The translations under genes and the position numbers were made by a program. A DNA stretch of 53,160 nt from Clostridia bacterium (lineage in GTDB: Bacteria > Bacillota > Clostridia > Oscillospirales > CAG-272), in assembly GCA_017456005.1 (NCBI GenBank), contig JAFTLJ010000002.1:1-53160 (forward strand), in the 5' to 3' direction. Position 1 is the stretch's first letter. Every line of letters begins with the position of its first letter. This document shows positions 1 to 53,160 of this stretch, piece after piece. The notes below the pieces were generated by a model, which worked only from the letters and a program-made list of their open reading frames with translations, did no database searches and had not been told where the DNA came from.

Positions 1-8583: not shown

Positions 8584-9876
8584 TTAAAGTTTAAAAACCG
8601 TTTCGATTTCTTTAACTTCTTCTTCGTTGATTTTTACCACTTCGCCTGTGATGCTCTTGGCCTGTATAAGCGATTTTGCGCTGTATTCCATAACCTCCAG
8701 CCTGTCGAAAGCGTTTGCAAGCGAGCTGCCCGCAGCAATGGCGCAGTCGCTTTCAATTATCGCAACGGGGTTCTTCATAGAAAATTCACGCGCCAAAAGT
8801 TTGGGTTGCATAAAGGTAGAACCGAAGGGGAATTTTCTTACCGTTTTGAGCGCTATATAGCTTTCGGGAATAAGACGTGCGTCAAATTCGTTATCCGTAA
8901 CGGCGAAAGCCATAAGGTGCGGCGGATGTGCGATTATAATAGAGTTGATATCGGGGTGTTGCTCGTACATATACATATGGAATTTAACAGAGCGAGAGGG
9001 GCTTTTGCCCGCTTCGCATTCCCCGTTTTTTATAAGCACGAGGTCCTCGGGCTCGAGGTAAGCTCTATCCTTGCCGTTTGGGGTTATCACAAAAGAGCCG
9101 TCGGAAAGCCTGCAAGAGAACGTGCCCTGCTCGCTTGTGAAGAGCTGCTCGCCGTATGCGCGTTTAATAAGGGTGCACATATCTCTGCGCACAGCCTGCT
9201 CTTCGCTTGTACGAACCTCCACGTTGAACGAGGCAAGCTCGGGAGCTGTTTTCTGCTTGAACACTTCCAGATGTTTGGCAGATATCGTCTGCACTTTGCC
9301 GCCGAGCGTGCCCGCATTGATTTCAAGACGAGCAAGGTAATCGAGAGTTTCAAAGCTCATAAAAGCGGCGAAAAGGTCTTTTGCGCCCACAACCACACCG
9401 TGGTTTTCGAGCAATACGGTATTAACGCCCTTTTCAAACTCGCGCGAGATATTTTCTCCGAGCTTTGCGCTGCCCGGGCAAGCATACGGTGCTATGGCAA
9501 TATCGCCGCAGAGTATGCGTGCATCCGGAATAATAGCCGTATTGGGGCTTTTGCGGAGCAAGCTGAACGCAACGAGCGCGGGCGGATGCGCGTGGAGCAC
9601 AGCGCCGAGGTCGGGGCGTTTTTTGTATATGCCCAAATGGAAGGGATATTCCACAGAAGGCTTATGAATACCGATAATTGTGCCGTCGGGCTTTATCTGC
9701 ATAATGTCTTCTCTGCGAAGGCTGCCTTTGTCTACGCCGCTGGGGCTTATCCAAACGGTGCCTTCGCTGTCTTTAACGGAAAGGTTGCCGCCCGTCATCG
9801 TTGTCATACCGTAGTAATAAAGGCGGTTCATTATGGTAACTATCTGGTCGGCGGGGTGAAGCATACTGAAATTCAT
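8584..9876 (-). CDS. Two-domain class II aldolase (rhamnulose-1-phosphate aldolase-like)
   Basis: A 430-residue protein made of two class II aldolase/adducin domains. The first (about 5-195) keeps the zinc ligands His95 and His97 in HAHPP, His159 in LENHG, and the likely catalytic Glu76. The second (about 225-415) aligns over the same motifs but has Ile315 for the first His, keeps His317, has Asp377 where the third His should be, and Lys298 for the Glu. Only the first domain should be active. Its place after rhaB and rhaA implies cleavage of L-rhamnulose 1-phosphate to DHAP and L-lactaldehyde; classical RhaD has a single domain of about 275 residues. GGAAGGTG precedes the ATG. Confidence 0.85.
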   Translation of the reverse strand: MNFSMLHPADQIVTIMNRLYYYGMTTMTGGNLSVKDSEGTVWISPSGVDKGSLRREDIMQIKPDGTIIGIHKPSVEYPFHLGIYKKRPDLGAVLHAHPPALVAFSLLRKSPNTAIIPDARILCGDIAIAPYACPGSAKLGENISREFEKGVNTVLLENHGVVVGAKDLFAAFMSFETLDYLARLEINAGTLGGKVQTISAKHLEVFKQKTAPELASFNVEVRTSEEQAVRRDMCTLIKRAYGEQLFTSEQGTFSCRLSDGSFVITPNGKDRAYLEPEDLVLIKNGECEAGKSPSRSVKFHMYMYEQHPDINSIIIAHPPHLMAFAVTDNEFDARLIPESYIALKTVRKFPFGSTFMQPKLLAREFSMKNPVAIIESDCAIAAGSSLANAFDRLEVMEYSAKSLIQAKSITGEVVKINEEEVKEIETVFKL

Positions 9877-9912
9877 ATAATCACCTTCCTTATATTTTTC
9901 GTTTTTTGAAAT

Positions 9913-11166
9913 TTATCTTTTAGAGAGAACTTCTTCCTCGTATTTTTTAACTTCAGCGAACCAAGCGTGGTTTGCTGGAACGCCGCATTCTTCGCAGTAT
10001 TTTGCCCAAACGTCTTCAAAAGGAAGCATCTTCATATCTTCCTGCATAACCATGAGCTCTGTGAAGTTGGATTCATCCTGGAGCTTTTTGAGCATCGCGT
10101 TGGGCGTGCAGAGCGCTGTAAGAAGAGCTTTCTGCCAGCTTCTGAAACCTACTGTCCAAGCGGAAATTCTGTTTATGCTTGCATCGAAATAGTCGAGCGC
10201 CATATAAACTCTGTCGAGTGCGTCGCAGCGAACGATCTCTTTTGCCATTTCCTTTGTTTCGTCGTCGAGAAGAAGAACGTGGTCGCTATCCCAGCGAACG
10301 CCGCGCGTGATATGGAGCGCGATCTCGGGGAAGAAGCAGAGGAGCGCGGGGATCTTATCGGAAACTACTTCTGTGGGATGATAGTGGCCGTTGTCCATAA
10401 GGGGCAAGCATTTATCCTTGTGCATAGCAGCCATGCTGAGTGTAAACTCTGCGCTGCCCGCCGTGTAGGATTCCACGCCAATACCGAACACCTTGGATTC
10501 TACACAGGGTTTAACCTTTGCAAAATCGAAAGGCTCGGAAAGGATTTCTTCGATAGATTCTTTATATCTCATTCTGGGGCCCATTCTGTCTGCGGGAACG
10601 TCTTTGAAGCCGTCGCCCGTCCATATGTTCATAACACAGGGCACACCTGTTTCTTCTGCAAAGTAAGTAGCAATGCGGATGCACGCTTTACCATGCTCGA
10701 TCCAGAATTTTCTTACGTCAGCGTCGGGGTGGGAAAGTGTAAGGCCGTCTTTCTGCATGGGGTGAGAGAAGAATGTGGGGTTGAAGTCTATACCCATATT
10801 TCTTTCTTTTGCAAATTCAACCCATTTTTTAAAGTGCTTGGGTTCGAGCTTATCTCTGTCTACCCATTCGCCTTCTTCAAAAATAGCGTAGCAAGCGTGA
10901 ACGTTGAGCTTTTTCGCGCCGGGGCAAAGGGAAATAACCTTGTCCATATCGGCAAGCAGCTGTTCGGGTGTGGTAGCCTTGCCGGGGTAGTTGCCCGTTG
11001 TCTGGATACCGCCTGTAAGGCCGCCTTCGTTATCGAAACCGATAACGTCGTCGCCCTGCCAGCAATGGAGGGAAACGGGAATGTTTTTGAGCTTTGCGAT
11101 AGCCGCGTCTGTGTCTACACCGTAAGCGGCAAAGATCTCTTTTGCAGATTCATATCTTGTGTTCAT
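9913..11166 (-). CDS. rhaA: L-rhamnose isomerase
   Basis: A 417-residue TIM-barrel enzyme converting L-rhamnose to L-rhamnulose, close to the family length of about 420. Recognisable landmarks are SLHCWQGDDV near residue 33, GNYPGKA near 58, DFNPTFFSHP near 127, the metal-binding stretch LMDNGHYHPTE near 256 and HITRGVRWDSDHV near 288. AAGGAG precedes the ATG. It lies between rhaB (106 bases upstream) and the aldolase gene (36 bases downstream) on the minus strand and should act with both in the cytoplasm. Confidence 0.95.
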   Translation of the reverse strand: MNTRYESAKEIFAAYGVDTDAAIAKLKNIPVSLHCWQGDDVIGFDNEGGLTGGIQTTGNYPGKATTPEQLLADMDKVISLCPGAKKLNVHACYAIFEEGEWVDRDKLEPKHFKKWVEFAKERNMGIDFNPTFFSHPMQKDGLTLSHPDADVRKFWIEHGKACIRIATYFAEETGVPCVMNIWTGDGFKDVPADRMGPRMRYKESIEEILSEPFDFAKVKPCVESKVFGIGVESYTAGSAEFTLSMAAMHKDKCLPLMDNGHYHPTEVVSDKIPALLCFFPEIALHITRGVRWDSDHVLLLDDETKEMAKEIVRCDALDRVYMALDYFDASINRISAWTVGFRSWQKALLTALCTPNAMLKKLQDESNFTELMVMQEDMKMLPFEDVWAKYCEECGVPANHAWFAEVKKYEEEVLSKR

Positions 11167-11221
11167 TTTGCATTCTCCTTAAAGATTTTATATATTTCGT
11201 AAAATTTATTACTTTTCTTAT

Positions 11222-11246
11222 ACGGGAGGAGCAAGCCCCTCCCCTA
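11222..11246. repeat. GC-rich hairpin between rhaB and rhaA
   Basis: The only notable element in this 106-base gap is a hairpin pairing GGGAGG with CCTCCC around a short loop. It has no T run, so it is not a good terminator. It looks like a small palindromic intergenic element. Partial termination or mRNA processing between the two genes is possible. Confidence 0.4.
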
Positions 11247-11272
11247 CGAATGGTTTACCGTTTTGCGCTCTA

Positions 11273-12748
11273 TCAAATAAGCTTTTTGAACTTTTCGTAA
11301 GCTTCGTCCCATTCGTCTTTGTTTGCTTCGGGATAGAATTCTTCGATTTCAAAGGAATTTGCGATAATTTCTCGCGCTTCGTGAAGGTCTTTTACTTCGC
11401 CGCTTGCGATAGCCTGCGCCGCGATGTTACCGAGCGCCGTTGCTTCTACAGGGCCTGTGAATACAGGTCTGCCGCAAGCATTCGCTGCGAGCTGGGAAAG
11501 GAGCTTATCCTGTGTACCGCCGCCCACGATGTTGATAGCGGGCATACGTTCGCCTACCATTTCGTCTATCTTTTCAACAGTCCATCTGTATCTCATTGCC
11601 AAGCTCTGGCTTATGCAGCGAACGATCTCGCCTGTTGTTTCCGGAATGGGCTGGTTTGTTTCTGCGCAGTATTCGCGTATTCTCTTCGGAATGTTGCCGG
11701 GAACACCGAAACGGGGGTCGTCGGGGTCGATGAAGCTCTGCAAGGGTTTTGCCGCCTTGCCCATTTCAACGAGCTCGCCAAAGCCGTACGTAGTGCCCTC
11801 GCGGATCCACTGTCTGCGGGATTCCTGAAGCACCCAAAGGCCCGTGATGTTTTTGGAGAAGCGGAACGTACCCTCGTAGCCGCCCTCGTTTGTAAAGTTG
11901 TAAGCAGAGGATTTTTCGCTTATCTGCGGTGCTTTTGTTTCCGTACCCATAATGGACCATGTGCCGGAGCTTATCCAGATGAACTTATCGCTCTTTGCAG
12001 GAACTGCTACAACTGCGGAAGCTGTGTCGTGTGCGCCAACGGAAATAACCGTGGGGTCGATGCCGCCGCATTCCTCTTTAACGTCGGCGCGGAGCTTGCC
12101 GCAAACCGTGCCGGGTTCAACGATATCAGAGAAAATGTGCTTCGGCAGGCCGAATTTTTCGATAATTTCGGAAGACCAGTTTCTCGCGCGTGCATCGAGG
12201 AGCTGGGATGTGGAAGCTATTGTGTATTCCGTCTGCTTCTTGCCTGTGAGGAAGTAATTGAGCAGGTCGGGCACGAAAAGCATATCCTTTGCGATGCCGA
12301 GGAGCTCGGGGTTTTCCTTTTGGAGCGCCAAAAGCTGGTAGAGGGAGTTGAAATCCATCACCTGAATACCCGTAATATCGTAAAGCTTTTCGCGCGGGAA
12401 GGTTTTGAAAGCCTCTTCGGGCACACCTACAGTTCTCGTATCTCTGTAGTGTACGGGGTTTGCAAGAAGTCTGCCATCCTTACCGAGCAAGCCGAAGTCA
12501 ACGCCCCATGTGTCGATACCGATGGAAGCGATGTCTTTATCTTCGGAAAGTGCACAGTTGCGTATGGACTGCTTGATTTCGTGGAAGATACGCAAAATAT
12601 CCCACGTGAACTGACCCGCCGCCATTGTGGGGTCGTTCGTGAAACGGTGGTTTTCCGCCAAAGCGAATTTTTCGCCGTCGAATGTACCAACGATGCCGCG
12701 GCCGCTGGATGCGCCGAGGTCGATGGCGAGCATTTTGAGTTTTTTCAT
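11273..12748 (-). CDS. rhaB: Rhamnulokinase
   Basis: A 491-residue FGGY-family sugar kinase phosphorylating L-rhamnulose at O-1. The phosphate-1 loop DLGASSGRG is at residues 10-18, GIDTWGVDFGLL near 77-88, and the ATP-binding stretch NIVGGGTQDKLLSQ near 403, typical of RhaB. GGGAGAG precedes the ATG. It is the first gene of the rhaB-rhaA-aldolase group. No rha regulator or rhamnose transporter is seen in the window, so uptake and control must be encoded elsewhere. Confidence 0.95.
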   Translation of the reverse strand: MKKLKMLAIDLGASSGRGIVGTFDGEKFALAENHRFTNDPTMAAGQFTWDILRIFHEIKQSIRNCALSEDKDIASIGIDTWGVDFGLLGKDGRLLANPVHYRDTRTVGVPEEAFKTFPREKLYDITGIQVMDFNSLYQLLALQKENPELLGIAKDMLFVPDLLNYFLTGKKQTEYTIASTSQLLDARARNWSSEIIEKFGLPKHIFSDIVEPGTVCGKLRADVKEECGGIDPTVISVGAHDTASAVVAVPAKSDKFIWISSGTWSIMGTETKAPQISEKSSAYNFTNEGGYEGTFRFSKNITGLWVLQESRRQWIREGTTYGFGELVEMGKAAKPLQSFIDPDDPRFGVPGNIPKRIREYCAETNQPIPETTGEIVRCISQSLAMRYRWTVEKIDEMVGERMPAINIVGGGTQDKLLSQLAANACGRPVFTGPVEATALGNIAAQAIASGEVKDLHEAREIIANSFEIEEFYPEANKDEWDEAYEKFKKLI

Positions 12749-12860
12749 TTTTCTCTCCCTTCCGCACCTTTATTTCAAAGAAAGGTACGCCAAAGAACTC
12801 TACTCGGTAAAGCTCTCTTTTTTATTTATGTTCTTATTTTTAGTTACTGTATTTTTGCAC

Positions 12861-12881
12861 TCTGCATTCTGCATTCTGCAT
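12861..12881. repeat. Short tandem repeat, 3 x TCTGCAT
   Basis: Three perfect copies of a 7-base unit lie between the mutS2 stop codon (12882) and the start of rhaB. No function is apparent. A single related unit occurs near 53026. Confidence 0.6.
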
Positions 12882-15293
12882 TTATCTCAGCTCCGCGATG
12901 GAAACACCTGTATCGCCCTCGCCCCATTCGCCTATGCGTACGGAAAGCACGCGGGTGTCGCTCTTTAGGTATTCCGTCACACGGCGGCGCAACACGCCCG
13001 TGCCCTTGCCGTGTACGATGCGTATGGTTTTCACACCCACGCGCAGAGCGTCGTCGATATATTTATCTACCATTTCGCACGCCTCATCGCCGTATTTTCC
13101 TCGCAGGTCAAGCTGCGGCGCAAACGAGGTTACCGCGCGCTCCTGATAAAGCGAAATCGTCTTTTTCTTTTCTTTTTCCTTGCAGATTACCGTCTTGCCG
13201 TCTATAAGCATAAGGCGAGAGGAATTCATCTTCATTGTGGCGTTGCCGACCTTCACCATGACGTTGCCCTTTTTATCCGGGGCGGATATGACCTCGCCTT
13301 TTTTGTTGAGGTCTACTACAATTACGCCGTCGCCCGCGCGAAGCTCGCGTGGGAGCTTGTAATCGCCCATTTCCGTTTTGAAAACGGGGTCTATTTCGTC
13401 CGTATTGTCTTTGAGGTGCGCACGAATGGCTTTTCGCGTTTCCTCCAGTGTTTGCGCAAGGTTTTCTTTATCCTTCTGCTTTTTCGCCTTTTCAAGCTCA
13501 GCAAAGATAAATTCGCTGGTGGCTTTTGCCGCCTCCACCATTCTGCGCGCCTGTTCACGCGCTTTTTCCAGCTCTTTTTGCGCCTCGGCAAGCTTTTTCT
13601 CCGCCTCGGCGTCGCTTTCGCTCTTCTTCGCTGTCATTTCGGTCAGCAAAATATCGGCATCGGCGCGGCTTTTTTCCATTTTTATACGTTCGCTTTCGAG
13701 TTTGTCTATAACGCGCTCGAAGCGTTTATCCTCGCCCGAAACGAAGCGTTCCGCCCGTGCGAGTATATTTTCGGGCAAACCGAGCTTGCCGGAAATAGCA
13801 AATGCGTTTGATTTACCGGGGGTGCCTATTATCAGCTTATACGTGGGGCGAAGTGTTTCCACATCGAACTCGCAGGAGGCGTTGCAAACGCCTTCCGTAT
13901 CCATAGCAAAGGATTTAAGCTCTACGTAGTGTGTGGTAGCCGCCACGAGCGCGTGCTTTTCGCGCATATTTTCGATGATAGCCATAGCGAGCGCCGCGCC
14001 CTCTATAGGGTCTGTGCCCGCACCGAGCTCGTCGAAAAGCACGAGCGAACGCTCGGTTACTCTTTCTATTATATTTACAATCTTCACCATATGGGAAGAG
14101 AAAGTGGAAAGCGATTGTTCTATGCTTTGTTCATCGCCTATGTCGGCGAGTATCTCATCGAAGATACACATAACAGAGCCTTCGTTTGCAGGTATATGCA
14201 AGCCTGCCTGTGTCATAAGCGCGAAAAGGCCGAGTGTTTTAAGCGTTACCGTTTTACCGCCCGTGTTTGGGCCGGTTATAATAAGCGTATCGAAATCCTT
14301 ACCCAGGCTCACGGTAACGGGCACGACCGTTTCCTTGGCGAGCAAAGGGTGGCGCGCGGAAATAAGGCTTATTTCGCGTCCATCGGAAATTTTCGGGCAC
14401 ATACCGTTGTAGTGGAAGGAAAGCTGTGCCTTGGCAAAAATAAACGCAAGGTCTGTTATAATTTCATAATCGGCTTTTATACCGCCTGCCACGGCGGCAA
14501 CCTTAGAGGAAAGCAGAGCTATAATGCGCTCTATTTCGTCCTTTTCCTTGCCCTCCAGCACGCGTAGCTCGTTGTTGGCTTCCACAACGCTCATAGGCTC
14601 TATAAAAAGTGTGGAGCCGGAGGCAGACGTGTCGTGAACAAGGCCTTTTATTTCGTTTTTATATTCAAGCTTTACAGGTATAACGTATCTGCCGTCGCGC
14701 ATCGTGATGATGTTTTCCTGCAGGTATTTGGCATACGTTCCGCCTGTAACGTATTTTTGCAGGTTTTCGCGCACGCGGTTTTCCGCAGAGCGCATTTTGC
14801 GGCGAATATTGTAGAGCTCGTCGGAGGCTGTGTCCGCCAGCGTTTCGGGGCCGATTACAGAGCTGTTTATCTCGTCCTCGAGTGCTTTCTGCGGCACGAG
14901 GCGGTGGAAATAATCGTCCAGCGCCGTTATCTCTTCCCCGTGGGCAAAGCTGTTATATTCCTTCAGCGCGCGCGTGGCGGAAAGCACACGGGCAACCGCA
15001 AGAAGCTCTGGCAGAGTGATGGAAGCACCCCTGTCTGCGCGGTCCAGCGCATCTAATATATCGGAAACACCGCCGAAGGGGGGCATGCCCTTTGCCGCAA
15101 GAGCGCTGTACGCCGCATCTGTTTCCGCAAGGGTGCGGCGCACCATTACAGCAGAAGCGGTGGGAACAAGCGCGCGTGCCAGCGCCTTTGCGCCCTCTGT
15201 AGGCGCAAAATAGGCGAGCTTTTCTCGTATTTTATCAAATTCCAGCGCACGGATCGCGCCTTCAAATTTTGTGTTTTCCATAGTGTTTATCAT
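12882..15293 (-). CDS. mutS2: MutS2 family ATPase with Smr domain
   Basis: An 803-residue MutS2. The Walker A loop GPNTGGKT is near residue 340, Walker B LVLFDELGAGTDP near 415, a long charged coiled coil spans about 510-620, and a C-terminal Smr nuclease domain (about 725-803) has LDLRGKYGDEA and HGKGTGVLR. Family members suppress recombination or, in Bacillus, recognise collided ribosomes and split them (RqcU activity). The start ATG overlaps the stop of the upstream Cys-rich gene in an ATGA, implying coupled translation; an in-frame ATG four codons later is a weaker alternative. Confidence 0.95.
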   Translation of the reverse strand: MINTMENTKFEGAIRALEFDKIREKLAYFAPTEGAKALARALVPTASAVMVRRTLAETDAAYSALAAKGMPPFGGVSDILDALDRADRGASITLPELLAVARVLSATRALKEYNSFAHGEEITALDDYFHRLVPQKALEDEINSSVIGPETLADTASDELYNIRRKMRSAENRVRENLQKYVTGGTYAKYLQENIITMRDGRYVIPVKLEYKNEIKGLVHDTSASGSTLFIEPMSVVEANNELRVLEGKEKDEIERIIALLSSKVAAVAGGIKADYEIITDLAFIFAKAQLSFHYNGMCPKISDGREISLISARHPLLAKETVVPVTVSLGKDFDTLIITGPNTGGKTVTLKTLGLFALMTQAGLHIPANEGSVMCIFDEILADIGDEQSIEQSLSTFSSHMVKIVNIIERVTERSLVLFDELGAGTDPIEGAALAMAIIENMREKHALVAATTHYVELKSFAMDTEGVCNASCEFDVETLRPTYKLIIGTPGKSNAFAISGKLGLPENILARAERFVSGEDKRFERVIDKLESERIKMEKSRADADILLTEMTAKKSESDAEAEKKLAEAQKELEKAREQARRMVEAAKATSEFIFAELEKAKKQKDKENLAQTLEETRKAIRAHLKDNTDEIDPVFKTEMGDYKLPRELRAGDGVIVVDLNKKGEVISAPDKKGNVMVKVGNATMKMNSSRLMLIDGKTVICKEKEKKKTISLYQERAVTSFAPQLDLRGKYGDEACEMVDKYIDDALRVGVKTIRIVHGKGTGVLRRRVTEYLKSDTRVLSVRIGEWGEGDTGVSIAELR

Positions 15294-15514
15294 AATTCAT
15301 CAATATCAACTGCCTCCACCTCGGGCAAAGGGGGGCGTTTTGCGGGTTCGCGTTTAAGTGGGTCGTAGCTGAACTTGCGGCAAGAGCCGTTTTCCCGAAC
15401 AAGACCCTTTTTCGCGCAAATAACAAATTCATTCCCGTCTTTATCCGAAGGCGCGGGTGTGCCGTATTCGCAAAACGCGCAAGCACGCTCTATTTCCACA
15501 TCAAATTTTGCCAT
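15290..15514 (-). CDS. Small four-cysteine protein coupled to mutS2
   Basis: A 74-residue protein with Cys12 and Cys15 (CAFC), Cys33 and Cys45, a spacing suited to binding one zinc or iron-sulfur centre, then a Pro/Glu-rich acidic tail. GGAGGTG before the ATG at 15514 decides the start over an in-frame codon 13 residues earlier. Its stop overlaps the mutS2 start by four bases. I do not recognise a characterised family. The tight coupling suggests a partner in the MutS2 process, which is inference. Confidence 0.75.
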   Translation of the reverse strand: MAKFDVEIERACAFCEYGTPAPSDKDGNEFVICAKKGLVRENGSCRKFSYDPLKREPAKRPPLPEVEAVDIDEL

Positions 15515-15533
15515 ATTCACCTCCGAATTGCAC

Positions 15534-15563
15534 AGGGAGAAGCAAATGGGCATAGTTCTCCCT
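15534..15563 (-). other. Inverted repeat in the leader of the mutS2 operon
   Basis: AGGGAGAA and TTCTCCCT form an 8-base-pair stem around a 14-base loop, 20 bases before the first gene of the operon. It could be an mRNA hairpin or an operator. No known motif. Confidence 0.3.
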
Positions 15564-15634
15564 ATAATAATAGTTATACATATACAGTATAACTCACTCC
15601 AAGCTTTTTTTCCACAGTTTTTTTGAAATTTTTC

Positions 15635-16708
15635 TTATTTTTTTGAAAAAAATCGCAATATTTTCAAAAAAAGCGCCAAAACCATAGCGCAAAACGCGCA
15701 AACAGCGGCAAAATCGAGCACGCTTTGCCATACGGCGGCTACCTTTGCCTGCTCCCGCCCAAAAAACAAAACAGAGGAGTAAGACACGCCAAAGAGGAAA
15801 ATTCTGCCAAAAATTTGTGCAAGCGCACCGCAAAGCAGAGCCTGCAAGGCTTTGCGTGCCAGGTATTTCCCAAGGCGCACGCCCGTATCGCCCAGAGCGT
15901 CTGCCGTTTGCATAAACACGGAAAAGCCGCCGAAGCCCAAAATAAGCCCCCCGAGGAAGCAATCCTCGCCCAAAGCGGAAAGGCGCGCAAAGCCGCAGCT
16001 TATTTCGAGCACACCCGAAACAAACGCCGCAAACGCCCCGTCAAGCGGAAAAATATGAAGTATCATCGCAGAAAAAACATAAAAAAACGTCACGAAAGAA
16101 CATACGGCGAGCGAGGCAAATCCGCTTTCCTTAACAGCCGCGGCAAACGCGGCAAGTGGGCGCACGCCCTTTTCCTCTGCCGCAAGCGCCGTATTCCCTC
16201 CCCTGCCGCGCGAAAGAAAAAGCAGAATCAAAGCAGACGTAGTCTGCGCCGCCAAAAGCACCGCACCGAAGCGCACGTCGGAAAACATGCCGCCCACAGT
16301 GCCGAGCAGAAACGCGGGCGATGCCGCCGTGGCGAAGGGCAAAATACGCTCTGCCTCCTCCCGTTCCATTTTTCCTGCGGCAAGGTATTCGCCTGCCGCC
16401 ACAGCCCCTGCAGGGTACCCCGAAAGAAGCCCCAGCAGCACCACAGCCGCGCCGCACGGCGAAACGCGAAAAAAGCGCTCCACCGCCCCGTGGGTCACGC
16501 GCGAAAAAATAGCGGCAAAGCCGCATTTTGCCAGTATCTTTGCCGCCGCCATGTAAAGAAAAAGTGCGGGCACCACGCGCCTTATGCAGAGCGAAAGCGC
16601 AGAAAAAGCCGCATCTGCCGCCACCTGTGGGCGCAAAACGGCGAAAACCACCGCGCACAAGCAAAGCGCACACAGAAAAATACTTATTACCCTCTCTTTT
16701 TTTGTCAT
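15635..16708 (-). CDS. ylbJ: Sporulation integral membrane protein YlbJ
   Basis: A 357-residue membrane protein with about eight hydrophobic segments. Typical landmarks are the VVPALFLYMAAAKIL stretch near 45 and LLSGYPAGAVAAGEYLAAGK near 95, a nucleoside-transporter-like gate motif. In Bacillus, YlbJ is a mother-cell protein needed for spore cortex formation. GGGGAG lies 8 bases before the ATG at 16708, whereas the GTG three codons earlier touches it, so the ATG was chosen. It is divergent from yqfC, another sporulation gene, across 72 bases, so the two may share a sporulation sigma promoter region. Confidence 0.88.
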   Translation of the reverse strand: MTKKERVISIFLCALCLCAVVFAVLRPQVAADAAFSALSLCIRRVVPALFLYMAAAKILAKCGFAAIFSRVTHGAVERFFRVSPCGAAVVLLGLLSGYPAGAVAAGEYLAAGKMEREEAERILPFATAASPAFLLGTVGGMFSDVRFGAVLLAAQTTSALILLFLSRGRGGNTALAAEEKGVRPLAAFAAAVKESGFASLAVCSFVTFFYVFSAMILHIFPLDGAFAAFVSGVLEISCGFARLSALGEDCFLGGLILGFGGFSVFMQTADALGDTGVRLGKYLARKALQALLCGALAQIFGRIFLFGVSYSSVLFFGREQAKVAAVWQSVLDFAAVCAFCAMVLALFLKILRFFSKK

Positions 16709-16780
16709 TATTTCCACTCCCCTTCACATAAAAATAGATATGCAAAAAAATTTTACGTTATCCGTGCAGGAGGGCAGAAA

Positions 16781-17059
16781 ATGAAAAAACAAAGCAAGCC
16801 ACGGGCAAAAAAAGAAAAAATCGCGCTTTTTTCGCGTGCGATAGCCGCCACAATGCCGCGAATGACGCTCGAGTGCGCCGAAAGGCACGCTCTGCTTCTG
16901 TGCGGCTGCAAAAAAATAGAAGCGTACTCGCCCGAAGAAACGGTAATATCCACCGCCGTGTGCCGCGTGCGCGTGCGCGGAGCTTGCCTGCGGATCTCCT
17001 TTACGGGCGACGGCAAAATTTCGCTTTGCGGCACCGTTTCGGCAATAGAATTTGAATAA
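16781..17059 (+). CDS. yqfC: Sporulation protein YqfC
   Basis: A 92-residue basic protein matching the usual YqfC length of about 93. The C-terminal part (RVRVRGACLRISFTGDGKI) has the family pattern of a YabP/YqfC beta domain. AGGAGGGC precedes the ATG. Its stop codon lies 10 bases before yqfD, its constant partner in spore formers. YqfC is expressed in the mother cell under SigE in Bacillus and is needed for late sporulation. Confidence 0.85.
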   Translation: MKKQSKPRAKKEKIALFSRAIAATMPRMTLECAERHALLLCGCKKIEAYSPEETVISTAVCRVRVRGACLRISFTGDGKISLCGTVSAIEFE

Positions 17060-17069
17060 GGAGCAAAAT

Positions 17070-18248
17070 ATGAGCAAGCTTACACGGTTTCTTTTCGGCG
17101 CATATACGCTTTGCGTGCCCGCAGAGCGCGTGCGCGACGTTTTCAACGTGCTTATAACAAACAATATCCCCTTCGGCAAAACCGGGGAAAAGGAAGGTAG
17201 CTTTTCCTTCTGCCTTTCGCCCAAGGGCTACCGCCGATACAGAAAAATATGCGGCGAAAAATTTCTCTTCGGCGAAAGCGCACGAGAAACAGGCGCCTTT
17301 GCCATTCTCTGCCGCTACCGCCTGCGCTTCGGAATGTTCGCAGGGATACTTCTTTTTGCGCTTTCCGTTTTTCTTTCCTCTCTTTTCGTTTGGGATATAA
17401 ACGTAAGCGGCAACGTAAGTATTACAGAGGCGGAAATTTTTGAAAGGCTAGATGCATACGGCTTTCGGCTCGGTACGTTTATACCGGGTGCCGACACCGA
17501 CGAGATCTGCGAGCGCATAATTTTAGAGGCAGGAAATATCTCGTTTATGAAAATAAATATGCGCGGCACCGTAGCAAGCGTAGAAATACACGAGCGCAAA
17601 GCCGATGCCGCCGCAGAGGAGGACCGCTCGCCCTCTAACCTAGTGGCAAAATACGACGGTCAGATAGAGCGCTTCGAGGTAAGCGGCGGTGTACCCGCCG
17701 TGGAATACCTGCAGCCCGTGAAAAAGGGGGAGCTGCTCGTTTCCGGCGCAATAGATTCAAATGCCCTGGGCTACCGCTTGGTGCAGGCGCGCGGAAAGGT
17801 TTTTGCGCGCGTAACGCTCACCTTCGAGAGCGTTGTGCCCTTTGAAAACACCGAAAAAACTTATACCGGCAAAGAAATTTCGCAAAAAAGCATAAAATTT
17901 TTCTCAAAATCGCTGAATCTTTCAAAAAACACTATCATTCCTTATGAAAAATATGATACAATAGTAGATGAAGAAAAATTATATCTTTTCGGAATTATAG
18001 AGTTGCCCATATACCGCGTAACCGTTACTTACAAGGAATATGAGCAAGCGCCGCACCGCCTGACACGAGACCAGGCGTACACACGCGCGCAAAAAGCACT
18101 GAGCGAGCAAACGGAAAACGCACTTGCGGAAGCGGAAATACTTTCCCGCAAGACAGTGTTTTCCGAAAACGAAACAGGGCTCAAGCTGTATACGGAAGTA
18201 TACTGTATTATAGACATAGCCGAAGAGGTAAAGATATCTGCAAATTAA
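17070..18248 (+). CDS. yqfD: Sporulation protein YqfD
   Basis: A 392-residue membrane protein. Residues 1-70 are cytoplasmic, one membrane segment lies near 85-110 (FGMFAGILLFALSVFLSSLFVW), and the rest is extracytoplasmic, starting with a POTRA-like part (DINVSGNVSITEAEIFERL) and the YqfD domain. This matches the Bacillus protein, needed for engulfed forespore development. AAGGAG precedes the ATG at 17070; an in-frame TTG at 17052 overlaps yqfC and is rejected. The phoH gene follows after 29 bases. Confidence 0.9.
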   Translation: MSKLTRFLFGAYTLCVPAERVRDVFNVLITNNIPFGKTGEKEGSFSFCLSPKGYRRYRKICGEKFLFGESARETGAFAILCRYRLRFGMFAGILLFALSVFLSSLFVWDINVSGNVSITEAEIFERLDAYGFRLGTFIPGADTDEICERIILEAGNISFMKINMRGTVASVEIHERKADAAAEEDRSPSNLVAKYDGQIERFEVSGGVPAVEYLQPVKKGELLVSGAIDSNALGYRLVQARGKVFARVTLTFESVVPFENTEKTYTGKEISQKSIKFFSKSLNLSKNTIIPYEKYDTIVDEEKLYLFGIIELPIYRVTVTYKEYEQAPHRLTRDQAYTRAQKALSEQTENALAEAEILSRKTVFSENETGLKLYTEVYCIIDIAEEVKISAN

Positions 18249-18277
18249 CAAAAAACTGCTCGGAGGTATATTTTTAT

Positions 18278-19312
18278 ATGAACGAAAGAGTTCTTATGAC
18301 CGACACAATGGAGCAAACTGCAAATATATTCGGCAATTTCGATATGAACGTCGCTATGATAGAAAAGGCATTCGGTGTAACCGTTACCAACCGCGAATCG
18401 CAGACGACGGCGGGCGATGCCATAGTCATACGCGGCGAAGATGGCGAGGGTGTAAACCTCGCCTACGACGTGCTTGAATACCTGAAAGGCGTGGCGGCGC
18501 GCGGCAACGAGATAACGGAGCAGACCGTGGAATATATCATCGGCACGGTGCGCGGCGGCGAAAAGCTGGAGCGCTTCGGCGACGACTGCATTTGCGTTAC
18601 CACACAGGGCAAGCCCATAAAGGCACGCACCGTGGGCCAGAAAAAGTATATAGACCTTATTCGCAAAAACACTATAGTTTTCGGCATCGGCCCGGCGGGC
18701 ACGGGCAAAACCTTCCTCGCCGTTGCCGCCGCATCAACAGCTTTCCGAAACAAAGAGGTTTCGCGCATTATACTCACCCGCCCCGCCGTGGAGGCAGGCG
18801 AAAAGCTCGGCTTTTTGCCCGGCGACCTGCAAATGAAGATCGACCCATATCTGCGCCCGCTATACGACGCGCTTTTCGAGATGTTCGGCGCGGAAACCTA
18901 CCAAAAGCACATAGAGCGCGGCTCTATAGAAATAGCTCCGCTTGCATATATGCGCGGCAGAACACTGGACGATTCCTTTATTATACTCGATGAAGCGCAG
19001 AACACCACGCCCGAACAAATGAAAATGTTCCTTACGCGCCTGGGCTCGGGTAGCCGCGCTATTATAACGGGCGACATAACGCAGGTGGACCTGCCGTTCG
19101 GCAAAAAAAGCGGACTTACCGAGGCTATGAAAATACTTCGCGGTATAGACGACATAGCAATACACGAATTTAACGAGCGCGACGTGGTACGCCACAGGCT
19201 CGTGCAAAAAATCGTAATAGCATATGACAAATACGAGCGCGAAAACCGCGTGCGCGAGGAAGAAAAGCGCGAAGAAAAGAAATTTAAAATAGTTAAGAGG
19301 GACAAATTATGA
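18278..19312 (+). CDS. phoH: PhoH family ATPase
   Basis: A 344-residue cytoplasmic protein with an N-terminal KH-like region (about 20-110) and a P-loop ATPase domain with GPAGTGKT near 138 and the Walker B region IILDEAQNTTPEQMKMFLTR near 235. The family is widespread and linked to RNA metabolism, because the gene nearly always precedes ybeY as here. GGAGG lies 11 bases before the ATG. It overlaps ybeY by four bases (ATGA). Confidence 0.93.
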   Translation: MNERVLMTDTMEQTANIFGNFDMNVAMIEKAFGVTVTNRESQTTAGDAIVIRGEDGEGVNLAYDVLEYLKGVAARGNEITEQTVEYIIGTVRGGEKLERFGDDCICVTTQGKPIKARTVGQKKYIDLIRKNTIVFGIGPAGTGKTFLAVAAASTAFRNKEVSRIILTRPAVEAGEKLGFLPGDLQMKIDPYLRPLYDALFEMFGAETYQKHIERGSIEIAPLAYMRGRTLDDSFIILDEAQNTTPEQMKMFLTRLGSGSRAIITGDITQVDLPFGKKSGLTEAMKILRGIDDIAIHEFNERDVVRHRLVQKIVIAYDKYERENRVREEEKREEKKFKIVKRDKL

Positions 19313-19791
19313 ACGTGACGGTATATTTCACAAACAAGCAGGAAAAGAAAAAGGTCGGCTACCGCGTTCGCTTGTTAATTGAAACGGCGATAGAAAAAAC
19401 GCTCGCCCACGAGCGCTTCCGCAAGGATGCGGAGGTTTCCGTAAGCTTCGTGGATAACGAGGAGATCCACAAGCTGAACCTCGAATTTCGAGGCAAAGAC
19501 AAGCCCACAGACGTGCTCTCCTTCCCTATGTGGGAGGATGATGAGCTCGGAGGCGATATCGACCCCGCACTCGGCGCGGTCATGCTTGGCGACATAGTTA
19601 TTTCCACGGAACGTGCTATGGAGCAGGCAGAAGAATACGGCCACAGCTTCACGCGCGAGGTTTGCTTCCTCGCTGTACATTCCACGCTCCACCTCATCGG
19701 CTACGACCACGAAACGAGCGAGGCAGACGAAAAATATATGAACGACACACAAGAAAAAATACTCGCTAAAATGGGCTTGAGAAGAAAATAA
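19309..19791 (+). CDS. ybeY: Endoribonuclease YbeY
   Basis: A 160-residue zinc-dependent endoribonuclease for rRNA maturation and ribosome quality control. The metal site HSTLHLIGYDH lies near residue 124, with Ser where most members have Gly (HGxLHLxGYDH); the three His ligands are kept. DKPTDVLSFP near 64 is also typical. Translation is coupled to phoH through an ATGA overlap. The dgkA and cdd genes often found before era in Firmicutes are absent. Confidence 0.93.
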   Translation: MNVTVYFTNKQEKKKVGYRVRLLIETAIEKTLAHERFRKDAEVSVSFVDNEEIHKLNLEFRGKDKPTDVLSFPMWEDDELGGDIDPALGAVMLGDIVISTERAMEQAEEYGHSFTREVCFLAVHSTLHLIGYDHETSEADEKYMNDTQEKILAKMGLRRK

Positions 19792-19826
19792 TCACACTAT
19801 AAAATATCAAAAAGGAAAATAAAATT

Positions 19827-20711
19827 ATGGAAAAGACAATATTCGCCGCGATAGTCGGCAGACCCAACACAGGCAAATCCACGCTCCTCAACGCTATTTT
19901 GGGGCAGAAGGTTGCCATAGTTTCCGCAAAACCGCAGACAACGAGAACGAGAATAACGGGTATTCTCACAAAAGACGAAACGCAGTTCGTATTTCTCGAC
20001 ACACCCGGTATCCACAAGCCGCAGGACAAGCTCGGTTCCTATATGGTACGCGAGGCAAACGGCGCTATAGGCGATGTAGACGCAGTGCTCCTTGTTGTGG
20101 AAAGCGGCAACCGCGTAGGCGAGGTTGAAAAAACCATTATGAAAAAGGTAGGCGAAGATACGCCCCTTATACTCGTAATAAACAAAACGGACGTAAGCAA
20201 CGCCACACAGGTTGCGGAAACCATAATGCGCTTCAGCGCCGAGCGCGAATTTGACGCTGTCGTGCCGATATCCGCAAAAAATAACGAGGGCGTAGAGCAT
20301 ATTATCGCAGAGCTCGGCAAATTTGCAAACGAAAGCCCCTGGTTCTTCCCCGACGACATCGTAACAGACCAGCCCGAGCGCGCAATAGCCGCAGAGATCA
20401 TACGCGAAAAAATGCTCCGCCTGCTCGCAGAGGAAATACCCCACGGCGTGGCGGTAGTTATCGAATCATTCAAGGAAAGCTCTAAGATCATAAAGATACG
20501 CGCGGAAATTTTCTGCGAAAAAGATTCCCACAAGCCCATAATCATCGGCAAACGCGGCGATATGCTCAAAAAAATAGGCTCTATGGCGCGCGAGGATATG
20601 GAAAATATCTTCGGCATACAGGTATTTCTCGACCTTTGGGTAAAGGTTAAGGAAAACTGGCGCGAACAGAACGCCGCTATTGCAAACTTCGGCTTCAAAG
20701 ACGAAAACTAA
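19827..20711 (+). CDS. era: GTPase Era
   Basis: A 294-residue GTPase for 16S rRNA processing and 30S assembly. G1 is GRPNTGKS (11-18), G3 DTPGIH near 58, G4 NKTD near 123, and the C-terminal KH domain carries IIGKRGDMLKKIG near 238-250. The length is standard. AAAGGA precedes the ATG. It lies 35 bases after ybeY and 35 before recO. Confidence 0.96.
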   Translation: MEKTIFAAIVGRPNTGKSTLLNAILGQKVAIVSAKPQTTRTRITGILTKDETQFVFLDTPGIHKPQDKLGSYMVREANGAIGDVDAVLLVVESGNRVGEVEKTIMKKVGEDTPLILVINKTDVSNATQVAETIMRFSAEREFDAVVPISAKNNEGVEHIIAELGKFANESPWFFPDDIVTDQPERAIAAEIIREKMLRLLAEEIPHGVAVVIESFKESSKIIKIRAEIFCEKDSHKPIIIGKRGDMLKKIGSMAREDMENIFGIQVFLDLWVKVKENWREQNAAIANFGFKDEN

Positions 20712-20746
20712 ACAAAAATTTTTAAAATATGAAAGGAGGTTTTACC

Positions 20747-21553
20747 GTGCTTATAACGGCAAAAGGACTTGTAATACGCGAAACGCCCGTTGGCGAATTC
20801 GATAAGATGCTTACGGTGCTTACAGCAGAGCACGGTAAGATTTCCGTTTTTGCGCGCGGCGCAAAAAGAATGAAAAGCCCCTATTTCGTTTCCACGCATA
20901 TGTTTTGCTATTCGGAATTTGTGCTGAGAAAGACAACGGATATTTTCTATATAAACGATTGCTCGCTCATAGATGGCTTTTTCGACCTGCGCTCAACGCT
21001 GGAGGGCAGTGCTCTGGCAAGCTATATCGCAGACGTGGCACGCGATATTTCCACAGAGAATACCGACGAAACAAAACTCCTGCGCCTAACACTCAACTGC
21101 CTTTTCGCGATAGCGAAGGGCAAAAAGCCCCTGCCGCTTATAAAAGCCGTGTTCGAGCTTCGCGCAGTTTGCTACGCCGGCTTTTTGCCGCGCCTTTCCG
21201 GCTGCGACGTGTGCGGAAGAGCGCCTCTGCCAACGTATTTTTTCGATATTGCGGCGGGTGTGTTCCTATGCGAGGAATGTTACCACGCGCGCGCAAAGCT
21301 GCTTGAAGAGGAAGCCGGCAAAATAAACGAGGCGGAAAGCATATATGCCGCCGCGCACACAATAGTGCAAATTTCACCCGGCGTTTTCGCCGCTGTTATA
21401 TACGCGCTGTCTTCCCCACCCGAAAAAATCTTCTCCTTTACGCTCGCAGATGACGCCATGCACGATTTTTCCGCGCTTTGCGAAAAATACTTACTTTGCC
21501 ACCTGGAGCGCGATTTCAAAACGCTGGAATTCTATCATACGATTGTTACATAA
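20747..21553 (+). CDS. recO: DNA repair protein RecO
   Basis: A 268-residue RecF-pathway protein that loads RecA with RecR. The N-terminal OB fold has GLVIRETPVGEFDKMLTVLT and FARGAKRMKS. The zinc site is CDVC near 154 and CEEC near 178. The start is GTG at 20747, seven bases after AAAGGAGG; an ATG at 20729 overlaps that ribosome binding site and is rejected. It is the last gene of the phoH-ybeY-era-recO run. Confidence 0.93.
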   Translation: MLITAKGLVIRETPVGEFDKMLTVLTAEHGKISVFARGAKRMKSPYFVSTHMFCYSEFVLRKTTDIFYINDCSLIDGFFDLRSTLEGSALASYIADVARDISTENTDETKLLRLTLNCLFAIAKGKKPLPLIKAVFELRAVCYAGFLPRLSGCDVCGRAPLPTYFFDIAAGVFLCEECYHARAKLLEEEAGKINEAESIYAAAHTIVQISPGVFAAVIYALSSPPEKIFSFTLADDAMHDFSALCEKYLLCHLERDFKTLEFYHTIVT

Positions 21554-21603
21554 AAAAATCACGTTTTTTGTCGACGAAACACCTATTTTGCCTATAGAAA
21601 TTA

Positions 21604-21632
21604 TTGACAATGAACTTTTTATATGCTAAAAT
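21604..21632 (+). promoter_or_regulatory. Strong sigma-A promoter
   Basis: TTGACA, a 17-base spacer ending in TGC (extended -10), then TAAAAT. It reads towards the membrane protein gene at 21677. Confidence 0.75.
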
Positions 21633-21676
21633 ATATATGTAAATATATTTTACCTTAAAGAAAGGAGTTCAATATT

Positions 21677-22327
21677 ATGACAAGAAAAAACGCAAATAAA
21701 ATAACAACCATACTTTCCGTAGCTCTGCTCGCTATCTCTCTTGCCGCTATCACAGTCGGCATTATCGAAGCGGTTATGAAAACGGGCGGTGTGCTCGTCA
21801 CGGTTTCTTTGGTAGCTTTAATAATAAATGCCGTGCTTATAGTAGCCCTCCCCACATTTGTAATAGCTACGAGAAACGCAAAAGACGAAGTAGTTGCAGC
21901 AACCCCCGCCCCTGCAGAGGAAGCACCTGCAGAAGAGCCTGCTATGGAAGAGGAAACGATACTTCTCGTGGAAAACGTAGACGAAGAAGCACTCGCAGAG
22001 GCTGTTGCGGCCCCCACGGTAGAACTTACACGAATCGACTACATAGATGAAGAAGACGAAGAGTATGAAGACGGCGTAGAGGTTATCTCTGTTGTTTGGC
22101 CCGAAAGAGCGCACAAAAACAAGCTCTACCGCTACAGCCCCAACGGTCAGAAGTTCACAGCTGACGATCACGTTCTTGTGCCCACAAAAGATGCTGCGCA
22201 AAACAAAGAAGTTATCCGCAAAGCAACCGTTGTTCACGGCAACCACAAAATCGACCCCGAGCATCTTAACTACCCGCTCAAAAACATCATCGGTATCGTA
22301 AAAGCAAAAGAAGAAGCTAAAAAATAA
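21677..22327 (+). CDS. Two-helix membrane protein with acidic linker, unknown
   Basis: A 216-residue protein. Two membrane segments lie at about 12-34 and 42-62, followed by an Ala/Pro/Glu linker (65-105), an acidic stretch and a small C-terminal domain (about 130-212) with VISVVWPERAHKN and a DHVLVPTKDA core. The C-terminal domain looks like a small beta barrel of a type seen fused to clostridial membrane proteins, but I cannot name it. AAGGAG precedes the ATG. It has its own strong promoter and terminator, so it is monocistronic and probably well expressed. Confidence 0.75.
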   Translation: MTRKNANKITTILSVALLAISLAAITVGIIEAVMKTGGVLVTVSLVALIINAVLIVALPTFVIATRNAKDEVVAATPAPAEEAPAEEPAMEEETILLVENVDEEALAEAVAAPTVELTRIDYIDEEDEEYEDGVEVISVVWPERAHKNKLYRYSPNGQKFTADDHVLVPTKDAAQNKEVIRKATVVHGNHKIDPEHLNYPLKNIIGIVKAKEEAKK

Positions 22328-22342
22328 TTTTATTTAAAATTT

Positions 22343-22381
22343 ATCCCCCATTCCCGAAAAACGAGAATGGGGGATTTTTTT
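22343..22381. terminator. Bidirectional terminator
   Basis: Stem ATCCCCCATTC / GAATGGGGGAT with A/T runs, between convergent genes. It overlaps the stop codon of the minus-strand gene by two bases. Confidence 0.85.
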
Positions 22382-22787
22382 AGTTAAAATTTGCTTTTAT
22401 ATATGCTTTAAGTTCGTCGCAGTTTTCAATGTCATACATTGCAAAGGGCGCATCGGAAACGCGCATATCGCAGGTGTTTTTTGCCTTCTGTGCTTCGCTC
22501 TGAGTTATTTTGAAATCTTCCGCTTTCAAAGCCTCAAATGTGTAGCCTTGACCGTTGCCGTTGTTCACAAGAAACAAAACGTTTCCTCTGAAAAATATTT
22601 TCCAATACGTCTTTTTCACAAGCAAAAGAACTATAAAAAATACTGCAAGCAAGATCGCCTCAAAGAATATCCACGTTGCAAGTGCAATAGTTAAGCCGAA
22701 AAATGCAAGCGCAAACATAAGTGCAAAAACGCAAATTATCGTGATAACGTTCTTTTTCGGGCTTGAACGGGTAGAAAATTCATGCAT
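22380..22787 (-). CDS. Small membrane protein, YcxB-like architecture
   Basis: A 135-residue protein with two membrane segments (about 15-37 and 41-62) and a C-terminal soluble domain of about 65 residues holding a beta-rich stretch (FFRGNVLFLVNNGNGQGYTFEAL). The layout resembles YcxB-like proteins; the assignment is weak. GAGG lies 9 bases before the ATG at 22787, four bases past the stop of the GH28 gene, so the two genes form an operon. An ATG at 22802 inside the GH28 gene lacks a binding site. Confidence 0.65.
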   Translation of the reverse strand: MHEFSTRSSPKKNVITIICVFALMFALAFFGLTIALATWIFFEAILLAVFFIVLLLVKKTYWKIFFRGNVLFLVNNGNGQGYTFEALKAEDFKITQSEAQKAKNTCDMRVSDAPFAMYDIENCDELKAYIKANFN

Positions 22788-22791
22788 TACT

Positions 22792-25683
22792 TCAATCCTC
22801 ATAGTTGAAGTATGCGATCTCGGGTCTTACATCGGGGTTTTCGAGCACGATCTCGCAGTTTTCCACGCGGAAATTCTTTGCATATTTAACCGTGAATGCG
22901 TGGCCAACGGAAGAACCGTGGCGGTCGTATTCGGGATAACGTGCGTCAATAACCTTGGGCTCTGCCGGGATCTCTGTCGCGCCGCCGGGAAGCACGAAGT
23001 AGCAATCCTTGAACGTCACGTTCTCGATTCTCGCGTGGTCATACTGACCAATCGCCATAACCTCGCGCACGTGCTTCGTATGGCTGAACGGGTAGTAATG
23101 CTCGAAACGGAGCTCGTCGAACATAACGCCGTCGATTTTGCCGAGTCTCGCAGGATGTCCGTTTCTCGGGCAACGCTTTCTGTCGCCAACGGTGATGTAA
23201 ACGGGCGCGCCGACGTCTGTCATGCTGATGCGTGCAAAGGTTACGTTTTCTACGTCTGCGCCGTCTACAGTTTCCAAGGAAACGCCGCAACGGTTTACGT
23301 TTTTAACAAAGCAATCGCGCACGCTCGTGTTTTTGAGGCTGTAGTATGTGTCTGTACCGAATTTGATACCGGAAGCAAGGCTCTGTATCATCATATCGTA
23401 AACGTCTATATTTTCGCAGCCGTAGGGGTCGGAGCTCTTGAAGCAAAGTCCGTCGTCGCCCGCCATAATGTTGCAGGAGTAGATAGTCATATCGTGGCAG
23501 TCCACAGGGTCGATACCATCGCGGTTGGGTGTGTTAAGGCAATCGAGGTTGAGGTGGTGCATAACGATATTTCTGGAAGAAAGCGGCACAACAGTCCAGA
23601 AGCCGGGGCTCTTGAAGTTGAGGTTTTCGATGGTGATGCCCTCGGAATACGTGATATAACAAAGGTCGGGGCGGCAATCCTCCGTTCTTCTTTCGGAAAT
23701 CGGGTCGTTCATCTTGAAGCGGTACGTGCCGTTACCGTCGAGCATACCGCCGCCTGTTACGCGCACGTTGTGCACGTTTTCGCCGTAAACAAGACCTCTG
23801 CCGAGCTGGCGAACTGCGCAAAGGCTCGTGCCGGGCTCCATAAGGGGGTATTTGCTGTGGTCGTGCGTGCCGAGAATAGTCGCTTCGCGGTCTACCCAAA
23901 GCGTCATATCGCTGCGGAGGAAGAGCTCGCCCGTAAAGAACGTGCCGTGGGGCAGAAGCACCGTGCCGCCCGTATAAGCCGCATCGTCAATAGCTTTCTG
24001 AATTTTTTCCGTTTCGAGTGTCGCACCGTCGCCTACAGCGTTGTAGGGCGCTTTCGTAACGTCGAATACGGGTGCATTGGGTATCATACCGCGGCTGAAG
24101 TCCACGTCGTCATAAACGCGAATGCGCATAAGCGTAAGACCTGCTTTTTCGGCTGTGTAAACAGCGTTGCAAACCTCGGAAACGGGGTTCATAAGGCGGA
24201 AGCCTTTTGCGCGGTAAGCACCGTCTACCATAAGATCGTACGTGCCCTTTTCCGTGTCTACGGTAACTTTTATGTTCATATGATTCTGGCAGGGGAAATA
24301 GTGGAATTCGCAAAGACCGCCGAAAATGCGCACAAATTCGTCGCCATTGGAGGCATAAAGGTTGTTTTTATAGAGAGCCACACGCATAGCGGGCGTGCCG
24401 TTCTTGTCTGTGAGCATGGGAGCAAGGCAAAATTCATCGGAGTTTGCCAGTACAAGGCTTTCTACCGTGCAAACACCGGAAACCGAGGGGAAAGCATATG
24501 CCATAGCCGCGCCGTTTTCGTCCTTTGCACGAACCTTGAGCGCTTTGGAATCTTTAAAGGGGTATGCCACCGTTTCTACAATCGCGTTTTCGCTTTTTGC
24601 CATATAGCGGGATCTTTCGCTTTCAAAATCGTCGTCGCAAACGTAAAGCTCTGTGAAATCGGAAACCGTAAGGTTGTCTATTTTCGCTTCGCCAATAGCG
24701 CAAGCAAAGCAAATGCTATTAAGAGCGCCCTTGCCGCAAGCGATCGTCGCGGCTTTGCGGCAGTTTACAAAAAGCTCTGCCTCGCCCGCTTCCCCGTTGT
24801 AGATGATGCGGATATTCGCCTCTTCGCCGCAATCGAGCAGCTCAACCTCTTCTTCGCTTATATCCCAAGCCACAGAAGCATCGGAAAAGCTGAGCGCAAA
24901 GGCTTCCTCTTTTTCCGTATAGAGTGTAAGGCCTGCCACGCTTTCGTCGCGAACCTCTATTTTCGCGCTTATAACCATTCTGTCGCTGCCTGCGAAATCG
25001 CGGGAAAGCGCCGCGCCTGCGTGAACGAGCGCATATTTATCCTGCGGTTCGTTTTCACGCGCCGCAAGCTCTACCTTGCCCTCTGTATAGTATTCGGGGG
25101 CAAGCTTTTCGCCGTTAAATACGTCTGTAATATAGTTTTTGTATGTTCTCTTTTCGTAAGCCTCGGGCAGTACGTCGGAAATAACCGCTGCAGGAACTTC
25201 CTTTTTGCCCGCTTCATACTCTTTAGGGAGCACGAAAACGGAAAAATGGTTGCTTTCCCCCTCGAAGCCGGGAACGTTTACGTGTGCGCCCTCGCAGAAA
25301 TCCTTTGCGAAGATAGCGTACACCGTGCCGTCGGAGGATACCATTTCGTCGCCCGTAGCGCACCACTCTGCCGTGTATGCAGGGATATTTTTCTTATCGT
25401 AAGCCGCAAAAACGGTTATATCGCGCTCTGCGAAGAAATCTACCTCCTGCTTGTCGTCAAAACCATCGGCGGCAGAGTTGAACGTTACAACGTAATCTGC
25501 ACCAACGTATTTTTCGTCGATTTTGGCGATCGTCACGTCGCTGTTGGAATAGATTTTAGAGCCGACAGCCATATTCGGCCAAACGTAGTACCAGCCGCTT
25601 GTATCCCAGGGAGCGACAAAACGGCTCGTCAAGGGTTTTGCGGGAATGAAATTCACATTACTTTTTTCATAAGATATAGACAT
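22792..25683 (-). CDS. Large cytoplasmic GH28-family protein (pectin-type hydrolase)
   Basis: A 963-residue protein without a signal peptide. Residues 1-170 are unassigned, about 220-480 look like concanavalin-type beta sandwiches, and about 545-930 form a right-handed beta helix of glycoside hydrolase family 28. Catalytic motifs are NRDGID near 718 (family NTD) and AGDDG near 740 (family GDD). The family GHG is replaced by SGIKFG near 770, as in rhamnogalacturonan-type members that lack that His. It should cleave galacturonan or rhamnogalacturonan oligomers inside the cell. AGGAGA precedes the ATG. The rha genes in the same window fit such a role. Confidence 0.82.
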   Translation of the reverse strand: MSISYEKSNVNFIPAKPLTSRFVAPWDTSGWYYVWPNMAVGSKIYSNSDVTIAKIDEKYVGADYVVTFNSAADGFDDKQEVDFFAERDITVFAAYDKKNIPAYTAEWCATGDEMVSSDGTVYAIFAKDFCEGAHVNVPGFEGESNHFSVFVLPKEYEAGKKEVPAAVISDVLPEAYEKRTYKNYITDVFNGEKLAPEYYTEGKVELAARENEPQDKYALVHAGAALSRDFAGSDRMVISAKIEVRDESVAGLTLYTEKEEAFALSFSDASVAWDISEEEVELLDCGEEANIRIIYNGEAGEAELFVNCRKAATIACGKGALNSICFACAIGEAKIDNLTVSDFTELYVCDDDFESERSRYMAKSENAIVETVAYPFKDSKALKVRAKDENGAAMAYAFPSVSGVCTVESLVLANSDEFCLAPMLTDKNGTPAMRVALYKNNLYASNGDEFVRIFGGLCEFHYFPCQNHMNIKVTVDTEKGTYDLMVDGAYRAKGFRLMNPVSEVCNAVYTAEKAGLTLMRIRVYDDVDFSRGMIPNAPVFDVTKAPYNAVGDGATLETEKIQKAIDDAAYTGGTVLLPHGTFFTGELFLRSDMTLWVDREATILGTHDHSKYPLMEPGTSLCAVRQLGRGLVYGENVHNVRVTGGGMLDGNGTYRFKMNDPISERRTEDCRPDLCYITYSEGITIENLNFKSPGFWTVVPLSSRNIVMHHLNLDCLNTPNRDGIDPVDCHDMTIYSCNIMAGDDGLCFKSSDPYGCENIDVYDMMIQSLASGIKFGTDTYYSLKNTSVRDCFVKNVNRCGVSLETVDGADVENVTFARISMTDVGAPVYITVGDRKRCPRNGHPARLGKIDGVMFDELRFEHYYPFSHTKHVREVMAIGQYDHARIENVTFKDCYFVLPGGATEIPAEPKVIDARYPEYDRHGSSVGHAFTVKYAKNFRVENCEIVLENPDVRPEIAYFNYED

Positions 25684-25790
25684 AGATTCTCTCCTAAGTC
25701 GTTATTTTTTAATGTTATATAATTATTGTATCATATATTTGGCGTAAAATAAAGAGGTTTATGTGTTTTTGGCAAAAAGTTTGTGAAAGA

Positions 25791-25822
25791 AAAAACGGGA
25801 GAGCGCGGCTCTCCCGTTTTTT
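25791..25822 (-). terminator. Terminator upstream of the GH28 gene
   Basis: Stem ACGGGAGAGC / GCTCTCCCGT with A/T runs. On the minus strand it follows the stop of the small frame at 25831 by eight bases. Confidence 0.75.
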
Positions 25823-25830
25823 CCAATAAA

Positions 25831-26016
25831 TCAAGCAGGATCAAATATATAATCTTGACAATCGAAGTAAATTTTCGTTATTCTTTCATCTTTTGTTAAA
25901 TCGATAAAAGCCTCTCTGTTTATCGAACTCTTATCTATGACTATGCTTATCTTGCCGTCATTATTAGTGCGTGACGTATAGTACAGTTTGTTATTTTCCC
26001 CAAATGTCAAGATCAC
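25831..26016 (-). CDS. Possible 61-residue protein or 3' remnant of a gene
   Basis: A short minus-strand frame, from a GTG at 26016, encodes a protein-like sequence with KLYYTSRTNNDGKISIVID and KIYFDCQDYIF. It has no ribosome binding site and no room for a promoter: a terminator ends directly before it (26017-26046) and another directly follows it (25791-25822). The best reading is the leftover 3' end of a lost gene that kept its terminator. Expression by read-through from the PII-like gene is the alternative. Confidence 0.35.
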   Translation of the reverse strand: MILTFGENNKLYYTSRTNNDGKISIVIDKSSINREAFIDLTKDERITKIYFDCQDYIFDPA

Positions 26017-26046
26017 AAAAAAATGAGAGGCAAGCCTCTCATTTTC
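26017..26046 (-). terminator. Terminator of the DUF1538/PII-like operon
   Basis: Stem AAATGAGAGGC / GCCTCTCATTT with A/T runs, directly after the stop at 26053. Confidence 0.8.
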
Positions 26047-26052
26047 TCATCA

Positions 26053-26754
26053 TTATTCAAAATCGGAAATGCCGATAACCGTTTCTATGGGCATGGAAAG
26101 CACAAAGCCCTTTGCCTCGCTGTTTACACCGCAATTTTTGCTTATCGCCTGCATAATGGGAAGCTTGTGCTCATTATCCGTAATTATCATAACGATCTCT
26201 TTTTCGTCTGTAAGGCTTATGCCCCAGAAGTTCACGGCTGTTTCGTCGCCTACCTGGCGCCCGTGAATTACCGTGCCGCCGCGCGCGCCCGCACTTCTCG
26301 CCGCTTCCATAACTTCATCGCCGTGGCCCTGGTCTACAACGGCTGCAACCATAGCATATTTCATCTCTGTCATAGTATTTTCCACCTTTCTTTCTTCGTG
26401 CGTTTTTTCGTATTCCTCGCCGATGCTGCAAAGCCTTTTCATAACGAATCCGTTTGCGCCCGTTAGAGGTACTGTAAACGCTATACCGCTGTTAACACTG
26501 CCTATACGCAAAGCCTTGCGAAGCTTTACGAGAATATCATCGCTGAAGCATTTCGGCAAAAAGGAGATAAGTATACCCTTTTCCAAGCTTTCGAGGCCGA
26601 GAATATCCATCATCTCGCTGGATGCGGTACCCTCCCCCGCCAAATGGTAATGAAGCGGAACGTCCTCGTCGTTATACAGATTCTCTGCGCGCTTTGCGAG
26701 CTTCGGCGTTGTTATAAGCATAAGCATTCTTATTTTTTTATCGCTTACGTTCAT
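26053..26754 (-). CDS. Double-domain PII-like regulator
   Basis: A 233-residue protein built from two ferredoxin-like PII-type halves. Half one (7-105) has MLMLITTPKLAKRAENLY and a degenerate loop. Half two (132-230) has the PII-like pattern AARSAGARGGTVIHGR (151-166), DEKEIVMIITDNE and a closing MPIETVIGI. Canonical PII proteins are single-domain trimers of about 112 residues. GAGGAG precedes the ATG, overlapping the end of the DUF1538 gene, so the pair is co-translated. It probably binds a nucleotide and regulates the neighbouring transporter-like protein, as PII does for AmtB; that role is inferred from context. Confidence 0.8.
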   Translation of the reverse strand: MNVSDKKIRMLMLITTPKLAKRAENLYNDEDVPLHYHLAGEGTASSEMMDILGLESLEKGILISFLPKCFSDDILVKLRKALRIGSVNSGIAFTVPLTGANGFVMKRLCSIGEEYEKTHEERKVENTMTEMKYAMVAAVVDQGHGDEVMEAARSAGARGGTVIHGRQVGDETAVNFWGISLTDEKEIVMIITDNEHKLPIMQAISKNCGVNSEAKGFVLSMPIETVIGISDFE

Positions 26755-26758
26755 ACTA

Positions 26759-28288
26759 TCACTCCTCTTCTATTTCTACGATATCGTCGTCGCCGACCTC
26801 CGTAACAAGTGTTTCGGGTTCGACGCTGTTTCTGAGTTTCATAAGTTTTATGCGGTAAGTTACGCCCATTATCTGGATAGCGATAAGCGGAGTAAGCGCA
26901 ACGAGCGCCACCACGCCGAAAGCGTCTGTCATAACGTTGCCCGAGGCAAGCCCCTCGCACGCGCCTATGCAAAGCGGCAAAAGGAACGTGGACGTCATAG
27001 GTCCGCTGGCCACGCCGCCAGAGTCAAACGCAATACCCACGAATATTTTCGGCACGAATTTGGAAAGTATCAGCGCTATAAGATAGCCGGGAATAATTAT
27101 GTACTGTATGCCGAGCCCCGTGAGCACCCTTACCATAGCAAGCCCTACGCTGACGGCAACGCCTATGGAAAGGCAACGGTTCATAGCGTTTGCGGAAACT
27201 GCGCCGTTCGTAACAGTCTGCACTTGGCTGTTAAGTATCTGTATCGCGGGCTCTGCCTTAACTATAAAGTAACCGATAAGCATACCTATGGGAATAAGCA
27301 GCCATTTATAAGCCGTAGCGGCCATACCCCTGCCCAGAAGCGTACCTACGGGGGCAAAGCCCACGTTTACGCCGCAAAGGAAAAGCACTAGGCCAAAATA
27401 AGTATAAGCTATACCTACGCCTATTTTAAGCAAAAGCTTTTTAGTATATCTGCGCGTAATAGCCTGGAATATAACGAACACACCAATTATGGGAAGCATG
27501 GAAAGCAAAACCTCCTTCGCATAGTGTGGCAGCTCGTGCGCAAAGGAAAGCACTACATCCTGCATGGTTTCCACGGCAAGAATATCGGAGGGGGTATATG
27601 CGCCATCTGTTTTATAGAAGAAGCCGAGCACCACAACCGCAAGTATCGGGCCCACGCTGGAAAGAGCGACAAGACCAAAGCTGTCGCTGGAAGCGTTCTT
27701 ATCTGAACGAATGGAGGAAAGGCCGACACCCACCGCCATAATAAAAGGAACTGTTATCGGGCCTGTGGTAACACCGCCCGAGTCAAAGGCGACAGCGAGA
27801 AAATCGTCCGGCACAAAGAAAGAGAGCACGAGAAGCACAGCATACAGCACCATAAGCAGCATGGCAAGATCTATTCTCTTAATAATTCTAAGCACCGCTA
27901 TTGCAAGGAAAATGCCCACACCAAGCGCTACCGTCCACACAATAACGTTGTTGGGTATAGAGGGGATCTGCTCCGCAAGCACCTGCAGATCGGGCTCTGC
28001 GATAGTAATTATCGTGCCCAATGCAAACGCGATAGCCGCCGCTATAATAAGTTTTTTCGATTTTGATATCTGCACGCCTATGCCCTCTCCAAGCGGCGTC
28101 ATAGCTATTCCCGCGCCGAGCTGGAACATACCCATACCCACAATAAGCATTACCGCGCCCACGAAGAACATCATTACAGCGCCTGTATTAAGCGGCACGA
28201 GCAAGATGCTGAGCGCAAGCACTATACCCGTTATGGGAAGCACAGCGGCAAGCGATTCCATTATCTTTTCTTTGAGTTTTGGAGCCAT
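26759..28288 (-). CDS. Tandem DUF1538 membrane protein
   Basis: A 509-residue integral membrane protein with about twelve membrane segments in two homologous halves. Each half carries the signature FDSGGV followed by TGP/SGP and a Thr (near residues 167 and 422), which looks like a re-entrant transport motif. DUF1538 proteins are uncharacterised and are often paired with a PII-like gene, as here, with four bases between. The frame opens at a TTG 14 codons earlier, but AAGGAGG lies 12-13 bases before the ATG at 28288. A transporter regulated by its PII-like partner is the likely arrangement; the substrate is unknown. Confidence 0.82.
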   Translation of the reverse strand: MAPKLKEKIMESLAAVLPITGIVLALSILLVPLNTGAVMMFFVGAVMLIVGMGMFQLGAGIAMTPLGEGIGVQISKSKKLIIAAAIAFALGTIITIAEPDLQVLAEQIPSIPNNVIVWTVALGVGIFLAIAVLRIIKRIDLAMLLMVLYAVLLVLSFFVPDDFLAVAFDSGGVTTGPITVPFIMAVGVGLSSIRSDKNASSDSFGLVALSSVGPILAVVVLGFFYKTDGAYTPSDILAVETMQDVVLSFAHELPHYAKEVLLSMLPIIGVFVIFQAITRRYTKKLLLKIGVGIAYTYFGLVLFLCGVNVGFAPVGTLLGRGMAATAYKWLLIPIGMLIGYFIVKAEPAIQILNSQVQTVTNGAVSANAMNRCLSIGVAVSVGLAMVRVLTGLGIQYIIIPGYLIALILSKFVPKIFVGIAFDSGGVASGPMTSTFLLPLCIGACEGLASGNVMTDAFGVVALVALTPLIAIQIMGVTYRIKLMKLRNSVEPETLVTEVGDDDIVEIEEE

Positions 28289-28349
28289 ATGTTTTGCCAA
28301 ACCTCCTTCTTTATCATTTTTAGATGCCAAAACAAATGTTATTTATAAC

Positions 28350-28378
28350 ATAATATCAAAATAAAACATCAAATGCAA
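28350..28378 (-). promoter_or_regulatory. Promoter for the DUF1538/PII-like operon
   Basis: On the minus strand, TTGCAT, a 17-base spacer and TATTAT, about 60 bases before the start codon. Confidence 0.55.
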
Positions 28379-28403
28379 TAGAAAAAATAGTATTTATGCA
28401 AAT

Positions 28404-28886
28404 TTATTCAATATTTTTTATAATCATCCAAGCCTGCGCCAGCCGTTCGGGCGACCACGCCGCATTTGCAGGCGAAGTGGAGGGCAAGCACACCGCTTCC
28501 ATGCCAAGTGTTTTTTTCAAATATTTATTGTAATATTTTTCCGCCGTTTTGCCGTTTACGAAAACCTTTTCTATTTTTGCCGCGGCGAATATCGGCGAAA
28601 GGTCGTTTGGTACGGCGTTTTTTATGGTGCTGTCTGCGCTCCCCTCTATTTCACATGAGGCGAGCACGTCCCAAAGCGCTACCCCGTGCGAAAGCAACAT
28701 TTCGCGCTTTTCCTTCACAGTCTTCGGCACGTCACATTCAAAAACGGCGGCAATCACACGCCAAAAGCGGTTCTGCGGATGCCCGTAGAAAAACATTTCC
28801 TCCCGCGATTTAACAGAAGGAAAACTCCCCAGAACGAGAACGCGCGATTTTTCGTCATATAAAGGTGGGAAAGGGTGTTTTATCAT
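28404..28886 (-). CDS. DNA-deoxyinosine glycosylase (UDG superfamily)
   Basis: A 160-residue base-excision repair enzyme of the family removing hypoxanthine, a product of adenine deamination, from DNA. Motif 1 is VLGSFPSVKSREEMFFYGHPQNRFW near 17-41, and the closing motif LPSTSPANA lies near 135, as in HDG-type glycosylases. GGAG lies 8 bases before the ATG at 28886; an ATG five codons earlier overlaps it. Single gene with no clear terminator, ending 26 bases before the DUF1538 promoter region. Confidence 0.85.
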   Translation of the reverse strand: MIKHPFPPLYDEKSRVLVLGSFPSVKSREEMFFYGHPQNRFWRVIAAVFECDVPKTVKEKREMLLSHGVALWDVLASCEIEGSADSTIKNAVPNDLSPIFAAAKIEKVFVNGKTAEKYYNKYLKKTLGMEAVCLPSTSPANAAWSPERLAQAWMIIKNIE

Positions 28887-28933
28887 AAAATATCGCTCCA
28901 TTGTAAATTATACCATTTATTATACCAAAAAAC

Positions 28934-28985
28934 GCGCAAAAAAGAAAGAATCAAAGCAATATTTCGCTCGATTCCTTCTTCTTTT
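28934..28985 (-). terminator. Imperfect terminator after the PanE-like gene
   Basis: On the minus strand GAAGGAATC pairs with GATTCTTTC (one G-T and one mismatch) around a long loop, followed by a T run. Moderate quality. Confidence 0.45.
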
Positions 28986-29056
28986 TTATCGTTTTTTCGC
29001 AAGTTCAGCTTATATTTCGCACAAATAACGTGCAGTTTTAAAAAGTATTCTTTTCC

Positions 29057-30073
29057 TCAAATAACGTCGTCGAAAAGCTTTATGTTCGCCTGCTCGGCTT
29101 TAAGTTCTCCTGCTTCGATCTTCTTGATAACCTCTACTATACGGTCGTTTATAGGGGTGGCAACACCGTATTTTCTGCCAAATTCGCAAACTATGCCGTT
29201 TATCGCGTCCACCTCGCACGCCTTGCCCTTTTTGAGGTCCTGGAGCATAGAAGGCTCTATATCCCTGTGCTTTTTCATAGCTATCGGTATAAGGAACGTA
29301 GCAAAAGCGCGTTTTATTGCACTCTTATAGTAGAAGAGCTTCACAATGTTCTTTCCCTGCACGGGCGCAAATTCCACACCCGTTGCGTGGCCAACGTCTA
29401 TGCACTCCTTCATGCAGCGCACAGCCACTCTGCGTGCGTGCTTTTCTTCGGAAACAGAGCCGAACGTGCCGCCCACAACTGTGCCCAGACCGGAATACGT
29501 TGCGTTTATAAGCAGCTTGGACCAGCGCGCACCCAGCAGATTTTTTTCCTCGTGCACGGGGCACATAAGCTCCAAAAGTGCTTTGACCTCTGCAAACTGC
29601 GCATCGCTTATACCGTTCATCTTGCCCATATGGAAGGAAAGGCTGTCCGGCGCGCTTGTAAGCGTGCAAACACCGGGGGCAGAAAGCGTGGCACCCCATT
29701 CCACAACACAGCCCATAGTGTGTGCCTCGCCCACTATTTCGGCAATGCCGGGCTCGGGAAGTCCGTTTTGAAGCGTAACGATAACACCGTTTTCGGAAAG
29801 GTAACCTTTAAGCATTGTTACAACTTCTTTGTTGAAAAGTTGCTTTGTCATAAGCAAAATAACGTCGTATTTCCCGCTCATCTCTTCGGGGGTATACGCC
29901 GTAACGGGCACGCACATTTCCACAGTGCCCGTAATTTTCGCTCCGTTTTGGCGCAGAGCCTCCACATGGGCGCGGTTGCGGTTTATAAGCTCTATTTTGC
30001 CGCCGTTTTTCGTTATGTAAGCGCCGAGCACCGTACCGAGCGAGCCCGCGCCGTAAATTGCATATCTTGCCAT
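29057..30073 (-). CDS. Ketopantoate reductase family protein (PanE/ApbA)
   Basis: A 338-residue NADPH-dependent reductase. The Rossmann loop GAGSLGTVLGAYI is at residues 8-20; VILLMTKQ with the family Lys is near 70-77, LQNGLPEP near 100 and the catalytic-type KLLINATYSGLG near 186. PanE makes pantoate for coenzyme A, but many paralogues act on other 2-oxo acids, so the substrate is uncertain. AAGGAGA precedes the ATG. It starts 15 bases after the GH3 gene on the same strand and is probably in its operon, although the functions are not obviously related. Confidence 0.82.
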   Translation of the reverse strand: MARYAIYGAGSLGTVLGAYITKNGGKIELINRNRAHVEALRQNGAKITGTVEMCVPVTAYTPEEMSGKYDVILLMTKQLFNKEVVTMLKGYLSENGVIVTLQNGLPEPGIAEIVGEAHTMGCVVEWGATLSAPGVCTLTSAPDSLSFHMGKMNGISDAQFAEVKALLELMCPVHEEKNLLGARWSKLLINATYSGLGTVVGGTFGSVSEEKHARRVAVRCMKECIDVGHATGVEFAPVQGKNIVKLFYYKSAIKRAFATFLIPIAMKKHRDIEPSMLQDLKKGKACEVDAINGIVCEFGRKYGVATPINDRIVEVIKKIEAGELKAEQANIKLFDDVI

Positions 30074-30088
30074 AAAAATTCTCCTTTC

Positions 30089-32392
30089 TTATTCTACCCA
30101 AAGTATCATTTCAAGCAGGCGTTTGGCGCAAGCCGCCATTTCGTCTCTTGTGAGCAGACCTGCTTCATAAGGCTCCTTCAGCAAGCCTTCCCGGCACGGC
30201 ATACGAACGTCGTTTCCTGCTTTAACCTCTTTATAATGCTCCGCGTGGTTGCTCCAGTCGGTAGTAACCGCGCCCTCATAGCCCCATTCGCCGCGCAAAA
30301 TACCCATTATCAGCTCGCCGCACTCAGAGGCACGCACGCCGTTTATAAGGTTGTAGGAAGTCATCACAAGCTTCGGCGCGCTTTCTTTTACGCAAATTTC
30401 GAAGCCCTTGAGGTAAATTTCGCGCAAGGCACGCTCGGAAACCACAGAATCGCTGTCGAGACGGTTGGTTTCCTTGTTATTGGCGGCGAGGTGCTTGGCA
30501 GTTGCAACAACTCGCTGTGCCTGTATGCCGCGTACCATTGCCGCCGCCATTTTGCCCGAAACCACAGGGTCCTCGGAATAATATTCAAAGTTTCTGCCGC
30601 ATAGCGGATTTCTGTGAATATTAAGGGCGGGCGCAAGCCATATCTGCAGGTTGTTTTCTTTGCATTCCATCGCTGCCGCCGCACCTATTTCCTCGGCAAG
30701 TGCCGTATTCCAAGAGCATGCTATAGCCGTTGCTACGGGAAACGCCGTAGTGCGCACGCCGCGATTCCGGTGCAGGCGCAAGCCTGCAGGGCCGTCTGCC
30801 GTGGCTATGGGCTGTATACGGTATTTATCGTTAAAGCCGCCTATCGTGCCGCAGTTGCACACACCCGTGCTTTTCTTACCCGTCAGAAGCACCATAAGCT
30901 CCTCGTCGCTCATCTGCGAAATAAAATCATCGAGCGTTGCACTACCCTCTGCCACGTCGTAGAGCTCTATTATCTCCTCGCGCGGCTTATATTCGCTGTG
31001 GTATGTGGGCGCGAAGCTTTTTTGTGCCGTTTTGCGTGCGGGTGCATCGCGCAAGGAACCGTCTGCCATAAGACGCTTTTCAAGATTTTTTGGTGCACAA
31101 TAGGATCTGCATTTTTTTGCTATAACGGTGTTTCCCACCTTATATTTATATGCGCAAACGTTATCGCGCACGGAATTTCCCACGAATATCTTGTATTCGC
31201 CCGATTCCAGCACGTAGGCGCTCTTTTTAACATCGCCTACATCGTCGTAGCTTGCCATATCGTTTATATCGAAATACATCGTAACGGTTGCTTTTTTACC
31301 GGGTTCTATAAGCGGTGTTTTGGCAAAAGCGGCAAGCGCTATTTTCTCTTTGGAAATTTTGCCCTTCGGCGCGCTGTAGTAGACCTGCACTACCTCTTTT
31401 CCGGCGCGTTTTCCCGTATTCGTAACATCTGCACCTACAAAAATGCGCTTATCGCTCGCGCTTACAAAAATATCGGAAATTTTAAACGTGGTATAAGTAA
31501 GACCATATCCAAATGGATACACAACGGAAGCTTTTTTGCCCGGCAATGTTTCAAAATAGCGGTAACCGACGAAAATATCCTCTGTATATTTAACATAATC
31601 TTCGCTTTCGTGGAAACCGGCGGTAGATGGATAGTCGCAAAGGCTTGCGGCAAAGGTATCTGCCAGCTTGCCGCAGGGAGCATCATCGCCAACAAGCATA
31701 TCCGCCGCGGCGAGTCCGCCCTCCATACCGCCCTGCCAAAGCATAAGCGCCGCTTCTATTTTTTCTTCGTTTGCAATCCAAGACGTATCTATAACAGCGC
31801 CCGTGTTCAGAAGCACTATAACGTGCGCAAAATTTGCAAGCACGTCTGCCGCAAGCTCTTTTTCGCCCGCTTCAAGCTCGAAGTAGCAGCTGTCTGCACT
31901 TTTGTCGTACCCCTCGCCAGAATGCCTGCAAATCGTGATAACGGCAGTATCCGTAAATTCTGCCGCCGCGCGCATAAGCTCTGCGGGCACTTTCGGTTCT
32001 GCAAGTCTGCCGTTCTTTTCGCCGTTTTTGTAAGCTTGCGCAACATTATTCATATAGAAAAACGAAAGCGTATCGAAAACGTCTACCTTATCTTCCTTAA
32101 GCTTGAGTCCTTCGTAAATATTGCGCACATAGGGGGAGAAAACGTCGCCCGAACCGCCGCCGCCTTTAACGTAATCTATCTGTGCATTGCCGAAAACGGC
32201 TATTTTCGCACCTTTTTTCAGCGGCAAAATGCCGTTGTTTTTGAGCAGCACCGCGCCCTCGCACGCCGCCTTGCGGGAAAGAGTAATATGTCTTTCGCAC
32301 GCAGTCACCGCAGAACGGTTGTCGCCGAGCATAATCGCAGGCGTAAAACGCGCACGAAACCATTTTTCAGTGGGATTATACATATATTGCAT
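30089..32392 (-). CDS. Glycoside hydrolase family 3 with reversed domain order
   Basis: A 767-residue enzyme without a signal peptide, probably a cytoplasmic beta-glycosidase. The usual C-terminal alpha/beta domain comes first (about 30-300, with SRKAACEGAVLLKNNGILPL), then a fibronectin III-like domain (about 320-410), then the TIM-barrel catalytic domain (about 490-767). The barrel shows DGPAGLR, LAPALNIHRNPLCGRNFEYY, KHLAANNKE and the nucleophile Asp712 in AVTTDW. This circularly permuted order is known from a group of ruminococcal and Butyrivibrio beta-glucosidases. The PanE-like gene follows after 15 bases. Confidence 0.88.
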   Translation of the reverse strand: MQYMYNPTEKWFRARFTPAIMLGDNRSAVTACERHITLSRKAACEGAVLLKNNGILPLKKGAKIAVFGNAQIDYVKGGGGSGDVFSPYVRNIYEGLKLKEDKVDVFDTLSFFYMNNVAQAYKNGEKNGRLAEPKVPAELMRAAAEFTDTAVITICRHSGEGYDKSADSCYFELEAGEKELAADVLANFAHVIVLLNTGAVIDTSWIANEEKIEAALMLWQGGMEGGLAAADMLVGDDAPCGKLADTFAASLCDYPSTAGFHESEDYVKYTEDIFVGYRYFETLPGKKASVVYPFGYGLTYTTFKISDIFVSASDKRIFVGADVTNTGKRAGKEVVQVYYSAPKGKISKEKIALAAFAKTPLIEPGKKATVTMYFDINDMASYDDVGDVKKSAYVLESGEYKIFVGNSVRDNVCAYKYKVGNTVIAKKCRSYCAPKNLEKRLMADGSLRDAPARKTAQKSFAPTYHSEYKPREEIIELYDVAEGSATLDDFISQMSDEELMVLLTGKKSTGVCNCGTIGGFNDKYRIQPIATADGPAGLRLHRNRGVRTTAFPVATAIACSWNTALAEEIGAAAAMECKENNLQIWLAPALNIHRNPLCGRNFEYYSEDPVVSGKMAAAMVRGIQAQRVVATAKHLAANNKETNRLDSDSVVSERALREIYLKGFEICVKESAPKLVMTSYNLINGVRASECGELIMGILRGEWGYEGAVTTDWSNHAEHYKEVKAGNDVRMPCREGLLKEPYEAGLLTRDEMAACAKRLLEMILWVE

Positions 32393-32427
32393 AGAAAAAA
32401 CCTTTCCTTAGAGTTATTTATACTTTG

Positions 32428-32456
32428 ATTTTATCAAAGAGGTTTTGTTTTGTCAA
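32428..32456 (-). promoter_or_regulatory. Promoter for the GH3 gene
   Basis: On the minus strand, TTGACA, a 17-base spacer and TAAAAT, 36 bases before the start codon. Confidence 0.7.
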
Positions 32457-32475
32457 CATCAAATTGGCGTGTTTC

Positions 32476-32510
32476 AACAAAAAAAGGAACGCAAAAAGCG
32501 TTCCTTTTGT
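32476..32510 (-). terminator. Terminator of the small membrane protein gene
   Basis: Stem AAAAGGAACGC / GCGTTCCTTTT with an A/T run, eight bases after the stop at 32518. Confidence 0.75.
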
Positions 32511-32517
32511 AATAAGT

Positions 32518-32904
32518 TCACACAATCAAAAAATCTCTTACCGCCGCCACTATTTCTCTGCGCTTCGATATAACAAGCGACACCGCAAGCTGCAAAACCG
32601 CCGCCGCCAAGATAACAGCGCCGTATGTACCGCCGAGGCTACCTGCCGCAACAAGCGAGAACAGAAGCAAAAGCCAAAACTGAAATTTGCAAAACCCCAG
32701 CGACATATTAACAAGCGTTCTGTTGAAAAACGCCACCCTCACACCGTGAATTATCTGAAGCACCATCGCGGCAACGCCGAAAACGGCTATTTTCACATCT
32801 CCGCTTTCAGAAAACGAAAAGAGGCAAAAAAGGAGCGCATCCACCGCGCAGGAAACCCATAGCCAGAATTTCAGCGCTTTTTTAGTTTTAAATTTATATA
32901 TCAT
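32518..32904 (-). CDS. Four-helix membrane protein, unknown function
   Basis: A 128-residue, almost wholly hydrophobic protein with four predicted membrane segments, at about 11-30, 38-57, 73-92 and 93-113, and short basic ends. No family is recognised. GGAGGG lies 4-5 bases before the ATG at 32904; an in-frame TTG five codons earlier overlaps that site. It stands alone with its own terminator. Confidence 0.6.
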   Translation of the reverse strand: MIYKFKTKKALKFWLWVSCAVDALLFCLFSFSESGDVKIAVFGVAAMVLQIIHGVRVAFFNRTLVNMSLGFCKFQFWLLLLFSLVAAGSLGGTYGAVILAAAVLQLAVSLVISKRREIVAAVRDFLIV

Positions 32905-32991
32905 TTCGCCCTCCGACAAAAACTTTTCTTGCTTTTAATTCATTGTACCATATTCAAGCAAAAAATGCAACCACAAACTCGGCTTTGTGCT

Positions 32992-33840
32992 TTATTCCCA
33001 CCAACCGAGGTTGGGCTTGGGGCTCGAAAAGACCGTCGGTTTTTCGCCTGCAAAAAGCTCTTTGGCATTTTTGCTGAAATCTTCATACACAAAAGCTCTG
33101 TCGCGCAAAATCGTTTTGGGGCAACGAAGCTCTATTTCATACATCCAGACACCGCTGTAGTTTATCTCGCACAGGGCGGCGAGAATTGCTTGCCAATCTA
33201 TCTTTCCCTCGCCGGGCAGCCAATGGCGCTCGTTTACGAAATCATAGTCGGAAACGTGTATGGTTGCTATTTTATCACCGATTTTGCGGACGAATTCAGC
33301 GGGATCCTCGCTAAGCAAATGGTTTGTGTCGAAGCAAACACGCAAAGCGGGGTGCGCCGAAACAAGCTCTGCAATTTCCTCGGAATTTTTGCCGAGGCAC
33401 GTGCGCGGCAGATTTTCCACGCAGATAACAGCGCCGTGCTTCGCCGCGATTTTCGCGAGAGCGCCAAGGCTTGCCTTCGCAGTTTCCATTCGCAGCCTGC
33501 GCTCTTCATCCTTTATCGGCTCGCCGCTGGGGTGGAGCACAAATTTATCCACGCCTATTTCCGCGCCTTTTTTTATAAGCTCAGCATAATATTCCACAGT
33601 ATGCTCTGCAAGCGCAGGGTTAGAAAGGTCCAAAACGGTAAACGAACCGAACGGCAGGTGCATAGACCAAATTTTCACACCGTATTTTTCGGAAAGCGCG
33701 GAAAGCTCGCTATAATTAAGGCGCGCATAGCCCTCTATATTATCGGAAATTTCCATAAACTCAAGCCCTGCGCTGCTGTAGCCAGAAAAAGTTTCTTCCG
33801 TTATGCGCGATGAGCAGGTTGAAAGCCCTATTTTATACAT
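32992..33840 (-). CDS. Sugar phosphate isomerase/epimerase-like TIM barrel
   Basis: A 282-residue protein of the AP endonuclease 2/xylose isomerase-like fold. Metal-binding positions typical of the family are visible: Glu in CVENLPR near 151, FDTNHLL near 178, and HVSDYDFVNERHWLPGEG near 204-221 with the His and Glu. It probably isomerises or epimerises a sugar or sugar acid. AAGGAG precedes the ATG, and the gene follows the DUF4838 gene by only three bases, so both serve one pathway. Confidence 0.82.
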   Translation of the reverse strand: MYKIGLSTCSSRITEETFSGYSSAGLEFMEISDNIEGYARLNYSELSALSEKYGVKIWSMHLPFGSFTVLDLSNPALAEHTVEYYAELIKKGAEIGVDKFVLHPSGEPIKDEERRLRMETAKASLGALAKIAAKHGAVICVENLPRTCLGKNSEEIAELVSAHPALRVCFDTNHLLSEDPAEFVRKIGDKIATIHVSDYDFVNERHWLPGEGKIDWQAILAALCEINYSGVWMYEIELRCPKTILRDRAFVYEDFSKNAKELFAGEKPTVFSSPKPNLGWWE

Positions 33841-33843
33841 AAT

Positions 33844-34779
33844 TTACTCCTTTACACATTCGGCAAAAGGCGAAATATCCGCCTCGCCATACAGTTTTTC
33901 GTAATCTTCGCCCAAAAAGCAGGCAAAACTCGAAATATATTCAAAGCCCTTTTCGCGGTAAAAATGCACGTCGCGTGCCATCTGTGCCACATTCGGCTCA
34001 AATCGCTTCGGCGGCTTTTCCCAACCGGAAAACATAGAGTTATCATACCAATATTCTAGCACTTTGGCATCTCTCTTGCAAAAAAAAGCAAGCAACGGCA
34101 AAAGCATGGCTTCTTCCTTTTCGGCAAGCGCTTCTGCCCCCTCCTTATACTTCTCCATAGGGGCGTATTCGAGGAAAACGCCCTCCTCAGCCTTTACTTT
34201 TTCGGGCGGCGCCATGCTGTCTGCATACGCAAGGTATGCCATGCGAGCACCCGGCACGCGCTTTTTTATTTCGCGCAATATTGCGTTTACAGCCAGAAGC
34301 TGTTGGTCGGAGGGTGAAAGCTCGCGGCACTTTTCACAGCAACACGCGCTGTCTTTCACGTCATCAAGCCAAAAATAGAAGTTCTTGGAGCTTCCGTAAA
34401 GCTCGCCGGCAAGTTTTACGGCGTTTTCCGCGAAAACGCGCATAGCCTTTTCATCGGAAACGCAAAAGTTTAGGTCCGGCGTGCGTTCGCCCTGCTCGTT
34501 CATGCGGAAGAAATCGCGTTCTTCCGTGAAAAGCTCTCTCGGCAAAAGGTAGCTTGCAGCGTGAAGCTCGTATTCCACCGCAAGCCCACGCGCATGGGCA
34601 TAGTCTATAAGCTCGCGAAATTCGCGCGTTTTCATCATTTCCATCATCTCGCGCACGTATACGGGCGCGCGTCTGCCGCCCTTGGGATGTATGCCCAAAA
34701 CCGAAATACCTGCGTTTGCCGCGCGGTCTATCCAAGCGCGAGAAAGCTCCTCCGGGTGAATTATTAGCGATGTTTTCAT
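33844..34779 (-). CDS. DUF4838-type putative glycosidase
   Basis: A 311-residue protein with a TIM-barrel look. The segment FYFWLDDVKDSACCCEKCRELSPSDQ (about 133-158), followed by AVNAILREIKKRVPGARMAYLAY, matches the DUF4838 pattern; characterised relatives include the GH163 endo-N-acetylglucosaminidases. Asp137/Asp138 are candidate catalytic residues. No signal peptide is seen, so it would act in the cytoplasm. AAGGAG precedes the ATG. It lies between a 56-residue gene and the isomerase-like gene in a three-gene operon. The assignment to GH163 itself is not certain. Confidence 0.65.
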   Translation of the reverse strand: MKTSLIIHPEELSRAWIDRAANAGISVLGIHPKGGRRAPVYVREMMEMMKTREFRELIDYAHARGLAVEYELHAASYLLPRELFTEERDFFRMNEQGERTPDLNFCVSDEKAMRVFAENAVKLAGELYGSSKNFYFWLDDVKDSACCCEKCRELSPSDQQLLAVNAILREIKKRVPGARMAYLAYADSMAPPEKVKAEEGVFLEYAPMEKYKEGAEALAEKEEAMLLPLLAFFCKRDAKVLEYWYDNSMFSGWEKPPKRFEPNVAQMARDVHFYREKGFEYISSFACFLGEDYEKLYGEADISPFAECVKE

Positions 34780-34794
34780 AAGATGCTCCTTGTA

Positions 34795-34965
34795 TTACAG
34801 GTCCACTACTCTGCATTTCATTGTTTCCGCATTTTTTCTGTTCAGCCTGTCGAGCATTTCTTTTTCGAACTCGCCGCTGTCGAGCATCCTGCGCAATAAG
34901 TCTACCGATGCAAGATATACCATCTCGTTTTTTATTTCTTTTGGAATCGAATTATTGTCTGCCAA
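34795..34965 (-). CDS. 56-residue helical protein heading the DUF4838 operon
   Basis: The likely start is a TTG at 34965, six bases after AGGAGC, giving 56 residues with a helical core KNEMVYLASVDLLRRMLDSG and a basic C-terminal half. It resembles small helical proteins common beside clostridial mobile elements, in composition only. It is transcribed from the promoter at 35000-35028 and followed after 15 bases by the DUF4838 gene. Function unknown. Confidence 0.55.
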   Translation of the reverse strand: MADNNSIPKEIKNEMVYLASVDLLRRMLDSGEFEKEMLDRLNRKNAETMKCRVVDL

Positions 34966-34999
34966 ATTAAAGCTCCTATCGGTAATATTCTGTTTATTT

Positions 35000-35028
35000 A
35001 TTTTACCACAAGTACGCCGAGGTGTCAA
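35000..35028 (-). promoter_or_regulatory. Promoter of the DUF4838 operon
   Basis: On the minus strand, TTGACA, a 17-base spacer and TAAAAT, about 35 bases before the TTG start at 34965. Confidence 0.7.
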
Positions 35029-35062
35029 TGGTCTGCCAAACAGCAACCTACCCCCATAAAAC

Positions 35063-35098
35063 AAAAATGCTTCCCCTTTTTATAGGGGAAGCATTTTT
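35063..35098 (-). terminator. Terminator of the HTH regulator gene
   Basis: Stem AAAATGCTTCCCCT / AGGGGAAGCATTTT with a T run on both strands. It begins at the stop codon of the gene at 35097. Confidence 0.85.
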
Positions 35099-35543
35099 AC
35101 GCTATGCCGAGCCTGTCTATAATTATATCCTCGGCGTGTACGGGAGAAACTTGATGCCTGTTTAGAATCTTCACAAGCTCGGCTACAAAATTTTTGTCGG
35201 TGCTTATGTCGTCGCAATAAAAATCTGTGTTATTGAAATTCTGTAAAAGTTTTATTCCATATGTATCGGTGTAGCCGACGTATTCGATATATTTGCGGAT
35301 AGGTACACAGACATATTCGTATTTTGTGTCGCTTTCTTCCGAAACAAGTTCGGCAACGCTGTAGTTTGTGCCCTTGCTTAGCTTATCGAGCATATCGACG
35401 CTTGTGTTGCAGTCGGCACGGGAAATGCTGCCCATATAACGCGCACTTATATCGCAGTTAAGAGCCAATTTTTCTATGGAAAGTTTTTCTTTATCGCATA
35501 TTTTGCGCACATTGTTTGCAATTTTTTCTTTTGTGGGTTTCAT
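35097..35543 (-). CDS. HTH domain (Cro/CI-like) regulator
   Basis: A 148-residue protein. The N-terminal helix-turn-helix (about 5-65) reads IANNVRKICDKEKLSIEKLA, then LNCDISARYMGSISRADCN as turn and recognition helix. The C-terminal 75 residues are unassigned and include YVCVPIRKYIEYVGYTDTYGI and a closing alpha-helical part. GAGGAG before the ATG at 35543 decides the start; the frame is open for 51 more codons. It has its own promoter and terminator. It lies between a sugar operon and the sigma-factor cassettes and could regulate either; there is no direct evidence. Confidence 0.75.
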   Translation of the reverse strand: MKPTKEKIANNVRKICDKEKLSIEKLALNCDISARYMGSISRADCNTSVDMLDKLSKGTNYSVAELVSEESDTKYEYVCVPIRKYIEYVGYTDTYGIKLLQNFNNTDFYCDDISTDKNFVAELVKILNRHQVSPVHAEDIIIDRLGIA

Positions 35544-35580
35544 AATCGCTTTCTCCTCGGATTGTTTTTTTACTATACAT

Positions 35581-35609
35581 ATTTTATATAAATTATGAAA
35601 TAGTATCAA
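35581..35609 (-). promoter_or_regulatory. Promoter of the HTH regulator gene
   Basis: On the minus strand, TTGATA, a 17-base spacer and TAAAAT, about 40 bases before the start codon. Confidence 0.65.
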
Positions 35610-35755
35610 GGAACAATAATGCATAATTATGGAATATTTTGTTTTTTTGTGTAGAAAATATTGTTTTATTGGCGGTAAAATAAATATTTTCCGCAAATGA
35701 CGGAAGGAACCTGCGTTGGTTCAAGTTTTTGCTGAAATTTTCTGTTAACGCGCTC

Positions 35756-35805
35756 TCCTTCAGTCGCCTTACGGCGCCAGCTCCCTCCCGGAGGGAGCCT
35801 TTGGC
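35756..35805. repeat. Dispersed palindromic repeat (TCCTTC...GGAGGGAGC type), copy 1
   Basis: The 351-base gap 35544-35894 holds the regulator promoter, this element and a terminator, and no gene. The element begins TCCTTC, has a small palindrome CGCCTTACGGCG and then a strong hairpin GCTCCCTCCCGGAGGGAGC. A related element in the opposite orientation runs off the window end at 53111-53160. It resembles short palindromic intergenic repeats common in Clostridia; no coding capacity. Confidence 0.65.
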
Positions 35806-35835
35806 ATTATGCGACTATCGCGTGGTTTTCCTTAT

Positions 35836-35868
35836 ACAAAAAGCAGAGATTTGAAATCTCTGCTTTTT
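35836..35868 (-). terminator. Terminator of the left sigma cassette
   Basis: Near-perfect stem AAAAGCAGAGATTT / AAATCTCTGCTTTT with a T run, 26 bases after the stop at 35895. Confidence 0.85.
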
Positions 35869-35894
35869 GCGTAATTAGAACGGTTTTCGCTATT

Positions 35895-36308
35895 TTACCA
35901 AGACGCGGTTTCCTGATACGGAATAACATCATCTTCACCGCCCGTGCCTGAAATTGTATATGTAACTGTGCATCTGTAGGTGCCTTTTTCTTCTAGCTGA
36001 TATGTAAATTCGTTATCATAATTATCAACATATACAACATATATCTCGTGCCTTGCGTTTTCCCAGAAAAACAAGAAATTTCTTTTTTCAATATGTATGT
36101 CAACTTCAATTCTTGTGGTTATTCCTTCATATCCCAAACAATCAACCGATACTATTGCCAATCCTGAATCATTAATAACAAATGCAGTATGTGTAGCAGC
36201 GGTATTATTGTTAAACAATTCTATGTTATCATTTGCTGATACGGATATTGAAAGTATACTTGAAATCAATATTATTGTAGCAATAATCAATGATAGTTTT
36301 CTTTTCAT
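35895..36308 (-). CDS. Small secreted protein of the left sigma cassette
   Basis: A 137-residue exported protein. The signal peptide is MKRKLSL plus a hydrophobic core, with cleavage after SVSA near residue 25. The mature part is beta-rich with IEKRNFLFFW, a Cys pair and a conserved C-terminus ending TASW. Of the last 32 residues, 23 are identical to the paralogue at 39632-40042. GGAG lies 6 bases before the ATG at 36308. It follows the candidate anti-sigma gene by 24 bases and closes the cassette. The family is unrecognised; it may be the effector or ligand of the sigma circuit, which is inference. Confidence 0.75.
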   Translation of the reverse strand: MKRKLSLIIATIILISSILSISVSANDNIELFNNNTAATHTAFVINDSGLAIVSVDCLGYEGITTRIEVDIHIEKRNFLFFWENARHEIYVVYVDNYDNEFTYQLEEKGTYRCTVTYTISGTGGEDDVIPYQETASW

Positions 36309-36332
36309 TATGTTCTCCAAAGTGGCTCAAAT

Positions 36333-37013
36333 TTAATATGTCACGTTTTTTATTATATTTGTAATATCTTCATTGGAAAAATAATTTGGTATATACAATC
36401 TAAACGAATACTCATTATTATTCCAATACAAAATTCTTTTATCATTTTTCTCTATAACTGAAACATTAAAATTTAATATCTTTATGACATTATAAGAAGA
36501 ATTTTGAAAATCCAATGTTTCATTACCAGATAATATGTATTGGTAAAAAATAATTTCATATTTTCCGTTTTCCCATATACTTTTACTGTAAATGCTATTA
36601 TTCTCCCTACCAACAAACTCATACCCCTCCAGTACATAGCCGAGAGTATAGATTTCTTCAATAGCATCAGGAGAATTTTCTATTTCGTCGTCGCCGAAAA
36701 AGATTTCCACGAACTTTTCATATACGCTTACGAAAAATTCTACAACGGGTTCTCGCACGGCTTCTATCGTCATAGATGAAGCAAACAGCATGGCCACAAT
36801 CAGAATGCAGGCGACAGCCCGCTTGCCTGCCGTGTTGAAATATCGAAAGTACGGCTTTCTTTGCTTTGCGAGCAGTTTTTCCATATTCTTTTTGTATCGC
36901 TCGGAAAATTCAAAATCTTCTTTTGGAATATTCAAATTGTTCAGTTCCTCTGAATTTATCTCTTTGAATGCATCTTTTAATTTTTGCAATCCTATATTTT
37001 CGCTTTTTTTCAT
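36333..37013 (-). CDS. Single-pass DUF4367-type protein, candidate anti-sigma factor (left)
   Basis: A 226-residue protein: cytoplasmic residues 1-64, one membrane segment at about 65-84, and an outer domain of about 140 residues that begins EEIYTLGYVLEGYEF, the DUF4367 pattern. No zinc-binding HxxxCxxC motif of classic anti-sigma factors is present. The first 105 residues are almost unchanged in the paralogue at 38927-39613 while the outer domain has diverged. Its start overlaps the sigma gene stop in an ATGA, the usual layout for a sigma/anti-sigma pair. Confidence 0.78.
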   Translation of the reverse strand: MKKSENIGLQKLKDAFKEINSEELNNLNIPKEDFEFSERYKKNMEKLLAKQRKPYFRYFNTAGKRAVACILIVAMLFASSMTIEAVREPVVEFFVSVYEKFVEIFFGDDEIENSPDAIEEIYTLGYVLEGYEFVGRENNSIYSKSIWENGKYEIIFYQYILSGNETLDFQNSSYNVIKILNFNVSVIEKNDKRILYWNNNEYSFRLYIPNYFSNEDITNIIKNVTY

Positions 37014-37564
37014 TGAAAACCTCTTTCTTGTAATATGAAAATAAGTAGATCTCGTCCGCGGTGCAGGCGTTGCCGTGCAGCTGATGCTTTTATCCCGAGT
37101 ATGTTTGCAATTTCATAGGGGTCGTTTTCGTTAAGAAAATATAAGTTTAAAACGTCTTTGTATATTTCGGGCAGTTTTAAAATACATTCCTTTATTTCTT
37201 CTATACTCGCTTTTTCGCAAAGCTCTGAAAGAACAACATCGCAATCTTCATAATGCAAAGGGAATACGTCCATATCTTCAAAAAACTCGGGCTCTTGCTT
37301 TTTGTTTTCACGGTAATCCTCGGCACGGTACTTAACTACTTTGAAAACGTAGTTTTTCACCGATTTGTAGTGGTTTGCCCTGAACGAAGCAATATTTTTT
37401 GCTACACAAAGCCAGGCCTCCTGGGCAATATCTTCGGCATCATTTTTATTATGAACCAATTTATTTGCGTAATTTACTACATCTTGTTCGATAGACATAA
37501 ACAGATCCTCAAAGGCGAATCTGTCCTTGGCGTCTTCGATAATCGATAGGTAAAAAAACAGCAT
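37010..37564 (-). CDS. ECF-like RNA polymerase sigma factor (left)
   Basis: A 184-residue sigma-70 family protein. Region 2 has LVHNKNDAEDIAQEAWLCV (about 37-55), and region 4 has LPEIYKDVLNLYFLNENDPYEIANILGIKASAARQRLHRGR with the helix-turn-helix. The start ATG at 37564 matches that of the paralogue; a TTG two codons earlier is nearer to GGAG and cannot be excluded. The long leader (about 260 bases) carries the ECF-type promoter and the micro-ORF. Probably auto-regulated. Confidence 0.85.
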   Translation of the reverse strand: MLFFYLSIIEDAKDRFAFEDLFMSIEQDVVNYANKLVHNKNDAEDIAQEAWLCVAKNIASFRANHYKSVKNYVFKVVKYRAEDYRENKKQEPEFFEDMDVFPLHYEDCDVVLSELCEKASIEEIKECILKLPEIYKDVLNLYFLNENDPYEIANILGIKASAARQRLHRGRDLLIFILQERGFQ

Positions 37565-37602
37565 CGTCAATATTCTCCTATTAAAATATTTAATATAGTA
37601 TT

Positions 37603-37630
37603 ATTGTATCATAAAAGAATATTTTTGCAA
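37603..37630 (-). promoter_or_regulatory. Second, sigma-A-like promoter of the left sigma gene
   Basis: On the minus strand, TTGCAA, a 16-base spacer and TACAAT, close to the sigma start. It could give basal expression independent of the ECF promoter. No equivalent was seen at the same place in the right copy. Confidence 0.45.
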
Positions 37631-37722
37631 TTTTACTTTTTAGAAAAGTGTATAAAAACGCTGAAATTTTAAAGAAAAAGGTGATTTGAAATCGAAAATA
37701 GGATTGAATGAACGAAAAATGC

Positions 37723-37755
37723 TTAAGGTATGCCTTTTAGGTCTATGCGGTACAT
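37723..37755 (-). CDS. Conserved 10-residue micro-ORF, left (MYRIDLKGIP)
   Basis: ATG at 37755, stop TAA at 37723-37725, preceded by AGAAAGGGGG with good spacing. The product MYRIDLKGIP matches the peptide MYHIDLKGMP of the right arm at 8 of 10 positions. Four codons (Asp, Leu, Gly, Pro) and the stop codon differ silently. In this copy the frame is also open 16 codons upstream, to an ATG at 37803 after a GAGGGG, which would give a 26-residue product starting MTKNLFC. It lies between the ECF-type promoter and the sigma gene. Leader peptide or signalling peptide are both possible. Confidence 0.6.
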   Translation of the reverse strand: MYRIDLKGIP

Positions 37756-37823
37756 AATTTTTCCCCCTTTCTGCTCGTGGGTGCAAAACAGATTTTTCGT
37801 CATATTTCGCCCCTCTACCTATA

Positions 37824-37852
37824 TATACGGAAAAAAACACGCAAGTGTGACA
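37824..37852 (-). promoter_or_regulatory. ECF-type promoter, left sigma cassette
   Basis: On the minus strand, TGTCAC, a 17-base spacer and CGTATA. It is identical to the right copy over the whole -35 to -10 stretch. The CGTA -10 is typical of ECF sigma factors, so each sigma probably drives its own cassette. Confidence 0.6.
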
Positions 37853-38121
37853 GATTTTTGAAAATTTTTTTATTTTTTTTGAAAAAATTTTATTTTTTAT
37901 TACTTTACAGCTCCAATTTATGTAAAAAACGCAAAAAACAATTTTCTTGATTTACTTACATTCAGCGATGGATCATATTCATAGAGCAAATCTTCGGCTA
38001 TAAAAGCTCCCCCTCTGACGAAATGAGCAAATTTTTACACTTAGCTCATAAGGCATTATAAGCCTCATAATTTTACTGCGAAAAAAATTTTTTAAAATTT
38101 TTTTAAAAATTTCGAAAAATC

Positions 38122-38150
38122 TGTCACACTTGCGTGTTTTTTTCCGTATA
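38122..38150 (+). promoter_or_regulatory. ECF-type promoter, right sigma cassette
   Basis: TGTCAC, a 17-base spacer and CGTATA, identical to the left copy. It reads through the micro-ORF (38220) to the sigma gene (38376), giving a leader of about 220 bases. Confidence 0.6.
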
Positions 38151-38219
38151 TAGGGGTAGAGGGGCAAAATATGGCGAAAAACCTGTTTTGCTCCGAAAAA
38201 AGCAGAAAGGAGAAAAAAT

Positions 38220-38252
38220 ATGTACCATATAGATTTAAAAGGTATGCCGTAG
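38220..38252 (+). CDS. Conserved 10-residue micro-ORF, right (MYHIDLKGMP)
   Basis: ATG at 38220 follows AGAAAGGAG at normal spacing; the stop is TAG at 38250-38252. The product differs from the left copy only at His3 and Met9. The upstream ATG equivalent to the left copy's long form lies at 38171 but is out of frame here by one base, so the short form is the only one shared by both copies. It sits between the ECF-type promoter and the sigma gene, 123 bases before the latter. Confidence 0.6.
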   Translation: MYHIDLKGMP

Positions 38253-38375
38253 CGGCCATATGCAATATTCAATCCTAATTTTTTTGACATTTTTACTTTT
38301 TTCAGCAGAACGTGTTCAAGTGTATTCTTTTTATGTTTAACACATTAAATTGAATTTCAGGAGAATATAGCAACA

Positions 38376-38930
38376 ATGTTAACTTTTTATTTATCGTTGA
38401 TCGAAGATGTTCGGGATGAATTTGCGTTTGAGAGCATATATAGATTGAACGAGAAAGACGTAGTTAATTATATAAAATCTTTGGTTCATAATAAAAATGA
38501 TGCCGAGGACATCGCGCAGGACGTGTGGCTCTGCGTTTGTAAACACATAGAAGGTTTCAGACAAGATCATTATAAATCAGTAAAAAATTACATATTTATA
38601 GTTGCCAAATACAAGGCTTTGGATTTTCTGGAAAAGAAGAAGAAATATGCGGAATGTTTTGAAGATATGGACCTATTTCCCACTTCTTTTTGCGAGAGTG
38701 ATTCCGTTTTATTGAACCTTTGCGCAAAGGCGGAAACAAAGGAAATAATCGAATGTATTCGCTCTTTGCCGCCGATATATAGGGATGTTATAAACCTTTG
38801 TATTCTTGGCAAAAACAATTCAAGAAAAATAGCTGATATGCTGAACTTAAAGCATTCTACTGCAAGACAAAGATTATGCCGCGGCCGCAAGATGTTGATT
38901 TTTCTTCTAAAAGAAAGGGGTATAATATGA
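38376..38930 (+). CDS. ECF-like RNA polymerase sigma factor (right)
   Basis: A 184-residue paralogue of the sigma factor at 37010-37564, with region 2 LVHNKNDAEDIAQDVWLCV and region 4 LPPIYRDVINLCILGKNNSRKIADMLNLKHSTARQRLCRGR. The recognition helix is close to the left copy's, so the two may read the same promoter. AGGAGA lies 12 bases before the ATG, a wide spacing shared with the left copy. The stop overlaps the next gene by four bases. Confidence 0.85.
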   Translation: MLTFYLSLIEDVRDEFAFESIYRLNEKDVVNYIKSLVHNKNDAEDIAQDVWLCVCKHIEGFRQDHYKSVKNYIFIVAKYKALDFLEKKKKYAECFEDMDLFPTSFCESDSVLLNLCAKAETKEIIECIRSLPPIYRDVINLCILGKNNSRKIADMLNLKHSTARQRLCRGRKMLIFLLKERGII

Positions 38931-39613
38931 ATGATAAAGAGAAAATTGGATTGAAAAAACTTCAGGATGCATTCAAAGAGATAAATTCAGAGGAACTGGA
39001 CAATTTGAATATTCCAAAGGAAGATTTTGAATTTTCGGAAAAATATAAAAAGAATATGGAAAAGCTGCTCGCAAAGCAGAGAAAGCCGTATTGGCAATAC
39101 GTTAATACAGCCGGAAAGCGTGCGGTGGCTTGTATTCTCGTTTTCATTATGATTTTTGCTTCATCTATGTCGATTTCTGCATTCCGCGAACCCGTTGTGG
39201 AATTTTTCGTAAACGTGTATGAGCGCTTTGTGGAGATATTCTGCAAGGAAGACGGCACACCCGCTTCTCCCGGCGAAATAGAAACTATATATACCTTGGG
39301 ATATTTGCCCGAGGGGTATGAGTTTGAGAGTAGGGAGATTACGGGAAATATATCTAAATTGATTTTTACAAATGGTAAGAGAAATTTATATTTGATGCAA
39401 CATATATTGAGCACAAACACAACATTTGACAATGAAGAAAGCGATTTTACAATTCAACTTGAAAGCGGAATAAAAGTTGCTATTGCTGAAAAATTTGAAG
39501 ATAAAGCATTATATTGGAATTCAAGCGAATATTCATTTAAATTGGTTGTACCTAAAGAATTTTCTGATGAAGAGTGCATTAAAATAATCGAATCTATAGA
39601 AAAATTAACATAA
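38927..39613 (+). CDS. Single-pass DUF4367-type protein, candidate anti-sigma factor (right)
   Basis: A 228-residue paralogue of 36333-37013 with the same plan: cytoplasmic 1-64, membrane segment about 65-84, outer domain starting ETIYTLGYLPEGYEF. The stretch NTAGKRAVACIL just before and within the membrane helix and the FREPVVEFFV segment after it are conserved between copies; the last 120 residues are much less so. The ATG at 38927 overlaps the sigma stop; the frame is open 17 codons further upstream inside the sigma gene. Confidence 0.78.
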   Translation: MNDKEKIGLKKLQDAFKEINSEELDNLNIPKEDFEFSEKYKKNMEKLLAKQRKPYWQYVNTAGKRAVACILVFIMIFASSMSISAFREPVVEFFVNVYERFVEIFCKEDGTPASPGEIETIYTLGYLPEGYEFESREITGNISKLIFTNGKRNLYLMQHILSTNTTFDNEESDFTIQLESGIKVAIAEKFEDKALYWNSSEYSFKLVVPKEFSDEECIKIIESIEKLT

Positions 39614-39631
39614 ATATATTTTGAGGCAACT

Positions 39632-40042
39632 ATGAAACGTAATTTAAGTTTAATATTAGCTTTGGTTTTGCTTTTAACGTTTGTTTTTCAAACAATAGCG
39701 TTTGCAGGCGATGTAAGTACATGCAATAACAATACATTATCTACGTCTACATCTTTTACAATTTCATCTGTTGGTAAGGCAACAGTAACATATTCATATG
39801 ATGGATATACCAATATTGCAACAGGTGCAACAATTACGATAGTTTTGGAGAAAAGAAACTTCCTTTTCTTTTGGAACGAAGTCCTTACAGATACGGTTAC
39901 GGTTAACGAAGAACGTTATTTGGACGCTTTAATATGCCACCTTACCGAAAAAGGAACATACCGCTGCAAGGTTACATACGTTATTTCTGGCACAGCCGGG
40001 GCAGACGACGTGATAACATTCGAAGACACCGCATCGTGGTAA
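39632..40042 (+). CDS. Small secreted protein of the right sigma cassette
   Basis: A 136-residue paralogue of 35895-36308. The signal peptide is MKRNLSL plus a hydrophobic core, with cleavage after AFA near residue 25. Conserved features are the NNNT segment near 31, LEKRNFLFFW near 75 and the C-terminus ending TASW. TTGAGG precedes the ATG, 18 bases after the candidate anti-sigma gene. Sequence beyond the signal peptide is Thr/Ser-rich and probably an all-beta domain. Confidence 0.75.
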   Translation: MKRNLSLILALVLLLTFVFQTIAFAGDVSTCNNNTLSTSTSFTISSVGKATVTYSYDGYTNIATGATITIVLEKRNFLFFWNEVLTDTVTVNEERYLDALICHLTEKGTYRCKVTYVISGTAGADDVITFEDTASW

Positions 40043-40061
40043 AATGGATGTATAATAAACA

Positions 40062-40095
40062 GTAAAAAACGAGAGGCAAAACCTCTCGTTTTTTA
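40062..40095 (+). terminator. Terminator of the right sigma cassette
   Basis: Stem AAAACGAGAGG / CCTCTCGTTTT with A/T runs, 20 bases after the stop at 40042. Confidence 0.85.
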
Positions 40096-40115
40096 TAACA
40101 TAGGAAATTGCGCGC

Positions 40116-40197
40116 AATCGCTTGTTCAAAAAAGCTTTCCTTATGCGAAAATGCCCGATTTTCGGGCATTTTATAGTTGCCGAAGGCAACTTTTTTA
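40116..40197 (-). repeat. Dispersed intergenic repeat, copy 2
   Basis: Inverse-orientation copy of 517-598, differing at a handful of bases. It starts at the stop codon of the DUF3592 gene and carries the same two hairpins, so it should also terminate that gene. Beyond it (40091-40115) lies a stretch containing ATGTTATAAAA that recurs at 45525-45552. Confidence 0.75.
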
Positions 40198-40878
40198 ATA
40201 TCCCAACGCCATAAGCAGTGCGCCAAACAAAAGAAAAAGGATAAATGCACCAAGCGGCACGGAAAGAACAATCAATATAACCTTAAATACCTTTCTCGCC
40301 TTTGCATATTTCTTTCTTTTTTCCGCTTTTATTCGTTCCTTTTGCTTTTTCGCTTTCGCCTTGCTCCTTTTAATCTCTTCGCCCTCTTTTTCATATTCCG
40401 CTTGCGTAACCAAAAATTTGTGCTTATTTTTAAAAAGGAAGAACAAAAGACAGCCGCCACCCGCGAGTGAAAGTGCGAATATGCCCATATAGAAATACCC
40501 GACAACCACCGAGCGAGGAGAAGCTATGACCTCGGGGTTTTGCGGGTCATAAAAAATTTCCACCTTATCGCCAACCGAATAATGAGCCCCCGTACCCGCC
40601 GCAAACGATACGCTTGTATCGGTCCCGAGTTTCCTTTCATATACTGTTCCGCCAACCTCATAGGCGATGTAAATTTTCTGCTCGTTCGGGCCGCGTCTAT
40701 GCATATCCAAATCAATATCAATAATCGTAGCTTCGATACGCTCCATATTCGATACGATGGCATCATATTGTATTTTTGAAATAACGGACAGCACAAATAT
40801 CAACCCGGATATCAAAATAAAAATAAGAACGCCTGTCATACCTTGCTTAAAAGTCCTGTTATATCTTAATTTTTCCAT
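40195..40878 (-). CDS. DUF3592 membrane protein
   Basis: A 227-residue protein with a membrane segment at about 15-36, an extracytoplasmic DUF3592 domain (about 40-115) with IAYEVGGTVYERKL and VGDKVEIFYDPQNPEVI, a second segment at about 125-147, a Lys-rich coiled region (155-195) and a third segment near 197-220. DUF3592 is widespread and uncharacterised. The ribosome binding site is weak (TAGGT). The gene ends at the dispersed repeat. Confidence 0.8.
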   Translation of the reverse strand: MEKLRYNRTFKQGMTGVLIFILISGLIFVLSVISKIQYDAIVSNMERIEATIIDIDLDMHRRGPNEQKIYIAYEVGGTVYERKLGTDTSVSFAAGTGAHYSVGDKVEIFYDPQNPEVIASPRSVVVGYFYMGIFALSLAGGGCLLFFLFKNKHKFLVTQAEYEKEGEEIKRSKAKAKKQKERIKAEKRKKYAKARKVFKVILIVLSVPLGAFILFLLFGALLMALGY

Positions 40879-41051
40879 AATATGTACCTACTTTTTGAAA
40901 TTTGAAATAGAGCCTCGCTCCCTAAAAGTATTATACTCAATTATACCATTTCCCTATATTGTTGTCAATATTCCGCCCAACCCCCTTGCATTTTCCCGCA
41001 TTTTCGATATAATATAATCTATCTTTACATATTTTCAAAGGTGATTTTACT

Positions 41052-41597
41052 ATGCTCGATTTTTTACTTAACATACTCAACCCCGTGCAGCTCATCGGAT
41101 ACGTGGGCACGGCGTGCGCGCTTATTTCTTACCAATGCAAGAAAAACCGCAACTATTTCCTTTTTCAGATGGGATGCGGTATCGCTTTTACCGTTCAGTT
41201 CGCACTCCTTGCCTCCTGGGCAGGAATGCTGCTCAACGTTTTCAGCATTATGCGCGGTATAATCTTTGCCCTGGGCGATAAATGCAAAAAGAAATTCTAC
41301 CTTTTCCTTATGGAATTTTGCTTTGCCGCTTCTTGTGTGGTTTCCTGCCTCGTTTTCGGCGAAAAATGGTGGATAGCCGCGCTCCTCTTTATAGCGCAGG
41401 GCGGCGGCACGCTCGCTATGTGGTCGCGCAACGGCAAAACGATTCGCGTGACACAGCTTTTCTGCATTTCCCCGCTCTGGATTGTGAACAACGTATATTA
41501 TGCCTCCATCGGCGGCGTTGTGTGCGAGATTTTCAATATGCTTTCCGTAATAGTTTCGTTCATCCGCTTCCGCAAAACGGGATATGACAAAACGTAA
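41052..41597 (+). CDS. YgjV-type inner membrane protein
   Basis: A 181-residue membrane protein with about five hydrophobic segments, matching the YgjV family pattern: IGYVGTACALISYQCKKNRNYFLFQ at about 15-39 and a terminal FNMLSVIVSFIRF. The family is uncharacterised. AAAGGTG precedes the ATG. It is divergent from the DUF3592 gene and ends at a shared bidirectional terminator with the regulator gene. Confidence 0.78.
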   Translation: MLDFLLNILNPVQLIGYVGTACALISYQCKKNRNYFLFQMGCGIAFTVQFALLASWAGMLLNVFSIMRGIIFALGDKCKKKFYLFLMEFCFAASCVVSCLVFGEKWWIAALLFIAQGGGTLAMWSRNGKTIRVTQLFCISPLWIVNNVYYASIGGVVCEIFNMLSVIVSFIRFRKTGYDKT

Positions 41598-41600
41598 GTT

Positions 41601-41630
41601 AAAAATGACTGCCTTTAGGCAGTCATTTTT
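41601..41630. terminator. Bidirectional terminator
   Basis: Stem AAAATGACTGCC / GGCAGTCATTTT between the convergent genes ending at 41597 and 41634. Confidence 0.85.
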
Positions 41631-41633
41631 AAC

Positions 41634-42749
41634 TTATTCGGCTATTTGCTCAAGCTTTTCCACTACCGCTTTAAACCGCTCTGTTTCGCGTATGGGGTCG
41701 TACCTCTTTTGCGCCAACTTGCCGTTAAGCGTATAGTATGCGCAGTTGTGCGCTACAAGCGTGTTAAAATCTTTACCGCGCTCGGGGTAAACCAAGCGAT
41801 TTGTAAAGTGCGAAGTGAATTTTTCCCCGCTTTTCGCCGCGTTTTCGAGCAAAATGTGTTCGCACATTTTTTCGAGCACGTCTAGCGCCTCGTCATATTT
41901 CTTCTGGCCGAGTTTATACGTAGCGATTACGCGGTAGAGCCCGGCGACATAGGCATGATAATAGAGCAAATTTTCCCCGAACACGAATTTATATAGCTCT
42001 ATGACATATTCAAACATCTCTATTTTCTTATCCCACATATCGGGCGTGTTTGGTATGCCGTCTATAATGTAATTTTCGAGAGCCGTGCCGAGGTGCGCTG
42101 TAAGCATTTCTATAAATTCCTGCCTGTATTCGTCTTTTTCCCTCGTCATTTCCGCAAGCTCGCTTGCCACGCGCTCGCGGCTGTATTTCATGCTCGGAAA
42201 CTTTTCGAGCATACTTTCCGCTTTGAAAGCATCTTTATATCCCACCGAGTAGAGCGCGAGGAGCGATTCCAGCATCTTGTTGCAAAAATCCACGTCTTTC
42301 GTGTTTTCGATAAGCGTAAGGTAGATTTTTTCGGCTTCTTTCAGTGCTTCTCTGTTTGGTCCCTCGGGAGCCCACATATAAATGCGGCAAAGCGTATCTG
42401 CCAGATGCTCCTGCACTTTTTCGTCCGTAGGAAATTCCGCCGCAAACTCGCGCGCCTCGCGCAAGGTTTCTTCCGTGTCATCGCCCGTTTCGCTGTGCTC
42501 GTCTATAATATCGTAAATCTCCAAAAGTCTTTTTTCGCGCTCCGTACGGTTCACGCCTAGCAAAATATCCGTGCTTACAGAAAAAAACGCGGCAATGGAC
42601 GGGAGCATTTCTATATCGGGGTAGCAGATTTCGCTTTCCCAGCGCGAAACCGCCTGCGGCGTAACGCCGAGGTAGGTTGCCATTTCTTCCTGCGTAAATC
42701 GGTTTTGCATACGCAGATTTTTGATCGTACTGCCAAGTTTCAAATTCAT
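41634..42749 (-). CDS. XRE-family regulator with helical-repeat C-terminus
   Basis: A 371-residue protein. The N-terminal Cro/CI helix-turn-helix (about 5-60) has RFTQEEMATYLGVTPQAVSRWE. The remaining 300 residues are all-helical and resemble TPR repeats (for example HLADTLCRIYMWAPEG, ALDVLEKMCEHILLENA), an arrangement often used to bind a ligand or peptide. The ATG at 42749 follows AAAGGA; the TTG six codons earlier is rejected. Single gene; target unknown. Confidence 0.85.
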   Translation of the reverse strand: MNLKLGSTIKNLRMQNRFTQEEMATYLGVTPQAVSRWESEICYPDIEMLPSIAAFFSVSTDILLGVNRTEREKRLLEIYDIIDEHSETGDDTEETLREAREFAAEFPTDEKVQEHLADTLCRIYMWAPEGPNREALKEAEKIYLTLIENTKDVDFCNKMLESLLALYSVGYKDAFKAESMLEKFPSMKYSRERVASELAEMTREKDEYRQEFIEMLTAHLGTALENYIIDGIPNTPDMWDKKIEMFEYVIELYKFVFGENLLYYHAYVAGLYRVIATYKLGQKKYDEALDVLEKMCEHILLENAAKSGEKFTSHFTNRLVYPERGKDFNTLVAHNCAYYTLNGKLAQKRYDPIRETERFKAVVEKLEQIAE

Positions 42750-42776
42750 AAATACATTTCCTTTCAAAAATATTCT

Positions 42777-42786
42777 GTAAGCTTAC
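42777..42786. promoter_or_regulatory. Palindrome upstream of the XRE regulator gene
   Basis: The perfect 10-base palindrome GTAAGCTTAC lies 27 bases before the regulator start. It is a candidate autoregulatory operator; no direct evidence. Confidence 0.35.
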
Positions 42787-42881
42787 GTCTATATTCTACA
42801 AGATCGTCTGCAAAAAATCAATTATCAATCTGTTGTTGCGTACTTAACGGTTCGTTAATATGAAATATTTCTTTTTACCGC

Positions 42882-42910
42882 TTGCAAAAATTCCGCTCGT
42901 GCAGTACAAT
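42882..42910 (+). promoter_or_regulatory. Promoter of the FliB-like/YbaK operon
   Basis: TTGCAA, a 17-base spacer and TACAAT, 29 bases before the start codon at 42940. Confidence 0.6.
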
Positions 42911-42939
42911 ATCTATATCAAAAAATATGAGGTAACAAA

Positions 42940-43878
42940 ATGAAAACTTTTGCGCCAAACTACTACCCCTCGTTCCGTTGTATTGCGGATAAATGCCGCC
43001 ACTCCTGCTGTGTGGGCTGGGACGTTTACATAGACGAAGAAACACAAGAAAAATACCGCAACATGGGCGGTGAAATAGGCGAACGCGTCCGCGCACACAT
43101 GCGCGAAAAGGAAGACGGCGTTTGCTTCAGTATGTGTGAAAACGGAAATTGCCCCTTTTTAAACGAGCGCGGGCTATGCGATATTATTCTTGCAAAAGGT
43201 GAGGGGTATATAAGCGAAATATGCACGGAGCACCCACGCTTCTACAACTTCTTTTCCGACCGCACGGAGGTGGGCTTGGGGCTTTCCTGCGAAGAAGCCG
43301 CGCGTATTATCCTTTCGCAAACGGAAAAAACCGTGCTTCTGCCCTTTTCCGAAGACGATGAGGAAGAATATGAACTATACCCCGAGGAAGAATACGTTCT
43401 TGCCAAACGCGCCGAAATCTTCGATATTTTGCAAAACGAAAGCAAGTGTATAGAGGAAAGAGCGCAGGAAATTCTGCGCATAAGCGGTGCGCGCTTCCCC
43501 CAAAAAAGCCCTGCGGAATGGGCAAAAATCTTTCAAAGCCTCGAAATGCTCGACAGCACTTGGCAAGAAGCGCTCAAATTGCTGGAAAACAGCTCTTTTG
43601 GCGCGGAAATGACGGAATTTGAGCTTCCGTTTGAAAAGCTCTATCTCTATTTTGTCTACCGCCACACGGCGTGCGCCGAGAGCGAGGCAGATTTTGCCGC
43701 GCGCATATGCTTTGCAAACCTTAGCTTCAGCGTGATACGCGCACTTTGCGCCGCAAAAAAGGAGCAAAACGGTGTTTGCTCGTTCGATGATTTATGCGAT
43801 TTTGCGCGCCGCTATTCCGCAGAAATAGAATATTCGGAAGAAAACACCGCGGCGCTTATAAATATTATGGAGGAATAA
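42940..43878 (+). CDS. FliB-type protein (lysine N-methylase family)
   Basis: A 312-residue protein with the Cys-rich N-terminus of the family: CIADKCRHSCC (14-24), CPFLNERGLC near 71-80 and CTEHPRFYN near 94, suited to a metal or Fe-S centre. FliB methylates flagellin lysines in Salmonella, but many clostridial homologues occur in genomes or loci without flagella, and none is seen here. GAGGTAAC precedes the ATG. The YbaK gene follows after three bases. Confidence 0.8.
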   Translation: MKTFAPNYYPSFRCIADKCRHSCCVGWDVYIDEETQEKYRNMGGEIGERVRAHMREKEDGVCFSMCENGNCPFLNERGLCDIILAKGEGYISEICTEHPRFYNFFSDRTEVGLGLSCEEAARIILSQTEKTVLLPFSEDDEEEYELYPEEEYVLAKRAEIFDILQNESKCIEERAQEILRISGARFPQKSPAEWAKIFQSLEMLDSTWQEALKLLENSSFGAEMTEFELPFEKLYLYFVYRHTACAESEADFAARICFANLSFSVIRALCAAKKEQNGVCSFDDLCDFARRYSAEIEYSEENTAALINIMEE

Positions 43879-43881
43879 ATT

Positions 43882-44352
43882 ATGGCAGATAAAACAAACG
43901 CTATGCGAAAGCTGGCAAGCATGAAAATAGAATTCCGCGAGCATTATTATGCAGATACAGGCGCCATAGCTGGCGTAGAAGTGGCTCGCGTTCTCGGCGA
44001 AGACCCTGCGCGCGTTTTCAAAACGCTCGTTACCGTAGGCAAAACGGGCGCCCACTACGTTTTTCTAGTACCTGTGGCAGAGGAGCTGGACCTTAAGAAA
44101 GCGGCAAGCGCTGTGGGCGAAAAATCTGTGGAGATGATAAAATCAAAAGAGCTTCTGCCCCTTACGGGTTATATCCACGGCGGATGCTCGCCCATAGGAA
44201 TGAAGAAATTTTTCCGCACGGTCGTACACTACACAGCGGAAAACTTCCCCACGATATACTTCAGCGGCGGCAAGATAGGCTTTCAAATAGAGCTTGCCCC
44301 CGAAAAGCTTGCAGAGGTTATCAAATTTGAATATGCCGACATTATAAGGTGA
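43882..44352 (+). CDS. ybaK: YbaK/EbsC-type aminoacyl-tRNA deacylase
   Basis: A 156-residue protein of the family that hydrolyses mischarged Cys-tRNA(Pro). Landmarks are VFKTLVTVG near 46, the Lys/Asp segment EELDLKKAAS near 70 and GGCSPIGMKK (near 104-113), diagnostic for YbaK. Its start is three bases after the FliB-like gene, so the two share a transcript. GGAGGAATAAATT precedes the ATG. Confidence 0.9.
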   Translation: MADKTNAMRKLASMKIEFREHYYADTGAIAGVEVARVLGEDPARVFKTLVTVGKTGAHYVFLVPVAEELDLKKAASAVGEKSVEMIKSKELLPLTGYIHGGCSPIGMKKFFRTVVHYTAENFPTIYFSGGKIGFQIELAPEKLAEVIKFEYADIIR

Positions 44353-44363
44353 ACATCGTTTTC

Positions 44364-44392
44364 TTGACATTCTTCGGCATATATGATATTAT
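44364..44392 (+). promoter_or_regulatory. Promoter of the CPBP protease gene
   Basis: TTGACA, a 17-base spacer and TATTAT, 34 bases before the start codon. Confidence 0.65.
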
Positions 44393-44426
44393 TTAAGATA
44401 TAAAATATTTTCAGGAGATGAAATAA

Positions 44427-45506
44427 ATGACAGGTAATTTTTATGTACCGCCCATAAACGAAGAAGTCGAAAGAAAAAAGGCAGATAAAAAAGCCATGTC
44501 CGCCTGCTTTTCGCGTTGCGGCTTTGGCATGCTCACGCTTATAGGCGCAACTATGGCGATATCCTTCGGGCTAAGCCTCGTTATGGTAATTTTGGAACTT
44601 TTGGCTCAAGCGGAAATTCTGAAGCTTGATATAATGACGTATTTTAATAAATACTTGCTCTACATAAACGAGGTTCTTATAGCCGCCGCGGTAGGTTTGG
44701 GCGCTCTCGTAATGCTTAAAATGCCAAAAGAAGCACCCGAAAAAAGAAACCTTCCGCTAAAATCGTTTTTGGTTATGATATGCGTTTGCTGTGCCATCGC
44801 CTCGGCAGGCAACTTTATAGGCAATTTGTGGGTGGAATTTTGGAGCTTGCCCTTCGGTGGTGCAGGGGAAGACACAGTTTCTGCCATGCTCGACGGCATG
44901 GACCCTTTGCAGATAATAATCTGCACGGGTATTTTAGCCCCCATTATAGAAGAGCTCTTCTTCCGCAAGATGCTTATCGACCGTATGTATAAATACGGCG
45001 AAGCCATAACTATATTTACAACAGCTCTGCTTTTCGGGCTTTTCCACCAGAATTTCGGTCAGTTTTTCTATACATTCGGCATAGGGCTCGTACTTGGCTA
45101 CCTCTATTGCCGCACAGGCAGCTACGTGCGCGTTGTTGCGCTTCATATGGTGTTCAACCTGCTTTTGGGCGTAATACCTGCGCTCCTTTCCATGGAAATA
45201 TATCCGTTTTTGGAAATGATGGAAAACGTTCTTTTTGAAGAAATGGCCTCTGTTCTTCCCGAGCTTCTCGGCAAATACGGCGTACCGCTTGCGCTCTTTG
45301 CGGTCTACATGCTCCTGCGGAGTGTTTTGGAGGTTCTCGGCCTGGTGTTTGCCATCTTGAAATTCAAAAAAATCGAGCTTCGCAAAAGAGAGCCCGTGCT
45401 TTCCACAGCAGACCAGCTTTACGCATCCTTTGTGAACCCCGGTATGATAGCCGCTTGCTCTGTGCTCTGCTCCCTGCTCCTTTTCTCTCTCATTCCTTTA
45501 GGATAA
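44427..45506 (+). CDS. CPBP (Abi) family intramembrane metalloprotease
   Basis: A 359-residue protein with about eight membrane segments. The catalytic signature is EELFFRK (near 172), FGLFHQNFGQF (near 204) and HMVFN (near 238), as in CAAX-protease and bacteriocin-processing family members. The last 100 residues include two more hydrophobic segments outside the core domain. AGGAGATG precedes the ATG. No bacteriocin or peptide pheromone gene is next to it, so its substrate is unknown. Confidence 0.88.
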   Translation: MTGNFYVPPINEEVERKKADKKAMSACFSRCGFGMLTLIGATMAISFGLSLVMVILELLAQAEILKLDIMTYFNKYLLYINEVLIAAAVGLGALVMLKMPKEAPEKRNLPLKSFLVMICVCCAIASAGNFIGNLWVEFWSLPFGGAGEDTVSAMLDGMDPLQIIICTGILAPIIEELFFRKMLIDRMYKYGEAITIFTTALLFGLFHQNFGQFFYTFGIGLVLGYLYCRTGSYVRVVALHMVFNLLLGVIPALLSMEIYPFLEMMENVLFEEMASVLPELLGKYGVPLALFAVYMLLRSVLEVLGLVFAILKFKKIELRKREPVLSTADQLYASFVNPGMIAACSVLCSLLLFSLIPLG

Positions 45507-45524
45507 AAGAAAAAACGTGCACAA

Positions 45525-45552
45525 ACTGCGCGCGATTTTCCCATGTTATAAA
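45525..45552 (+). repeat. Fragment of the dispersed repeat's distal part
   Basis: TGCGCGCGATTTTCCC followed by ATGTTATAAAAA resembles the stretch beyond repeat copy 2 (40091-40116, read on the minus strand). It again lies just before a terminator hairpin. Confidence 0.45.
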
Positions 45553-45590
45553 AATCAGCTATTCTTTGCAGAATAGCTGATTTTATTTTT
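45549..45590. terminator. Bidirectional terminator
   Basis: Stem AAAATCAGCTATTCT / AGAATAGCTGATTTT between the convergent protease and rubredoxin genes. Confidence 0.85.
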
Positions 45591-45593
45591 TGA

Positions 45594-45752
45594 TTATTCT
45601 TCTTCCGTAAAGTTTTCTTTATCTACGCCGCAGAGGGGGCAAACGAAATCTTCGGGGAGGTCCTCAAACTTTGTGCCGGGGGCAATATCGTTTTCGAGAG
45701 AGCCTTCTTCTTCGTCATATTCCCAACCACATACTTCGCATACGTATTTCAT
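45594..45752 (-). CDS. Rubredoxin
   Basis: A 52-residue protein, MKYVCEVCGWEYDEEEG at the start, with the two Cys pairs of the Fe(Cys)4 site at 5/8 (CEVC) and 38/41 (CPLC) and the conserved APGTKFEDLPEDFVCP stretch. It carries single electrons and here most likely feeds the flavodiiron protein encoded 26 bases upstream on the same strand. AGGAGAATATT precedes the ATG. Confidence 0.95.
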   Translation of the reverse strand: MKYVCEVCGWEYDEEEGSLENDIAPGTKFEDLPEDFVCPLCGVDKENFTEEE

Positions 45753-45778
45753 AATAATATTCTCCTTTGAATTATAAT

Positions 45779-46933
45779 TTATTTCGTGCAGAGTTCTTCT
45801 GCAAGTTTGGCTATTTGAGTTTTATTTTCTTCTGTAACAGCGGAAAGTATTTTTACCGTGTTTTCCGCAAAAGTGAGCTTTTTGCTCTTTTCAAGCATGC
45901 CGCGCATAATTTTTGTCGCCATAGGTGCCCAGCTTCCGTTTTCGATAAAAGCAACCGTGCGGTTCTGGTAGCCGCGTTCCGTGAGCGCGTCTATAAACGT
46001 GCGCATAAAGGGGAAAATATCGCCGTTATACGTCGTTGTGGCGAGCACTATCTTGCTGTAGCGGAAAGCATCCTCCACAGCTTCTGCCATATCGCAGCGC
46101 GCAAGGTCCTGTACGGCAACCTTAACACCCTTTTCCTCCAGAGCCTCCGCGAGCATAAGCGCCGCTTTCTTTGTGTTGCCGTAAACAGAGGTGTATGCAA
46201 CAACCACACCTTCGTCTTCGGGCGTGTAAGAGGACCATTTATCGTAAAGGTCTATATAGTAACCGAGGTTTTCTGTAAGCACGGGGCCGTGCAAGGGGCA
46301 AATTATGCTTATATCGAGCGCCGCCGCTTTTTTCAGCAGAGCCTGTGCCTGCGCACCGTATTTGCCTACTATGCCGAAATAGTAGCGTCTTGCTTCGCAA
46401 GCCCAATCCTCTTCTGCATCGAGCGCGCCGAATTCACCGAAAGCATCTGCCGAGAAGAGCACTTTATCCGTGCTGTCGTAGGAAACGACAACCTCGGGCC
46501 AGTGAACCATAGGTGCTGTTACAAACGTGAGCTCGTGTTTGCCGAGCGCGAGCTTGCTGCCCTCGCCCACAACTATCTGCTTTTCGGCAAAATCCGTGCC
46601 GAAGAAGTTTTTCATCATACCGAATGCTTTGGCAGACGCAACGATCTTCGCTTCGGGGTATTCTTCCGTAAAGCGGAAGATGTTGGCAGAATGGTCGGGT
46701 TCCATATGGTGAACCACTAGGTAATCGGGTGTGCGCTCGCCGAGCACGTTTTTAAGGTTTGCAAGCCATTCTTCGCCGAATGCCACGTCTACTGTGTCCA
46801 TAACGGCAACTTTTTCGTCGAGTATTGCGTAAGAATTGTACGCCATACCATTGGGAACGATATACTGGCCTTCAAAAAGGTCTATTGCGTGGTCGTTCAC
46901 ACCGACGTATATAATATCATTTGTGATTTTCAT
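45779..46933 (-). CDS. Flavodiiron protein (A-type flavoprotein, O2/NO reductase)
   Basis: A 384-residue enzyme reducing oxygen to water or NO to N2O. The metallo-beta-lactamase-like domain carries the diiron ligands His76, Glu78, Asp80 and His81 (HHMEPDH), then HWPE near 144, SADAFGEFG near 163 and the C-terminal ligand His in CPLHGP near 224. The flavodoxin domain follows from about 245 with the FMN loop YTSVYGNTKKA. AGAGG precedes the ATG. It is co-transcribed with rubredoxin, its electron donor. Confidence 0.94.
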   Translation of the reverse strand: MKITNDIIYVGVNDHAIDLFEGQYIVPNGMAYNSYAILDEKVAVMDTVDVAFGEEWLANLKNVLGERTPDYLVVHHMEPDHSANIFRFTEEYPEAKIVASAKAFGMMKNFFGTDFAEKQIVVGEGSKLALGKHELTFVTAPMVHWPEVVVSYDSTDKVLFSADAFGEFGALDAEEDWACEARRYYFGIVGKYGAQAQALLKKAAALDISIICPLHGPVLTENLGYYIDLYDKWSSYTPEDEGVVVAYTSVYGNTKKAALMLAEALEEKGVKVAVQDLARCDMAEAVEDAFRYSKIVLATTTYNGDIFPFMRTFIDALTERGYQNRTVAFIENGSWAPMATKIMRGMLEKSKKLTFAENTVKILSAVTEENKTQIAKLAEELCTK

Positions 46934-46967
46934 TTTTAAATACCTCTTTAACTTTATTTACTTTAAT

Positions 46968-46996
46968 AGTGTAACACATTTTTTATACGTTTTCAA
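46968..46996 (-). promoter_or_regulatory. Promoter of the flavodiiron/rubredoxin operon
   Basis: On the minus strand, TTGAAA, a 17-base spacer ending TGT (extended -10) and TACACT, 34 bases before the start codon. Confidence 0.6.
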
Positions 46997-47033
46997 GGGG
47001 GTATATTGTTGTTTGAGCATACTTACCCAACAT

Positions 47034-47726
47034 TTAATCTAAAATTTTGCCATCGGTAGAGATGGTTACTACCTGCCACGGAATAAATTTTCCGCTATCC
47101 ATAAGCGCGCGCTTCGCCGCGTTTTCGAGCCCGCCGCAGCAAGGCACCTCCATGCGAACTATTTTAACGCTTTTTATATCGTTGTTTGCAATAATAGCAC
47201 CGAGCTTTTCCGCATAATCGCCTTCGTCAAGCTTTGGGCAACCAATTAGCGTTATGTGTCCGCGCATAAAATCGCTGTGGAAAGCGGCGTAGGCATAAGC
47301 CGTGCAGTCTGCCGCGATAAGCAGGTTTGCGCCGTCGAAATACGGTGCGTTTACGGGCACAAGCTTTATCTGGCAGGGCCACTGCGCAAGCTTGCTTTCC
47401 ATATGCGCGCTTCTTTCTTCGTATACTCGGGGTTCGCGGCGTATAGCCTTTGCCGCAGAACCGGGGCAGGAGCAAACGCTTGCTTTCTTCGCCGCCTGTG
47501 CGCGCTTAACCGCCGCTTCGTCATATGCCGGCGCCTCGCGCTCCTCAAAGGAGATAGCGTTCATCGGGCAAGCAGGCAGGCAATCGCCGAGCCCATCGCA
47601 GTAATCCTCGCGCGTAAGGCGTGCTTTGCCGCCCACCATTTCTATTGCGCCTTCGTGGCACGCCGCAGCGCAAGCACCGCAGCCATTGCATTTTTCTTCG
47701 TCTATTTTAACTATTTTTCTTTTCAT
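47034..47726 (-). CDS. Two-[4Fe-4S] ferredoxin-domain protein of the Crp module
   Basis: A 230-residue protein. Residues 9-60 form a ferredoxin domain with CNGCGACAAAC and a second, altered cluster motif DYCDGLGDCLPACP. The C-terminal domain (about 95-230) has LLIAADCTAYAYAAFH and VPCCGGL, a Cys-rich region seen in clostridial proteins encoded next to hybrid-cluster protein or Crp-type regulators. Cofactor and role are not established. GGGAG precedes the ATG at 47726. It is divergent from the Crp-like gene, which probably controls it. Confidence 0.82.
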   Translation of the reverse strand: MKRKIVKIDEEKCNGCGACAAACHEGAIEMVGGKARLTREDYCDGLGDCLPACPMNAISFEEREAPAYDEAAVKRAQAAKKASVCSCPGSAAKAIRREPRVYEERSAHMESKLAQWPCQIKLVPVNAPYFDGANLLIAADCTAYAYAAFHSDFMRGHITLIGCPKLDEGDYAEKLGAIIANNDIKSVKIVRMEVPCCGGLENAAKRALMDSGKFIPWQVVTISTDGKILD

Positions 47727-47758
47727 AAAATTATCTCCCACAACATTCTCTTGCTTTC

Positions 47759-47787
47759 TTGATTTTACGTACTCATTATAGTATAAT
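47759..47787 (+). promoter_or_regulatory. Promoter of the Crp-like regulator gene
   Basis: TTGATT, a 17-base spacer and TATAAT, ahead of the palindrome at 47803 and the start codon at 47831. Confidence 0.6.
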
Positions 47788-47802
47788 AAAAGCAGAAAAT
47801 AT

Positions 47803-47816
47803 GTTGAATTTTCAAC
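47803..47816. promoter_or_regulatory. Candidate Crp/Fnr-type operator
   Basis: GTTGAA-TT-TTCAAC is a perfect 6+6 inverted repeat, similar in form to Fnr/HcpR-type sites. It lies just downstream of the regulator's own start point. It is also centred near -41.5 for a minus-strand promoter with TATAAT at 47775-47780, so one site could repress the regulator and activate the ferredoxin gene. Confidence 0.5.
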
Positions 47817-47830
47817 AAAATGAGGGTTTT

Positions 47831-48490
47831 ATGAAAAAATATTTGAATATTTTGGGGAAATGCCCGTTATTTTTCGGCATAGGGCAAGATGAGCTTTTGC
47901 GCATGCTCGTTTGCCTAGGAGCAAAGGCGGAGTTTTACGATAAAAAATATACCGTTTTCGCAGAGGGCTCGCGCGCAAAGTATATAGGCATAGTGCTTTC
48001 GGGCTCTGTGCAGATAACACAGGTGGATTTTTACGGCAACAGAAGTATTTTGAGTGTTATAGGCGCAGGGCAAGTGTTTGCAGAGGCTTTTGCGTGTGCC
48101 GAAGTAGAGGAAATGCCCGTTTCGGTCGTTGCAAACGAGCCAAGCGAAATTATGATAATCGAGTGTGCACATGTTTTGCACACCTGTGAAAACAGATGTG
48201 CCTTTCACAGACAGCTTATTTTTAATTTAATGAAGGACCTCGCCACAAAAACCATAACCTTCCATAAAAAAATAGACATCACCTCCAAGCGAACCACGCG
48301 CGAAAAGCTGATGGCATACCTTATGCACGAGGCAAAGCGTGCGGGAGGCAACAGCTTCGATATCCCGTTCGACAGGCAAGAGCTTGCCGATTATTTAGAG
48401 GTGGAGCGCAGTGGGCTTTCCGCAGAAATAAGCAAGCTGCAAAAAGAGGGCGTGCTGGAAAGCCGCAAAAAACATTTTACGTTGTTATAA
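47831..48490 (+). CDS. Crp/Fnr family regulator (HcpR-like context)
   Basis: A 219-residue regulator with an N-terminal cyclic-nucleotide-binding-type beta barrel (about 10-125, with YTVFAEGSRAKYIGIVLSGSVQI) and a C-terminal winged helix (about 145-219, with FDRQELADYLEVERSGLSAEISKLQ as recognition helix). No N-terminal Cys cluster like Fnr is present. TGAGGG before the ATG at 47831 sets the start. Its neighbours (ferredoxin protein, flavodiiron protein, rubredoxin) fit a regulator of the response to NO or oxygen. Confidence 0.87.
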   Translation: MKKYLNILGKCPLFFGIGQDELLRMLVCLGAKAEFYDKKYTVFAEGSRAKYIGIVLSGSVQITQVDFYGNRSILSVIGAGQVFAEAFACAEVEEMPVSVVANEPSEIMIIECAHVLHTCENRCAFHRQLIFNLMKDLATKTITFHKKIDITSKRTTREKLMAYLMHEAKRAGGNSFDIPFDRQELADYLEVERSGLSAEISKLQKEGVLESRKKHFTLL

Positions 48491-48492
48491 AA

Positions 48493-48540
48493 CACCCTTC
48501 GGCTCGGCAATACGGGCAAAAAACTCAATATTATAATATG
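48493..48540 (+). promoter_or_regulatory. Promoter-region element shared with the SGNH gene
   Basis: This 48-base stretch is similar to 49952-49999: both read CACCCT..., then CAAT, GGGCAAAAAA and AATATTATAATAT before the ribosome binding site of the next gene. The -35 here is degenerate. Shared control of the two downstream genes is likely. Confidence 0.5.
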
Positions 48541-48553
48541 ACAGGAGTCAACC

Positions 48554-49927
48554 ATGAACAAAATAAAGGAAAAAATATATTCTTCCCTTGCCGCAATGGA
48601 AGCAGAAAATAAAAAGAAGATAGCCTCGCTCAAAAAGCGCGCACTTCTTACAAGCTACGCGTATCTTGTGCGCAAAACCGAGTATGGCAAAGTATGGACA
48701 GAAGCCCTGCGCACGGCTCTTAACGAAAACGAGATCGTGGAAATTCCCACGGGTAGCGAGCCTTACTATATAGACGACACGATAGTTATTCCATCGAACA
48801 GGCGCATTGAGGCATGGCGCGCCGTGCTCTGCCTTACGCCGGGGTGCCGCGTGCTTATGTTCCGCAACGAGCACACGAAGGACGGAACAAAAGCCCCCGT
48901 AGACACAAAAGATCGCGATTGCAATATTTCTATTTTCGGCGGCTGCTTTGCAGAATCGCGCACCTCGCGCGAAGGCTATGGAAAAAGCGGCAGATACAGC
49001 GAAAACGAAGAGTTTTTCGGCGTTTCGACCTGTATGCTCTTCAACAATATCGAAAACCTTACGTTAGAAAACGTCACGTTCCGTAACACAGCAGGCTTTG
49101 CCGTGCAAGTCGGCGATGACGCAAACGCCGTTTTCGAAAACATATGGTTTGACGATTGCTTTGCCGACGGCTTGCACATAAACGGCGGCAGCGAGAACAT
49201 CGTGGCGCGCCACGTTTACGGCGAGGTGGGCGACGACCTTGTTGCACTAAACGCATACGACTGGCAAAACTCCTCTGTTAATTTCGGCGCGATAAAAAAC
49301 GTTCTTTGCGAGCACCTTAACCTCGCTCCGCTGAGCCGATACAAGGCCCTGCGTTTTGAGCCGGGAATTTACACTTATGCAGATGGAGCTACGGTAGACT
49401 GCGCGCTAGAAAACATTATTATCAAAGACGTCATCGGCATAAAAACCTTCAAAATGTATTTGCAAACACCTTCGTATGCCATCGGCGGAAAGCGCGAAAA
49501 AGGCGCCCCTGGTACCGTAGACAATTTCTTTTTCGAAAATATTTATATAGACCTCCACACTCCCATAGACCCTTTCCCCGAATACGTAAAGGGCGATGCC
49601 GTGCGCGGTGCTTTCGCGGCGTTCGAGCTTGGCGCCAATATCGGCACGCTCGCATTTGAAAACGTGGACTTTACGCACCACACTATGGAATTCCCTCTCT
49701 CTTACCTCGCCTGTATCGGCCCCAAATCCATAATTTCGGGCGGCAAGGAAGTATTTGACCCATACGTTTCCTGCCGCGCGGAAAAGCTGATTTTTAAAAA
49801 TATTACGGTAAACGGTGAAAAGCCCGAAGATATTCGCCCGTTTCTGCGAGAAATTGCTTTCCATGACGTAAACGGCGATGGCGAGAGCAGCGGCAAAGGC
49901 GAAATTTCGGAAATAATATACGAGTAA
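48554..49927 (+). CDS. GH28-like beta-helix protein
   Basis: A 457-residue protein without a signal peptide, with a right-handed beta helix from about residue 60. It has the pattern FADGLHINGGSENIV (near 203-217) and VGDDLVALNAYDW (near 225-237), which correspond to the NTD and GDD motifs of glycoside hydrolase family 28 with some divergence. It is a distant paralogue of the large GH28 protein at 22792-25683. AGGAG precedes the ATG. It is followed by the SGNH hydrolase gene, and both have similar upstream regions. Pectin-type oligosaccharide cleavage is likely but unproven. Confidence 0.72.
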   Translation: MNKIKEKIYSSLAAMEAENKKKIASLKKRALLTSYAYLVRKTEYGKVWTEALRTALNENEIVEIPTGSEPYYIDDTIVIPSNRRIEAWRAVLCLTPGCRVLMFRNEHTKDGTKAPVDTKDRDCNISIFGGCFAESRTSREGYGKSGRYSENEEFFGVSTCMLFNNIENLTLENVTFRNTAGFAVQVGDDANAVFENIWFDDCFADGLHINGGSENIVARHVYGEVGDDLVALNAYDWQNSSVNFGAIKNVLCEHLNLAPLSRYKALRFEPGIYTYADGATVDCALENIIIKDVIGIKTFKMYLQTPSYAIGGKREKGAPGTVDNFFFENIYIDLHTPIDPFPEYVKGDAVRGAFAAFELGANIGTLAFENVDFTHHTMEFPLSYLACIGPKSIISGGKEVFDPYVSCRAEKLIFKNITVNGEKPEDIRPFLREIAFHDVNGDGESSGKGEISEIIYE

Positions 49928-49951
49928 ACTATCAAAAACCGCGTTGCAACC

Positions 49952-49999
49952 CACCCTCCGCTTGACAATGTGGGCAAAAAAGCTTAATATTATAATATA
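49952..49999 (+). promoter_or_regulatory. Promoter region of the SGNH gene
   Basis: TTGACA at 49962-49967, a 17-base spacer and TAATAT, with TATAAT just beyond. It matches the element at 48493-48540. Confidence 0.6.
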
Positions 50000-50023
50000 A
50001 TTTCAGAAAAAAGAGGTACAGAT

Positions 50024-51085
50024 ATGACCGATATTTCAAGCATAGATAAAAATTTAAAAATAGCCGAAAGCTTCGGGCGCGACGATATAGTGCTCTACGA
50101 CGTTCGAAACGCTCCTTTTAAAATACGCGGCGTTTTCTACGGGGACGACCGTTTTTACCGTATGCCGAAAGCGGTTGCAAAAACCGTGAACGAAGGTGTT
50201 GCGCATCTTTGCGATAACACAAGCGGCGGTAGGGTTTTCTTCTGCACGGATTCGGAGTGCATAGCGCTTACCTGCACGCGCCCCTCCTTCTGGGCTATGG
50301 GGCATATGGCGCGCACGGGCAACGGCGGCTTTGAGCTCTACGAGCGCAGGGGCGGAAAATGGGTTTTCCGCGCAACGTTCGTGCCGCCTGCCACACCGAG
50401 CGGGTTTTCCTCTATAGTAAACCTCGGCGGAAAGGAAAAGCGCGAGCTTATGCTGCAAATGCCGCTTTACGCGCCCATTTCTTCCCTTCATATAGGTATT
50501 TGCGAGGGTTCAGCTCTCGGCGAATGGAGCGGTGAATACACGCACAAAAAGCCCATAGTTTTCTATGGCTCTTCAATCACACAGGGCGGCTGCGCGAGCA
50601 CAGCGGGCGGCGATTACGCAGGCAGGGTTTCGCGCCGCTTCGATACAGACTATATAAACCTCGGCTTTTCGGGCAGCGGCAAGGCTGAAATACCTATGAT
50701 GGAATACATCGCCTCGCTCGATATGGGTTGTTTTGTATATGACTACGACTATAACGCGCCCGATGCAAAATATCTTGCAGAAACACACTACCGCGGATAT
50801 CGCATAGTGCGCGATGCAAACCCGGGCCTTCCTATTATAATAATATCTGCGCCAAACTACGACAAAATAGGATATCACGCGCCCGAACGCCGCGATATTA
50901 TAGCGGCTACCTACGAGCGTGCAAGAGCCGAGGGCGACAAAAACGTATATTTTGTAGACGGCAAGGTACATTTCGCCACGTTTAACGCAGACGGCTGCAC
51001 CGTAGACGGCACCCACCCAAATGACCTCGGCTTCTACCGTATGGCAGAGGCTGTGGGTACTGTGCTTGAAAAAATATTGGGATAA
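50024..51085 (+). CDS. SGNH-fold hydrolase (esterase) with N-terminal beta domain
   Basis: A 353-residue cytoplasmic enzyme. An N-terminal beta-sandwich of about 170 residues (SsfX3-like layout) precedes the SGNH domain with block I YGSSITQGG (nucleophile Ser184), block II GFSGSG near 214-219, block III YDYNAP with Asn244, and block V DGTHPND with Asp328 and His331. GSS replaces the usual GDS. A deacetylase or demethylase of sugar esters is likely, fitting the GH28-like neighbour. AGAGGT precedes the ATG. Confidence 0.85.
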   Translation: MTDISSIDKNLKIAESFGRDDIVLYDVRNAPFKIRGVFYGDDRFYRMPKAVAKTVNEGVAHLCDNTSGGRVFFCTDSECIALTCTRPSFWAMGHMARTGNGGFELYERRGGKWVFRATFVPPATPSGFSSIVNLGGKEKRELMLQMPLYAPISSLHIGICEGSALGEWSGEYTHKKPIVFYGSSITQGGCASTAGGDYAGRVSRRFDTDYINLGFSGSGKAEIPMMEYIASLDMGCFVYDYDYNAPDAKYLAETHYRGYRIVRDANPGLPIIIISAPNYDKIGYHAPERRDIIAATYERARAEGDKNVYFVDGKVHFATFNADGCTVDGTHPNDLGFYRMAEAVGTVLEKILG

Positions 51086-51130
51086 TGCAAAAAAGAAAAA
51101 TCGCTTTAGCGATTTTTCTTTTTTGCATTT
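51085..51130 (+). terminator. Very long hairpin terminator
   Basis: A stem of about 22 base pairs running from AATGCAAAAAAG to CTTTTTTGCATT around ATCGCTTTAGCGAT, directly after the SGNH stop codon. Confidence 0.8.
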
Positions 51131-51173
51131 TTTCTACCGTTGGTTGAATGATTAGAAACTTATCAAATCAATA

Positions 51174-51202
51174 TTGACAAAAAGTGATTAGATGAGTATA
51201 AT
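51174..51202 (+). promoter_or_regulatory. Consensus sigma-A promoter
   Basis: TTGACA, a 17-base spacer and TATAAT: a perfect consensus match. It drives the four-gene run from 51253 to 53000. Confidence 0.8.
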
Positions 51203-51252
51203 ATAAGTGTAAGCCGGCTATAGGAGAAAAAAGAATTTCAGGAGGAAAAGAA

Positions 51253-51768
51253 ATGAACGCTATTGAAATTTACAAAGCGCAAGAAGAAATCGCGCTCGAA
51301 AAATATAACGAATGCAAAGCTCGCCTCGCCCAAACGGCGGAAGAAAGCAAAACGGAAAAGAAAGCGCTGTATATAGAGCTGGGAATGTACAGCCTTTGCC
51401 TGCGCGCAGGTCTTTTCGACCGCGGCGGCACCGCCCCCGACCACGCCGAAACGGCTCTGGAGCACAGAAACAAGTTCATGCCGAGAATCATTGTAAAATA
51501 CCCCGGCATAAACGAAGCCTTCCGTGCGCTCGGTGCAGAAGAAAAAAGCAGATTTATCGCCGCCATTCAAGCGGAGCTTTATATGAGAGATCAAATTTAC
51601 AAAAACTACAAAACAGAGCTGGAAGAAGCGAAGGCGGCGGACGATGCAGCAGGCATTTTTGAGCTTCAGATAAAAACGGGAGCGCTGGAAAGCGTTTTCA
51701 CCGCTTGGGAGGCTTGGAGAAAGAAAACGGGCATATACCCCGATGTTTTCAAGGAGGAAGAGATATGA
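51253..51768 (+). CDS. Helical protein of unknown function (first gene of operon)
   Basis: A 171-residue soluble, mostly helical protein rich in Glu, Lys and Ala, with no signal peptide. AGGAGG precedes the ATG. Its C-terminal stretch TGALESVFTAWEAWRKKTG has a counterpart at the end of the next protein (GGWRYGTECLAEAWEKRG), so the two may be distant paralogues. It overlaps the next gene by four bases. No family recognised. Confidence 0.7.
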   Translation: MNAIEIYKAQEEIALEKYNECKARLAQTAEESKTEKKALYIELGMYSLCLRAGLFDRGGTAPDHAETALEHRNKFMPRIIVKYPGINEAFRALGAEEKSRFIAAIQAELYMRDQIYKNYKTELEEAKAADDAAGIFELQIKTGALESVFTAWEAWRKKTGIYPDVFKEEEI

Positions 51769-52259
51769 AAATTACAAACGACGGCGTTTTTTATACGCTT
51801 GCATATAATGCGACAAAAAAAGAGATAGACAGGCTGGAATCTTTCTGTGAAAGCCTCGATAAAAACCCTGCGCTCAAAAAAGAGCAGATGGCAGAATACA
51901 AATGCGCAAAATACCGCTACGCAGGGATAACTTCGCTCCACTCGGTATTATACAACAATAACAAGTGCAGAAAGCTGCACGATCTGCAATACAGTAAATA
52001 TTTGCTTGTATATGCCGCGGAAGCGCTGAAAGCGCGCGAAGAGTATTTGACGCTTTACGAAGCCGCGCCAGGAAGCGAAAAGCCCGATTACAGCCTTTAC
52101 TACGGCGTGCTCGCCTTTGCAGAGGCGCAAATCGCGGAATTGGAAGAAAAACTTCCCCTCGCAAACGATTGGGAGGCTGTGGAGCTTTCCGAAAGAATAG
52201 GCGGCTGGCGCTATGGCACGGAGTGCCTTGCCGAAGCGTGGGAAAAGAGAGGTGTATGA
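51765..52259 (+). CDS. Helical protein of unknown function (second gene of operon)
   Basis: A 164-residue helical protein. GGAGG lies 7 bases before the ATG at 51765, inside the previous gene; the frame stays open 20 codons further upstream. It has two Cys-containing helices (CKYRYAGITS-like and NNNKCRKLHDL) and a Tyr-rich middle (SLYYGVLAFAEAQIAELEE). The stop sits just before the ArsR-type gene, whose ribosome binding site overlaps its last codons. Function unknown. Confidence 0.7.
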   Translation: MKITNDGVFYTLAYNATKKEIDRLESFCESLDKNPALKKEQMAEYKCAKYRYAGITSLHSVLYNNNKCRKLHDLQYSKYLLVYAAEALKAREEYLTLYEAAPGSEKPDYSLYYGVLAFAEAQIAELEEKLPLANDWEAVELSERIGGWRYGTECLAEAWEKRGV

Positions 52260-52263
52260 ACAA

Positions 52264-52791
52264 GTGGAAGAAAAGCTTAAACTTTTAAAGCTGCTCGCCG
52301 ACGAAACGCGCATAGAAATACTGAATATTTTAATGCGCGAGGATTCCTACGTAGAAAAGCTTGCGTGCGACCTTTCGCTCACGCCCGCGACAATATGTTA
52401 CCATCTGAAAAAAATGGAGGCGGCAGGGGTCGTGCGCTCCGCACGCTCACAATTCTATATAATTTACTCGCTGAACAAAGAAATTTTCGATAAAACGCTT
52501 TCCGAAATCATAAAAAAAGACGATACGGCAGACACAGAAGAAAAATACAAAAAAGAGGTGCTCGCCCACTTTTTCAAATATGGTAAGCTCACGCAGATAC
52601 CCTCCCAAAGAAAGAAACGCGAAATAGTGCTCGCCGAAATTGCAAAATCTTTTGAAAAAGGCAAAGATTACGGCGAAAAAGAGGTAAACGAAATAATCCA
52701 TCTCTTTCACGAGGACCACTGCACCATACGCCGCGAAATGATAGCCTGCGGCATAATGGAGCGTGAAAGGGAAACGTACAGGCTTATTTAA
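52264..52791 (+). CDS. ArsR-type HTH regulator with DUF2087 domain
   Basis: About 175 residues. The N-terminal ArsR winged helix (about 1-75) has LADETRIEILNIL and the recognition stretch LSLTPATICYHLKKMEAAGVV; no metal-binding CxC is seen. The C-terminal part (about 110-175) is DUF2087, with LTQIPSQRKKREIVL and DHCTIRREMIACGIMER. There is no ATG near the start. GTG at 52264, 11 bases after GAGAGG, is preferred over GTG at 52252. Translation is probably coupled to the gene before. Confidence 0.8.
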   Translation: MEEKLKLLKLLADETRIEILNILMREDSYVEKLACDLSLTPATICYHLKKMEAAGVVRSARSQFYIIYSLNKEIFDKTLSEIIKKDDTADTEEKYKKEVLAHFFKYGKLTQIPSQRKKREIVLAEIAKSFEKGKDYGEKEVNEIIHLFHEDHCTIRREMIACGIMERERETYRLI

Positions 52792-52796
52792 ATGAT

Positions 52797-53000
52797 ATGA
52801 AAAAAATTATAATATGCGAAAAAATCAAAAAATACAGAAAAGAAAAACGCATAACACAGGCAGAATTCGGCGAAATTCTGGGTGTTTCCGCGCAAGCCGT
52901 TTCCAAATGGGAAAGTGAGCTCTGCTACCCCGACATAACGTTTCTGCCCGATATTGCAAAAATACTCGGCTGTGTTATAGACGACCTTTTTGCGGCATAA
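52797..53000 (+). CDS. Small XRE-family regulator
   Basis: A 67-residue protein consisting only of a Cro/CI-type helix-turn-helix: KIKKYRKEKRITQAEFGEIL, then VSAQAVSKWESELCYPDI as recognition helix. It starts five bases after the ArsR-type gene and has a weak ribosome binding site, so it likely depends on coupled translation. A regulator of the same operon or of a nearby locus. Confidence 0.8.
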   Translation: MKKIIICEKIKKYRKEKRITQAEFGEILGVSAQAVSKWESELCYPDITFLPDIAKILGCVIDDLFAA

Positions 53001-53061
53001 AACAAAAAGATGCACCCTATTCTCTCTGCATTCTTAGCGGAGAATTAGTAGCACGAAAACT

Positions 53062-53089
53062 TCGGCAGAGAACTTGTTTTCTCTGCCGA
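53062..53089 (+). terminator. Hairpin after the four-gene operon
   Basis: Eleven-base-pair stem TCGGCAGAGAA / TTCTCTGCCGA with a 6-base loop. The following TTTGTG is a poor T run, so termination may be partial. A TATAAT with an extended TGT follows at 53097-53102. Confidence 0.5.
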
Positions 53090-53110
53090 TTTGTGTTATA
53101 ATGGGGCTAA

Positions 53111-53160
53111 CAGAAAGCCTCCCTCCGAGAGGGAGGGGGACCGCGTTAGCGGTGGAAGGA
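53111..53160. repeat. Dispersed palindromic repeat, copy 2 (cut by window end)
   Basis: Opposite-orientation relative of 35756-35805, with hairpin CCTCCCTCCGAGAGGGAGG followed by a CCGCGTTAGCGG palindrome and GGAAGGA at the very end of the window. Confidence 0.55.

What the first reader, a model, noticed from the sequence alone, without database searches (positions are those of the whole stretch)
35895..40042. Back-to-back duplicated cassette: ECF-like sigma, DUF4367-type anti-sigma candidate, small secreted protein
Seen: two divergent three-gene cassettes with the same order, ATGA overlaps between sigma and membrane gene, and short gaps before the secreted gene. The first 105 residues of the membrane protein (cytoplasmic part, helix and the start of the outer part) are nearly unchanged between copies, while the remaining outer domain has diverged. 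The secreted proteins share 23 of their last 32 residues. Known: ECF sigma factors are commonly held by a co-transcribed membrane anti-sigma. Inference: two related envelope-sensing circuits whose sigma interface is conserved but whose inputs differ, each releasing a secreted TASW-ending protein. I know of no described system with this composition.
Basis: partly seen in the sequence, partly recalled or inferred. Interest (0 to 1): 0.82.

Follow-up and report, generated by a model that had tools for sequence, protein, structure and literature searches.

The report
Paired envelope-sensing sigma-factor gene cassettes
Two back-to-back copies of a three-gene circuit, a gene switch, its membrane lock and a small secreted protein, turn out to be one example of an apparently undescribed gene set that recurs in gut Clostridia and can now be tested in the laboratory.

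Summary
Two divergent cassettes each encode an ECF sigma factor, an overlapping membrane protein (DUF4367 outer domain in copy B, diverged in A) and a small secreted protein. The set is not private to this genome. Of 31 membrane-gene places in other genomes, 30 were examined: a sigma gene lies directly upstream in 29 and the secreted gene follows in 14. An independent class-wide search with the secreted family hit 31 of 291 genomes; of 28 real loci examined, 19 have the DUF4367-type gene directly upstream. The secreted protein has no Pfam or NCBIfam family and models as a beta sandwich. Most likely: RsiV-like envelope-sensing circuits, self-regulated at least here. The secreted protein's role is open; distance correlations do not single out the outer domain as its partner. 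No held paper mentions DUF4367. New variant of a known kind.

The parts
35895..36308 (-). secreted protein A (137 aa): signal peptide and beta-sandwich domain
   Evidence: 46% identical to copy B; in family alignment A1
36333..37013 (-). membrane anti-sigma candidate A (226 aa): cytoplasmic helices, one membrane helix, diverged DUF4367-type outer domain
   Evidence: no Pfam hit on its own
37010..37564 (-). ECF sigma factor A (184 aa from ATG)
   Evidence: Pfam Sigma70_r2 and r4_2, NCBIfam TIGR02937 over cut-off
37723..37755 (-). ten-codon leader ORF A, MYRIDLKGIP, behind a Shine-Dalgarno-like AAAGGGGG
37818..37852 (-). candidate ECF-type promoter A: TGTCAC-N17-CGTATATATAGG
37780..37891 (.). 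arm 1 of the intergenic inverted repeat (promoter and leader region), 86% to arm 2
38083..38194 (.). arm 2 of the intergenic inverted repeat
38122..38156 (+). candidate ECF-type promoter B: TGTCAC-N17-CGTATATAGGGG
38220..38252 (+). ten-codon leader ORF B, MYHIDLKGMP, behind AAAGGAG
38376..38930 (+). ECF sigma factor B (184 aa)
38927..39613 (+). membrane anti-sigma candidate B (228 aa) with DUF4367 outer domain (residues 122-224)
   Evidence: PF14285 40.3 bits; model
39632..40042 (+). secreted protein B (136 aa): signal peptide and seven-strand beta sandwich
   Evidence: mean pLDDT 90.4; no Pfam/NCBIfam family
35825..35881 (-). 28-nt inverted repeat directly behind secreted gene A, terminator-like by eye
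   Evidence: (I4); not listed by the scan
40063..40095 (+). near-palindromic terminator-like hairpin behind secreted gene B
   Evidence: one search lists it on the minus strand (15 pairs); use on the plus strand is by eye
35097..35543 (-). HTH plus DUF6514 protein, recurrent neighbour of the cassette
   Evidence: PF20124 42.1 bits; neighbours in other genomes

Best explanation
Each cassette is an envelope-sensing ECF circuit of a recurrent clostridial type, self-regulated at least in this species and a sister species. The membrane protein holds its sigma at the membrane by its N-terminal helices (inferred from gene order and architecture). Its outer DUF4367 domain senses an unknown signal; on sensing, a V-x-A site at the outer edge of the membrane helix, beside a helix that may lie on the membrane, becomes open to signal peptidase and then to a site-2 protease, which frees the sigma (inferred by likeness to RsiV/RsiP). 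The freed sigma reads the TGTCAC-N17-CGTATA promoters before both cassettes and before two distant loci: C81, a papain-like peptidase with a lectin-like part, and C20, a short secreted gene whose sister-species counterpart carries lectin domains (motif shown, regulation inferred). The small beta-sandwich protein is co-produced and exported as output; it may also act back on the sensor (open). The copies look like a duplication in which sigma and N-part stayed alike while sensor and secreted protein diverged, so they probably answer to different inputs but, with near-identical promoters, feed an overlapping regulon.
For: Conserved three-gene order from two independent searches. ECF sigma by Pfam/NCBIfam and by profile match to SigW (3e-31). 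DUF4367 in 25 of 26 aligned membrane homologues. Promoter motif: loose form at 4 places in the 2.12-Mb genome (both cassettes, C20, C81), backward control 1 hit; longer form with up to three mismatches gives the same 4 places, control none. Sister genome G001 has two sites, at its cassette and before a ricin-lectin secreted gene whose 5' region and signal peptide match the own C20 gene. V-x-A-like site in 34 of 49 homologues against 8.8 in local shuffles. Juxtamembrane segment slightly amphipathic (mean z 0.59 over 49; 12 of 49 above z 1). RsiV and RsiP mechanisms from passages of PMC6066255 and PMC8844934.
Against: The motif is absent from 39 held-out cassettes (strict form 0 of 39; looser spacing 1 of 39, as in shuffles), which include cassettes of the same genus and the own third pair on C14; even in the seven cassettes it was drawn from, only three fit the strict form. 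By count alone two sites in a genome are not exceptional: 11 further genomes of the 97 have one or two, and the backward control hits as freely. The first V-x-A pattern gave 26 of 50 against 17.1; the cited count is from a corrected pattern, homologues are not independent, and 15 of 49 lack the site. Only two cytoplasmic helices are modelled before the membrane helix, fewer than the four of class I anti-sigma domains. DUF4179, the RsiV domain, matches 3 of 26, best E 0.027. 11 of 30 membrane-gene places have no secreted homologue near; 5 of 28 secreted loci show no sigma/DUF4367 pair in the DNA held. No binding or expression data exist.
Confidence: 0.55

Rival explanations
1. The secreted protein is a component of the sensor: an extracellular partner or ligand of the DUF4367 domain that closes a feedback loop, as RseB does for RseA in the rpoE-rseA-rseB operon.
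For: Gene order parallels rpoE-rseA-rseB. The DUF4367 model's next PDB hits after BT_1490 are RseB chains (E 0.0033 to 0.029); hhalign of the family with E. coli RseB gives P 0.0029 and, outer part only, 0.0012, above all 60 shuffles, at the 'YLPEGY' / 'WLPQGF' stretch. The secreted gene stays beside the sensor over many genera, and its distances still correlate with the outer domain when sigma is held constant (0.27).
Against: The RseB likeness lies in the sensor domain, not in the secreted protein; the outer-part match spans 18 columns, and in the full-length run one ORF that I take as unrelated reached the same score (26.7). Mirror-tree: the secreted protein correlates no better with the outer domain (0.40) than with sigma or N-part (0.50 each). 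11 of 30 membrane genes do without it.
Confidence: 0.3
2. The secreted protein is a plain effector of the response (for instance a wall-bound protective protein or an inhibitor of a papain-like peptidase) with no part in signalling.
For: Secreted papain-like enzymes recur: the C81 promoter target has Peptidase_C70 and C39_2 over cut-off, and three secreted-family members outside the usual cassette place stand beside C70, C39_2 or Amidase_6 genes (L106, L098, L100). Foldseek's weak hits include a Bacillus proteinase inhibitor (3isy, E 0.0025).
Against: No fold hit below E 0.001; such sandwiches are generic. A search of all ORFs of the wider loci with three of these peptidases found only one of the three loci beyond self matches, and the ten neighbours scanned by Pfam were picked by eye. 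A pure effector need not stay beside its own sigma so consistently.
Confidence: 0.4
3. The likeness of the N-terminal part is mostly due to gene conversion between the inverted copies, not to a selected shared sigma interface.
For: Residues 1-54: same codon at 35 of 44 identical residues between A and B, 9 of 10 four-fold sites alike; the next 26 residues: 6 of 18 and 3 of 11. The copies form an inverted repeat. In residues 1-54 copy A is nearer to the sister species (44/54 against 38/54), while in 55-80 and 106-end copy B is nearer.
Against: The single cassette of the sister species is as conserved in this part (81-82% over residues 1-105 in all three pairs), so constraint acts too. The neighbouring sigma genes are 60-66% identical in DNA.
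Confidence: 0.3
4. The cassettes are cargo of a mobile element and are kept together by co-mobility only.
For: Patchy distribution (20 of 97 genomes, own included); an ORF that looks like a serine recombinase (recalled likeness, not scanned) lies beside the G003 locus L125 and another in L106.
Against: No match of secreted protein B in 72,556 plasmid records; the order is kept across genera with consistent sigma/membrane overlap. Not tested: recombinases or tRNAs around the window cassettes, and phage carriage (could not run).
Confidence: 0.07

Closest known systems
SigV-RsiV of Bacillus subtilis (passages read: PMC6066255, PMC8844934)
   Same: ECF sigma with co-encoded single-pass membrane anti-sigma; signal-peptidase-type site just outside the membrane helix, followed by a helix
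   Different: DUF4179 not met; neither window membrane protein has another Pfam domain that would be the lysozyme-binding part (its name DUF3298 is recalled); outer domain is DUF4367; a secreted third gene
SigP-RsiP of Bacillus thuringiensis (passages read: PMC8844934)
   Same: Site-1 motif VQS just outside the membrane, compare V-x-A here
   Different: The sensor is a separate penicillin-binding protein, PbpP; DUF4367 and a small secreted partner are not mentioned in the passages seen
rpoE-rseA-rseB-rseC of Escherichia coli (annotation seen)
   Same: Order sigma, membrane anti-sigma, exported protein; upstream leader ORF rseD; DUF4367 model weakly resembles RseB
   Different: Here the RseB-like part is fused to the membrane protein; the exported protein is a small beta sandwich; the leader ORF is ten codons and does not overlap the sigma
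DUF4367 (PF14285)
   Same: 25 of 26 aligned membrane homologues match it
   Different: A domain name without function; also found in M. jannaschii and M. acetivorans among the control genomes
DUF6147 (PF19644)
   Same: 2 of 10 distant secreted relatives scanned match it weakly (E 0.0027 and 0.021)
   Different: Below its cut-off; none of the 19 aligned members, window proteins included, matches at E 0.01

Membership tests
ECF (group 4) sigma factor | sigma regions 2 and 4, no region 3 domain; ECF profile over cut-off | tested here: met
   Pfam r2 and r4_2 over cut-off, no region 3 hit; TIGR02937 80.1 and 76.5 bits against 42.9
Class I membrane anti-sigma factor | co-encoded with its ECF sigma | tested here: met
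   sigma directly upstream in 29 of 30 homologue places examined
Class I membrane anti-sigma factor | cytoplasmic anti-sigma domain, helices 1-3 as a bundle plus helix 4 (PMC7406223, passages) | tested here: inconclusive
   model shows helices 3-26 and 38-52 before the membrane helix 56-80; no anti-sigma domain family among Pfam/NCBIfam hits of the window proteins
Class I membrane anti-sigma factor | binds and inhibits the cognate sigma | not testable with these tools
   no complex prediction or experiment available
RsiV (DUF4179) type | DUF4179 domain over cut-off | tested here: not met
   3 of 26 members match at E up to 10, best 0.027
RsiV/RsiP type site-1 control | signal-peptidase site at the outer end of the membrane helix | tested here: inconclusive
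   V-x-A-like in 34 of 49 against 8.8 expected; an earlier pattern 26 of 50 against 17.1; cleavage not testable
DUF4367 (PF14285) | profile over cut-off | tested here: met
   copy B 40.3 bits, cut-off 22.1; 25 of 26 aligned members at E 0.01; copy A alone not
RseB | separate exported protein with LolA-like and C-terminal domains (recalled) | tested here: not met
   the outer domain is part of the membrane protein; weak fold and profile match only
DUF6147 (secreted protein) | profile over cut-off | tested here: not met
   no match among the 19 aligned members; weak, below cut-off, for 2 of 10 further relatives
Plasmid-borne module | present in plasmid records | tested here: not met
   no match of secreted protein B in the plasmid collection at E 0.001

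The most novel reading that the evidence does not exclude
The small secreted protein is the extracellular ligand (activator or brake) of the DUF4367 sensor made by its own operon, so that each cassette is a self- or neighbour-sensing ECF circuit, and the two diverged copies in this genome are two private channels that feed one shared regulon of secreted lectin and peptidase genes.
Probability: 0.15. Interest if true: 0.85.

Novelty: new variant of a known kind. Interest (0 to 1): 0.55.

Why it matters
ECF sigma factors are a main route by which bacteria sense their envelope, but the signal of many is unknown (established knowledge, recalled). Here a recurrent clostridial circuit brings an unnamed secreted protein family as its third gene, plus a candidate regulon and a candidate cleavage site, so that DUF4367, DUF6514 and the secreted family, none with a described function that I could find, become testable together in one operon. 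31 of 291 sampled genomes of the class (own included) have a match to the secreted family.

Tried and rejected
Rfam scan of the locus: only matches below the curated scores. Promoter motif in other cassettes: not found in 39 held-out ones, six of them from the same genus or the own C14 pair, so the claim is limited to the window cassettes, C20, C81 and G001; likenesses seen by eye before L036, L053, L054 and L060 are not counted. Leader ORF in 97 genomes: only the four known places, in two genomes. RNA structure of the leader: z -1.2 to -1.9 in four sequences, not exceptional, dropped. Mirror-tree for a special bond of secreted protein and outer domain: negative (33 cassettes, three of them with the secreted gene on the other strand). 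Trees: the G003 cassette L118 groups by sigma and N-part with other cassettes (holding it with the window trio: p-AU 0.003 and 0.038) but by outer domain with the window trio (holding it with the others: p 0.011); the secreted protein decides neither way (0.30, 0.40). The groups were named after seeing the trees, so these p-values are optimistic; a hint of domain exchange, no more. Spurious secreted hits in L054 (lipoprotein signal peptides) and L094 (signal-peptide match in a long frame) were dropped; L098 (membrane frame without its start) was dropped from the 49. One of 31 non-own membrane places (G021:C89) and 5 of 34 non-own secreted places were not examined. The first V-x-A pattern was replaced because it stopped at the acidic residue inside IEA/VDA sites. 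Literature: DUF4367, DUF6147 and DUF6514 found in no paper; DUF4179 in 4; the broader ECF searches showed nothing on this gene set in the titles and abstract starts listed; passages of PMC8999054 neither. Only openly licensed PubMed Central papers are covered.


Full report
What is there. Both sigmas carry Pfam sigma-70 regions 2 and 4 and exceed the NCBIfam ECF cut-off; a profile of 27 homologues matches solved SigW at 3e-31. The membrane gene overlaps the sigma stop by ATGA in both. Copy B is DUF4367 by Pfam; copy A matches nothing on its own but aligns with the family, of which 25 of 26 members hit DUF4367. The secreted proteins match no Pfam or NCBIfam family over its cut-off; the scattered weak hits name unrelated families.

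The duplicate. Copy A against copy B: sigma 60/95 then 48/89 identical, membrane residues 1-105 85/105, the rest 50/121, secreted residues 1-104 39/104 and the last 32 23/32. The upstream DNA is doubled too: two 112-nt arms 86% alike in inverse orientation. Residues 1-54 of the membrane protein are conserved beyond what the protein needs (same codon at 35 of 44 identical residues, against 6 of 18 in the next 26), which hints at gene conversion; but the single-cassette sister species G001 (locus L002) is equally like both over residues 1-105 (81-82%), so constraint is real too. In the sister, outer domain and secreted protein are nearer to copy B (54% and 74%) than to copy A (38% and 48%).

It is a recurrent module. 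A search of 97 related genomes with membrane protein B found hits in 20, own included: 34 places, 31 of them outside this genome. I examined 30 of the 31. A sigma gene lies directly upstream, mostly overlapping, in 29. A homologue of the secreted protein follows on the same strand in 14, stands close by on the other strand in 3, is absent in 11, and cannot be judged at contig ends in 2. As an independent test I searched 291 genomes of the class with the secreted family: 31 matched, own included. Of 34 non-own places 29 were examined; one (L094) is a signal-peptide match only. Of the other 28, 19 have the DUF4367-type gene directly upstream on the same strand, and 17 of these show the sigma before it. 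Of the 9 others, two have the pair upstream beyond two intervening genes (L098, L100), two end at a contig border, and five show no pair in the DNA held. One locus, L102, has membrane and secreted genes without a sigma.

Promoter, leader and regulon. Both sigmas are preceded by TGTCAC-N17-CGTATA. In the 2.12-Mb genome the loose form occurs four times, its backward control once; the 35-nt form with up to three mismatches occurs at the same four places, its control never. The other two places stand before a secreted protein with Peptidase_C70 and C39_2 domains over cut-off and a ricin-lectin match just below cut-off (C81), and before a short secreted ORF followed by lipoprotein-like ORFs (C20). 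In sister genome G001 the motif occurs twice, at its cassette and before a RicinB_lectin_2 secreted gene whose 5' region and signal peptide match those of the C20 gene. By count this is not remarkable: 11 more of the 97 genomes have one or two hits, and the control hits as freely; the weight lies in the matching positions. In 39 held-out cassettes, same-genus ones among them, the motif is absent, so self-regulation by it is supported only for the window cassettes and G001. That such a -35/-10 pair is ECF-like is recalled, not from a call. Between promoter and sigma lies a ten-codon ORF with a Shine-Dalgarno-like site: MYRIDLKGIP (A), MYHIDLKGMP (B), MYRIYLNGFT (sister) and, before the C81 gene, MYRIDMKGYT. 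A and B differ in 7 codons, 5 of them silent, the stop included. In 97 genomes its pattern hits only these four places, its control none. A translated leader is likely; its role is unknown. E. coli rpoE also has an annotated leader ORF, rseD.

How it may work. The membrane model has two cytoplasmic helices, a membrane helix (56-80), a following helix (84-99) and a beta domain. At the outer membrane edge 34 of 49 homologues carry a [AVIST]-x-A site just before a basic residue, against 8.8 in local shuffles. The next segment is slightly amphipathic (mean z 0.59, 12 of 49 above 1). In RsiV a signal-peptidase site sits in such a helix and opens when lysozyme binds; in RsiP the site is VQS (passages read). 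I therefore propose site-1 control by signal peptidase. The DUF4367 model resembles BT_1490 (4.7e-4) and RseB (3.3e-3 and weaker). A profile comparison with E. coli RseB gives P 0.0029 and, outer part only, 0.0012 over 18 columns; none of 60 shuffles scored as high. Among 89 control ORFs four scored higher with the outer part: the window's own copy A and three that score like DUF4367 relatives; in the full-length run one further ORF equalled RseB. This is a lead, not a membership.

The secreted protein. It models as a seven-strand beta sandwich, block-mean pLDDT 94-98 in the core; the fold search gives only generic matches, none below 0.001. Three of its relatives outside the usual cassette place stand beside papain-like enzymes (L098, L100, L106), though a search with three such peptidases found no wider spread in the loci held. 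Its distances correlate with sigma (0.50), N-part (0.50) and outer domain (0.40) over 33 cassettes, and with the outer domain at 0.27 when sigma is held constant: it belongs to the unit but is not tied to the sensor in particular.

A fourth gene. The neighbour at 35097-35543 holds DUF6514 behind an HTH; the sister has the same gene beside its cassette. Ten genomes searched hold 20 DUF6514 places, one to three each, 16 over the cut-off; 6 of the 20 lie within 1 kb of a cassette (G000, G001, G003, G005, G022, G048), the G005 copy interrupted by two stops. Five of the ten genomes were chosen because the neighbour had been seen; G005 was not, and G021, G030, G039 and G070 show none.

Verdict. It is a new variant of a known kind: an ECF/anti-sigma circuit with a new exported third gene.

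Noticed in passing
window 35097-35543 (-); L002 4667-5113; L118 2396-2641; L131 2685-2942; L138 3502-3726: DUF6514 proteins, with or without an HTH, recur as a fourth neighbour of the cassette though each genome searched has only one to three copies.
   Followed up: partly
own genome C14:318-4108 (locus L023); G001:C163 (L058): A third sigma/anti-sigma pair in the same genome whose membrane protein has 1081 residues, a long repeat-like outer part without a Pfam match in place of DUF4367, and no secreted gene after it.
   Followed up: partly
window 37723-37755 (-), 38220-38252 (+); L019 6013-6045; L002 5260-5292: Ten-codon leader ORF MY(R/H)I(D/Y)(L/M)(K/N)Gxx behind the promoter-like motif, with mostly silent differences between the window copies.
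   Followed up: yes
own genome C81:6160-9252 (L019): Motif-preceded genes: C70/C39-like peptidase with a ricin-lectin-like part, followed by two similar proteins with signal peptide and a C-terminal membrane helix, both ending RRRGGYHHF.
   Followed up: partly
L143 (G030:C57): A cassette whose secreted protein is 336 residues, the usual domain followed by a cysteine-rich tail.
   Followed up: no
L003, L005: DUF4367-like domains occur in ANME-2 and Methanosarcinales archaea, so the domain is not confined to clostridial anti-sigma candidates.
   Followed up: no
L118 (G003:C216): By sigma and N-part this cassette groups with other cassettes, by outer domain with the window copies: a hint of recombination inside the membrane gene.
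   Followed up: partly
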